From assembly GCF_039536245.1 (NCBI RefSeq), contig NZ_BAAAYN010000027.1, forward strand, positions 39,629-93,098: 53,470 nt of DNA, given 5' to 3'. Source of the stretch: Cryptosporangium minutisporangium. Lineage in GTDB: Bacteria > Actinomycetota > Actinomycetes > Mycobacteriales > Cryptosporangiaceae. Positions 1 through 53,470 of the stretch are shown piece after piece (the stretch's first letter is position 1; each line of letters opens with the position of its first letter). Position numbers and translations under genes: made by a program. The notes beneath the pieces were generated by a model that saw nothing but the letters and a program-made list of their open reading frames with translations, ran no database searches and was not told the DNA's origin.

Positions 1-96
1 ACGGCGGGGCTGGCAGTCGAGCGCGAGGCCGCCTCGTATTGGTCATACTCAAGGGCTCGCGCTCGCCTGTCAGCGTCGTCGTCGGCGGGCCGCCCA
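1..96 (+). repeat. Long stem-loop element, copy A (cut by window edge)
   Basis: This is the right-hand part of a stem-loop that recurs at 493-656, 9069-9223 and 11690-11816. The right arm is 53-90 and pairs with 1-30; about 8 nt of the left arm lie outside the window. The apical region (31-52) has a 4-bp GTAT/ATAC stem followed by TCAA. Pairing includes G.U wobbles in the plus-strand sense, one G x G and the U x C mismatch (17 with 66) seen in all copies. The 3' end of the small gene at 70-366 runs into the right arm. Confidence 0.8.
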
Positions 97-366
97 GCAA
101 GGAGTGTGCCAGTGGCGTCGGTCGTCGGGGCTGGCCTGACCGGCCCAAGAACCAGCCTCCGGCCAGACGACGACGTGCGCGGTTCCGCCGCGGACCTCCT
201 GGTCGCAGCCGGGGCACCGGTACGTCTTGCCGGTGGAGCTACCCGCCAGCCGCCGCACGACCCACCCGTCCTCGACGGTGTCGACGACAGGGACGTACGG
301 GTCGCGCGGGCCGCGATCCGCTTCGGGCCGACCGCGGCGGCGCTGACGATTGTGCCGAGGACTCAC
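70..366 (-). CDS. Small Cys/Trp (putative zinc-binding) protein
   Basis: Encodes 98 residues from a GTG start. The N-terminus is Arg-rich. The second half carries CPGCDQ (about 53-58), a HVVVWP segment, then RRHWHTPCW near the end. This Cys/His/Trp pattern resembles a small protein family I know from actinobacteria; the cysteines suggest a metal site, and the function is unknown. The last residues are a run of Arg encoded by the right arm of stem-loop copy A, so the native C-terminus may have been replaced. It is the next minus-strand gene after the acyl-CoA dehydrogenase-type gene, separated from it by stem-loop copy B. Confidence 0.7.
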   Translation of the reverse strand: MSPRHNRQRRRGRPEADRGPRDPYVPVVDTVEDGWVVRRLAGSSTGKTYRCPGCDQEVRGGTAHVVVWPEAGSWAGQASPDDRRHWHTPCWAARRRRR

Positions 367-492
367 GCTGAGAAAGCGTGCAGGACGCCGCCGAGGTTCC
401 CACCATCGGGGTCACGCACCGCGAGCCGCGACGCCCACCCAGACGCCGCGCAGCGCGGAACTACGGTGCCGCGCGGCGCAGCGTCCACCTGA

Positions 493-656
493 TGCAGTTG
501 CCGTTGAAGCGCCTCCAGGCGCGCGCAGTGGTACCTAATACGGACCTGGAGCCCGTCCAGGACGAGGCTGGCGTCCGCGCGCAAGGCCGTCGCGACCTTC
601 GGGTGGTCTCAAGGCCTTGCGCGCGGCCGTCAGGCTCGTTCTGGGCGGGCCGCCCA
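493..656 (+). repeat. Long stem-loop element, copy B
   Basis: A small hairpin (509-522, 5-bp GCGCC/GGCGC with loop TCCA) precedes a long stem-loop with arms 551-588 and 613-650. The 38-nt arms pair with only G567 x G634 and T573 x C628 unpaired; three other departures from Watson-Crick are G.U in the plus-strand RNA sense. The 24-nt apical loop (589-612) holds a GACC/GGTC stem followed by TCAA. The element ends at the TAG stop codon (657-659) of the minus-strand dehydrogenase gene. Confidence 0.85.
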
Positions 657-2351
657 CTAACGGGCGTAGTCGCGGAAGCCGCGTTTGGTCTTCCGCCCGA
701 GGTAGCCGGCCGCCACCAGGTGCTCGAGCAGAGGCGACGGCGCGAAGCCCGGCTCGTGGAACTCGGCGTGCAGCTCCTTCTGGATCGCCAGCGACACGTC
801 CAGCCCCACGACGTCCAGCAGCGCGAACGGCCCCATCGGGTACCCGAACCCGAGCGTCACCGCGGTGTCGATCTCGTCCGCGTCGGCGTAGTGGGCGTCG
901 AGCATCGCGACCGCGTCGTTGAGGTACGGGAACAGCAACGCGTTGACGATGAACCCGGCCCGGTCGCGGCAGTCCACCGGGTGCTTGCGGAGCGTCCGGG
1001 TCACGGCGTGGGCGGTGGCCACCACGTCCGGGGCGGTGGCCACCGTCGACACGATCTCGACCAGCTTCATGACCGGCGCCGGATTGAAGAAGTGCAGCCC
1101 GACGACGTCCTGCGGCCGCGACGTCGCGGTGGCGCACTCGATCACCGGCAGGCTGGACGTGGTCGTCGCGAGCACCGTTCCCGGCTTGCACACCGCGTCG
1201 AGCGTCGCGAACAGCTCGCGCTTGACCGTCAGGTCCTCCACGATCGCCTCGACCACCAGGTCGACGTCGGCCAGGTCGTCGTGCGTGGCGCTACCGGTCA
1301 CCCGGCCCAGGACCGCGTCCCGCTCGGTCTCGGGGAGCTTGCCCTTCGATACCGCCCGGTCCAGCGACTTGGTCAACGCGGCGAGCACCCGAGCGCTCTT
1401 CTCGTCGCTGCGGGTCACGTAGGTGACGTCGTACCCGGCCTTGGCGAACACCTCGATGATGCCGGTGGCCATCGTCCCGGAGCCGACCACGCCGACCTTC
1501 TGCACGGTCCGGACGATGTCGGCGTCCGCCGTGCTCGAGGCCGTGTCCGCGACCGGCGCGCCGTCCACGTAGGTGTAGAAGCCGCGACCGGATTTCACGC
1601 CGAGTAAGCCGCCGGCGATCATCTGCTTGAGCAGCGGCGCCGGGGCGTGCCGACGGTCGCCGCTCTGCGCGTGGAGTGCGGTGAGCACGTCGAACGTGGT
1701 GTCCAGCCCGATCCGGTCGACGACCGCGAGCGGCCCGGACGGCAGGCCGCAGCCGAACCGCATCGCCGCGTCCACGTCGTCGCGGGTGGCGTAGCCCGAC
1801 TCGACGAACGCCACCGCCTGGTTGAGGTAGGCGAACAGCAGCGCGGACGTGATCAGCCCGGTCCGGTCGCCGACCCGCAGCGGGTTCTTGCCGAGCCGGT
1901 CGGACAGCAGCGCGACCGCGTCGTCGACGACCTCGGGGTCGGTGAACACCGTCCGGACGACCTCGACCAGCGGCGTACCGTCCACCGGCGCGGCGAAGTG
2001 CAGCCCGAGCACCCGGTGCGGATGGGCAGCCGCCACCGCCAGTTCGGTGACCGACAGCGCCGAGGCCGCGGTGGCGAGCACCGCATCCGGACGCACCACC
2101 GCACCGAGGGCGGCGAACACCCGCTGCTTGAGCTCGAGCCGCTCGGGGACCGCTTCGATGACCAGGTCGGCGTCGGCCAGCGCGGACAGTTCCGCGTCGA
2201 CCCGGACGCCGTCGACGCTGATCCGCGCCCGGACGGCCTCGTCCGTGTCCACACCCACCACCTGGAATCCGGCGCCGGCGAACACCTTCGCGAGGCCCGC
2301 TCCTACCGTTCCCAGACCGACGATTCCGATGCGAGCGAAGTCCCGTGGCAC
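657..2351 (-). CDS. 3-hydroxyacyl-CoA dehydrogenase, fused two-copy form
   Basis: 564 residues made of two complete 3-hydroxyacyl-CoA dehydrogenase units (about 1-285 and 286-564), each with an NAD-binding Rossmann fold (GLGTVGAG near 12; GSGTMATG in the second) and a C-terminal helical domain. The family oxidises (S)-3-hydroxyacyl/hydroxybutyryl-CoA with NAD. The second half has the canonical LHFFNP and FIVNALL motifs. The first half reads LHFAAP and LITSALL, so it keeps the His but has lost the conserved Asn of the helical domain. Fused forms of this kind are known in actinomycetes. The divergent upstream region contains two ACTSGCGAGT palindromes. Confidence 0.92.
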   Translation of the reverse strand: MPRDFARIGIVGLGTVGAGLAKVFAGAGFQVVGVDTDEAVRARISVDGVRVDAELSALADADLVIEAVPERLELKQRVFAALGAVVRPDAVLATAASALSVTELAVAAAHPHRVLGLHFAAPVDGTPLVEVVRTVFTDPEVVDDAVALLSDRLGKNPLRVGDRTGLITSALLFAYLNQAVAFVESGYATRDDVDAAMRFGCGLPSGPLAVVDRIGLDTTFDVLTALHAQSGDRRHAPAPLLKQMIAGGLLGVKSGRGFYTYVDGAPVADTASSTADADIVRTVQKVGVVGSGTMATGIIEVFAKAGYDVTYVTRSDEKSARVLAALTKSLDRAVSKGKLPETERDAVLGRVTGSATHDDLADVDLVVEAIVEDLTVKRELFATLDAVCKPGTVLATTTSSLPVIECATATSRPQDVVGLHFFNPAPVMKLVEIVSTVATAPDVVATAHAVTRTLRKHPVDCRDRAGFIVNALLFPYLNDAVAMLDAHYADADEIDTAVTLGFGYPMGPFALLDVVGLDVSLAIQKELHAEFHEPGFAPSPLLEHLVAAGYLGRKTKRGFRDYAR

Positions 2352-2640
2352 GGTCGCCTCCTCTTAGTGCTGCACTGCGGGAGGCCCGAGTGCAGAAGCG
2401 TGCTGATACGCGAGTGACAGCGCGCCCGCGGTCGCCGGTCGGGCGGCACGGAAACGCTGGCTGGCCGTGGAGTGGGCCGAGTGTGGCATACCGATCAGTA
2501 ACTTAGGCCGGAGCATGGTCCGCATCACACCGCTTGCGGGTCTCTGCCCCCATCTGAACCGAGTCACCTTGGTTACTCGCGAGTCAGGTTCGCCCTACTG
2601 GCGAGTTCGTCGCGTCCTAGACTCACGCCAACGCCCAATG
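2352..2640. promoter_or_regulatory. Divergent promoter region with paired palindromes
   Basis: This gap lies between the divergent dehydrogenase and aldehyde dehydrogenase genes. It holds ACTCGCGAGT at 2575-2584 and ACTGGCGAGT at 2597-2606, spaced exactly 22 bp centre to centre (two helical turns), as expected for a dimeric repressor bound on one DNA face. The first sits inside GGTTACTCGCGAGT; the reverse complement of the site upstream of meaA is GGTTACTCGCCAGT. I see no convincing small gene here. Regulator identity (TetR-like) is inferred. Confidence 0.5.
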
Positions 2641-2642
2641 AA

Positions 2643-2708
2643 CTTTTCAACCTCCGGCCCGCTCCGGGCCGAGCGACCGCAGCAGTCGCCGGTCGAAAAG
2701 AATTCACC
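2643..2708 (+). repeat. Leader element with TTTTCAACCTCCGGCC / GGTCGAAAAGA ends, copy 1
   Basis: Lies in the leader of the aldehyde dehydrogenase gene. The left end TTTTCAACCTCCGGCC and right end GGTCGAAAAGA enclose 31 nt. Both ends recur at 24186-24239 around a different core of the same length. The ends can pair (CTTTTC with GAAAAG), and an inner CGACC/GGTCG stem forms in both copies. In this copy ACCTCC is complementary to the GGAGGT of the downstream ribosome-binding site (about 2717-2722), so it could mask that site. Confidence 0.55.
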
Positions 2709-2725
2709 CCTCCCAGGAGGTCCCG

Positions 2726-4249
2726 ATGACCGTGACCGAGCAGTCGTCACGCCCTGGCACGCCGACGTTCGTCGACGGATTTCTGGTGTCGTCGAGCCCG
2801 GCGACCGGCGAGGAGGTCGGCCGGGTCGCGGTCACCGACGCCGACGCCGTCCGGGCTGCGGTCGACGAGGCGCGGGCCGCGTCGACGTGGTGGGCCGGGC
2901 TGGGCTACTCCGGACGACGCGCGCGACTGCTGGCGTGGCGCGCGCTGATCGTCCAGCGCATGGACGAGATCACCGACCTGATGCACCGCGAGAACGGCAA
3001 GCCGACCGACGACGCGATGCTGGAAATGCTGATCACCGTCCACCACCTGGACTGGGCGGCGAAGAAAGCGGCGAAGGTCCTCGGGCCCCGGCGGGTGTCG
3101 TCCGGCATGCTCGCCGCCAACATCGCCGCGACGCTGGAGTACTCCCCGCTCGGTGTGATCGGCGTGATCGGGCCGTGGAACTACCCGGTCTTCACGCCGA
3201 TGGGTTCGATCGCGTACGCGCTCGCCGCGGGCAACTCCGTGGTGTTCAAGCCGAGCGAGTACACCCCGCTGGTCGGCAAGTGGCTGGTCGACACGTTCGC
3301 CGAGGTCGTTCCCGAACACCCGGTGCTCGTCGGGGTCTACGGCGGCGGGGAGACCGGCGCCGCGCTGACCACGGCCGGCGTCGACAAGATCGCGTTCACC
3401 GGGTCGACCGCGACCGGCAAGAAGATCATGGCGGCCGCCGCCCAGACGCTCACGCCGGTACTTATCGAGTGCGGCGGCAAGGACCCGCTGCTGGTCGACG
3501 CCGACGCCGACCTGGACGCGGCGGCCGACGCCGCGGTCTGGGGCGGGATGTCCAACGGTGGGCAGACCTGCATCGGCACCGAGCGGGTCTACGTCCACGA
3601 GGCCGTCTACGAGCCGTTCCTGGCCAAGCTGACCGAGAAGGCTCGCGGTGTGACGCCCGGCGAGGCGCCGGACGCGCTCTACGGACCCGCGACGATGCCA
3701 TCGCAGCTCGACGTGATCCGCCGCCACGTGGACGACGCGCTCGCCCGCGGCGGCAAAGCGGTGGTCGGTGGCGCGGAGTCGGTCAGCGGGCCGTTCGTCG
3801 CGCCGGTCGTCCTCACCGACGTGCCGGAGGACTCGGCCGCCGTCCAGGAGGAGACGTTCGGCCCGACGCTCACCGTGTCCAAGGTGAAAGACATGGACGA
3901 GGCGGTGGAGCGGGCCAACGGCACCTCGTACGGGCTGGGCGCGGCGGTGTTCTCGAAGCGACGCGGCGTCGAGCTGGCGCGGCGGATCCGGTCCGGCATG
4001 ACCGCGGTGAACTCGATCATCTCGTTCGCGAGCGTGGCCGCCCTGCCGTTCGGCGGCGTGGGCGACTCCGGGTTCGGCCGGATCCACGGCGAGGACGGCC
4101 TGCGCGAGTTCACCCGGCCGAAGGCGATCGCCCGCCAGCGGTTCGCGCTGCCGTTGGCGATCTACAGCTTCACCCGCACCGACAAGACGAACGCTCTGCT
4201 CCAGCGCACTATGCGCACGATGTACGGCAAGGGGGCCCCGAAGCGCTAG
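2726..4249 (+). CDS. Aldehyde dehydrogenase (succinate-semialdehyde dehydrogenase-like)
   Basis: 507 residues, the usual length for the NAD(P)-dependent aldehyde dehydrogenase superfamily. The general base is Glu248 in IECGGKDP, the nucleophile is Cys282 in GGQTCIGTERV, and the EETFGP motif is present. Proteins of this actinobacterial type are often annotated as succinic semialdehyde dehydrogenases, but substrate cannot be read from sequence. The ATG at 2726 is fixed by an AGGAGG ribosome-binding site 5 nt upstream. Its promoter region is shared with the divergent 3-hydroxyacyl-CoA dehydrogenase. A strong hairpin begins on the last base of its stop codon. Confidence 0.93.
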   Translation: MTVTEQSSRPGTPTFVDGFLVSSSPATGEEVGRVAVTDADAVRAAVDEARAASTWWAGLGYSGRRARLLAWRALIVQRMDEITDLMHRENGKPTDDAMLEMLITVHHLDWAAKKAAKVLGPRRVSSGMLAANIAATLEYSPLGVIGVIGPWNYPVFTPMGSIAYALAAGNSVVFKPSEYTPLVGKWLVDTFAEVVPEHPVLVGVYGGGETGAALTTAGVDKIAFTGSTATGKKIMAAAAQTLTPVLIECGGKDPLLVDADADLDAAADAAVWGGMSNGGQTCIGTERVYVHEAVYEPFLAKLTEKARGVTPGEAPDALYGPATMPSQLDVIRRHVDDALARGGKAVVGGAESVSGPFVAPVVLTDVPEDSAAVQEETFGPTLTVSKVKDMDEAVERANGTSYGLGAAVFSKRRGVELARRIRSGMTAVNSIISFASVAALPFGGVGDSGFGRIHGEDGLREFTRPKAIARQRFALPLAIYSFTRTDKTNALLQRTMRTMYGKGAPKR

Positions 4250-4298
4250 AACGGTGTGGCGCTGGGCCCGCTATGACGAGCCCAGCGCCACACCGTTC
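4249..4298 (+). terminator. 19-bp perfect hairpin (intrinsic terminator-like)
   Basis: Arms 4249-4267 and 4280-4298 are perfectly complementary (19 bp) around a 12-nt loop. There is no T-tract, which is common for actinobacterial terminators. It starts at the last base of the aldehyde dehydrogenase stop codon and ends only 22 nt before the start of the next co-directional gene. Confidence 0.75.
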
Positions 4299-4320
4299 GG
4301 CCGGGAGATACGGTGCGGGC

Positions 4321-6462
4321 ATGATTTCCCCCGAGTCGGCCCGGCCCGCTCCTCCTGTCGCGAAGCGCGTCCCGTTCGTCCGGAGCCACCACGGTGACGA
4401 GGTCGTGGACGAGTACGCGTGGCTGGCCGACCGGGACGACCCCGACACGATGGCGTACCTCACCGCCGAGAACGCGTACACCGAGCAGGTCACCGCCGAC
4501 CAGGCCGCCCTGCGCGAGACGCTGTTCGACGAGATCAAGCGTCGCACCCAGGAGACCGACCTCTCGGTGCCCAGCCGCAAGGGCGACTGGTGGCACTACA
4601 GCCGCACCGAGGAGGGCAAGCAGTACGGCATCCACTGCCGCCTGCGCGCCGAGCCGGGTCAGCTGACGCCCCCGACCGTGCCCACTGAGCCGGCTCTGCC
4701 GGGGGCAGCGGACGGCACAGTCCTCCCGGGCGAAGAGGTGCTGCTCGACGAGAACGTCGTCGCGGGCGAAGAGCCGTTCCTCGCGCTCGGCGCGTTCGAC
4801 GTCAGCCCGGACGACCGGCTGCTCGCCTACTCCACCGACTTCGCCGGCGACGAGCGGTTCACGCTCCGGATCCGCGACCTGACGACCGGGAAAGACCTCG
4901 CCGACGAGGTCCCGAACACCTCCTACGGCACGGCCTGGTCCGCCGACGGCACCGAGCTGTTCTACCTGACGGTGGATGAGGCGTGGCGTCCGCACCGGGT
5001 CTGGCGGCACACCGTCGGCACGCCGGCCGCCTCGGACACCCTCGTCTTCGAGGAGCCCGACGAGCGGTTCTGGGTGGGCGTCGGCCTGTCCCGCAGCGAG
5101 GCCTACGTCGTGATCCAGGCCAGCAGCAAAACCACCAGCGAGGTGCGCGTCATCGACGCGTCCGCGCCCACCGGTGAACCTCGGCTGATCGCTCCCCGCC
5201 GGGACGGCGTCGAGTACTCGATCGACCACCAGGCAGCCGGGCCGAACCGCCCCGAGCGCTTCCTCGTGCTGCACAACGACGGCGCGGAGAACTTCACGCT
5301 GGCCACCGCCCCGATCGACGCCCCGTCCGAGTGGACGCCGCTGATCCCGCACGACCCCGCGGTGCGCCTGACCGACGTCGACGCGTTCGCCGGCCACGTC
5401 GTCGTCCACCTGCGCAAGGACGGCCTGACCGGCCTGCGGGTGCTCACCGAGGGCGAGCCCGCCCGCGATCTGACGTTCCCGGAGGCCGTCTACACGGTCG
5501 AGCCGGCCGGCAACCCCGACTACTTCACTCATGAGTTCCGCCTGCACTACACGTCGCTGGTGACGCCGGACTCGGTGTTCGACTGCGACCTGGTGACCGG
5601 CGAGCTGACGCTACGCAAGCGGCAGCCGGTGCTCGGTGGCTACGAGCCCGATCAGTACGAGCAGTACCGGGAGTGGGCGGTCGCGGCCGACGGCACTCGG
5701 ATCCCGATCTCGCTGGTGGCCCGGAAGGACACCCCGAGGGACGGGTCGGCGCCGTGCTTGCTCTACGGGTACGGCGCGTACGAGATCAGCATCGACCCCT
5801 GGTTCTCGGTTGCCCGGCTCTCCCTGCTCGACCGCGGTTTCGTCTTCGCGGTGGCGCACGTCCGGGGCGGTGGTGAGCTGGGTCGTCGGTGGTACATCGA
5901 GGGCAGGCTCGGCAACAAGATGAACACGTTCACCGACTTCATCGCGGCTGCTCGGGCCGTGGTGGAGGCCGGCTGGACGTCCACCGACCGGCTCGTCGCC
6001 CGCGGGGGCAGCGCCGGCGGCCTGCTGATGGGAGCGGTCGCGAACCTGGCGCCGGACGCATTCCGCGCGATCGTCGCCGACGTGCCGTTCGTGGACGCAC
6101 TGACGTCGATCCTCGACCCGTCGCTGCCGCTGACCGTCACCGAGTGGGAGGAGTGGGGCAACCCGCTCCACGACCCGGAGGCGTACTCCTACATCCGCTC
6201 GTACGCGCCGTACGACAACGTCGAGGCGCGTCCGTACCCGGCGATCCTGGCGCTGGCCGGGCTGAACGACACCCGCGTGCTGTACCACGAGCCGGCGAAG
6301 TGGGTCGCGAAGCTCCGTGCGATCGGGGCATCCGACGTCCTGCTCCGCACCGAGATGGGCGCTGGGCACTCCGGGCCCAGCGGCCGCTACGACGCGTGGC
6401 GCGAGGCGGCGTTCGCGACCGCCTGGATCGTCGACGTGGTCGGCGCCGATTCCCGCGCCTGA
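4321..6462 (+). CDS. ptrB: Prolyl oligopeptidase family serine peptidase (S9A, oligopeptidase B-like)
   Basis: 713 residues, matching S9A oligopeptidases. An N-terminal seven-bladed propeller region (about 70-430) precedes an alpha/beta-hydrolase domain. The visible triad is Ser564 (GGSAGG), Asp650 (GLNDTRV) and His683 (GAGHSG). The family cleaves short peptides, oligopeptidase B after basic residues. The reading frame is open far upstream, but the homologous N-terminus (MISPESARPAPPVAKR, then the YAWLADRDDP block) fixes the ATG at 4321. No signal peptide is visible, so a cytoplasmic role is likely. The hairpin 22 nt upstream implies independent transcription or attenuation. Confidence 0.93.
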   Translation: MISPESARPAPPVAKRVPFVRSHHGDEVVDEYAWLADRDDPDTMAYLTAENAYTEQVTADQAALRETLFDEIKRRTQETDLSVPSRKGDWWHYSRTEEGKQYGIHCRLRAEPGQLTPPTVPTEPALPGAADGTVLPGEEVLLDENVVAGEEPFLALGAFDVSPDDRLLAYSTDFAGDERFTLRIRDLTTGKDLADEVPNTSYGTAWSADGTELFYLTVDEAWRPHRVWRHTVGTPAASDTLVFEEPDERFWVGVGLSRSEAYVVIQASSKTTSEVRVIDASAPTGEPRLIAPRRDGVEYSIDHQAAGPNRPERFLVLHNDGAENFTLATAPIDAPSEWTPLIPHDPAVRLTDVDAFAGHVVVHLRKDGLTGLRVLTEGEPARDLTFPEAVYTVEPAGNPDYFTHEFRLHYTSLVTPDSVFDCDLVTGELTLRKRQPVLGGYEPDQYEQYREWAVAADGTRIPISLVARKDTPRDGSAPCLLYGYGAYEISIDPWFSVARLSLLDRGFVFAVAHVRGGGELGRRWYIEGRLGNKMNTFTDFIAAARAVVEAGWTSTDRLVARGGSAGGLLMGAVANLAPDAFRAIVADVPFVDALTSILDPSLPLTVTEWEEWGNPLHDPEAYSYIRSYAPYDNVEARPYPAILALAGLNDTRVLYHEPAKWVAKLRAIGASDVLLRTEMGAGHSGPSGRYDAWREAAFATAWIVDVVGADSRA

Positions 6463-6648
6463 CGAGCAGGTTCGGCGCCCGGCACGAGCGTCATCGGCCG
6501 GGCCGCCGGACTCGCACGCCGAGGACCGGTAGCTCTACCCACTCGGCGCCGCGGCATGCTCAAAGGCTCAACTCGCCGACCCACGGGCCGACAGGAGTAC
6601 GAGACGTAGGTCACCCCGACCGCGTCCTGGACTGTCGAGGCGGCGCTC

Positions 6649-8235
6649 GTGGCCCGGTTGACCCAGGGGTTCCAGAACCTCCGGATTGCAGTGAAGCTCG
6701 GCGTGCTCATCGTCATCGCGGTGGTCTGCGCGCTCGTCGTCGGGCTGATCGGGCTCCGTTCCCAGTCCCAGCTCACCGACCAGGCCGAGAAGGTCCGGTT
6801 GCTGGAGGTCGCGAAGGGGGCGCTCAACCACCTCGACACGCGGAACGCCGAACTGAAGGTCGACGGTTACCGGGCGTTGATCGAGACCGACCAGCTGGAC
6901 TCGGTGCGGCAGGACGCCACCGATGACGCGGCCTCCATCGACGAGGCCGTCGCTGCCGTGAAAGCCGCCGGACTCCCAGCCGACCTGAGGTCACAGTTCG
7001 ACGCGATCGAACCCGACATCGAGACGTTCAAGTCCACGGTGACGACGCTGGTCGACACCGCGGGCACCAACTACGCCGCCGCACGCGCGAACGAGGGTCA
7101 GATCGCCGAGAAGAACCACGTCGTCGACGATCAGCTGGAGGCGCTCCACGAGGCCGTGGACTCCGCGATCGCCGCCGGGCGGAGCGAGATGCAGAACACC
7201 AGCGACGGCGCGACCCGTGACGTCCTGATCGCCCAGGTGCTGGCTCTGCTCCTGCTGCTGTTGATCGCGATCCCGATCGTCCGCGGCATCACCCGGCCGG
7301 TCGCTCGGATGCGGACGGTGCTCGACGGCCTGGCCCACGGCGACCTGACGCGCTCGGCCGGCATCACCGGCCGGGACGAGATCGGTCAGATGGCGGCCTC
7401 GCTGGACGCCGCCACCGAGAGCATCCGGGAGGTGCTGGACGCCGTCGACGGAAACGCGACCGCGCTGACCCGCTCGTCGCAGCAGCTCTCCGAGGCCAGT
7501 ACGAGCATCGCGCACGCCGCGGACGACACCAACTCGCAGACCGCGGTCGCGTCCTCGGCAGCCGACGAGGTGGCGCGCAACGTCAACTCGGTGGCCGCCG
7601 GTGCGGAAGAGATGGGCGCCGCGATCGGGGAGATCGCCCGCAACACCACCGAGGCCGTCGGAGTGGTCGCCAGCGCGGTCGACGAGGCCAACCAGGCCAC
7701 CCGCACGGTCGAGCGGCTCGGCACGTCGTCGGCGGAGATCGGCGAAGTGCTCGGCCTGATCACGTCGATCGCCGAGCAGACCAACCTGCTCGCGCTCAAC
7801 GCGACGATCGAGGCCGCCAGGGCCGGCGAGTCGGGCAAGGGCTTCGCCGTCGTCGCCAACGAGGTCAAAGAGCTCGCACAGGAGACCGCGAAGGCCACCG
7901 AGGACATCGGGACCCGGGTCGCGGCGATCCAGCAGGACACCCGGAGCGCGGTCGAGGCGATCAGCCGGGTGGCCGAGGTGATCGAACGGATCAACGAGTA
8001 CCAGGCCACGATCGCCAGCGCCGTCGAGGAGCAGAGCGCGACCACGCAGGAGATGAGCCGGAGTGTCGCCGAGGCCGCGAGCGGTGCAGACGTGATCGCG
8101 ACGAACATCAGCGCGGTCGCGACCGCGACGGCGTCCACGACGCAGGGCGTCGAGCGGGCGAAGGAGGCGGCCGCGGAGCTCGCCGAGATGTCCTCTCAGC
8201 TGCGCGGAATGATCGGCCGCTTCGTCACTCGCTGA
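6649..8235 (+). CDS. Methyl-accepting chemotaxis protein
   Basis: 528 residues from a GTG start. A first membrane helix (about 17-37) precedes a four-helix-bundle sensor domain, a second helix (about 193-213, rich in Leu), a HAMP domain, and a long coiled-coil signalling domain with the conserved hairpin tip [19 protein letters not shown]. It would bind an external ligand and control CheA; no che or flagellar genes lie in this window, so it is an orphan receptor here. The 187 nt upstream hold no other gene. Confidence 0.93.
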
Positions 8236-8321
8236 ACGAACGCGCTGGACCGGTGCTTGTTCACTTTGGCGTGTCACACTTCCGCTCGCTGAACGGATGG
8301 TGAACGCCAGGAGGAGCACCG

Positions 8322-9068
8322 ATGACGCAACCGGTCGGACGGCTGCACGCCGCGATCTCACGCCGGATCCCGCACCTGCCCGACGCGGCCGGGCCGCTCT
8401 CCGGCTCGACATCGGACGGCTCGGCGCCGAACGCGAGTGGGAACCCGCCGCTCTCGGTCCTGTTCGTGGGTGACTCCTCGGTGGCTGGCGTCGGCGCGAG
8501 CCACCACGACGAGGCGCTCGCGGGGCAGTTCACGGCCGCGCTGGCCGAACAGACCGACCGGCCGGTGGCGTGGCGGGTGCTCGCCCGCAGCGGTGACACC
8601 GTCCGTGGCCTCACCGCGCTGGTCACGGCGCACGCCCAGGAGCTCGACGCCGACCTGGTCGTGCTCTCCGCGGGCACGAACGACGCGCTGCGTCTCCGGC
8701 GCCCGTCTGCCTGGCGGGCCGACGTCACGGTGCTGGTGGACGCCGTCCGCGAGCGGCTCGGGCGGCCGGTACCCGTCCTGCTGGTGGGCATCCCGCCCGT
8801 GCACCGGTTCGGGTCGCTGCCGCGGCTGATTCGCTGGTCGATCGGCGGGTACGCGATGCTGCTCGACCGGCAGCTCGTCCGGCTCTGCGCGGCGGCGTCC
8901 GATCTCTGCCACCTGACCGCGAAGCCGCTCCCGACCGACACGTCGGCGTTCTTCTCGATCGACCGATTCCACCCGTCGCCGGTCGGCTACCGAGCCTGGG
9001 CCCGCCTGCTGGCCGCGTCAGCCGCCACTTTCGTCGCCGAATCGGCGCCTGCCCCCGCGTCCGCATAG
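8322..9068 (+). CDS. SGNH/GDSL-type hydrolase
   Basis: 248 residues. The catalytic Ser lies in FVGDSSVAGVG (block I, about 48-58), SAGTND gives block III, and DRFHPSPVGY (near 220) supplies the Asp/His of block V. The family comprises lipases, esterases and acyl-hydrolases; the substrate is unknown. The first 40 residues are not a clear signal peptide. The ATG at 8322 follows a good AGGAGG site. The stop codon abuts stem-loop copy C, and the gene is convergent with nucS. Confidence 0.88.
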   Translation: MTQPVGRLHAAISRRIPHLPDAAGPLSGSTSDGSAPNASGNPPLSVLFVGDSSVAGVGASHHDEALAGQFTAALAEQTDRPVAWRVLARSGDTVRGLTALVTAHAQELDADLVVLSAGTNDALRLRRPSAWRADVTVLVDAVRERLGRPVPVLLVGIPPVHRFGSLPRLIRWSIGGYAMLLDRQLVRLCAAASDLCHLTAKPLPTDTSAFFSIDRFHPSPVGYRAWARLLAASAATFVAESAPAPASA

Positions 9069-9223
9069 TGCAGTTGCCGTTTGAAGCGCCGCCAGGCGCG
9101 ACTGTTCTGAGCTGGAGCCCGCCGAGGACGAGGCTGGCAGTCGAGCGCGAGGCCGCCGCGACCTTTGGGTGGTCTCAAGGCCTCGCGCTCGCCTGTCAGG
9201 CTCGCCCCTCGGCGGGCCGCCCA
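9069..9223 (+). repeat. Long stem-loop element, copy C
   Basis: The 5' small hairpin is 9086-9099 (GCGCC, loop GCCA, GGCGC). The long stem has arms 9117-9154 and 9179-9217, with one bulged base in the right arm. Compared with copy B the outer stem changes from GTCCAG to GCCGAG and the right arm changes to match, a compensatory change. The 24-nt apical loop has the GACC/GGTC stem and TCAA. It fills the whole gap between the SGNH hydrolase stop and the nucS stop. Confidence 0.85.
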
Positions 9224-9224
9224 C

Positions 9225-9884
9225 CTAGAAAAGCTTTCCTTCTGTGTCGTCCACTCCGCGGAGCGTGTCGTAGTTGAGGGTGACGCAGCGGATACCGCGG
9301 TCGGTGGCGAGAACGGAGGCCTGCGGCTTGATCTGCTGCGCGGCGAAGATACCGGTGACCGGTGCGAGCAACGGGTCCCGGTTCAGCAGCTCCAGGTAGC
9401 GGGTGAGCTGCTCCACCCCGTCGATCTCACCCCGCCGCTTGATCTCCACGGCCACCGTCGTCCCGGACGCGTCCCGGCACAGGATGTCGACCGGCCCGAT
9501 CGCGGTCGGGTATTCGCGACGGATGAGCGTGTAGCCCTCACCGAGCGTCGTGATGTGCTCGGCCAGCAGCCGCTGGAGGTCGGCCTCGACCCCGTCCTTC
9601 ACCAGACCTGGGTCCACCCCGAGGTCGTGGCTGGAGTCGTGGAGTACCTCCTCGATCGTGATCCGCAGTTCCTCGCCTGCTTTGTTCACGACGGTCCAGA
9701 CGCCGGGCTGTTCCTCCAGCCGGCAGGGCGGACTCATCCAGTTCAGCGGCTTGTAGGCGCGATCGTCGGCGTGGATCGACACCGACCCGTCGGCCTTGAC
9801 CAGCAGTAGCCGTGTCGCGGGCGGGAGGTGGGCGGTGAGTCGACCGATGTAGTCGACGGAGCAGCGGGCTATGACCAAGCGCAC
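9225..9884 (-). CDS. nucS: Endonuclease NucS (EndoMS), mismatch-specific
   Basis: 219 residues. NucS replaces MutS/MutL in many actinobacteria by cutting both strands at mismatches. The N-terminal DNA-binding/dimerisation half carries [16 protein letters not shown]; the C-terminal RecB-like nuclease has Asp133 (GPVDILCRD), Glu147 and Lys149 (VAVEIKRRG). The C-terminus GKLF resembles the short clamp-binding tail of this family. I chose the GTG at 9884 (start [12 protein letters not shown]), matching the known N-terminus, rather than a longer open frame that would overlap the divergent gene. Confidence 0.95.
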
Positions 9885-9996
9885 GGCGAACCAGGCTAGG
9901 CCATCCGCCACTGGCCTGCCCGCCCGGCCAGCAACACCGAGTCGGGACCCGGACATCGATGCAGTAACCAACGGAACCGGCGCTACCGTCATCCAC

Positions 9997-11421
9997 GTGA
10001 GTGCGACGCCCCATACCGACGCCACCGGCCCGAGATTCGCCAGCCACGTCTTCGGGCGGTGGACGGACCCGCAGGAGGTCCACGCCGCCGGCGTGGCGCT
10101 CCGAGAGAAGACGCCGGTCAGCGCCTGCGCCGAGTACGTCCGGCGGCCGGACCGCCCGGATCCGGTCGCGTTCGTCGAGGCGACCAACGAAGGCCGGGTC
10201 GACGACCTCGTCGCGCTCCGGGTGGGTCGGATGGCCGCGTCGCCGTTCGCGTTCCTCCGGGGCAGCGCCGGCTTGATGGCGGCCGACCTGGTCGGCACCC
10301 CGACCTCCGGCATCACCGCCTGGATCTGCGGTGACGCGCACGCGTCGAACTTCGGGCTCTACGCCTCCCCCGAGCGTCGCCTGGTCATGGACGTCAACGA
10401 CTTCGACGAGACCGTCGTCGGCCCGTGGGAGTGGGACCTCAAGCGGCTCGCCGCGAGCTTGGTCGTCGCCGGTCGCGAGGCCGGGGTGGACGAGGCGAGG
10501 GTCCGCAGCGCCGCGGCGGACGCCGCTCGCATCTACCGGGCCGCGCTCCGCGAGCTGGCCGGGATGCCGATCCTCGACGCCTACTACCTGACCACCGACG
10601 AGAAGACGATCGACCACTTCGACGTCGCCCAGCTCGGCGAAGTGTTCAAGCGGATCGGCAAGAAGGCGCGGAAGAACACCAGCCGGCGGGTCGTCGAGAA
10701 GTTCGCCGAGCGCGCCGAGACCAACCACTGGCGGTTCGTAGACGACCCGCCGACCCTCACCCACGTCGACCGGAACGCCGAGCGGGCGGTGCTCGACGGC
10801 CTGGAGTCCTACGTCGAAGGTTGCCTCGACGACGAGCTGCGGACGCTGCTGTCGCGGTACTCGGTGACCGACATCGCGCACCGGGTGGTGGGCCTGGGCA
10901 GTGTCGGGCGGCGCAGCTACATCGTCCTGCTGCACGGCAACGGCGAGGACGCCCTGGTGCTGCAGGTGAAGGAGGCCGGTCCGTCCGCGCTGGCCCCGTA
11001 CGTGTCCGCGACACCGTACTCCCACAACGGCGAACGCATCGTCCGTGGTCAGCGCTGGATGCAGACGGTCAGCGACATCCTGCTCGGCTGGACGACCGTC
11101 GACGGGCGACCGTTCCTGGTCCGCCAGTTCCGCGACATGAAGGGCAGCATCGACCCCGCGCTGCTCAAGCCGAACCAGCTGGACGACTACGCCCGGGTGG
11201 TCGGCGCGGTGCTGGCCAGGGCGCACGCCCAGTCGGCCGATCCGCGCCTGCTGAGCGGCTACGTGGACGGCCAGGTCCGTACTCCGGGCGGGGACGGGTT
11301 CGACGAGGCGATCGCCACGTTCGCCGTCGCCTACGCCGACCAGACCGAGGCGGACCACGACGCGCTCGTCGGCGCGGTCAAGGCCGGCCGGCTGCCGGCG
11401 ATCTTCGAGGCGGAAGACTAA
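9997..11421 (+). CDS. DUF2252 family protein
   Basis: 474 residues from the GTG at 9997. The DUF2252 fold resembles aminoglycoside-phosphotransferase/kinase-like proteins; the sequence shows [29 protein letters not shown] and [10 protein letters not shown], typical for the family. Biochemical function is unknown. The open frame extends upstream to 9871, but that would overlap nucS, and the upstream residues are low in similarity to the family. It is divergent from nucS with about 112 nt between starts. Confidence 0.9.
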
Positions 11422-11494
11422 GCCTCCCGCGCGGTCCCGACACGACCCGCCGGGCGCGTCGACATGACGCCCCCGGCGTGCCAGGCTCGTGCCC

Positions 11495-11692
11495 ATGGTC
11501 ACCGGAACGCCCGATCCGCTGCAGAGTCGTGTACCGCCGATGCCCGTGCCCGGTCCGCCGGTACCGCCGCCGGCTCCCGCGCCGGTTCCGGTACCGCCGC
11601 CCGGGCCCGGCGGTCCCCAGCCCGGCCCCGGCCCACTGCCGCCGGACCCCGAGCCGCAGCCGAGCCCCGACCCGGTCCCACCGCCGTCCTAA
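11495..11692 (+). CDS. Small proline-rich protein (possible)
   Basis: About 65 residues, more than a third proline (PPPAPAPVPVPPPGPGGP and similar). No domain, signal peptide or membrane segment can be seen. The ATG at 11495 or GTG at 11489 could start it; no strong ribosome-binding site is visible. The TAA stop lies at the first base of stem-loop copy D. It may be a real short protein or simply an open frame in GC-rich sequence. Confidence 0.35.
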   Translation: MVTGTPDPLQSRVPPMPVPGPPVPPPAPAPVPVPPPGPGGPQPGPGPLPPDPEPQPSPDPVPPPS

Positions 11693-11816
11693 GGACTGCC
11701 TTAGACCTGGAGCCCGTCCAGGGCGACGCTGCCGATCGGGCGGGAGGACGCCGCGTATAGGTTCATACTCAAGTCCTTCCGCCCGCTCGGCAGCGTCGTT
11801 CTGGGCGGGCCGGGCA
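11690..11816 (+). repeat. Long stem-loop element, copy D
   Basis: A 5-bp TAAGG/CCTTA hairpin with a 4-nt loop (11690-11703) precedes arms 11712-11749 and 11773-11810. The arms pair over 38 positions with G.U wobbles and only the conserved U x C mismatch (T11736 with C11786). The inner stem sequence differs from copies B and C on both arms. The 23-nt apical loop has the GTAT/ATAC stem of copy A and TCAA. Confidence 0.85.
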
Positions 11817-11853
11817 CGGCGTCGTTCTGGACGGGCCGTGCAACTGTGGAGTT

Positions 11854-12513
11854 GTGTTCGAACTACTGACCGGCACCGGCCTCGCCGCGTCGTCCGGTCT
11901 CAACGCCTACATTCCGCTGCTGACGCTCGGTGTCCTCTCCCGGTACACCGACACGGTCAGCCTTCCCACGGGGTGGCAGTGGCTGGACAGCGGCTGGGCG
12001 CTGCTGATCCTCGCCGCGCTGCTCGCGGTGGAGATGGTGGCGGACAAGGTGCCGGTCGTCGATTCCCTCAACGACGTGCTGCAGACCGTGGTCCGCCCGA
12101 CGTCCGGCGGACTCGCGTTCGGAGCCACCGCCACGTCGGACGCCGTGACCGTCAGCAACCCGGACAGCTTCGTCGGGGGCGGACAGTGGGTCCCGATCGC
12201 GGTCGGCGTGGTCCTCGCGCTCGTCGTCCACGCCGGCAAGGCCACAGCCCGGCCCGCGCTGAACACTGCTAGCGGTGGGTTCGCCGCACCGGTCGTCAGC
12301 GTGGTCGAGGACGTCGCGAGCTTCGGCCTCTCGTTGCTGGCCCTGCTGGCCCCACTCCTGGTCGTCGTCGCGCTGGCCGCGATGGCCGCGGTCTTCTGGC
12401 GAGCGATCCGGAAAGTACGCGCACTCCGACGCCGAAAGGCCGAGCGCCGCGCCCGGAACCGCCCGTTATCTGCCGACCCGAGCGCTGCGATGCACACTCA
12501 GAATTCTCTTTAG
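11854..12513 (+). CDS. DUF4126 family membrane protein
   Basis: 219 residues with several hydrophobic helices (about 5-30, 45-65, 105-125, 155-190) and a basic tail (KVRALRRRKAERRARNR). The N-terminus GLAASSGLNAYIPLL and the segment VEMVADKVPVVDSLNDVLQTVVRPTSG (in part) are characteristic of DUF4126. Function unknown. Starts with GTG just downstream of stem-loop copy D. Confidence 0.85.
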   Translation: MFELLTGTGLAASSGLNAYIPLLTLGVLSRYTDTVSLPTGWQWLDSGWALLILAALLAVEMVADKVPVVDSLNDVLQTVVRPTSGGLAFGATATSDAVTVSNPDSFVGGGQWVPIAVGVVLALVVHAGKATARPALNTASGGFAAPVVSVVEDVASFGLSLLALLAPLLVVVALAAMAAVFWRAIRKVRALRRRKAERRARNRPLSADPSAAMHTQNSL

Positions 12514-12639
12514 GTAATATTTCGGTCCCCATTACTCTTTTTGCGGGGCGGGCTATTCCTCCAGGTGTAGCCGGAGCCGAGGGAACGTGTCACGGTCGTC
12601 GTACCGGGTAGGACCCGGGCACGATCGCAGGGGGGTCCG

Positions 12640-13866
12640 ATGGAGATCGACATCGTCAGCGTGCCGTTCAGCGCGACGGGGCGCGCCGGTGGTGCGGCCG
12701 CCGCGCCGGCCGCCGTCCACGCCCAAGGACTGATCGGACGGATCCGTTCGGCGCTGCCGAACGGATGGTCCCCCCACGAGACGTCGCCGGTGCTCGGGGG
12801 CGAGCGGTCGCTGATCCGGAGCCCGGACACCGGCCTGCTCAACGAACCGGCGCTGGCAGCGATGATCGACGGCGTGGCCGACGCGGTGTCCGCGAGCCAC
12901 GCCGACGGACACTTCCCGCTGCTGCTCGGCGGCGACAACCCGATCCTGCTGGGCGGCCTCGTCGCCACCGGCCACCGTCCGGAGGGGCCGGCCGGGCTGC
13001 TCGTGCTCTCCGGCCGTGAGTGCGCCTGGCCGCCGGACAAGTCGCCGACCGGGTGCGCGTCCGACTGCACGCTGGGGTTGGCACTGCTCGCGCAGACGAA
13101 CGCCGTACTCTCCAACGGCCTGTCCCGTCGGTTGCCGCTGGTGCCGCCGGGGGCAGTCGCGGTGCTCGGCGCTCGCGACGCCGCCGAACTCTCCGCGGCC
13201 GGCATCCCGTCGCTCTCCGGCAGCATCCTCATCCGGTCCGACGAGGACCTGGGCGCGATCGGCGCCCGCCCCGCGACCGGACTGACCATCGCGCGCCACG
13301 CCACCGATGCGATCGAGCACCTCCGGCGCACCACCGACAACTGGTGGCTGCACATCGACCTGTCCGTGCTCTCGACGCCCGCCCTGCCCACCGTGGACCG
13401 GCGCCTGCCCGGCGGCCTGAGCTGGGAGCAGCTCACCGCCCTGACCAAAGCCGCGCTCGCCACCCCCGGCCTGGTCGGCTGGAGCGTGACCGGTTACGAC
13501 GCCGATCACGACCTGGAGCGGATCAGTGCGGCACACCTCGCCGACTACCTGGTCGAGTCGGTCGGCGCGCTGCCAGCGGCCGGCCGGAACGGTGCGGCCC
13601 GCTCGGCACCCGCCGGATCCGCACTGGACGCTCTCGCCGGCGGACGTCCGCCCGGCGCCGGTTCTTCGCACGGCCGCCAGCCTGCGCAGGACCAGCCGAC
13701 GCAGGACCAGCCGGAGGGCCCGGCCGAGAAGCGGCCGGACGCCCCGGCGGAGAGCCGATCCGACGCCCGCGCGGAGAACCGATCGGACACCCGTGCGGAG
13801 AGCGCGGCGGGTGGCCGGCCGGAGAGCTCCCCGGCGCCGCGGGCTCAGACCGTCGCGAGTCCGTGA
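12640..13866 (+). CDS. Arginase-fold protein with degenerate metal site
   Basis: 408 residues. Residues 1-310 follow the arginase/agmatinase fold: LLLGGDNPILLGG (94-106), the strand at 118-130, DNWWLHIDLSVLSTP (about 233-247) and GWSVTGYDADHD. The manganese ligands of active enzymes (GGDH, DxHxD, DxDxxDP) are largely missing: His is Asn100, the second motif is SGRECAW, and the third keeps only Asp240. A hydrolase reaction is therefore unlikely. The tail (about 311-408) is Glu/Arg/Pro/Ala-rich with repeated AE(S/N)RSD units and looks disordered. The 3' end overlaps the convergent meaA by 22 nt. Confidence 0.7.
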   Translation: MEIDIVSVPFSATGRAGGAAAAPAAVHAQGLIGRIRSALPNGWSPHETSPVLGGERSLIRSPDTGLLNEPALAAMIDGVADAVSASHADGHFPLLLGGDNPILLGGLVATGHRPEGPAGLLVLSGRECAWPPDKSPTGCASDCTLGLALLAQTNAVLSNGLSRRLPLVPPGAVAVLGARDAAELSAAGIPSLSGSILIRSDEDLGAIGARPATGLTIARHATDAIEHLRRTTDNWWLHIDLSVLSTPALPTVDRRLPGGLSWEQLTALTKAALATPGLVGWSVTGYDADHDLERISAAHLADYLVESVGALPAAGRNGAARSAPAGSALDALAGGRPPGAGSSHGRQPAQDQPTQDQPEGPAEKRPDAPAESRSDARAENRSDTRAESAAGGRPESSPAPRAQTVASP

Positions 13867-15893
13867 ACCTCGTCGATGACCGTCACGATCTCGTCCATGA
13901 TCTCGTTCAGGCCGTAGTCCTTCGGCGTGAACACCCGGGCGACTCCGGCCGCCTTCAGCATCTCCGCGTCGTCCTCGGGAATGATGCCGCCGACGATGAC
14001 CGGCACGTCGGTGAGGCCCTGCGCGCGTAGACCCTCGATCACGGCGGGTACCGCGAGCGCGTGCGCTCCGGACAGGATCGACAGCCCGACGACGTGCACG
14101 TCCTCGGCGACGGCGGCGGCCACGATCTGCTCCGGCGTGAGCCGAATGCCCTGGTAGACGACCTCGAAGCCGGCGTCCCGGGCCCGCACAGCGATCTGCT
14201 CGGCGCCGTTGGAGTGCCCGTCGAGGCCGGGCTTGCCCACGAGCATCCGCAGCCGACCCCCGAGCCGCTCCCCGGTCACGCGGACCCGCTCGCGAAGAGC
14301 GACCAGCGCGTCAGCGGTCTCGGCCCCAGGGTGGGACGCGGAGGCCGCGCTGACCCCGGTCGGCGCCCGGTACTCACCGAACACGTCCCGGAGGACGTTC
14401 GCCCACTCGCCGGTCGTGACGCCGGCGCGCACGCACGCCAGGGTCGGCTCCATCAGGTTCGTGCCGTTCTTCGCGGCGTCGGCCAGCTCGGCCAGCGTCG
14501 CGTCGACGGCTGCCTGATCCCGGTCGGCCTTCCAGGCCGCCAGGCGCTCGCGCGCGGCCTCCTCGACGCTCGCGTCGACGGTGAAGATGGCCTTCGCCGC
14601 GCCTCCCGCGCCGCCACCCGCCGTCAGCGGGCTCGGCTCGGTCTCGGTGTACTTGTTGACGCCGACGATGACGTCCTCACCGGCCTCGACCCGGGCACGC
14701 CGCTCGGCCAGCGAGCGCACCAGCTCGCCCTTCATGTAGCCGGACTCGATCGCCGCGACCGCGCCACCGAGCTCCTGCACCCGGGCGATCTCCGCGCGCG
14801 CGCCCTCCAGAATCGATTCGACCTTGGCCTCGACCACGAGGGAACCGTCGAAGAGGTCGTCGTACTCGAGCAGGTCACTCTCGAACGCGAGCACCTGCTG
14901 CATGCGCAGCGCCCACTGCTGGTCCCAGGGGCGGGGCAGCCCGAGCGCCTCGTTCCAGGCGGGCAGCTGGACGGCGCGGGCGCGGGCGTTCCGAGAGAGC
15001 GTGACGCCGAGCATCTCCAGAACGATCCGCTGGACGTTGTTCTCCGGCTGCGCCTCGGTGAGCCCGAGCGAGTTCACCTGCACGCCGTACCGGAAACGGC
15101 GGTCCTTGGGGTTCTCCACCCCGTAGCGCTCGCGGGTGATCTCGTCCCAGAGCTGCGCGAACGCCCGGAGTTTGCACATCTCCTCGATGAAGCGCATGCC
15201 GGCGTTGACGAAGAACGAGATGCGCGCGACGACGTCGCCCATCCGCTCCTGCGGCACCTGGCCGGAGTCGCGCACCGCGTCCAGCACCGCGATCGCGGTG
15301 GAGAGCGCGTACGCGACCTCCTGCACCGGCGTCGCGCCGGCCTCCTGCAGGTGGTACGAGCAGATGTTGATCGGGTTCCACTTCGGCAGGTGGACGACCG
15401 TGTGGGCGATCATGTCGGTGATCAGCCGGAGGCTGGGCCCGGGCGGGAACACGTAGGTGCCGCGGGACAGGTACTCCTTGATGATGTCGTTCTGGGTCGT
15501 GCCGGTGAGCGCCGCGAGCGCCGCGACCGGGTCACGCCCCTCCGCCTCGGCCTGCTCCAGCGCGACCGCCTCGTAGAGCGCCAACAGCCACATCGCGGTC
15601 GCGTTGATCGTCATCGAGGTGTTCATCCGCTCCAGCGGAATGCCCTCGAAGAGCGCGCGGGCGTCGCCCACGTGCGAGATCGGCACGCCGACCTTGCCGA
15701 CCTCGCCCCGGGCCAGCTCGTGGTCGGGGTCGTAGCCGGTCTGCGTCGGCAGGTCGAACGCGACCGAGAGCCCGGTCTGGCCCTTGGCCAGGTTCCGCCG
15801 GTACAGGGCGTTGGACGCAGCAGCCGACGAGTGGCCGGCGTAGGTGCGCATCACCCACGGACGATCGCGCTCCGGCGAGGACGGGTACGGCAT
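13845..15893 (-). CDS. meaA: Ethylmalonyl-CoA mutase / MeaA-type B12-dependent mutase
   Basis: 682 residues. It carries the acyl-CoA-binding barrel of methylmalonyl-CoA mutases with the MeaA/Ecm signature ([18 protein letters not shown], then [13 protein letters not shown]) and a C-terminal B12-binding domain with DGHSNGAEQ and SILSGAH. The family interconverts ethylmalonyl-CoA and methylsuccinyl-CoA in the ethylmalonyl-CoA pathway. It needs adenosylcobalamin, which the adenosyltransferase at 18421 could supply. A palindrome, ACTGGCGAGT, lies 31 nt before the ATG. Assignment to Ecm rather than another mutase subclass is by signature only. Confidence 0.9.
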
Positions 15894-15924
15894 CGGGCAC
15901 CTCCGGCGTCGGTGTGGGAATTCT

Positions 15925-15934
15925 ACTGGCGAGT
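15925..15934. promoter_or_regulatory. Palindrome ACTGGCGAGT upstream of meaA
   Basis: The site TACTGGCGAGTAA (15924-15936) is 31 nt upstream of the meaA start. Its reverse complement starts GGTTACTCGCCAGT and matches the palindrome at 2571-2584 (GGTTACTCGCGAGT) at 13 of 14 positions. A shared operator for acyl-CoA metabolism genes is inferred. Confidence 0.5.
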
Positions 15935-16023
15935 AACCGGTGAATGCTCATGATGCACGCCACACAATGCCGGGTGAATCGAACAAGACGCCCAGGCCCG
16001 GACGCCGCCGCGCCCCTCCGGTC

Positions 16024-16359
16024 TCAGCTCGCGACCGCGGATGCGGGCTCGCGCTCGACGGTCGACGCCACGTGGCCGGGCGTCTCCTCGTTGCGGAGCA
16101 CACGGCTCAGGCCGGTCGCTCGGAGCAGGCGTGCCACCCGGACCGGGACGTCCCGCAGCAACAGCTGCCGGTCGGCGTCCGCGGCCCGGCGTTCGACGCC
16201 GAGCAACATGCCCATCCCGATGGCGTCGACGGTCTGCACGGCGGAGAGATCGAGGATCAGCGGCCCGGCGCCCGAGCGGATCGCCTCGTCCAAGCTGGTG
16301 CGCAACACCCCGACGGTGGCCGCGTCGAGCCGTGGACCGGCGGCGACGAGCTGGCTCAT
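16024..16359 (-). CDS. STAS-domain protein (anti-sigma factor antagonist-like)
   Basis: 111 residues from the ATG at 16359, which follows a clear GGAGGGGG site. The STAS pattern is visible: an N-terminal strand, LRTSLDEAI, then PLILDLSAVQTVDAIGMGMLLG, where the Ser/Thr usually phosphorylated in anti-anti-sigma factors is occupied by Ala or Ile. It may thus not be controlled by phosphorylation like SpoIIAA. No partner anti-sigma gene is adjacent. The 313 nt upstream are relatively AT-rich and hold no gene; they probably contain promoters for this gene and for the one at 16673. Confidence 0.8.
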   Translation of the reverse strand: MSQLVAAGPRLDAATVGVLRTSLDEAIRSGAGPLILDLSAVQTVDAIGMGMLLGVERRAADADRQLLLRDVPVRVARLLRATGLSRVLRNEETPGHVASTVEREPASAVAS

Positions 16360-16672
16360 CCGGTGACCCCCTCCACGACCGCCCCGCTCGGATCGAGAAG
16401 GCAGCGCTCCGCTAACAGCGTCCCAGCCAGCATTATCCATTAACAGTCTAATTTGAGGAAACAACACCAGTAATGGCGTATTTGACGGTATTGCTCTGAC
16501 TGGCAGTACCCCAAGTAGCGAAACGATCAATTCCGGCAATACCGGCGTAGGACATCGCCTCCCCCAAACGGAGGAATCCCTCCGTACGGGCCGGTGACGA
16601 AGGCCTCCCGAGCGGGCGCAGAGCGCTCCACGAGCGTCGTCAGGGTGGCTCCCGGCTGGCACACTGGAAGAC
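16360..16672. other. Gene-free, relatively AT-rich divergent region
   Basis: The segment at about 16430-16560 is clearly richer in A and T than its surroundings and separates the divergent STAS and DUF2007 genes, so it probably holds both promoters. I see no convincing gene, long repeat or riboswitch in it. Confidence 0.5.
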
Positions 16673-16981
16673 GTGACGGGTGTCGTGGCTATCGGCGTCG
16701 CTTTTCTGGTGGTGGCGTTCCTGGCCGTGTTGTTGCGGTGGACGTTCGGCACGGCGCGGGTGTCCGGCCCGGCTCCGGACGGCAAGAGCTCGGACTACGG
16801 ACTGCTCCACGAAGTGGCGGTCGCCGCCTCCGCCGGCGAGGCCAACGCGCTCCGCGCGGTGCTCTCCGACGCCAACATCCGGTCGACCACCGCCGACGCC
16901 GGGCGCGGACGCGTCCGCGTGCTGGTGTTCGCCGCCGACCTGGAGATGGCCCGGGCGCTGGTCGGCCCGGGCACCTACTGA
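16673..16981 (+). CDS. DUF2007-like single-pass membrane protein
   Basis: 102 residues from GTG. One N-terminal membrane helix (about 4-23) is followed by a short cytoplasmic domain with EVAVAASAGEANALRAVL and RVRVLVFAADLEMARALV, which fits the DUF2007 (putative signal-transducing) fold. The role is unknown. It is convergent with murA; the 3' region carries two near-identical 18-nt repeats (ACTGAGGGCYCAGTCGGT at 16977 and 17013). Confidence 0.7.
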   Translation: MTGVVAIGVAFLVVAFLAVLLRWTFGTARVSGPAPDGKSSDYGLLHEVAVAASAGEANALRAVLSDANIRSTTADAGRGRVRVLVFAADLEMARALVGPGTY

Positions 16982-17030
16982 GGGCCCAGTCGGTTACCGC
17001 GGGCCCACCGGTTACTGAGGGCTCAGTCGG

Positions 17031-18329
17031 TCAGAGGGCGACGTGGTCGAACTCGTCGTCCTCGACCGTGATCCGCTCGATCGTCGCACCCAGCCCGCGC
17101 ATCTGCGTCAGGAAGTCAGGGTAGCCGCGGTCGATGTGGAACGCGTCGGCCACCTCGGTGACGCCGTCCGCCCGCAGACCCGCGATGACCAGCCCGACAC
17201 CCGCCCGGATGTCGGTGGCGCGCACCGGGGCGCCGGACAGCCAGTGTTTGCCGCGGACGACCGCGTGGTGCCCGTCGGTCCGGACGTCCGCGCCGAGGCG
17301 GAGCATCTCGTTGATGAACATGAAGCGGGCGTCGAACACGTTCTCGGTGACCATCGACGGCCCGTCGGCCACCGCGCCGAGCGTGATCGCCATCGGCAGC
17401 ATGTCGGTGGCGAAGCCCGGGTAGGGCAGCGTCACGATGTCGACCGCGCGCGGACGCTGGTCCATCCGAACACGGAAACCCTCGGACGGCTCCATCGGGT
17501 CGAGCAGGTCGATCTGCGCACCGGCCTGGTTGAGCTTGTCGAGCGCGATCTCCAGGTGCCGCGGCTCGCCCTCCCGCACCGTGATGTCGCCTTGGGTGAT
17601 CGCCGCCGCGAACGCCCAGGTGCCGGAGACGATCCGGTCGGGAACCACCCGGTGGCTCACCGGCCGCAGCTCCTCGACACCCTCGACCTCGAGCGTGGAG
17701 GTGCCGGCGCCGCTGATCTCGGCGCCCATCTCGGTGAGCATCGAGCAGATGTCGACGATGTCCGGCTCGCGCGCGGCGTTGTCGATCACGGTCGTGCCCT
17801 TCGCGAGCACGGCGGCCATCAGGATGTTCTCGGTGGCGCCGACACTCGGGAAGTCGAGCCAGATCCGCGCACCGTGCAGCCGCGAGGCCCGGGCCACCAC
17901 GAAGCCGTGCTCGCTGGTGATCTCGGCGCCCATCCGCTCCAGGCCGGCGATGTGGTAATCGAGGCCACGGGAGCCGATCGCATCGCCACCCGGGTGCGGC
18001 ACCCGCACCTCCCCACGGCGGGCCAGCAGCGGCCCGAGGACGTTGATCGAGGCGCGCATCCGCCGGACGAGGTTGTAGTCGGCCTCGGTGCCCGGCTGGG
18101 CGGGCACGTCGATCGTCAGCGTGTCGCCCTCGAGGGCGGCTTCACATCCGAGCCGCCGGAGCACTTCGCTCATGATCGTGACGTCAAGGATGCGGGGGAC
18201 GTTCGTCAGCACCGTCCGTCCCTCGACGAGCAGCGCGGCCGCCATCAGCTTCAAGACGCTGTTCTTGGCACCACTGACCGTCACCTCGCCTACCAGCGGG
18301 GTCCCACCTGTCACACGAAAGAGCTCCAC
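17031..18329 (-). CDS. murA: UDP-N-acetylglucosamine 1-carboxyvinyltransferase MurA
   Basis: 432 residues. Catalyses the first committed step of peptidoglycan synthesis, transferring enolpyruvate to UDP-GlcNAc in the cytoplasm. Lys22-Asn23 (SGAKNS) bind substrate. The active-site loop reads [11 protein letters not shown] with Asp116 where most bacterial enzymes have the fosfomycin-target Cys; the same replacement is known in mycobacteria and confers intrinsic fosfomycin resistance. Begins with GTG and is divergent from the adenosyltransferase. Confidence 0.97.
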
Positions 18330-18420
18330 CCGGACATCGTACGGGTCTCGGCGGAGTGCTCTGTGTCATGTCCACAACGGTCTGGCCGTCCGGTGGATCA
18401 CCTCTCCCTATGCTCAAGGG

Positions 18421-18993
18421 ATGGCCGTCCACCTCACCCGTATCTACACAAAAACCGGCGATACCGGCACAACTGCACTCGGCGACATGACCCGAGTTTC
18501 GAAAACTCACCCCCGGATCGGCGCCTACGCCGACGTCAACGAGGCGAACGCCGTCCTCGGTGTCGCGCTCGCGCTCGGTCAGCTCTCCGACGAGGTGACC
18601 GGAGTGCTGCAACTGGTGCAGAACGACCTGTTCGACGTCGGCGCGGACCTGGCCACGCCGGTGGCGGAGGCGCCGAAGTATCCGCCGCTGCGGGTCACCG
18701 ACGCACAGGTCGATCGGCTGGAAGGCTGGTGCGACGAGTTCAACGCCCGGCTGACCAAACTCGACAGCTTCATCCTGCCCGGCGGGACGCCCGGCGCGGC
18801 TCTGCTGCACCAGGCGACGACCGTCGTGCGGCGCGCGGAACGTTCGACGTGGACGCTGATCGAGGCGGAGTCCGACACGACGCACTCGCTGCCGGCGAAG
18901 TACCTCAACCGGCTGTCCGACCTGCTCTTCATCCTGTCCCGGATCGCCAACAACGGCGACGACGTGCTGTGGCGCCCAGGCGCAGGCGCCTGA
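18421..18993 (+). CDS. Cob(I)alamin adenosyltransferase, PduO type
   Basis: 190 residues. Transfers the adenosyl group of ATP to cob(I)alamin to make coenzyme B12. The N-terminal ATP motif TRIYTKTGDTGTTALGD, the VVRRAERS helix and the YLNRLSDLLFILSR block are all present. A plausible supplier of cofactor for the MeaA mutase encoded 2.5 kb away. ATG at 18421 fits the family N-terminus. Confidence 0.96.
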   Translation: MAVHLTRIYTKTGDTGTTALGDMTRVSKTHPRIGAYADVNEANAVLGVALALGQLSDEVTGVLQLVQNDLFDVGADLATPVAEAPKYPPLRVTDAQVDRLEGWCDEFNARLTKLDSFILPGGTPGAALLHQATTVVRRAERSTWTLIEAESDTTHSLPAKYLNRLSDLLFILSRIANNGDDVLWRPGAGA

Positions 18994-19020
18994 CCCAGCC
19001 CTCGGGGGCCGGGCGCCGGG

Positions 19021-19140
19021 GCGCCGGGGGCGGCGGGCGCCGGGCGGATTTCCCGAAAGAAGACCTCTGCGGCGGGCGGGAGAGGTTGTCTTCCCGAAAA
19101 CCACGCCAGCACCGCCCGCGAGCGGTGCGGTCCCGAAAAT
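19021..19140 (-). repeat. Cluster of three ~40-nt TTTCGGGAA repeats
   Basis: On the minus strand three units start with (T)TTTCGGGA; the matching plus-strand CCCGAAA cores lie at about 19053, 19093 and 19132, a 39-41 nt period. Units contain short hairpins such as CACCGC/GCGGTG. The same core and period occur at 34757-34925 on the other strand. The cluster fills the gap between the adenosyltransferase and DUF2550 genes, both of which end there. Confidence 0.65.
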
Positions 19141-19192
19141 CCACCACGCGCACGCGCACGCGGGCCCGGGCGGGCGCTCGCCTACGGAGCGC

Positions 19193-19633
19193 TCAGCGCG
19201 CCGTGTGCGGGGGTGCTGCGCCCGGGGCGGCGGACTCCAGCCAACTCAAGAACCCCGTGAGGGCCGTGCCGCTCATCGCGAGGTCGACCGGACCGGCGCG
19301 GTCGGCGCACTCCAGCACGACCGAGCCGGTCATCAACGCGAGCGTCTCCTGCTCGCTCGGGTCACGCCGCCCGACCACCACCAACTCGCGGCGGGTCAGG
19401 ACGCGGCGTGGCCACGGGGAGAAACTGAACAAGCGGTACCACCGCAGCTGGTCACCGGAGAACCGGGCCAGCCCGAGCGCCCAGCCGCGGCCGAAGCGCG
19501 CCCGGTACAACCGGACAGACAGCTCGACCGCGCCGCTGCGCGCGATCACCAGTCGCCTGGCGAACAGCACCGCCAACAACACGAACACCAGCGCGAACAG
19601 CAGGGCGACTACTTCGAGCACAGTCGTCATCAC
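19193..19633 (-). CDS. DUF2550 family membrane-anchored protein
   Basis: 146 residues with an N-terminal membrane helix (about 4-25), then a soluble domain with GWALGLARFSGDQLRWYRLFSF (in part) and RRELVVVGRRDPS. DUF2550 proteins are regularly encoded directly after atpC in actinobacteria, and this one follows atpC by 22 nt, so it is probably the last gene of the ATP synthase operon. Function unknown. Confidence 0.85.
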   Translation of the reverse strand: MMTTVLEVVALLFALVFVLLAVLFARRLVIARSGAVELSVRLYRARFGRGWALGLARFSGDQLRWYRLFSFSPWPRRVLTRRELVVVGRRDPSEQETLALMTGSVVLECADRAGPVDLAMSGTALTGFLSWLESAAPGAAPPHTAR

Positions 19634-19655
19634 CGCGCTCCCCCGCCGTCCGGCC

Positions 19656-19940
19656 TCAGTACTGACCGGCGGGAGCGCCGTCCGCGGTGCTCACGGTCTC
19701 GGCGAGCACCGACACACCGTCTCCGGTGACCGACAGGAACCCGCCGTGCACCGTCCACTGGTGCTCACCCTCCGCGGTGCGCACGCGCACCTCGCCCGGG
19801 TCCACCAGCTCGCCGAGCAGCGGCGTGTGTCCGGGCAGCACGGCCAGCTCGCCCTCGGTCGTGCGGGCGATCAGGATCGACGCCTGGCCCGACCAGATCT
19901 TCTCCTCGACGGACACGACCTCGACGCGCAGCTCCGCCAC
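19656..19940 (-). CDS. atpC: ATP synthase epsilon subunit
   Basis: 94 residues of the F1 central stalk, matching a beta-sandwich epsilon domain (AELRVEVVSVEEKIWSGQ, then LPGHTPLLGELV). It lacks the long C-terminal helical domain of the E. coli type, as in other actinobacteria. The GTG at 19940 is preferred: AAGGAG lies 6 nt before it, and the product then begins MAELRVEV like its homologues; an ATG at 19955 would put that site inside the gene. A 16-bp hairpin separates it from atpD. Confidence 0.93.
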   Translation of the reverse strand: MAELRVEVVSVEEKIWSGQASILIARTTEGELAVLPGHTPLLGELVDPGEVRVRTAEGEHQWTVHGGFLSVTGDGVSVLAETVSTADGAPAGQY

Positions 19941-19964
19941 CACTGGCTCCTTCATTCGTGGGGT

Positions 19965-20001
19965 GCGGGCTCCGATCCGGCGGTACCGGATCGGAGCCCG
20001 C
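19965..20001 (-). terminator. 16-bp perfect hairpin between atpD and atpC
   Basis: Arms 19965-19980 and 19986-20001 are perfectly complementary (16 bp) with a 5-nt loop. It lies between the atpD stop and the atpC start inside the operon. It may attenuate or stabilise transcripts rather than end them all. Confidence 0.7.
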
Positions 20002-20034
20002 AATTCAGTCCGACAGCGAGCCTGGGCCCGCTAG

Positions 20035-22424
<2,390 letters not shown>

Positions 22425-22427
22425 GGA

Positions 22428-24050
22428 TCAGTCCTTCCGGTCGGTGTGTCGGGTGACGCTCTCGGACGACTCCTCGCCCTTCGGCTCCACGACCTGGTCA
22501 GCGCCCGCGCCGACCTCGAACTGCTGCTTGAACTCGTTGATCGCGTCGGTGAGTGTCGCGACGGTGTCGTCCTCGAGCTTGCCGGTCGTGTCGATCGTCG
22601 AGAGGATCTCCGACTTGTTCCGGCGGATGAAGTCGAGGAACTCGGCCTCGAAGCGGGCGATGTCGGCGACCGGGATGTCGTCGAGCTGGCCGGTGGTGCC
22701 CGCCCAGACCGAGACGACCTGCTCCGGCACCGGGTACGGCGAGTACTGGGGCTGCTTGAGCAGCTCCACCAGGCGGGCACCGCGCTCGAGCTGGTTCCGG
22801 GACGCGCGGTCCAGGTCCGAGCCGAACGCCGAGAACGCCTCGAGCTCGCGGTACTGGGCCAGGTCCAGGCGCAGGCGTCCGGCTACCGACCGCATCGCGC
22901 GGACCTGCGCCGAACCACCGACTCGGGAGACCGAGGTACCGACGTTGATCGCCGGACGGACACCCGAGTTGAACAGGTCGGTCTCGAGGAAGACCTGGCC
23001 GTCGGTGATCGAGATGACGTTGGTCGGGATGTAGGCCGAGATGTCGTTGGCCTTCGTCTCGATGATCGGCAGGCCGGTCATCGAGCCGCCACCCAGCTCG
23101 TCCGAGAGCTTCGCGCAGCGCTCGAGCAGCCGCGAGTGCAGGTAGAAGACGTCACCCGGGTAGGCCTCACGGCCCGGCGGGCGGCGCAGCAGCAGCGACA
23201 CCGCGCGGTAGGCCTCGGCCTGCTTGGACAGGTCGTCGAAGATGATCAGCACGTGCTGGCCCTGGTACATCCAGTGCTGGCCGATGGCCGAGCCGGTGTA
23301 CGGCGCGATGTACTTGAAGCCCGCCGGGTCGGACGCCGGAGCCGCGACGATCGTCGTGTACTCCATCGCGCCGGCCTCTTCGAGGGCGCCGCGCACCGAA
23401 GCGATCGTCGAGCCCTTCTGGCCGATCGCGACGTAGATGCACTTGACCTGCTTCTTCGGGTCGCCGCTGGCCCAGTTGTCCTTCTGGTTGATGATCGTGT
23501 CGATCGCCACCGCGGTCTTGCCGGTCTGGCGGTCACCGATGATCAGCTGCCGCTGGCCCCGGCCGATCGCGGTCATCGCGTCGATGGCCTTGATCCCGGT
23601 CTGCAGCGGCTCCTTCACCGGCTGCCGCTGCACCACGGAGGGCGCCTGCAGCTCCAGGATCCGGCGGCCCTCGGCCTGGATCTCGCCCTTGCCGTCGATC
23701 GGGTTGCCCAGCGGGTCGACGACCCGGCCGAGGAAGCCGTCGCCGACCGGCGCGGAGAGGATCTGCCCGGTACGGCGGACCGTCTGGCCCTCCTCGATGC
23801 CCCCGTACTCGCCGAGGATGATGACGCCGAGCTCGCGCGCCTCGAGGTTCAGCGCCATCCCGAGGGTGCCGTCCTCGAACTGCAGCAGTTCGTTGGTCAT
23901 CGTCGAGGGGAGGCCCTCGACGTGGGCGATGCCGTCGCCGGTATCGGCGACCACACCGACCTCCTCGCGGGAGACCTCGGGTGAATAGGAAGAGACGTAA
24001 CGCTCGATCGCGCCGCGGATCTCCTCGGAGGAGATGGTCAGCTCGGCCAT
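22428..24050 (-). CDS. atpA: ATP synthase alpha subunit
   Basis: 540 residues from the ATG at 24050 ([19 protein letters not shown]). Non-catalytic nucleotide-binding F1 subunit; P-loop GDRQTGKT at 172-179. The open frame runs 126 nt further upstream, but the family N-terminus and a GAGG site 9 nt before the ATG support this start. The C-terminus has an acidic extension ([19 protein letters not shown]) as in some actinobacteria. Confidence 0.97.
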
Positions 24051-24177
24051 CTGATAGTTCCTCGATCTCGTCTTGTGGTCAGCGCCTGAGCTGACCGAGC
24101 CTGCACGTCGTCCTGCAGCGGATGGAACGGCCGTAGGTCGTACGCGTCCTGGGTCGGGTGCCGGATGGTGCGTCAAG

Positions 24178-24249
24178 TTAGCTCTTTCAACCTCCGGCCT
24201 TCCTCCCGTCTGACGACCGTTGGAAGAGTCGGTCGAAAAGAGCTAATTC
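24178..24249 (+). repeat. Element with TTTCAACCTCCGGCC / GGTCGAAAAGA ends, copy 2
   Basis: In the 192-nt gap between atpH and atpA. The ends TTTCAACCTCCGGCC (24186-24200) and GGTCGAAAAGA match copy 1 at 2643-2708, and the enclosed core has the same length (31 nt) but a different sequence except CGACCG. Outer TTAGCTCTTT/AAAGAGCTAA and inner CGACC/GGTCG stems are possible. Here the element overlaps the atpH stop codon and is antisense to the operon if read in the orientation of copy 1. Confidence 0.55.
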
Positions 24250-25253
24250 GTGAGCGCGCCGCGCGCCTGCTCCAGCCGGCGAGCGACACTTCCGTCGTAC
24301 AGGTCGTCGCCGACCCGAACCGTTACTCCACCGAGCAGCGAGGGGTCTACCTCGACCTTCAAGGAGACCGATCGCCCGTAGATCGCGGCGAGGCGCGCGG
24401 CCAACCGCTCCTCCTGCGCCGGAGTCAACGGCGCGGCCGCTGTCACATACGCTATCTCGCGGTCACGCCGTGCAGCGGTCAGCTCGACGAGCCGCAACAG
24501 CGACGCGTCGAACCCTCGACCGCCCAGGCCGTGCACGGCGGTGCGAACCAGCCGTACGGTGACCGGATCGGCGTGGCCCTCCAGCAGCCCGTTGGCCAGC
24601 TCGGCACGCTGTGCGGCGGGCGCCGTCGCGTCCGCCAGCAGCCGTGCGAGCTGCGGGTTGCCGTCCACGATCCGCGCGAACCGGAACAGCTGGTCCTCGA
24701 CGTCGGACAGCGAGCCGTTGGCGTCCGCCTCGGCCAGCTCGGCATCCACCGCGAGCAGCTCGACCGCGTCGACCAGGTCGTGCGGCCTCGACCAGCGGGC
24801 GGACACGGCCGCCCGCAGGACGTCCAGTGCCGTCCGGCCTACCCGCTGCCCCACCAGCGCCTCGAGCAGCCCGGTGCGGTCTCCGCCCGACTTGCTGGCG
24901 TCGGCCAGCGCGCGACGCAGACCCGGCTCGCGTCCGAGCAGGTCGGCGACCGCCCGGAGCTCGGCGGCGAGCGCATTACGGTCGACGCCGCCCGGCGTCG
25001 CCGCCGGGGTGGCCGCCGCCGGCGGAGTCACCTGCGCCGGCCGGGCACCCACCGGAGTCGCCTCCGCCTGAGTAGCAGCCGTCGGAGTGGCCTCCACCGG
25101 AGTCGCACCCGGAGCGATCACCGGGCCCGCGGGGTGAGCACCCGCGGGAGTCGCGCCCGTCGGGGTCGCCCCCGCCGGAGCAGCCCCACCGCGGAGGACC
25201 TCGGCGAGCTGCTCCCGAACGCCGGCCAGGGACTCCCGGCTAGCGCCCTGCAT
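24243..25253 (-). CDS. atpH: ATP synthase delta subunit with low-complexity insertion
   Basis: 336 residues against about 270 for most actinobacterial homologues. Peripheral-stalk subunit that holds F1 to the b subunit. The N-terminus (MQGASRESLAGVREQLAEVL) and the remainder from about residue 90 (DRNALAAELRAVADLLGRE) are normal. Between them, residues 22-89 form an Ala/Pro/Thr/Gly stretch with repeated GATP-type units. The C-terminal stalk-binding part (VEVDPSLLGGVTVRVGDDLYDGS, in part) is intact. The ATG overlaps the atpF stop by one base. Confidence 0.93.
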   Translation of the reverse strand: MQGASRESLAGVREQLAEVLRGGAAPAGATPTGATPAGAHPAGPVIAPGATPVEATPTAATQAEATPVGARPAQVTPPAAATPAATPGGVDRNALAAELRAVADLLGREPGLRRALADASKSGGDRTGLLEALVGQRVGRTALDVLRAAVSARWSRPHDLVDAVELLAVDAELAEADANGSLSDVEDQLFRFARIVDGNPQLARLLADATAPAAQRAELANGLLEGHADPVTVRLVRTAVHGLGGRGFDASLLRLVELTAARRDREIAYVTAAAPLTPAQEERLAARLAAIYGRSVSLKVEVDPSLLGGVTVRVGDDLYDGSVARRLEQARGALTN

Positions 25254-25819
25254 CAGCTCCGCCCTCCAGTGGTCGCGCTGGTGTCCAGCTCGTCGAGGAA
25301 CCGCTCCACCGTGCCGGCCCGACGGGCCTCGTCGGCGAGCGACTCACCGACGATGCGGCCGGCCAGGTCGACCGCGATCCGGCCGATGTCGGCGCGAACC
25401 TCGGTGATCAGACGCTGCCGCTCGGAAGCCAGCTGCACTTCACCCCGCTCGACGATGCGAGCGGCCTGCTCCTGAGCCTCGGCGCGGAGCTCCTCGACGA
25501 TGCGCGTGCCCTCGGCACGAGCCTCCTCGCGGATCCGGCCTGCCTCGGCCCGAGCGTCGGCCAGCTGCGCCCGGTACTGCTCGAGCGTCGCCTTGGCCTC
25601 GGCCTGGGCCTCCTCGGCCCGCTTGATCCCGCCTTCGATCGCTTCCGATCGCTCCGCGTAGGTCTTCTCGAAGAGGGGGTAAACCTTCTTCGCCATGAAC
25701 CAGAACAGCAGAGCGAAAGCGACGAGTCCGACGATGAGCTCGGACATGTGCGGGAGGAGCGGGTTCACCTCGCCGTCCTCGGACGCGAGGTAAGTCACGA
25801 TCTCCGTCGTCGCAGACAT
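25253..25819 (-). CDS. atpF: ATP synthase b subunit
   Basis: 188 residues: a membrane helix (about 27-48), then a long charged coiled coil rich in Ala/Glu/Arg forming the peripheral stalk. A short polar N-terminal region precedes the helix, as in other actinobacterial b subunits. Ends overlapping the start of atpH by one base, and begins 5 nt after atpE. Confidence 0.96.
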   Translation of the reverse strand: MSATTEIVTYLASEDGEVNPLLPHMSELIVGLVAFALLFWFMAKKVYPLFEKTYAERSEAIEGGIKRAEEAQAEAKATLEQYRAQLADARAEAGRIREEARAEGTRIVEELRAEAQEQAARIVERGEVQLASERQRLITEVRADIGRIAVDLAGRIVGESLADEARRAGTVERFLDELDTSATTGGRS

Positions 25820-25824
25820 GGGCG

Positions 25825-26028
25825 TCAGAGCGCGAACGCGAGACCGATACCGATGATGGCGAGCGCCTCAGCCAGGGCGAAGCCCAGGATCGCGATGCCC
25901 TGGAGCGTGCCACGGGCCTCCGGCTGGCGCGCCACACCGGCGATGTACGCGGCGAAGATCAGACCGACACCGATACCCGGACCGATGGCGGCCAGACCGT
26001 AGCCGACCATGTTCAGGTTGCCTTCCAT
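25825..26028 (-). CDS. atpE: ATP synthase c subunit
   Basis: 67 residues, a two-helix hairpin of the rotor ring. The Gly-rich first helix (GPGIGVG), the polar loop RQPEA (34-38) and the proton-carrying Glu54 in the second helix are visible. The start [12 protein letters not shown] is chosen because the upstream open frame is not hydrophobic or conserved. Glu54 lies in ALAEAL, consistent with H+ rather than the Na+-type ligand set. Confidence 0.96.
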
Positions 26029-26101
26029 GCTGCGTTCCCTTCTCGTTGGGTGAATGGCCGCCGCTCGGAGGTGGGTGTGAGCGGCGGGCGGGGAGTTTCG
26101 G

Positions 26102-26893
26102 TCAGTGCTCGGCTTCCATCGCACCGGCGATGTAGATCGCCGACAGGAGCGCGAACACGTAGGCCTGCAGGATCTGGATGAAGCCTTCGAAGAAGGTCAG
26201 CACGATCCCGCCGAGGAAGCCGACCCAGCTGAGGAACGGCAGCGCACCGGTCCCCTCGGTGAGCATGTACTCGCCGCCGAGGATGCAGAGCAGCAGCACC
26301 AGGTGACCGGCGAACATGTTCATCGCGAGACGGAGGGCGAGCGTGAACGGCCGGATGACGAACGTGGAGAAGAACTCCAGCGGCGCCAGCAGGATGTAGA
26401 TCGGCCAGGGCAACCCGGGCGGGAACATCATGTTCTTGAAATAGCCGACGAAGCCCTGCCGCCTGATACCGACAGCGTTGTAGATGACCCAGGAGATCAC
26501 CGCGAGGAACGCCGGGATGGCGATCTTGGAGGTCGCTGGGAACTGCAGGATCGGAATGATGCCGGAGATGTTCAGCGCGGCGATGAAGAAGAAGAGCGTC
26601 GCGATGTACGGCACGAACTTCTTGCCGTTCTTCGCACCGATCGCATCGAGCACAACGCTGTTCCGGATGAACCCGTAGGCCGCCTCGCCGGCGAACTGCA
26701 GCTTGCCGGGGATCAGCTTCGGGTTACGCGCGGCCACGTAGAAGAAGGCCGCGACGGCGATCGTACCGAGAACGACGATCAGCATCGGCTTCGTGAACTC
26801 GAACCCGGCCACGGTGAAAAGCGGCGGGAACTCGAAGTCGGCGGGGCCCGGCGCTTCGAATCCCGGCCCTGCGGCTAGGAGCTGGGTCCTCAC
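26102..26893 (-). CDS. atpB: ATP synthase a subunit
   Basis: 263 residues with five or six membrane helices. It forms the proton half-channels against the c ring; the essential Arg is Arg188 in [20 protein letters not shown] start overlapping the stop of the preceding small membrane gene by 4 nt (GTGA), so the two are probably translated together. Confidence 0.97.
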
Positions 26894-27312
26894 GGCTTCT
26901 CCTCCTCGGCGGTGGTGTCTGACGACGACGGCGGCCCTGACGGTCGCTGTGCGCTCTGCGAGCGGGACGGAGCCGAGGCGCGTGGCAGATCAGGCTGGGC
27001 AGGGCTCATCGAAGTCGACGGCCCGGATTGGGGCCTACCGTACCGGATGTATGTCAGCCAGATTCCGAGCACCCCCCCGATGACGAATCCGACTCCGATG
27101 AGTGCGGGAATGTCCAGCCAACGCGCCGCTGCCCACCCGATCAGGCCCCAAAGCGTGACGCCAGAAATGAGGTAACTCACCACGTTCCACGGGTCCACCG
27201 TGGGCACGTTGCGGGCCGCCTCCCAGCGATTACGCTCCCTCTGCGCGGCGTCACTCTCCGGTGTCGCGGAGGCGACCTCAGGTGATCGTTTGTTGTGGTC
27301 GGGGTCGGTCAT
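26890..27312 (-). CDS. AtpZ/AtpI-like small membrane protein
   Basis: 140 residues. Two membrane helices (about 45-63 and 69-88, VVSYLISGVTLWGLIGW and IGVGFVIGGVLGIWLTYI) lie between a charged N-terminus and a long Ser/Pro-rich tail. This layout and its place directly before atpB match the AtpZ/AtpI-type accessory proteins thought to help c-ring assembly or Mg2+ supply. Both ends overlap neighbours by 4 nt. Confidence 0.75.
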   Translation of the reverse strand: MTDPDHNKRSPEVASATPESDAAQRERNRWEAARNVPTVDPWNVVSYLISGVTLWGLIGWAAARWLDIPALIGVGFVIGGVLGIWLTYIRYGRPQSGPSTSMSPAQPDLPRASAPSRSQSAQRPSGPPSSSDTTAEEEKP

Positions 27313-27842
27313 GATCGGCCACCTCCCACAGTTCGAGTAGCGGGCGGAATGCTCTCGGAAGAGTCCGCCGTTGTTTCTTCAGAGTTCACGTTCGGCGACT
27401 CGCCGTCCATTACCTCAGAGGTCGTATTCCGGGCGGCGTCGAGATGACGCCGGAGCGCCATCGCATTCCACACCAGTGCCCCGGCGATCACGACCACGCC
27501 GAGCGCCCGGGCGTCCAACCAGTCCTTGTCTTTCAACGCGACCAGCGCGACCAAGAGCAGGACGACTCGGAACAGATAGTTGATTCCGAGCACGAGGTAG
27601 GCCAGGCCCGGCGCCAGCTGGGCGTCGACCAGGAACGGTAGGCGACCGGAAACCAGGAACGCTGCGACCAGGGCCACACCGACGGCGGCGCCAGCCAGTG
27701 CGTCGGAACCGCCGAGAAGGAAGGCCCCACCCAGCAGGACGATTACGGCCCCGAGCCCGAGGAGCAGCGATTGGCGTCCCACGGCGCCGGAGCGACCGCG
27801 TCGGGTCGATTGGGTGGTGCGGGACGTCGCTATGCGGGACAT
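27309..27842 (-). CDS. atpI: ATP synthase protein I-like membrane protein
   Basis: 177 residues with four hydrophobic helices (about 25-45, 48-65, 80-105, 115-133), a basic N-terminus and an acidic Ser/Glu-rich tail. It is the first gene of the operon, as AtpI usually is, although similarity is mainly in topology. Its stop overlaps the next start by ATGA. The 245 nt upstream carry a short dyad CGTGA-N6-TCACG (27942-27957), a candidate control site for the operon. Confidence 0.75.
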   Translation of the reverse strand: MSRIATSRTTQSTRRGRSGAVGRQSLLLGLGAVIVLLGGAFLLGGSDALAGAAVGVALVAAFLVSGRLPFLVDAQLAPGLAYLVLGINYLFRVVLLLVALVALKDKDWLDARALGVVVIAGALVWNAMALRRHLDAARNTTSEVMDGESPNVNSEETTADSSESIPPATRTVGGGRS

Positions 27843-28087
27843 GAGGCGGCTCCGGTCGGCGCGGCGCGGCGGTGCGCCGAGTTCGTCGGTCGGGGTCGTC
27901 AGGGCGGCGTTCAGCGGGCCAAATCGCGTATCTGACTAGCTCGTGAAACTTATCACGAACGCTCGTACCGTGTTTTCGCGGGGTCGTGCCGTGGGCACGC
28001 CGGACGGCCGTCCTCACGGACGGCGTGACGAAGACCGTACTCGTTCACCGTCGCCGGGTTCGTGCGGGGTACCCCGTGGCGCCCGGT
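27843..28087. promoter_or_regulatory. Region upstream of the ATP synthase operon
   Basis: This gap lies between the phosphatase 3' end and the first atp gene, so the operon promoter should lie here. A relatively AT-rich stretch around 27920-27970 contains the dyad CGTGA-N6-TCACG. I cannot assign -35/-10 boxes with confidence. Confidence 0.4.
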
Positions 28088-28735
28088 TCAGCCGTCCGCG
28101 AGGCGATCGGCGAGGACGGTGACCGCCTCGTCGATCTGGTCGGCGACCGCGGTGAAGTACTCGGGCGCGCGTCCCCAGGGGTCCGGCACCTCGTCGGAGT
28201 ACCGATTCCCGTCCCGACGCTGGTGCGCGGCGGCCACCAACGCTCGCCCCCGAGCCCCCAGCGACGCGGCGTCGGCGCCGCCCGGCGGGAGCGTCGCCGG
28301 GTCGACCGCGGCGGCCAGCCGGGCGAACTCGCCGAGGACGAAGGTCCGGGGTGCGGCGTCCGGCACCAGCTCGGCGACGAACGCCACCTGTTCGATCGTC
28401 GCGGTGAGCACCAGGTCCGAGCCGGGCACCTCGTCGGCCAGTTCGGCGACCTCCGCGGTGACCGGCACCGACGGATCGACGAGCATCGCCGCGGTCAGCG
28501 CCCGGGCCTGGAACCCGGCCGGGTCTCCCCCGCGGGCCAGCACCTCGTCGGCCGCCTGGTGGTGCATCGGCTCACCCTCGTGCCAGCCACCGGTGCCGGC
28601 GCCGTGGACGACGACGAGATCCGCCGCGGCGGGTCCGAGCCGGTCGGCCAGCCGGAGCCGTAGCAGCCGCTCGGCCATCGGCGACCGGCAGATGTTGCCC
28701 ATGCAGACCATCAGGACGCTGAACGGCTTGCTCAT
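28088..28735 (-). CDS. Low-molecular-weight protein-tyrosine phosphatase family protein
   Basis: 215 residues. The phosphate loop CMGNICR is at 11-17 (nucleophile Cys11, Arg17), followed by Ser18, and a DPWGR segment near 187 can supply the general acid Asp. The protein is about 50 residues longer than typical family members, mostly through an Ala-rich middle. It could dephosphorylate tyrosine or arginine. The ATG overlaps the stop of the TsaC gene (ATGA). Confidence 0.88.
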   Translation of the reverse strand: MSKPFSVLMVCMGNICRSPMAERLLRLRLADRLGPAAADLVVVHGAGTGGWHEGEPMHHQAADEVLARGGDPAGFQARALTAAMLVDPSVPVTAEVAELADEVPGSDLVLTATIEQVAFVAELVPDAAPRTFVLGEFARLAAAVDPATLPPGGADAASLGARGRALVAAAHQRRDGNRYSDEVPDPWGRAPEYFTAVADQIDEAVTVLADRLADG

Positions 28736-29448
28736 GCGTCGCCAGCCGTGCTGCCGGTGCTGACCGCGTCCTCGGCTGAGGGCTCGTCGTCCGGGCCGTT
28801 CCCGTCCCTGTCCAGCGCGTTCGGGACCACGCCGCGCAGCGTGGCCAGGTCGAGCGCGCCCTGGCGCAGCACCCGCGGCACCTCGCCGGTGACGTCGACG
28901 ATCGTGGACGCGACCGGCTCGCCGCAGGACCCGGCCTCCAGGTACACCTCGACGAACCAGCCGAGCTGGTCGCGCGCCGCCTCGGCCGTGGTGGCCGGCG
29001 GCTGCCCGGAGACGTTCGCGCTGGAGACCGCCATCGGACCGGTGGCCTCGAGCACCTCGAGTGCCACCGGGTGCAGCGGCATCCGGACCGCGACCGTTCC
29101 GTCGGCGTCACCGAGATCCCAGGCCAGGGTCGGCGCCTGCTCGACGACGATCGTCAGCGGCCCCGGCCAGAACGCGTCGACCAGGTCGTGCACGGCGGGC
29201 GGCACGGCCATCACCAGGCCGTCGAGCGTCCGGCGATTGCCCACCAGCACCGGCACCGGCATGTCCCGGCCACGCTGTTTCGCGGTCAGCAGCGAATCCA
29301 CCGCGGTGGGCGTGAACGCGTCGGCGCCGATGCCGTAGACGGTGTCGGTCGGCATCACGATCAAGTCACCGCGGCGAACCGCGTCGATCGCCGCGGCGAT
29401 GCCGGCCGTGCGGTCGGCCGGGTCGGAGCACTGGTAGGTCCTGGTCAC
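28732..29448 (-). CDS. tsaC: L-threonylcarbamoyladenylate synthase (Sua5/YciO/YrdC family)
   Basis: 238 residues. Makes threonylcarbamoyl-AMP from Thr, bicarbonate and ATP for the t6A modification of ANN-decoding tRNAs. The YrdC core is clear: LIVMPTDTVYGIGADA, KQRGRDMPVPVLV, FWPGPLTIVV, VAVRMPLHP and SSANVSGQ. There is no Sua5 C-terminal domain; instead a short acidic tail. Begins with GTG overlapping the prmC stop by 4 nt. Confidence 0.93.
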   Translation of the reverse strand: MTRTYQCSDPADRTAGIAAAIDAVRRGDLIVMPTDTVYGIGADAFTPTAVDSLLTAKQRGRDMPVPVLVGNRRTLDGLVMAVPPAVHDLVDAFWPGPLTIVVEQAPTLAWDLGDADGTVAVRMPLHPVALEVLEATGPMAVSSANVSGQPPATTAEAARDQLGWFVEVYLEAGSCGEPVASTIVDVTGEVPRVLRQGALDLATLRGVVPNALDRDGNGPDDEPSAEDAVSTGSTAGDA

Positions 29449-30356
29449 GACTCAATCCTGGGTTGGTCGGTTTCTCCCGCCGCCACCTTACGGCGACGCG
29501 CGGTCGTGAAGCGGGGCCGGTCGGCGAGATCCCGGTGGTCGGTGACGTCCTCGAACGCGGGATGCCTGCGGACCAGTGCGGGCAGGGATTCGCCCTGCAC
29601 GTCCGCGTGTTCGATGCCCAGCCAGCCGCCCGGACGCAGCAGCGCCGCCGCCCGCACCAGCAGGCCGCGAACGACGTCCAGGCCGTCGGGGCCACCCCAC
29701 AGGGCGGCCGGCGGGTCGTGGTCGGCGACCTCGGGGCTGACCGTCGAACGGTCCGGGACGTACGGCGGGTTCGTGACGACGACGTCGACCCCACCGTCCA
29801 GTTCGGCCAGGACGTCGGGCGCCGTCGCGTCGCCCTGCACGAGCGTCACCGGCCGGTCCCCGGCCGCGGCACGCGCGTCGGCGTTCCGTCGGGCCCAGGC
29901 CAGCGCCATGGTTTCGCGTTCGACGCCGTAGACGGTCGCGTCCGGGCACTCGTTCGCCACCGCGAGCGTGATCGCACCGGAGCCACTGCACAGGTCGACG
30001 ACGACCGGTGCCGCCACCGCACGAGCCCGCTCGATCGCCCAGCCGGCCAGTAGTTCGGTCTCCGGCCGCGGCACGAACACCCCCGGGCCCACCGCCAGCT
30101 CAAGGTGGCGGAACCCGGCGAGGCCGGTGAGGTGCTGCAGCGGGATCCGGCTCGCCCGGTCCGCGACCAGGTCGTCGAAGCGGGTCAGCTGCGTCCGCTC
30201 GAGACCGTCGACCAGCAGGAGCCGGCTGCGTGGCACGCCGAGGACGAACGCCGCCAGCTCCTCGGCGTCGAAGCGCGGGGAGGCCACGCCGGCGTCGGTG
30301 AGCCGACGGACGGCCCGGGCCAGCGCCGGAGCCAGCGGTACGGTCTCGGTCTCCAC
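29445..30356 (-). CDS. prmC: Release factor glutamine methyltransferase PrmC
   Basis: 303 residues. Methylates the Gln of the GGQ motif of release factors. The N-terminal helical domain (PRSRLLLVDG) precedes a Rossmann methyltransferase domain with VVDLCSGSGAITLAVA and the catalytic NPPY motif (VTNPPYVPD). It lies 1.6 kb downstream of prfA, its substrate gene, with only the mannosyltransferase between. The coupling to tsaC by a GTGA overlap is a common actinobacterial arrangement. Confidence 0.95.
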   Translation of the reverse strand: METETVPLAPALARAVRRLTDAGVASPRFDAEELAAFVLGVPRSRLLLVDGLERTQLTRFDDLVADRASRIPLQHLTGLAGFRHLELAVGPGVFVPRPETELLAGWAIERARAVAAPVVVDLCSGSGAITLAVANECPDATVYGVERETMALAWARRNADARAAAGDRPVTLVQGDATAPDVLAELDGGVDVVVTNPPYVPDRSTVSPEVADHDPPAALWGGPDGLDVVRGLLVRAAALLRPGGWLGIEHADVQGESLPALVRRHPAFEDVTDHRDLADRPRFTTARRRKVAAGETDQPRIES

Positions 30357-30365
30357 CGGACGACC

Positions 30366-31829
30366 TTATGCCGCGTCCACCGCCGGCCTAGTCAGCACCC
30401 AGCGCGTCACCCGCGGTGGGACGACCGTGCGGATCGCGTCCGCCACGACGACGACGACGCAGACCGGCACCGCCAGCACGCTCCACACCGTGCCCCCGAG
30501 CTGGTCGGGCACCGCGCTGAAGCAGAGCGCGGCGCCCAGGACCACCGCCCAGCGACGGCTCCGCGGTCCGGCGCAGGCCGCGAGCAGGACACCGCCCCAG
30601 ACCACGTACCAGGCGTGCATCACCGGCCCGGAGCACGCGAGGGTGAGTAACGCGGCACCGACCAGCGCGCCCGCTCGCCGCCAGCTCGGCTCGGCGCCGG
30701 CGCGCCAGAGCAGGACCGCGATCGTGATCGCCCCGCCGGCCGCGACCAGCGACCGGGCCAGCGCCAGCGCGTCGGTGAACGCCAGCTCCGCACCGGTGAC
30801 CAGGTACACCAACCCGCCGACCAGCGACGCGGGCGCCCAGTAGATGCGGACGCGCCCGGGGACGTCCATCGCACCGAGCCACCCCCACCCCTCCGGCACC
30901 AGCCACGCGTACCCGATCACCACCGCACCGGTCGTGACCACCGCACCCAGCAGCCGGTGCACCGGCACCCGCTGCCGGACCAGGTGCGCGAGCAGGTATC
31001 CGATCAGCAGGATGCCGGGCAGTTTGATCGAGAACGCGGTCGCGGCGGCCAGCGCGGCCACCAGGTACCACCGCTTGCGCACGCTCCAGATCGTCACCAC
31101 CGCCAGCAGCCCGAGCAGCGCGTCCAGGTGGGCGCCGCCGATCACGTGGACGACGACCAGCGGGTTCGCCGCGACGAGGGTCAAGGCGAGCGCCCGGTCC
31201 TCGCTCGGCGCGATCCGCACGACGAGCACGGACACCGCGACGACCGAGAGCACGACCAGCAGCCGGAGCAGCAGCGCCGCGACCGACATGTGACCCGCCG
31301 AGACGAGCGCCACCAGCCACAGCGTCCCGAGCATCAGCGGCCCGTACGGCGCCGGGGTGTCCCGCCAGACCGGCGAGACGGCGTCCAGGGTGGTGCCGGG
31401 GCCGAGCAACGACGGCCCGTAGGAGTAGGGGTCGAGTCCGTGGTGCACCATCGTCCCCTGGGCGAAGTACGACCAGACGTCCAAGCTGAGGATCGGCGGC
31501 GCGACCAGCATCGGTGCGCTCCACCACGCGGCGATCACCGCCACCGTCCGGACGCCGACCGCGTGGGCACGCACGACCCGGTAGAGCTGCAGGAACGCCA
31601 GCGCGAGCAGGGTCAAACCGAGCAGGGCCAGGACCGCCCAGCCGGCCGGGTGCTCGGCGTCCGGACGCCAGAGCGCCAGCGGTCCGTCCGGCGGCGACGC
31701 ACCACCCGCCGTTCCGGCCCGGGTGACGCCCAGGGCGATCGCGGCCGACGCCGCGGTGCCACCCCAGGTGACCAGGGGTAACGCAGATGTGCGGGATACC
31801 TCGACGGACGCGGCCACAGCTCTCCCCAC
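30366..31829 (-). CDS. Polyprenol-phosphate-mannose alpha-1,6-mannosyltransferase (MptB-like, GT-C)
   Basis: About 487 residues with roughly 12 membrane helices. The GT-C signature loop LSLDVWSYFAQGTMVHHGLDPY contains the Asp of the active site. MptA/MptB-type enzymes extend the mannan core of lipomannan-type glycolipids in the cell envelope. The GTG at 31829 is used, but a GTG at 31817 is better spaced from a GGGGAG site. It sits between prfA and prmC. Confidence 0.85.
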   Translation of the reverse strand: MGRAVAASVEVSRTSALPLVTWGGTAASAAIALGVTRAGTAGGASPPDGPLALWRPDAEHPAGWAVLALLGLTLLALAFLQLYRVVRAHAVGVRTVAVIAAWWSAPMLVAPPILSLDVWSYFAQGTMVHHGLDPYSYGPSLLGPGTTLDAVSPVWRDTPAPYGPLMLGTLWLVALVSAGHMSVAALLLRLLVVLSVVAVSVLVVRIAPSEDRALALTLVAANPLVVVHVIGGAHLDALLGLLAVVTIWSVRKRWYLVAALAAATAFSIKLPGILLIGYLLAHLVRQRVPVHRLLGAVVTTGAVVIGYAWLVPEGWGWLGAMDVPGRVRIYWAPASLVGGLVYLVTGAELAFTDALALARSLVAAGGAITIAVLLWRAGAEPSWRRAGALVGAALLTLACSGPVMHAWYVVWGGVLLAACAGPRSRRWAVVLGAALCFSAVPDQLGGTVWSVLAVPVCVVVVVADAIRTVVPPRVTRWVLTRPAVDAA

Positions 31830-31924
31830 GGCGTGCTCGGCAGGCGGTTGGGAACACCCAGCCAGACCAGTGAGCAGGCCGGACGGCGCCGGAGTGGCGG
31901 CCCGGTGACGGGGAGGTGAAAGCG

Positions 31925-33001
31925 TTACTCGGCGGTGGCGAGCCGAGCCGCGTTGTCGGCCTCGGTCAGCGCGTTCAGCACGCCGTCCAGGTCGCCGTCG
32001 AGCACCTGGTCGAGGTTGTAGGCCTTGTAGTTCACCCGGTGGTCGGAGATCCGGTTCTCCGGGAAGTTGTACGTCCGGACCCGCTCCGACCGGTCGACGG
32101 TCCGCACCTGCGACCGCCGCGCGTCCGAGGCCGCCGCGTCCGCGTCGGCCCGCGCCTGCGCGAGCAGCCGGGCCCGCAGGATCCGCAGCGCGGACTCCTT
32201 GTTCTGCAGCTGCGACTTCTCGTTCTGGCAGGAGACGACGATCCCGGTCGGCAGGTGGGTGATCCGGACCGCCGAGTCGGTCGTGTTGACGCTCTGCCCG
32301 CCCGGGCCGGACGACCGGTAGACGTCGATCCGCAGGTCGTTGGGGTCGACGGTGACGTCCACGTCCTCCGCCTCGGGCATGACCAGCACACCGGCGGCGG
32401 ACGTGTGGATCCGCCCGGCCGACTCGGTCACCGGAACCCGCTGCACGCGGTGGACGCCGCCCTCGTACTTCAACCGCGCCCAGACGCCGTCCGGTGCCCC
32501 GGCGCGACTCTTCACCGCGACCGAGACGTCCTTGTAGCCGCCGAGGTCGGAGCCGGTGGCGTCGATGACCTCGGTCTTCCAGCCCTCCCGCTCGGCGTAG
32601 CGCAGGTACATCCGGAGCAGGTCACCGGCGAACAGGGCCGATTCCTCGCCGCCCTCACCGGCCTTGATCTCCAGGATGACGTCCTTGCCGTCGTCCGGGT
32701 CGCGCGGCAGCAGCTGCTCGCGGAGCCGCGCCTCCAGCGCGGGCAGCCGAGCGGCCAGCTCCTCGGCCTCCTCGGCGAACGCCGCGTCGTCGGCGCCCAG
32801 CTCGCGCGCCGTGGTCAGGTCGCCCTGTACGGCTTCGATCTCCCGGACCGTCGCCACCACCGGGCCCAGCTCGGCATAGCGCCGTCCCAGGTCACGGGCG
32901 CGTCCCTGGTCGGTGTGGACCGCGGGGTCGGCCAGTTGCCGCTCGAGCGACGCGTACTCGTCGAGCAGGGCGGTGAGCCGATCGGTGCGGGTGTCGGTCA
33001 T
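31925..33001 (-). CDS. prfA: Peptide chain release factor 1
   Basis: 358 residues from the ATG at 33001 (MTDTRTDRL). Reads UAA and UAG stop codons. The peptidyl-hydrolysis motif [12 protein letters not shown] and the codon-recognition tripeptide PVT (in [15 protein letters not shown]) identify RF1. The upstream open frame to 33046 is not conserved and would run towards the rpmE terminator. Confidence 0.97.
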
Positions 33002-33047
33002 GTCGGGAGCGCTCCGAGCGTCGATGGTGACGAGTGCTGGTGACAAA

Positions 33048-33090
33048 CACAGCGCCCGCCCACCCTGGAACAGGGCGGACGGGCGCTGTG
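33048..33090 (-). terminator. Terminator downstream of rpmE
   Basis: Arms 33048-33067 and 33071-33090 pair over 20 positions around a 3-nt loop. The two non-Watson-Crick positions become G.U pairs only in the minus-strand RNA, which matches termination of rpmE before prfA. No T-tract. Confidence 0.8.
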
Positions 33091-33096
33091 AGGACG

Positions 33097-33315
33097 CTAC
33101 TTGGCAGCCTGACGCTTACCGAAGCGACGCTCGAACCGGGCCACGCGGCCACCGGTGTCGAGGATCTTCTGCTTGCCCGTGTAGAACGGGTGGCACTGCG
33201 AGCAGACGTCGGCGTTGATGACGCCGCCGGTCGCGGTGCTGCGAGTCGTGAAGGTGCTCCCGCAAGAGCAGACGACCTGCGTCTCGACGTACTGCGGGTG
33301 GATGTCGGGCTTCAT
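33097..33315 (-). CDS. rpmE: 50S ribosomal protein L31 (zinc-binding form)
   Basis: 72 residues from the ATG at 33315 with a GAAGAGGA site upstream. Cys16, Cys18, Cys37 and Cys40 form the zinc site, so this is the C+ form that can be exchanged under zinc starvation. The adjacent position to prfA is conserved across actinobacteria and other phyla. Confidence 0.97.
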
Positions 33316-33523
33316 GGTTCCTCTTCTCTCGTGGTCGCCGGGTCGCAGGCCCCCAGACGGAGAGCAGCGTGAACCGGTACCGATGAGGTCCAGTGTGTCA
33401 GACGGATAGCCGTTTCTCCCAACGCGCGACCCGGGCATCCGATTCCCGCGGCCCGGCGTTCATCCGCTGAGTAACGCCGTCCCGCGTCGCTCCTGACGTG
33501 ACCGCTGGGCAGCGCGAACGGGC

Positions 33524-33750
33524 ACGCTAGCGGCCCGCGGAGCCGGGCGCGGGCACGCTAGCGGCCGCGGAGCCGGGCGCGCACAGGACGCTAGCGGCCG
33601 CGGAGCCGGGCGCGCACAGGACGCTAGCGGCCGCGGAGCCGGGCGCGCACAGGACGCTAGCGGCCGCGGAGCCGGGCGCGCACAGGACGCTAGCGGCCGC
33701 GGAGCCGGGCGCGCACAGGACGCTAGCGGCCGCGGAGCCGGGCGCGCACG
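33524..33750. repeat. 33-bp tandem array, seven copies
   Basis: Units start at 33524, 33555, 33588, 33621, 33654, 33687 and 33720. The five units 33555-33719 are identical, the first is a 31-nt variant and the last merges into the coding end of the small gene at 33723-33875. Each unit begins ACGCTAGCGGCCGCGGAG and ends GCGCACAGG. On the minus strand every unit repeats the last codons (RARLRGR) and TAG stop of that gene, in frame. Confidence 0.95.
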
Positions 33751-33875
33751 CGGGTCCAGAGACCGCCGCTCGGGCGGAAACGGGGGCAGCCGCAGAGCGC
33801 GCAGTCGGTGCCGCGCCGGTAGTGCCGGTGCGCGCGCTCCGCGTGACCACAATCACACTCCGTGTCACCAGCCAT
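33723..33875 (-). CDS. Small Cys/His protein (zinc-ribbon-like)
   Basis: 50 residues: MAGDTECDCGHAERAHRH, then a second CxxCxC cluster (CALCGC at about 25-30) and a basic C-terminus. The pattern CxCGH-x-H-x-H...CxxCxC suggests one metal site. I recognise the general type from actinobacteria but know no function. Its last codons and stop seed the 33-bp array downstream. Confidence 0.65.
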   Translation of the reverse strand: MAGDTECDCGHAERAHRHYRRGTDCALCGCPRFRPSGGLWTRVRARLRGR

Positions 33876-33901
33876 CCATCGCCCCCGGACGCCGCCGCCG
33901 A

Positions 33902-34687
33902 TCAGGCCGAGCGGCGAGCGTACGCCACCACCCAGTCGACCTGCAGATTCACCTGGGCGGGCGTGGACGAGTCGGGGCAGCGCTGCCAGGTGTGGCCGCA
34001 GTACCACGCCTGCGTCTGCAGCGCGAGCGCCATCGGCTGGTCGGGCACGCGCTCGTCGAGGAGCGTCGCCCACACCCTCCCGTCCACGGTGTACGCCAGC
34101 CGACCGGGCGTCCACTCCACGCCGACGACGTGCCAGTCGGTGAAGTCGCCGGTGACGGAGCGTTCGATCTGCGAGCCGCCGATCGCGTGCAGCGTGGCGT
34201 GGAGTCGGTCGCGCCGGTCGCCGTTGTCCTCGGCGAAGTCGATCTCCGGCGGCCAGCTGTCGTCCACCGGCCAGAGCAGCAGCGCGTACGAGATGCCCTT
34301 GCCGCGGTCGGCGCGGAACCGCACCTCGTACTTGCCGTACGTCTGCTTCAGGCTGTTCCTGGTGGAGACGCCGCCGGTCACCCACTTCCGACGCGCTTTC
34401 TGGTACGCGCCCCGAATCGTGAGGACGCCGTCGGAGACCCGGACGTGGGCCGGATCGAACCAGCCGGCCGGGTCCCCCGACGGCTGGCCGTCGTAAGCCA
34501 ACCACCGGTTGCTCAGCTCGGTGCCGGTGAAGTCATCGCTCAGGACGCGGCGCCACCCGGCCAGGTCGGTGGCGGGCATCGCGGTCGCCGCCGAGCCAAC
34601 CGCGTTCACCGGCCCGGCCGACGTCGTCCCGCAGGCGGTGAGCGCCAGCACGACGACGATCGCGAGAGCTATGCCCGCCCGCTTCAT
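33902..34687 (-). CDS. Glycoside hydrolase family 16 lipoprotein
   Basis: 261 residues. The signal peptide ends in a lipobox (LTAC, Cys19), so the protein is likely anchored outside the membrane. The GH16 catalytic motif is E148-I-D150-F-A-E153 with nucleophile Glu148 and acid/base Glu153. GH16 enzymes cut beta-1,3/1,4-glucans or galactans; the exact substrate is not readable. The 283 nt upstream contain the ~40-nt repeat cluster. Confidence 0.9.
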   Translation of the reverse strand: MKRAGIALAIVVVLALTACGTTSAGPVNAVGSAATAMPATDLAGWRRVLSDDFTGTELSNRWLAYDGQPSGDPAGWFDPAHVRVSDGVLTIRGAYQKARRKWVTGGVSTRNSLKQTYGKYEVRFRADRGKGISYALLLWPVDDSWPPEIDFAEDNGDRRDRLHATLHAIGGSQIERSVTGDFTDWHVVGVEWTPGRLAYTVDGRVWATLLDERVPDQPMALALQTQAWYCGHTWQRCPDSSTPAQVNLQVDWVVAYARRSA

Positions 34688-34756
34688 GCCCGCAGACTAC
34701 CCAAATCAGCCCAAAGTCCCGCGCAGCTGCCCGCGCCCCCGAACGGGACGAGGTCC

Positions 34757-34925
34757 GGTTTCGGGAAAACCACCGCTCGGGCGGTCCTCACACGTTGACT
34801 TTCGGAAAGCCACCCCCACGAGCGGCCCCCACACGCTGGCTTCGGGACAACCGTCCCGCACCCCGGCCCCGCACGGCGCGTTCTCGGTAAACCCGCCCAA
34901 GGCCCCGCGGGGAGTTCTGGAAACG
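34757..34925 (+). repeat. Cluster of about five ~40-nt TTTCGGGAA repeats
   Basis: Cores at 34759 (TTTCGGGAAAACC), 34800 (TTTCGGAAAGCC), 34841 (TTCGGGACAACC), 34881 (TTCTCGGTAAACC) and 34915 (TTCTGGAAACGCC). The first steps are 40-42 nt. GGTTT/AAACC and CTTTC/GAAAG small hairpins sit on the cores. The same family occurs at 19021-19140. It fills most of the gap between rho and the GH16 gene. Confidence 0.65.
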
Positions 34926-34970
34926 CCGCGGGCCGGCCCCCGGAGAGGCCGGCCCGTGACGGGGAACGAC

Positions 34971-37157
<2,187 letters not shown>

Positions 37158-37567
37158 TGGGGGTCCTTCCCTGCGACGGGCGACGGCTGACGTAGCCGTA
37201 CGGCCGGGTATGGAGCACCGGTCTGACGACCGGTCTTGACCACCCGTCGGCAGACGGATGGATCGGGGACAACCGCGCCTGACCTCAAGAGGGTGCCGGG
37301 GTGGAGCGCTCTCTGGCTCGACCTCAGCGCCGGTTGCGGTCAGGTACCGCCCCCGCTGCATCGGCTGGAGTTGCCGGCGGGAGCGCTCAGAAGACACTCG
37401 GCCCGGCGTGATCGCGCGCCCGAGGGCGGCTGTGCTGCCTAGCAGCGTAGACGCACGCGTCCACTCGCAGCAACACATCCCGCCACCGGCGTGTTCCCGG
37501 CGGCGTCCGGATGACGTCGTGGGAGTTCCGCTGGATACGTCACACTCGTATCACCGCAGGTCACGGC
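37158..37567 (-). promoter_or_regulatory. Long leader region of rho
   Basis: This 410-nt stretch between the thrB stop and the rho start has no gene. Close to rho it contains two small dyads (CCGGT/ACCGG at about 37217-37232 and CCGTC/GACGG at about 37242-37255). A long rho leader fits autoregulation of rho by its own termination, which is known in other bacteria; here it is inferred only from length. Confidence 0.4.
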
Positions 37568-38500
37568 TCAGCGCTGGATAACCGCCGCGCCGGCCGTCGA
37601 AACGTCGAGCGCGGTTACCGCAAAGGTATCCGAACCGGCGACCTTCGTCGCAATCGCCTCCACCCCCTCCGTGCCGGGCATTGCGGAGAACGCCAGCACG
37701 GTCGGTCCGGCTCCGCTGACCACCGCCGGGATCCCCTCGGCGCGCAAGGCGTCGACGAGATCGAGGCTCTGCGGCATGGAGGGCCGACGGTAGTTCTGGT
37801 GCAGCCAATCGCGGGTGGCGGGCAGGAGCAGCTCGGGCGCGGCGGTGAGCGCGCGGACGAGCAGCGCGGCCCGGCCGGCGTTCGCGGCGGCCTCGGCGTG
37901 CGGCACGTCCGCGGGCAGCAAACCCCGGCTCGCGGCGGTGTAGCCGCGTAGGGCGGGCACGCAGATCACCGGGTGCACGCCGGCCGCCGGCTCCATCCGC
38001 GCGGCGCGAGCCCGGCCGGTGACGTCGTCCGCCCAGGCGATCGTGACGCCGCCGAGCAGGCAGGGCGCGACGTTGTCCGGGTGACCCTCGATCTCCGCGG
38101 CCAACGCGAGCGCGGCCTCGTCATCGAGCAGTTCGTCGCCGCCCTCGACGAGCGCACGGGCCGCCACGATGCCGCCGACCACGGCTGCGGACGACGAGCC
38201 GAGGCCGCGCGCCTGGGGGATGGTGTTCACGCACCGTAGCCGCAGGCCGGGTGGCTGGCCGCCGAGCCGATCGAACGCCGCCCGAGCCGCCCGGACCAGT
38301 AGGTGCCCCTCGTCCCGGGGCAGGTCGGCCGCGCCCTCGCCGTCCAGCTCGACGGTCAGGCCGGTGTCGGCGACCGCCAGCTCGACCTCGTCGTACCAGG
38401 TCAACGCCGCACCGAGCGCGTCGTAGCCGGGGCCGATGTTCGCGGTCGTGGCCGGTGGCCGGACGGTCACCGGCCCGCCCCGGAAGACCGGACCGCTCAC
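37568..38500 (-). CDS. thrB: Homoserine kinase
   Basis: 310 residues of the GHMP kinase family; phosphorylates homoserine, the step before threonine synthase. [15 protein letters not shown] at the N-terminus, the ATP loop [16 protein letters not shown] and the C-terminal [10 protein letters not shown] are visible. The GTG at 38500 overlaps the thrC stop by 4 nt (GTGA). Last gene of the argS-lysA-hom-thrC-thrB operon. Confidence 0.96.
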
Positions 38501-39600
38501 GCGAGGCCCAGTTCCGCGGCCGCGACCGCGGCGTCGACCGGAACCGTGCGCGGCGCCGGCGCACCGGAGATCGCCCAGTCCGGGTCCTTCAGGCCGTTGC
38601 CGGTGACCGTGCAGACGACCCGCTGGCCGCGCTCCAGCGTCCCGGCTTCGGACGCCGCGAGCAGACCGGCCACCGACGCGGCCGAGGCGGGCTCCACGAA
38701 CACGGCCTCGGAGCGCGCGAGCAGCCGGTACGCCGCGAGGATCTGCCGGTCGGTCACGGCCTCGATGGCACCGCCCGACTCGTCCCGCGCCGCGATCGCC
38801 TTCGTCCAGGACGCGGGGTTGCCGATCCGGATCGCGGTGGCGATCGTCGACGGCTCGCGGACGACCTCGCCGGAGACGAGCGGCGCCGCGCCGGCGGCCT
38901 GGAAGCCACGCATGACCGGCCGCTTCGTCGCCCAGCCGTGCTCGTGCGCCTGCACGTACCCACGCCAGTAGGCGGTGATGTTGCCGGCGTTGCCGACCGG
39001 CAGGAAGTGCGCGTCCGGAGCGTCGCCGAGCGCGTCGACGATCTCGAACGAGGCGGTTTTCTGGCCTTCGAGCCGGTACTCGTTGGTCGAGTTGACCAGG
39101 CTGACCGGGTACTCCAGCGCGAGCTTGGACGCCAGCTGGAGGCAGTCGTCGAAGTTGCCGCTGACCTGCAGGAGCTTCGCGCCGTACACCAGCGCCTGCG
39201 CCATCTTGCCGAGCGCGATCTTGCCCTGCGGGACCAGCACCGCGCAGACCAGGCCGGCGCGCGCCGCGTACGCAGCCGCCGATGCCGAGGTGTTGCCGGT
39301 GGACGCGCAGATGACCGCCTTGGCGCCCTCCTCGACCGCCTTGGTGATCGCCATCGTCATCCCGCGGTCCTTGAACGAACCGGTCGGGTTGGCGCCCTCG
39401 ATCTTCAGGTAGACGTCGCACCCGGTGCGGTCGGAGAGGATCGGAGCCGGGAAGAGCGGCGTCCCACCCTCACGCAGCGTAATTACCGGCGAACCGTCAG
39501 AGACCGGCAGGAACTCCCGGTACTCCTCGATGATTCCCCGCCAGGCGGGTCTCGATCCGCTCCGGGTTACTCCCGCTGGCTGGACGCCGCGCGCGTTCAC
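38497..39600 (-). CDS. thrC: Threonine synthase
   Basis: 367 residues. PLP enzyme converting O-phosphohomoserine to threonine. The PLP-binding Lys lies in [10 protein letters not shown] and the phosphate loop in [14 protein letters not shown] start overlapping the hom stop by 4 nt. Confidence 0.97.
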
Positions 39601-40925
39601 TTCGCCTCTCCCCCTTCGACCCGCATGACGCTGACGACGTTCCGGACGATCGACAGCTCGCGCAGCGCGTCCACGGTGGCCGCGAGCGCGGCGTCGGTGG
39701 CGGTGTGCGTCACGATCACCAGCGTCGCGTCGTCGCCACGCCCCTCCTGCCGGACCGTCGAGATGCTCACGTCGTGCCCGGCGAACGCGGCCGCCACCTC
39801 GGCGAGCACCCCGGCCTTGTCGGCGACGTCGAGCGAGATGTGGTAGCGGGTGCGCGCCTCGGCCACCGACCGGATCCGCAGGTCGGCGTAGGGCGACTCG
39901 GCGGCCGTCCGGGCACCGGCCAGCCGGTTACGGGCCACCGCGACCAGGTCCCCCACCACCGCGCTGGCGGTCGGTGCACCACCGGCGCCGCGTCCGTAGA
40001 ACATCAGCTGACCGGCGGCGTCGGCCTCCACGAAGACCGCGTTGAACGCGTCCCCGACCGACGACAGCGGGTGGGTGCGCGGCAGCATCGCGGGGTGGAC
40101 CCGGACGCTCACCGACTCCCCGCCGGACGGGTCGAGGTGTCGCTCGGCGATGCAGAGCAGCTTCACCGTGCAGCCCATCGCCTTCGCGCTGGCCACGTCC
40201 GCGGCGGTGACCTCGGTGATGCCCTCGCGGTAGACGTCGGCCGCGGTGACGCGGGTGTGGAACGCGAGCGAGGCGAGGATCGCGGCCTTGGCCGCGGCGT
40301 CGAAGCCCTCGACGTCCGCGGTCGGGTCGGCCTCGGCGTACCCCAGCTCGGTGGCCTCGTCGAGCGCCTCGTTGAAGCCGGCGCCGGTCGCGTCCATCTG
40401 GGACAGGATGTAGTTCGTCGTCCCGTTCACGATGCCGGTGACGCGGGTGAGCCGGTCACCGTGCAGCGACTCCCGCAGCGGGCGGACGATCGGGATCGCG
40501 GCGGCGACCGCGGCCTCGTAGTAGAGGTCGGCGCCTCCGGCCGCGGCGGCGTCCTGAAGCGTCGCCCCGTCCTCGGCCAGCAGCGCCTTGTTCGCGCTGA
40601 CCACCGACTTGCCAGCCTTCAGCGCGTCGACCAGCCAGCTGCGGGCCGGCTCGATGCCGCCGACCACCTCGACGACCAGGTCGACGTCCTCGCGGACCAC
40701 CAGCGCGTGTGCGTCCGTGGTGAACAGCGCCGGGTCGATTCCCAGGGCACCGCGATCCCGGCCGCTGCGGCGGACGGCGATGCCGGCCAGTTCCAGCGGT
40801 GCGCCGATGCGCGCGGTCAAATCGTCCGCCTGCGTCTGGAGCAGTCGGACGACCTCGCGGCCGACCGTGCCGCAGCCGAGCAACGCGACCCGGAGGGGTC
40901 GCTTCTCGGACTCCTTGCTCGTCAT
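39597..40925 (-). CDS. hom: Homoserine dehydrogenase with ACT domain
   Basis: 442 residues. Reduces aspartate semialdehyde to homoserine. N-terminal dinucleotide fold ([15 protein letters not shown]), catalytic domain with VNGTTNYIL and the [18 protein letters not shown] region (in part), and a C-terminal ACT domain (about 360-435, [18 protein letters not shown]) that usually mediates threonine feedback. The ATG overlaps the lysA stop by 4 nt. Confidence 0.97.
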
Positions 40926-42310
40926 CCGACGTCCAGCCGCATGAGGTCGTCCTCCGTCTCGCGCCGGACCAGGACCTTTCCGGTCCCGTCGGCCACCGCG
41001 ACCACCGGTGGACGCGGCGTGTGGTTGTAGTTACTCGCCATGCTCCGGCAGTACGCGCCGGTCGCCGCGACGGCCAGCAGGTCGCCGGGCACCGTGTCGG
41101 ACGGCAGCCAGACGTCCTTCACGACGACGTCGCCGCTCTCGCAGTGCCGACCGACCACGCGGGCCAGCATCGGCGGCGCCGTGCTGGCCCGAGAGGCCAG
41201 CACGCACGTGTACTCGGCGTCGTAGAGGGCGGTGCGCAGATTGTCGCTCATGCCACCGTCGACGCTCACGTAGGTGCGGGTCCCGCTGCCGGTGTCCACC
41301 GGCTTGACGGTGCCGACCTCGTAGAGCGTGACGCCGGCCGGGCCGACGATCGCGCGTCCCGGCTCCACCGCGATCCGGGGCAGCGCGAGGCCGGCCGTCG
41401 AGCACTCGGTCTCGACGATCCGGCGCAGCTCCTTCGCGACCGCGTCGATCTCGATCGGCGTGTCGCCGGTGACGTAGGCGATACCCAGGCCGCCACCGAG
41501 GTCGATCTCGGGCAGCTCGACGTCGTGTTCGTCGCGGATCTGCCGCAGCAGCCCGACCAGCCGGTGCGCGGACACCTCGAAGCCGGACGTGTCGAAGATC
41601 TGCGAGCCGATGTGGCTGTGCAGGCCGACCAGCTCCAGGCCGGGCTGACGCAGGACCCGGGCCACCGCCTCGGCGGCCTCGCCACCGGAGAGCGAGAACC
41701 CGAACTTCTGGTCCTCGTGGGCGGTCGCGATGTACTCGTGCGTGTGCGCCTCGACGCCGACCGTGACCCGGATCAGCACCTGCACCGTCGTTCCGGCCTG
41801 CTGGGCGATCTCGGCGAGGCGGACGATCTCCACGAACGAGTCGATCACCACGCGGCCGATCCCGGCCTCCACCGCACGCCGCAGCTCCGCGGTCGACTTG
41901 TTGTTGCCGTGCAGCGCGATCCGCTCCGGCGGGAACCCGGCGGTGAGCGCCACCGTCAGTTCACCACCGGTGCAGACGTCCAGGTGCAGGCCCTCCTCGG
42001 CGACCCAGCGGGCGACCCCGCGGGAGAGGAACGCCTTGCCCGCGTAGAACACGTCGCCGCCGGTGAACGCCTCGGCGTAGCCGCGGGCCCGAGCCCGGAA
42101 GTCGCGCTCGTCCAGCACGATCGCCGGCGTGCCGAACTCGGCGGCCAGGTCCCGGACGTCGACGCCGCCCAAGTGCAGGACGCCGTCGACCCGGGTGGCG
42201 CCGGCCGGCCAGATCCCCGGGTCGAGCGCGTTGAGGTCGCCGGCGGGACCGCCCAGGTGGGAAGCGGGCAGAACCTCGGCGTGGCGAGGTCCTGCCGGGT
42301 GAGCCCTCAC
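40922..42310 (-). CDS. lysA: Diaminopimelate decarboxylase
   Basis: 462 residues from the GTG at 42310 ([15 protein letters not shown], matching actinomycete homologues). PLP enzyme that makes lysine from meso-diaminopimelate. The PLP Lys lies in FYAGKAFLS, with HIGSQIFD and the C-terminal CSESGDV block (second-half active-site Cys; printed as HCESGDVVV). The start codon overlaps the stop of the last 56-bp mini-ORF by 4 nt. Confidence 0.97.
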
Positions 42311-42366
42311 ATCCGCCCCCTCAGGATCTCAGCAGCGGAGACGCCGCGTCCCACGGGCCGGTTCAC
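42307..42366 (-). CDS. Repeat-encoded 19-residue mini-ORF 1 (next to lysA)
   Basis: GTG start, product [27 protein letters not shown] site lies just before the stop, and the stop overlaps the lysA GTG (GTGA). It differs from mini-ORFs 2-4 at two bases, one of which changes Cys10 to Ser. No function is known; the likely role, if any, is to pass ribosomes to lysA. Confidence 0.5.
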
Positions 42367-42422
42367 ATCCGCCCCCTCAGGATTTCAGCAGCGCAGACGC
42401 CGCGTCCCACGGGCCGGTTCAC
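42363..42422 (-). CDS. Repeat-encoded mini-ORF 2
   Basis: GTG start, 19 residues ([19 protein letters not shown]). Start overlaps the stop of mini-ORF 3, stop overlaps the start of mini-ORF 1, each by GTGA. Confidence 0.45.
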   Translation of the reverse strand: MNRPVGRGVCAAEILRGRM

Positions 42423-42478
42423 ATCCGCCCCCTCAGGATTTCAGCAGCGCAGACGCCGCGTCCCACGGGCCGGTTCAC
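42419..42478 (-). CDS. Repeat-encoded mini-ORF 3
   Basis: Identical in sequence to mini-ORF 2, in a different frame because the unit length (56) is not a multiple of three. Start and stop overlap neighbours by GTGA. Confidence 0.45.
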   Translation of the reverse strand: MNRPVGRGVCAAEILRGRM

Positions 42479-42534
42479 ATCCGCCCCCTCAGGATTTCAG
42501 CAGCGCAGACGCCGCGTCCCACGGGCCGGTTCAC
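42475..42534 (-). CDS. Repeat-encoded mini-ORF 4 (next to argS)
   Basis: Identical to mini-ORF 2. Its GTG overlaps the argS stop codon (ATGTGA), so ribosomes finishing argS can restart here. Confidence 0.45.
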
Positions 42535-44186
42535 ATCCGCTCCGGAGCGGAGACGCCGAGCAGGCCTAGTCCGTTCGCGACGACCGTGCGGGTGGCCACG
42601 TTGAGCCAGAGCCGGGTCCGGTTGAGGTCGGTGATCTCCTCGTCTCCCTTCGGGATCACCCGGCACTCGTCGTACCAGCGGTGATAGGTGCCTGCGAGCG
42701 ATTCCAGGTAGTGCGCGATCCGGTGCGGTTCGCGCAGCTCGGCCGCGCTCGCCACCACGCGGGGGAACTCGCCCAGCGCGCCCAGCAGCGCCGACTCGCG
42801 CTCGTGCGTGAGCAGTTCCGGCTTGAACGCAGTCTCGTCGAGCGTGATGCCTACGTCAGCTGCGTTTCTGATGACGGCCGCCGTGCGAGCCGCGACGTAC
42901 TGCACGTAGAACACCGGGTTGTCGTTGCTGCGCCGGGCCCAGAGGTCCAGGTCGATGTCGATCGTCTGGTTGACGCTGGAGCGGGAGAGCGCGTACCGGG
43001 ACGCGTCGACCCCGATCGCGTCCACGAGCTCTTCCATCGTGACGACGGTCCCGGCGCGCTTCGACATCCGGACCGGCTGGCCGTCCTTGACCAGGTTGAC
43101 GAGCTGACCGATCAGTACCTGGATGTTGTAGTTCGGGTCGTCGCCTGCGCAGGCCGCGAGCGCCCTGAGCCGCTGCACGTACCCGGTGTGGTCGGCTCCG
43201 AGCATGTAGATGCAGATCTCGAACCCGCGCGCCCGCTTGTCGAGGTAGTAGGCGGCGTCCCCGGCGACGTAGGCGGCCTCGCCGTTGCTCTTGATGATCG
43301 GCCGGTCCTTGTCGTCCCCGAAGTCGGTGGTGCGGAGCCAGACCGCGCCGTCCTTCTCGAAGATGTGACCATGCTCACGGAGCGTGGCGACCGCCCGCTC
43401 GACCGCGCCGGACTCGAACAGCGAGTTCTCGTGGAAGTAGACGTCGAACTCGACGCCGAAGTCGCGCAGGCTGTTCTTCACCTCGTCGAACATCAGGTCG
43501 ACGCCGACCCGGCGGAAGACCTCCTGCGGGTCGTCGCTGGCCAGCGCGTCGGGCTCCCGGCGCAGGACCTCGGCCGCGATCTCGCCGATGTAGTCGCCGC
43601 CGTACCCGTCCTCCGGGGTGGGCTCGCCCTTCGCCGCAGCCAGCAGCGACCGCGCGAACCGGTCGATCTGCGCGCCGTGGTCGTTGAAGTAGTACTCGCG
43701 GGTCACCTCCGCGCCGGACGCCTCCAGCAGCCGGGCCAGCGAGTCGCCGACCGCGGCCCACCGCACGCCGCCGATGTGTACCGGTCCGGTGGGGTTCGCC
43801 GAGACGAATTCGAGGTTGATGCGCAGCTTGTCCAACGTGTCGGTGCGCCCGTAGGCGGCACCGGCCGTGACGATCGCGCGCGCCAGCTCGCCCTGCGCGG
43901 CGGCGTCGAGCGTGAGGTTGAGGAAGCCGGGCCCGGCGACGTCGGCCTTCGCGACGCCGTCGACGCCCGCGAGGGCCTCCGCCAGCCAGCTCGCCAGGTC
44001 CCGGGGCACCACCCCGGCGCGCTTCGCGACCTGCAGTGCGACGTTCGTCGCGTAGTCGCCGTGCTCCGGGTTACGGGGTCGCTCCACCGTCACCGCGTCG
44101 GGCAGCATCTGCGGATCGAGTCCGCGCTCGGCGAAGACAGCGCGCGCGGCAGCGAGGATCGCGGCCGAAAGGGCATCGGGAGTCAC
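42531..44186 (-). CDS. argS: Arginyl-tRNA synthetase
   Basis: 551 residues, class I. The HIGH-type motif reads GPVHIGG, the KMSKS-type motif reads VRMSKRAGT, and the C-terminal DALR domain (from about 430) ends [17 protein letters not shown] start. First gene of the argS-lysA-hom-thrC-thrB operon, joined to lysA through the four mini-ORFs. Confidence 0.97.
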
Positions 44187-44407
44187 TACGTCATGCTATC
44201 GAGCGTCGCTGGGCAGCCCCGCCCGCTACCGTGGGGGCGAGCGCACGCGTGCCCCGCGGGCCGAGCGCGCGGAACGAGACGCGATCATGAGTCGTTACCT
44301 GATCGGGCCTCGGTTGCCTGGAGTGCCGGCCCGCACGCACGGTCCGCATCCTCCCCGGGGCCTTCGCCAGCACGGCGGGCCCGCGCACGGAAGTCATGAA
44401 AGGTCCC
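44187..44407. other. Divergent intergenic region argS / DUF3105
   Basis: About 220 nt, GC-rich, with no gene I can support. Promoters of both divergent genes should lie here, but I cannot place them. Confidence 0.3.
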
Positions 44408-45430
44408 ATGCCGTCCAACAGCACGCAGCGCAGGTCCGGTTCCGGTAAGCGGCCCGAGCGCGCCTCGACCGGCAAGTCGACCCCGGCCGAGAAGGTCGCG
44501 AGCACGCCGACCGAGCCCACGGCCGAGGCGGCCGACCCCGACACGCCCGGCACCGAGACGCCGAGCGCCGAGAAGTCCGGCGCGACGAAGGCTGCCGAGA
44601 AGAGCACGGGCGCCAAGACGACGGCGAAGACCACCGCAGCCAAGGCGGGTGCCACGAAGCCCGGTGCCGCCAAGCCAGGGAAGTCCACCCCCGGCCGCGC
44701 GGGTTCCGGCGGCGGGAAGGGCCCGACCGGTCGGGGGCCCGGCAAGGGGCCGGCCGGCAAGGGCGGCGGCCGCGGCCGGCAGCCGGTGAAGGTCGTCAAG
44801 GCGGGCCTGCCCTGGGGCAACATCGCGCTCGGCGGCATCGTGGCGATCGTCGCGCTGAGCATCATCGGCTACGGCGTCTGGTACTCGTGGGACGCCAGCA
44901 AGCCGTTCGGCGAGCGCCGGTCGCAGCAGATCGACGGCGTGCAGAACTACCGGGCCAAGGACGTCAAGTGGCTCACCCAGAACCACGTCGGCGGCAAGGT
45001 GAAGTACGAAACCGCACCGCCGGTGGGCGGTAACCACAACGGCGCGTGGGAGAACTGCAACGGCGACGTCTACGCCAAGCAGATCCCGAACGAGCACGCC
45101 GTGCACAGCCTCGAGCACGGCGCGGTCTGGGTGACCTACAACCCCGACCTGCCGCAGGCGCAGATCGACCAGCTGGCCAAGAAGGTCAAGGGCAAGGACT
45201 ACATGCTGATGAGTCCGTACCCGGGGCTCGACAAGCCGATCTCGCTGCAGGCGTGGGGCTTCCAGCTCAAGGTCGACAGCGCGAGCGACAAGCGGATCGA
45301 CGAGTTCATCACCCAGTTCCGGCTGAACGCCACCGTGGAGTCCGGCGCGAGCTGCTCGAACGGCGTCACCGTGACCGGTGACACGCCGCAGGAGGCCGGG
45401 GCCACCGACGGGATGAACCCCGGTAGCTGA
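44408..45430 (+). CDS. DUF3105 family membrane protein
   Basis: 340 residues from the ATG at 44408, chosen because AAAGG precedes it; another ATG lies 12 nt upstream. The N-terminal third (1-135) is a Lys/Ala/Thr/Gly-rich disordered tail on the cytoplasmic side, followed by one membrane helix (about 143-163) and an external DUF3105 domain with PPVGGNHNGAWENCNGDVY, HAVHSLEHGAVWVTY and LQAWGFQLKV. Conserved His/Cys residues suggest a metal or redox role; the function is unknown. Paralogue at 46272. Confidence 0.85.
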   Translation: MPSNSTQRRSGSGKRPERASTGKSTPAEKVASTPTEPTAEAADPDTPGTETPSAEKSGATKAAEKSTGAKTTAKTTAAKAGATKPGAAKPGKSTPGRAGSGGGKGPTGRGPGKGPAGKGGGRGRQPVKVVKAGLPWGNIALGGIVAIVALSIIGYGVWYSWDASKPFGERRSQQIDGVQNYRAKDVKWLTQNHVGGKVKYETAPPVGGNHNGAWENCNGDVYAKQIPNEHAVHSLEHGAVWVTYNPDLPQAQIDQLAKKVKGKDYMLMSPYPGLDKPISLQAWGFQLKVDSASDKRIDEFITQFRLNATVESGASCSNGVTVTGDTPQEAGATDGMNPGS

Positions 45431-45474
45431 CCGAACTCGGTAATCGACAGGACTCTGTAGCCGATTGGGGTGGG

Positions 45475-46275
45475 GTGGCGCACGGACGGGGGTTCGTCGG
45501 CGCGCGGCGTCGGCTCGACGAACTCGACGCAGAGGACGCTTCGGCCGGCGTCGGTGACGACGCCGGCGACGTCTCGTCGGCCGAGCCGACGACTAACGAC
45601 GAGGCGGACGCTCAGCCGCGCGCCGACCACGACGGAGCGGACAGCGGGGGCACCGCCGCGCGGCGGTCGGGGCGGAAGACGCGCATCTTCCGTGCGGTGA
45701 TGGCCGCGCTGCTGGTGCTGGCGGTCGGACTCGGCGTCGGCTTCTGGGCGGGGAAGCCGCACCGGCCGGGCGACGACTCGGCGGACGCCGGCTTCACCCG
45801 CGACATGCTGACCCACCACGCCCAGGCCGTGACGATGGCGTCGCTGGAGTACCGGGTCACCACCGACGGAGGGCTGCGGCAGCTCGCGATCGACATGACG
45901 CTGACCCAGCAGGCGCAGATCGGTCTGATGATCGGCTGGCTGCGCAGCTGGGACCTGACGCCGACCAGCACCGAGCCCGCGATGGCGTGGATGCCCGATG
46001 GCGGACGGACGCTGATCGTCGACGGACGAATGCCCGGCATGGCCAGCGACGCTCAGTTGCGGCAGCTGCGCACGTCCACCGGCACCGCCAGGGACCTGCT
46101 CTTCATCGAGCTGATGATCCAGCACCACCTGGGCGGTATCCACATGGCGGACGCCGCGCTGAAGCAGGCAGAGGACGACCAGGTGCTGCACCTGGCGCGG
46201 GAGATCAAAACGTCGCAACAGTCGGAGATCGACGCGTTGCAACAGGCACAGAAGCGGTTGAGCGGAGAGAAATGA
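45475..46275 (+). CDS. DUF305 family protein (putative metal-binding, ferritin-like)
   Basis: 266 residues from GTG. An acidic N-terminus precedes one membrane helix (about 73-93), then an external four-helix DUF305 domain carrying DMLTHHAQAVTMA and MIQHHLGGIHMA. The paired His-Met motifs are the family's hallmark; DUF305 members such as cyanobacterial CopM bind copper. It lies between two DUF3105 genes and overlaps the second by ATGA. Confidence 0.88.
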   Translation: MAHGRGFVGARRRLDELDAEDASAGVGDDAGDVSSAEPTTNDEADAQPRADHDGADSGGTAARRSGRKTRIFRAVMAALLVLAVGLGVGFWAGKPHRPGDDSADAGFTRDMLTHHAQAVTMASLEYRVTTDGGLRQLAIDMTLTQQAQIGLMIGWLRSWDLTPTSTEPAMAWMPDGGRTLIVDGRMPGMASDAQLRQLRTSTGTARDLLFIELMIQHHLGGIHMADAALKQAEDDQVLHLAREIKTSQQSEIDALQQAQKRLSGEK

Positions 46276-47102
46276 GCTCGACGTCGCCCGGCGAGTCACC
46301 ACCGCACGGGGAGGTCCCGCCCGCACCGGACGGCACACCGGGTTACCCGCCGCCGGGATACCCGCCGAACGCCCCGCCGGGCGGGTACCCGTCCAGCGGC
46401 TACCCGCCGCCGACCGGCTTCCCGCCGCCCGGCGGATTTCCGCCCCCGACCGGCTTCCCGCCTCCTGGCGGCTTTCCACCCCCGGCAGGCTTCCCGCCGC
46501 CGGGTGGAGCCAAGCCGCCGCGCAGCAACGGCAAGCTCGTCGCGGGCATCGTCATCGGCGTCGTGCTGGTGCTGCTGGTCTGCGGCGGCATCGTCACCAC
46601 CACCGTGCTGGTGCTGAACAACAGCCCGAGCACCTCGACGGCGACCACGATCGACGGCGTCGTGGACTACCGCAAGACGCAGCCGGAGATCCTCACGACC
46701 AAGCACGTCGACAGCGCCCCCGGCTACCCGGTCACACCGCCGGTCGGTGGCGACCACAACACCCAGTGGCAGAACTGCCAGGGCGACGTCTACGCCGCGA
46801 AGATCGACGACACCCGCGCCGTCCACAGCCTCGAACACGGCGCGGTCTGGATCACTTACCGGCCAGGCCTCCCGGCCGACCAGCTCGAAGCGCTGAAGCG
46901 GCGCGTCGTCGGCAAGAACTACACGATGCTGAGCCCGTACCCCACCCTCGACCAGGCGATCTCGCTGCAGGCCTGGGGTTATCAGCTCAAAGTCGACGAC
47001 GCCGACGACGAGCGCATCGACGAATTCCTGACCAAGTACCGCATGTCCGCGTCGATCGAGTCCGGCGCGCCCTGCAGCAACGGCTCAACAGCCACCGACT
47101 GA
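46272..47102 (+). CDS. DUF3105 family membrane protein with Pro/Gly-rich tail
   Basis: 276 residues. The N-terminus is a PGYPP / GFPPP repeat region (about 15-80), followed by a membrane helix (about 90-113) and a DUF3105 domain with PPVGGDHNTQWQNCQGDVY, AVHSLEHGAVWITY and LQAWGYQLKV. Compared with the paralogue at 44408 the external domain is similar and the cytoplasmic tail is unrelated. The ATG overlaps the DUF305 stop. Confidence 0.85.
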   Translation: MSSTSPGESPPHGEVPPAPDGTPGYPPPGYPPNAPPGGYPSSGYPPPTGFPPPGGFPPPTGFPPPGGFPPPAGFPPPGGAKPPRSNGKLVAGIVIGVVLVLLVCGGIVTTTVLVLNNSPSTSTATTIDGVVDYRKTQPEILTTKHVDSAPGYPVTPPVGGDHNTQWQNCQGDVYAAKIDDTRAVHSLEHGAVWITYRPGLPADQLEALKRRVVGKNYTMLSPYPTLDQAISLQAWGYQLKVDDADDERIDEFLTKYRMSASIESGAPCSNGSTATD

Positions 47103-47115
47103 CGCCGGGCCCGAC

Positions 47116-47165
47116 AGGCGTTGCACACTCGCATCCCCGATAGCGGCCAGAAGTGTGCAACGCCT
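47116..47165 (+). terminator. 14-bp inverted repeat downstream of the DUF3105 gene
   Basis: Arms AGGCGTTGCACACT (47116-47129) and its exact reverse complement (47152-47165) flank a 22-nt loop, 13 nt after the stop codon and 57 nt before the tRNA. Probably the terminator of the DUF3105-DUF305-DUF3105 unit, although the loop is long. Confidence 0.55.
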
Positions 47166-47222
47166 CCCCGGACCTGATGCGCGAGCTGCCGAGGGCTGCT
47201 GCTAGGCTTTAGCCGTTCCTGA

Positions 47223-47294
47223 GCCCCCGTAGCTCAGGGGATAGAGCACCGCCCTCCGGAGGCGGGGGCGCAGGTTCGAATCCTGCCGGGGGCA
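47223..47294 (+). tRNA. tRNA-Arg (anticodon CCG)
   Basis: Full cloverleaf: acceptor GCCCCCG/CGGGGGC, D arm GCTC/GAGC, anticodon stem CCGCC/GGCGG with loop CTCCGGA (anticodon CCG at 47256-47258), T arm GCAGG-TTCGAAT-CCTGC, discriminator A. It reads CGG codons. CCA is not encoded. Confidence 0.97.
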
Positions 47295-47298
47295 CTCG

Positions 47299-48267
47299 CT
47301 AATGATCGACGTTGCGCTTGGTCGCCAGCCGGATCGGATCGGGCCACCGAACGTCCCACGCCCAGCCCAGTCGCTCGAACACCCAGATCAGCCGAGCCGA
47401 CGGATCGAGCTGTCCGCGCAGCACTCCGTGGCGCGCACCGGTCGGGTCGGCGTGGTGGGAGTTGTGCCAGCTCTCGCCGAACGACAGGATCGCCAGCGGC
47501 CAGAAGTTCGTCGCCCGGTCCTTGTCCCTGCTGACGAACGGCCGAGAGCCGACGACGTGGCAGATCGAGTTGACCGACCAGGTCACGTGGTGCAGCAGCG
47601 CCATCCGCACGAGACCGCCCCAGAACAGGCCGGTCAGCGCGCCCGTCCAGGACCAGGTGACGAGGCCACCGATCACGGCGGGGGTCAGAAGCGAGACCGC
47701 GATCAGCGGGCCGAACAACCGGTCCACGGTCCGCATGTCGCGGTCGGCGACGAGATCGGGCGCGAAGCGAGCCCGGTTGGTCGTCTCCTTGTCGAAGAAC
47801 CATCCGCAGTGGGCGTAGAACAGGCCCTTGGCCAGGGCGCCGACGCTCGTCCCGTACCGCCACGGGGAGTGCGGGTCGCCCTCTCGGTCGGTGAACGCGT
47901 GATGGCGACGATGGTCGGCCACCCACTGGATGACCGAGCCTTCGACCGCCAGCGAGCCGGCGACGGCCAGCGCCACCCGGAGCGGGCGACGGGCTTTGAA
48001 CGAACCATGGGTGAGGTAGCGGTGGTATCCGACCGTCACCCCGAGCCCCGTGATCACGTAGCCGGTGACGGCCATCGCGGCGTCGAGGGCCGTGAGACCC
48101 CAGCCCCAGGCGAGCGGCACGGCGGCGACCAACGCGACGAACGGCAGGGCGACGAAGGTCCACAGGGTGACCAACGAGAGGGTGGAGTGCGGGCTGTCGA
48201 TCAGCAGCGGCTTCGGCTGACGGGGCGCCGGCGCCGGTCTGGTGGGGGCGGAGGTATCTGTGCTCAT
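47299..48267 (-). CDS. Acyl-CoA/acyl-lipid delta-9-type fatty acid desaturase
   Basis: 322 residues. Integral membrane di-iron desaturase with the three His boxes HRYLTH, HRRHH and HNSHH and hydrophobic segments at about 30-55, 60-80, 155-200. Introduces a cis double bond into membrane acyl chains, usually at C9. The ATG at 48267 gives MSTDTSAPTRP, a Pro-rich start. Ends 4 nt from the tRNA gene on the opposite strand. Confidence 0.93.
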   Translation of the reverse strand: MSTDTSAPTRPAPAPRQPKPLLIDSPHSTLSLVTLWTFVALPFVALVAAVPLAWGWGLTALDAAMAVTGYVITGLGVTVGYHRYLTHGSFKARRPLRVALAVAGSLAVEGSVIQWVADHRRHHAFTDREGDPHSPWRYGTSVGALAKGLFYAHCGWFFDKETTNRARFAPDLVADRDMRTVDRLFGPLIAVSLLTPAVIGGLVTWSWTGALTGLFWGGLVRMALLHHVTWSVNSICHVVGSRPFVSRDKDRATNFWPLAILSFGESWHNSHHADPTGARHGVLRGQLDPSARLIWVFERLGWAWDVRWPDPIRLATKRNVDH

Positions 48268-48463
48268 GCCATGGCTCCTCGGCGCACCTCGTCGGCTCAC
48301 CCGTCGTAGTGACGAGCGGTTACCGGACGGGGACGTAGCGAACGAATACTGGACGGGCCGCGGAGTCTGGGCGGCCGGCCACCGTGGACGTGTCCACACA
48401 GTGGGGCAATTGTCGTGTACCCGAATTTTCGCCGAGGAAACCGGCCATCGCGGATTGCGTCGA

Positions 48464-49279
48464 TCAGCCCGGGACGAACATGCCTTTCCGCAGCTGGGCC
48501 AATGTTGCGGACAGCAGTCGCGAGACATGCATCTGGGAGACACCGATCTCCTGCGCGATCTGCGTCTGGGTCTGCTCCTCGACAAACCTCAGGTACAGGA
48601 TCCGGCGTTCCCGCGGCGGCAACGCCGCCACCAGCGGGGCGAGCGCCTCGTGGTCGTCCACCCGCTCGAACGGTCGGTCGAGATCGGGGAGCAGGTCGCC
48701 CAGCGTCGGCGCGCCCGGCCGCGGCGTGCTCGGCCGGTCCAGCGATCCGGCCGTGTACGCGTCGCCGGCCTGCAGTCCCTCGATGACCTGCTCCCGAGGT
48801 AGTCGCAGATACGTGGCGAGCTCACCGGCCGTGGGCGCGCGGCCGGTGCGGTGCGACAACTCCTGCGTCGCAGCGCGCAGCTGCAGATGCAGCTCTTGCA
48901 GACGACGCGGCACCCGCACGTCCCATCCGCGGTCCCGAAAATGTCGGCGCAATTCCCCGGTGATCGTCGGAATCGCGTACACGGGGAAGGCAATTCCCCG
49001 ACCAGGGTCGAAACGATCGACGGCCTTGATCAGCCCGACGCGGGCGACCTGCACCAAGTCGTCGAGGGGCTCACCGCGGTCGCGAAAGCGCCACGCCAGG
49101 TTGCGTGCGAGCGACAGATATTCGGTGACCAGCGCGTCCCGAACCACACCTCGTTGTCGGTCGTCGACGGCCAGTCCCGCGAGCCGCACGAACAGCCCGT
49201 CCACCACTGCAGGGTCCGGGCGTGTGCCGGCGAGCCGGTCGGCACGGTCCGGAGTCTTCTCAAGCGTGTCCGGGCTCAC
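48464..49279 (-). CDS. Alternative sigma factor, SigB/SigF type
   Basis: 271 residues from the GTG at 49279, which follows GAGGAGG. Region 2 (LARNLAWRFRDRGEPLDDLVQ), region 3 (GRAPTAGELATYL) and region 4 (LPPRERRILYLRF, then TQTQIAQEIGVSQMHVSRLL) are intact. Actinobacterial members direct stress, envelope or sporulation regulons and are usually held by an RsbW-type anti-sigma factor; none is encoded next to it, though a STAS protein is present at 16024. Confidence 0.93.
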   Translation of the reverse strand: MSPDTLEKTPDRADRLAGTRPDPAVVDGLFVRLAGLAVDDRQRGVVRDALVTEYLSLARNLAWRFRDRGEPLDDLVQVARVGLIKAVDRFDPGRGIAFPVYAIPTITGELRRHFRDRGWDVRVPRRLQELHLQLRAATQELSHRTGRAPTAGELATYLRLPREQVIEGLQAGDAYTAGSLDRPSTPRPGAPTLGDLLPDLDRPFERVDDHEALAPLVAALPPRERRILYLRFVEEQTQTQIAQEIGVSQMHVSRLLSATLAQLRKGMFVPG

Positions 49280-49440
49280 GGGGCCTCCTCGGCACGTCGA
49301 GACCGGATGCCCGCGACGCCTTGCCATAGCACGCGATCCGGTTCGGACGGGCGATCCCGTACAGCCGAGCACGGATCAGCGCTCTCGCACCTTTAGTAAC
49401 CAGTTCCCGGGTGAACGAACCCTCGTACCGAGTCGGCCGG

Positions 49441-50058
49441 CTACTCCAGGAGATCCTCGGCGTCGAGGTCTTCCAGGCGAACCGCGTCCCGGCCATCGAA
49501 GACGACGAGTACCCCGTCGGCGGTCGGGCCGCCCTCCGCGAACCGCAGGACCCACTCGCTGCCCGGGTAGAACGTGATCTCCGGACCGGCCAGCCGAGCT
49601 GCGTCCCCCACCGAGGTCCGCGCCAGGCGCGTCGCCGCGTCGACGTACCGGTCGGTGTCGAGCAGGACGTCCGCGAGCAACAGCAGATCGACCTCGGCGA
49701 CGTCCTGCCCCTGTTGCAGGAGGATGCTGAACCAGCCCTCGGTCAGGAACCGCCAGAGCACGATGCCCTGCGGGCCCTCCTCCGGCTCCACCAGGAATCG
49801 CAGCGCCCGCACGGCGGAACCGTCGATACCGGCACGCGCTGCGGTCCGGCGAGGATCCGCGTCGAAAGCGTCGATCGCTTCGCGGGACGGGAAGCTGAGC
49901 AGATGCGCTTCCGTGCAGCCGTCCGCCGACCGGACGCGTCGCTCGACCAGCGCCCCGTGATCGGGCAGCAAGCCCAGCACGAGTTCCTCGTACCGCGCCA
50001 GGTTCTGCGCTTGGTCAGGAGGAACTCGAACAAAGGCCACCATCGTCAGGCTGGTCAT
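49441..50058 (-). CDS. Hypothetical protein, dimeric alpha/beta-barrel-like N-terminus
   Basis: 205 residues. The first ~100 residues (TMVAFVRVPPDQAQNLARYE, then HLLSFPSREAIDAFDADP) resemble the DUF1330/antibiotic-biosynthesis-monooxygenase fold. The second half (GWFSILLQQGQ, then SEWVLRFAEGG, VLVVFDGRDAVRLEDL) is not recognised. No known partner nearby. Minus-strand start ATG at 50058. Confidence 0.65.
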   Translation of the reverse strand: MTSLTMVAFVRVPPDQAQNLARYEELVLGLLPDHGALVERRVRSADGCTEAHLLSFPSREAIDAFDADPRRTAARAGIDGSAVRALRFLVEPEEGPQGIVLWRFLTEGWFSILLQQGQDVAEVDLLLLADVLLDTDRYVDAATRLARTSVGDAARLAGPEITFYPGSEWVLRFAEGGPTADGVLVVFDGRDAVRLEDLDAEDLLE

Positions 50059-50344
50059 GACCCGACACTAATCCCCCGACGTCCGGAGCCTCGGACGAGC
50101 GTCGTCCACTGTCCCCAGCACGTAACTACTGACTGCTATCGTTCCGGATGTTTGAGTAGCGCTTCCATCGCCGTTAGTACCACTTCGCGCGAGCCGAGAC
50201 CCCGCTCGTTCGGTACCGGGTTTCAGCGACCGATCAACCCACCGCCGCTAGCCGGCGCGCATGCCGCAGGCGACGCCTCGTCGACGCCTCCAGGCCTCTC
50301 CGCGCCGCATCTCGGACGGTCGGGTCCGTCCACGAGGGGCCCTC
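50059..50344. other. Divergent intergenic region
   Basis: 286 nt between the hypothetical gene and the glycosyltransferase remnant. The glycosyltransferase frame stays open to 50261, but the upstream codons look non-conserved. A modestly AT-rich part around 50120-50180 could hold promoters. No repeat or gene seen. Confidence 0.3.
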
Positions 50345-51316
50345 GTGACCGTTCGATACAGCTTTGTCAGCACTTACCCGCCGACCCGCTGCGGCCTGGC
50401 CGGTTACACGGCTTCACTCCGCGCCGCGTTGCCCGGCGACGACGCCGTTGACCGGCCCGTCATCAGGGTGACGGAGGAGGCGCGGGACGACTCACCGCCC
50501 GAGGTGGTCGCCGAGCTGCTGGCCGGCGACCGGGGCAGTCTGCGGCGCGCGGCGAGCGAGATCAACCTCACCGACGTCGCGATCGTCCAGTACGAAGACG
50601 GCCTCTACGGCGGCCCCGACGGAGAAGAGGTGCTCGCCCTGCTGGACGCGATCCGGGTGCCGCGGATCGTCGTACTGCGCACCGTTCCCGCCGCTCCCTC
50701 GTGGCGGCAGCGGTGGGTGCTGCAGTCCATCCTGGACCGGTCCGAAGCGATCGTCCTGTTGACCGTCGCGGCGAAGAATTGCCTGGCGGCCGAGTACCGG
50801 GTCGCTCCCTCGAGACTCCACGTCATACCGTACGGCGCCCATCCGGTCGGACCACCGGCACCAGTCCGACCTCGCGGACGACCCACCGTCGTGACCTGGG
50901 CGCTGCTCGGCCCGGGCGAAGGCATCGAGTGGGGCATCGACGCTCTGCGAGAGCTGCATGACCTCGAACCGCGGCCGCAGTACGTCATCGCCGGCCCAAC
51001 CCACCCGAGGGTGCTCGCGCTCGAGGGCGAGGCGTACCGGGAACGGTTGTCGGCGCACGTCCGCCGCTGCGGACTGGACGACTACCTCCACTTCGACGAG
51101 CAGTGCGGCGACGCCGCATCGCTGGAACGGTTGATCGCTGCCGCCGACGTCGTCCTGCTGCCCTACGACTCCCCGACCAGATCTCCTCCGGGGTGCTGAG
51201 CCAGGCCGTCGCGGCACCTCCTGCCGGTGGTGGCGACTCCGTTCCCACAGGCGTTGGAGATCCTGGCCGATGGGGCCGGCCGGCTGGTCCCGTACCGCGA
51301 CCCGTACGAAGCGTAA
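50345..51316 (+). pseudogene. Glycosyltransferase family 4, frameshifted
   Basis: Begins at GTG 50345 (VTVRYSFVSTYPPTRCGLAGY) and reads as a GT4 enzyme for 285 codons. Near 51171-51175 the frame shifts and the original frame stops at 51199. The typical donor-site text continues in frame +1 (DQISSGVLSQAVAA) to about 51214, then returns to the original frame (LPVVATPFPQALEILADG, in order) and stops at 51316. Two compensating one-base changes thus create a premature stop. The protein would also be shorter than usual GT4 enzymes at the C-terminus. Sequencing error is the alternative. Confidence 0.7.
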
Positions 51317-51413
51317 GGTTGGCACGCGTCGTACGGAGGAGGGCCATGCAGCGCCCGGTACGCAGCCAGTCGACCGGCTCCTCCTCGAGGTGTCGGCGGT
51401 CGGCTGCTGCTCC

Positions 51414-52118
51414 GTGACCGCGGATAGGCGCGCGAAGGTGCTCGCCGCACTTGCGGAGCAGGATCCTGGCCTGCCGATGCAGGAGAGGATCTGCGCTACG
51501 GCGGTCCTGGCGCTACCGGTCACCGGGGCCGGGCTGAGCCTGATCGGTGGTGCTCGCGGCCATCGCATTCTGGTCCACGGCACCGACCCGGTGGCCCAGC
51601 GGCTGGAAGACCTCCAGCTGACGTTGGGCGTGGGGCCGTGCGTGGAGAGCGTCCGCCGCGGCGGCCCTGTGCTGGTGCCGGACCTGGAACGTCAGCCGGA
51701 CGCACGATGGCCCGGGTTCATCCGCCCGGCGCTGGAGGCCGGTGTGCGTGCGATGTTCGCCTTCCCGCTACAGGTCGGCGCGGTCTGTCTCGGGGCGCTC
51801 GACCTGCACCGGGACCGGGTCGGTGGCCTCGTCGACGACCACCTGGCGGATGCCCTGGTGTTCACCGACCTGGTGACGGCGACCCTGCTGGACGCCCCGC
51901 TCGACGGCGTCAATGCGGGGCACGGGCCGAGTGACTGGCTGAGCCGCGCGGACAGCGTCGTCTACCAAGCATCGGGCATGGTGAAGGTGCAGCTCGGTGT
52001 GTCGATCGACGACGCGCTGCTGCGCATGCGTGCCCACGCGTTCCTGCGCGATCAGACGATCTCCGCGGTCGCCCAGGAGGTCGTGAACCGTCGGCTGCGG
52101 TTCGACCCCGATCCGTAG
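51414..52118 (+). CDS. GAF-ANTAR transcription antitermination regulator
   Basis: 234 residues from the GTG at 51414. The GAF sensor domain (about 15-160, with LQLTLGVGPCVESVRRGGP) is followed by an ANTAR RNA-binding domain (about 180-225, YQASGMVKVQLGVSIDDALLRMRAHAF in part). ANTAR proteins bind paired hexaloop hairpins in nascent RNA and prevent termination. Followed 71 nt later by a second GAF-ANTAR gene. Confidence 0.85.
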   Translation: MTADRRAKVLAALAEQDPGLPMQERICATAVLALPVTGAGLSLIGGARGHRILVHGTDPVAQRLEDLQLTLGVGPCVESVRRGGPVLVPDLERQPDARWPGFIRPALEAGVRAMFAFPLQVGAVCLGALDLHRDRVGGLVDDHLADALVFTDLVTATLLDAPLDGVNAGHGPSDWLSRADSVVYQASGMVKVQLGVSIDDALLRMRAHAFLRDQTISAVAQEVVNRRLRFDPDP

Positions 52119-52189
52119 CAACGATCGCGCACCCGTTCCGGATGGCCGGCAAGACCCCTTCGATGCCCCGGCAAGCAGGAGAGATCACC

Positions 52190-52933
52190 ATGGACCTTGT
52201 GGACGAGGCCACACGCCCGGACGACGGGCGCGAGGGCCGGCTGGCCGCCGCCTTCGTCCAGCTTGCTGACACGTTGGTCGACGATTTCGACGTGATCGAC
52301 CTGCTCGCGCTGCTGGCGGAGTACTGCGTCGACCTGGTCGGCGCCACCGCGAGCGGCATTTTGCTCACCGATCAGCGCGGGGCTCTGCGGGTGGCCGCAG
52401 CCTCGTCGGAGGCCGCCTGGGTGATGGAGCTGTTCGTGTTGCAGGAGGACGAAGGCCCCTGCTACGAGGCCTGCCGCACGGGGCTGTCGGTATCGGAGCC
52501 GGATGTCGCCAGCTCGACGTCGCGATGGCCGACGTTCAGCGCACGCGCGCGGGAGGTCGGCTTCGGGGCGGTGCACGCCCTGCCGCTGCGGCTCCGGGGA
52601 GAGACCATCGGAGCGTTGAGCCTGTTCTCCAGCGCGACCGGCCCCCTACCGGCCCAGCAAGCCTTGTTGGCCAGAGCGTTCGCCGACGTAGCGACCATCG
52701 GCATCCTGCAGCAACGGGCGATCCACGAGCGTGAGGTGCTCGCCGAGCAACTCCAGACGGCTCTCAACAACCGGGTCGTCATCGAGCAGGCCAAGGGCGT
52801 CCTCGCCGAGCGGCACGAGCTCGGCCTCGAGGCCGCGTTCTCCCTCCTGCGAAGCACCGCGCGCAAGCGTCGAAGCCGTCTGATCGACCTGGCCAGGGCC
52901 GTGGTGGCCGACTCCGAAATTCTCGGCGACTGA
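52190..52933 (+). CDS. GAF-ANTAR transcription antitermination regulator
   Basis: 247 residues from the ATG at 52190, preceded by AGGAG. GAF domain (about 25-165, with FVLQEDEGPCYEACRTG) and C-terminal ANTAR domain (about 185-240, NNRVVIEQAKGVLAERHELG). It is a more canonical ANTAR protein than its neighbour (IEQAKGVLAE is intact). The pair may sense related signals. Confidence 0.93.
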   Translation: MDLVDEATRPDDGREGRLAAAFVQLADTLVDDFDVIDLLALLAEYCVDLVGATASGILLTDQRGALRVAAASSEAAWVMELFVLQEDEGPCYEACRTGLSVSEPDVASSTSRWPTFSARAREVGFGAVHALPLRLRGETIGALSLFSSATGPLPAQQALLARAFADVATIGILQQRAIHEREVLAEQLQTALNNRVVIEQAKGVLAERHELGLEAAFSLLRSTARKRRSRLIDLARAVVADSEILGD

Positions 52934-53254
52934 TTCGTTCCTTCGCGCGTCATTGTTTCCCCGACGAGATCCGGCTCCCCGAATGTCGAGCCGGTCCCTG
53001 GACGTCCGATCGGCGCGTAACGAACGGCTCACCCGGGTGTAGGCTCGGGGGTGAACGGAGGCTCCGCCCCTGGTATCCCTACCAGCGAGTGGGCGAACCA
53101 TTTCCCAGTGCCGGGTTCCATGATTTCCACGTTCGCGAAATCGGCTCGGCTGCTCGGGAGTTCCGCTGATTCGATGAACAATGCCGCGGCCGAATCCCCT
53201 TGGCACGGACGAGTCGGTCGGAGAATCCGCTTCACCGAAGCAATGGAGTAATCG
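52934..53254. other. Intergenic region with a possible small frame
   Basis: 321 nt. A GTG frame at 53051-53251 (66 residues, no domain) ends 3 nt before the Cys protein at 53255 and could be a coupled small gene, but codon composition and an equally long antisense frame give little support. Otherwise no repeat or RNA structure is evident. Confidence 0.3.
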
Positions 53255-53431
53255 ATGACGAGCCCCGTGACTATCACCGAGGACCGAGCGACCGGCCCCG
53301 ACGAGAAAGACTCCGCCGTTCAAATCTGCGATGTCTGCGCGCACGCCGCCGAGGGGCACGACCCCATCTCGCGTCGCTACTGCGCCGCCACGCTGGCGAA
53401 CGCGCTGAGCCGCAACTGCATCTGCCCCTGA
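53255..53431 (+). CDS. Small Cys-rich protein (RGCVC-like family)
   Basis: 58 residues. The core CDVCAHAAEGHDPISRRYC is followed by ATLANALSRNCICP. Cys25, Cys28, Cys43, Cys55 and Cys57 plus two His suggest a small metal site. The spacing CxxCxH...DxIxxRYC...CxC is that of a small actinobacterial family usually ending in RGCVC. Function unknown. Confidence 0.7.
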   Translation: MTSPVTITEDRATGPDEKDSAVQICDVCAHAAEGHDPISRRYCAATLANALSRNCICP

Positions 53432-53470
53432 TCGGGCCGGTCCGGCCGGCCGGCCGGCCGACGTCGCCGT

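Follow-up and report, generated by a model that had tools for sequence, protein, structure and literature searches.

The window, by which we mean the whole stretch of 53,470 nucleotides analysed here, lies on contig C27 of Cryptosporangium minutisporangium (genome G000) and contains four hairpins, A to D, in its first part (Table 1). The initial annotation described them as four stem-loops of one orientation whose two arms change together, with two kinds of apical stem each in two copies, and all of this was confirmed, the folds lying beyond chance (RNA-fold z of -7.7 for copy B, -10.2 for copy D and -4.4 for truncated copy A; DNA-fold z of -5.7 for copy C). The copies themselves are real but the spans initially assigned to B, C and D (493-656, 9069-9223 and 11690-11816) are wider than the cores. 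The 5-bp hairpin that had been placed ahead of B, C and D (GCGCC/GGCGC) is present before B and C, not before D.

Table 1. Elements and neighbouring genes in the window; positions count from its first base
Feature	Position	Strand	Remarks
Copy A	1..96	+	5' end cut by window start (scaffold join); apical GTAT/ATAC-TCAA
Mini-hairpin ahead of copy B	509..522	+	GCGCC TCCA GGCGC
Copy B, core hairpin	545..656	+	apical GACC/GGTC-TCAA; model score 128.1 bits
Right-hand convergent gene of copy B	657..2351	-	3-hydroxyacyl-CoA dehydrogenase domains; TAG stop directly at element end
Left-hand gene of copy C	8322..9068	+	GDSL-like hydrolase; TAG 42 nt ahead of core
Mini-hairpin ahead of copy C	9086..9099	+	GCGCC GCCA GGCGC
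Copy C, core hairpin	9111..9223	+	apical GACC/GGTC-TCAA; deletion remnant at G002 site
Right-hand convergent gene of copy C	9225..9911	-	NucS endonuclease domains (Pfam); TAG stop 1 nt from core
Copy D, core hairpin	11706..11816	+	apical GTAT/ATAC-TCAA; element at orthologous G002 site (L204)
Partial second copy of element 3' end	11819..11842	+	directly after copy D; by eye

The window begins at a one-N scaffold join (C27:39628), with the same element on either side of the N. Since both contig ends carry it, the assembly seems to have been broken at a palindrome; C72:10705/10806 (L231) looks like a break of the same kind. Directly before copy D lies a proline-rich ORF of 65 aa (11495-11692) that was missed by the gene caller and has similar sequence in same-genus genome G003. 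An L31-Actinobacteria ribosomal protein leader (RF03158) is found at 33333-33383 on the minus strand.

Far from forming a family of four, as first thought, hairpins A to D are four of about 115 dispersed copies in C. minutisporangium. With copy B as the query, blastn gave 62 matches in this genome, a figure that includes self-complementary ones; a covariance model built from 29 copies gave 142, of which many are one hairpin read again on the opposite strand. The 115 places comprise the model matches left after removal of reverse-strand matches and the weakest fragments, together with further places that arm patterns and re-scans brought up; self-matches on the minus strand and weak fragments such as C43:57718 and C30:50839 are not counted. 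As 150 candidates were scored, the figure may be low. The covariance-model search, which had been proposed for finding further copies, also detected the family in three other genomes of the genus: 57 places in G002, pruned in the same manner, 18 strong copies of full length in G003, not counting ten weaker matches of 37-55 bits, and at least 15 copies in G001. Copy number within the genus runs from 18 to about 115, and three species together hold some 190 copies (115, 57 and 18). Among 41 genomes searched as relatives, a number that counts C. minutisporangium itself, matches were found in five, namely these four and one genome of the same taxonomic family with two weak matches. A search of 394 genomes of the class, in which 9 candidates per genome were scored under strict filters that weak families could escape, returned C. 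minutisporangium itself and one 41.6-bit palindrome of unrelated look, and one exact degenerate pattern had no matches in a wider contig collection, outside which near relatives possibly lie. The hairpin family is a genus-restricted interspersed palindromic element, and no earlier account of it was found in the titles and abstract openings of the open-licence literature.

The units are near-palindromic with constant ends, mostly 113-121 nt long and in some cases about 170 nt; among 149 copies the model match measures 110-129 nt in 138 and 160-179 nt in 9. The core is a hairpin with 38 model pairs. Its left end mostly starts (C/G)(C/G)TGGAGCCC, preceded by T-rich sequence and GTTCTGA, GCTCGAA or TACGGA, and its right end reads CGGGCCG(C/T)(C/G)CAC. 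In a check for a GT[AG]G foot, the reverse complement of the right end was seen to open GTGGGC or GTGCAC and left ends mostly (C/G)(C/G)TGGAGCC. By pattern count among the 149 copies the apical modules are GACC/GGTC-TCAA (64), GTAT/ATAC-TCAA (47) and GTGAC/GTCATAA (21), followed by GTGACC/GGTCACAACC (2), long branched forms (9) and others (6). The U x C mismatch that had been noted in all four window copies is family-wide: 89 of 97 own copies and 45 of 53 from other species have it in one or the other of two adjacent columns. Within the C. minutisporangium genome there are 22 occurrences of the mini-hairpin AAGCGCCGCCAGGCGC, nearly always just ahead of a full copy or a deletion remnant.

Sixteen long forms of about 170 nt were collected, of which seven of one type were checked for four-way covariation and seven others were folded. 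In the former type columns 38, 75, 84 and 135 covary four ways in 7/7 sequences, which are related and come from one genome; two ways of pairing are thus open to the arms, giving either a single long hairpin that has an inner arm or a pair of half-hairpins. A second type shows almost no covariation for its extra arm (term -0.05). The first 120 of the 174 nt of long form L158 have no stable fold alone (z +1.0), as is expected of a cut hairpin.

Covariation, which the initial annotation had asked to be checked, is extensive. Across the 29 copies 97.8% of the cells pair and two-sided changes occur in 19 of 38 pairs; none of 500 shuffles, made without control for relatedness, reaches any of five measures, and pairing falls to 29-45% when partners are slid by 1-3 columns, a control for relatedness that favours a structure derived from the same sequences. 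Most imperfect positions other than the U x C mismatch had been reported to be G.U on the plus strand, and the whole family agrees: when the 29 copies are aligned by sequence the G.U:A.C ratio is 63:6 (39:6 if the G.U-rich column pair 28/90 is disregarded), in 97 model-aligned own copies it is 218:28 (107:28 without two G.U-rich columns) and in 53 copies from other species 94:6, and it becomes 60:27 and 24:6 when each copy is counted against its nearest neighbour. Such an asymmetry is not expected from a double-stranded palindrome by itself but is from a single strand that folds. The excess of G.U over A.C therefore argues that a single strand, RNA or single-stranded DNA, probably folds, while strand-biased mutation could contribute part of it. 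A higher model score on the plus strand was dropped as fold evidence, since the model also scores sequence.

In 19 comparisons of orthologous sites, not all independent, two-sided changes kept pairing 76 times and broke it 10 times, and one-sided changes kept it 34 times and broke it 31 times; much of this change is whole-module replacement. Five close comparisons within a subtype, which were chosen with the result already known and of which three are not independent, gave 10 one-sided changes that break pairing and 8 that keep it, besides 3 two-sided changes that keep it and 1 that breaks it; a further same-subtype pair, L132/L192, in which there is a deletion (2 broken, 0 kept), was left out. 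With 10 against 8, constraint on the individual copy is weakly supported.

The context of the element was determined with a codon-usage gene caller written for this analysis, which missed at least one small ORF, and context as well as pair counts use 97 of the about 115 own copies, the rest being copies added later, fragments, and copies A and D of the window. Of 149 copies, 127 are faced by a convergent gene on the right and 84 by convergent genes on both sides; the left gene is directed away from the element in 45, and 2 are divergently placed. Measured from an exact GGGCCG anchor, the right gene stops at -40..+12 nt in 104 of these 127 copies; among the 104 the stop codon is a TAG at +4 in 36, falls inside the conserved arm in 21 and keeps to one reading phase in 66, so that the element abuts or supplies the stop codon where stops lie at +4 or inside the arm. 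Relatives without the full element have the TAG of the copy C site too, so that this stop codon does not derive from the element. The nine bases 14 to 6 nt ahead of the core are T-rich (0.32 vs 0.14), and some copies have a separate terminator-like hairpin upstream. Such hairpins are weakly enriched (mean z -0.67 vs -0.06 to -0.33), too weakly to retain insertion after terminators as an explanation. The element as an intrinsic terminator was rejected as well, since in position tallies over 149 copies the large hairpin is not followed by a T run, whichever way it is read. A terminator pattern scan of window positions 1-12000 returned 4 sites vs 3.0 expected, none of which overlaps the four cores.

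Both the fold and the placement bear on the idea, put forward in the initial annotation, that this is a selected RNA structure. Plus-strand read-through from the left gene, which as a rule is the head-on member of a convergent pair, would then fold into a back-up terminator, an insulator or a 3'-end stabiliser, which would account for the G.U excess on that strand, the 84 sites with both neighbours convergent, the T-rich bases ahead of the core and the maintenance of elements at orthologous sites with 76 two-sided compensations over the 19 comparisons. The same idea has to accommodate 45 copies whose left gene runs away, where no plus-strand mRNA is expected, a G.U-rich strand that is antisense to the very gene the element abuts, the balance of one-sided changes in close pairs, a copy number that varies severalfold within one genus and the outcome of the terminator scan. 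What stands of the initial claim are the copies, the covariation and the plus-strand wobble; a single-stranded DNA hairpin fits the same evidence as an RNA structure, and the overall pattern is that of REP/REPIN-type repeats. We thus consider selection as an RNA element rather improbable, if the most substantial of the alternatives for the family as a whole. Irrespective of this, copies that are transcribed would form very stable hairpins at 3' ends.

For comparison between species 30 of the 57 G002 copies and four of the at least 15 G001 copies were fetched. An element is found at the orthologous place in another species for 15 of the 30 compared G002 copies and for at least 8 of the 18 G003 copies; the flanks of shared sites are 72-93% identical, L072 and L084 being matched by neighbourhood alone with longer unaligned stretches. 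With half of the compared G002 sites occupied elsewhere, many copies must be old. Different apical modules at one site (L126/L079/L203 and L129/L184) suggest exchange between copies, and at two sites the element is inverted between species (L131/L198 and L145/L074), which fits re-insertion or inversion. Deletion remnants occur at L207, L220, L222, L226 and, more doubtfully, L218, as well as at the site of copy C in G002, where only the mini-hairpin and the first core bases remain; copy C is absent from G003 and G001. No target duplication was seen at the one resolved site, that of copy C, where relatives have a remnant or are rearranged, and no clean empty site was seen among the sites compared. 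The segment from copy C to copy D (window 9111-11816) is inverted in G003, with breakpoints at both element sites. At L188 (G002 C8:181380-181665) two opposite copies lie about 58 nt apart, where G003 (L089) and G000 (L237) have one full copy.

The common orientation of the four window copies extends to all five copies on C27 but not to the family, and reflects a bias that follows replication. G003 is a single contig, a complete chromosome, which starts with what we take, from their proteins, to be dnaA-dnaN-recF-gyrB-gyrA; in most of the 20 stretches sampled along it, the skew is weak but has the sign expected. Its strong copies lie on the minus strand in 8 of 9 cases in the first half and on the plus strand in 9 of 9 in the second (17/18 agree), which puts the plus strand of the element on the leading-strand template in 17 of 18. 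When the ten weaker fragments are included, six of which agree, the count is 23 of 28 (p 0.004 against 0.566); co-orientation of genes with replication in G003 amounts to some 55-57% of coding bases. Draft contigs were anchored to 1.2 Mb of sampled G003 sequence and to its element loci, each contig being assumed colinear, and the anchored copies agree with the same polarity in 55 of 74 cases in G000 (p 0.0012) and 27 of 37 in G002 (p 0.031), again against 0.566; 41 own and 20 G002 copies are on contigs without anchor. As sites are common to several species these counts are partly dependent. A strict orientation rule was discarded, since it is contradicted by 19 of the 74 and 10 of the 37 anchored copies, and pairs of copies within a draft contig agree only modestly often (111 of 188 and 78 of 125). 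The five copies on C27 have the orientation expected from this polarity, which explains that of the window's four.

Several explanations of the polarity may be considered. Were the element a selected RNA, the bias would follow because its left side faces the head-on gene of a convergent pair. A replication or segregation protein might instead read the element as a polar chromosome site, with replichore orientation the selected trait; the bias in three genomes is what such a site would produce, but an agreement of 73-74% in two of the three, copy numbers and positions that vary, and the occurrence of deletions and inverted copies make it very unlikely. A more serious, if tentative, proposal for the polarity alone does without oriented insertion and holds that copies whose better-folding strand is on the lagging-strand template are deleted more often, so that the opposite orientation comes to prevail. 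The near-exclusive location of the plus strand on the leading-strand template in G003 and the existence of hairpin deletion remnants agree with it, yet the remnants that can be oriented (L207, L218, L220, L222 and the copy C site in G002) are three of the minority and two of the majority orientation, too few to be decisive.

Searches for a mobiliser of the Y1 or RVT_1 kind were negative. The Y1 transposase domain of IS200/RAYT type (PF01797) was found in 0/5 genomes, vs 5 of 14 control genomes, a search that a very diverged RAYT could escape, and the RVT_1 reverse transcriptase domain (PF00078) in 0/4 genomes, vs 3 of 14 controls. Nor was any ORF-bearing copy found in the own genome by arm patterns with up to 3 mismatches (among 100 of 122 left-arm places) and re-scans, where arms lie within about 180 nt of each other or are fragments. 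As the initial annotation had surmised, no named RNA family matches: Rfam gave no match over the elements of the window at gathering threshold, and at seven loci searched at E up to 5 the sub-threshold matches fall outside the elements, none being an intron or retron (the best is mir-497 upstream of L131, with 39.3 against 62 bits). These results bear on spread through RNA or in an integron-like manner, with the element a group II intron relic, a retron-like RNA or an attC-like site. Group IIC introns follow terminator-like hairpins, as some copies do here, and a structured single strand would be in keeping, but the lack of RVT_1 and of any intron or retron match, even below threshold, renders this barely credible.

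The many-copy, gene-end, ORF-less and genus-restricted pattern recalls REP/REPIN-type repeats. MITE-like repeats such as ERIC or NEMIS are short palindromic non-coding intergenic repeats too; in the present family no cognate IS ends or target duplication were identified. With REPINs and BIMEs, as described in PMC3116915 and PMC6006769, it shares the intergenic location, many dispersed copies forming an imperfect long hairpin, compensatory changes and lack of an ORF. A choice between hairpin and clover has been proposed for REPINs (PMC3116915), and the possible two-half-hairpin fold is a parallel to it. The present family differs from them in that no Y1/RAYT gene was found in the five genomes and no GTAG foot is established, and also in its polarity along the replichores, a U x C mismatch that is conserved, apical modules that can be exchanged and a branched form of about 170 nt. 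Since RAYT/Y1 was not found, we regard the element as working like a REPIN without filing it as one. CGTC-tagged REPs of five other phyla are, according to PMC3733652, palindromes of 20-40 bp near gene 3' ends that apparently have no dedicated transposase, properties shared here except for the unit length; an unpaired CGTC foot was not seen by eye, CGTC occurring within the stem alone. BRE repeats of Bordetella (PMC3110155) are, as here, GC-rich and intergenic, with a context that is only partly conserved between species; they measure 75-91 bp and are reported not to be co-oriented with the replication fork, unlike the polarity-biased elements studied here.

Taken together, we hold it somewhat likelier than otherwise (probability about 0.55) that the family is a REP/REPIN-like palindromic element that spread via single-stranded DNA by an enzyme acting in trans and is now mostly inherited vertically. 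Its plus strand would fold as single-stranded DNA (or RNA) and be recognised in this form by the putative enzyme, which would place new copies where replication exposes single-stranded DNA. Insertions may have survived mainly at gene ends, where the element would abut or supply a stop codon, and present copies would be mostly vertically inherited, lost through hairpin deletion and, as it seems, able to exchange modules. It is conceivable, though on balance we doubt it, that the family is something new, either a replication-polar (formerly) mobile class of palindromes, with a plus-strand fold that switches between a long hairpin and two half-hairpins and a mover that is neither Y1 nor reverse transcriptase, or a genus-specific structured RNA at convergent gene ends. 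REP-type repeats are abundant, their spread and role are unsettled and families without transposase are a known puzzle. One genus with some 190 copies, old shared sites, strand asymmetry and polarity should make replication placement, deletion filtering and a role at transcript ends separable by experiment in a strain whose chromosome is complete. Finally, the right half of the element has given rise to tandem 72-bp units at G000 C11:257081-257468 (L232), with six right ends in a row.
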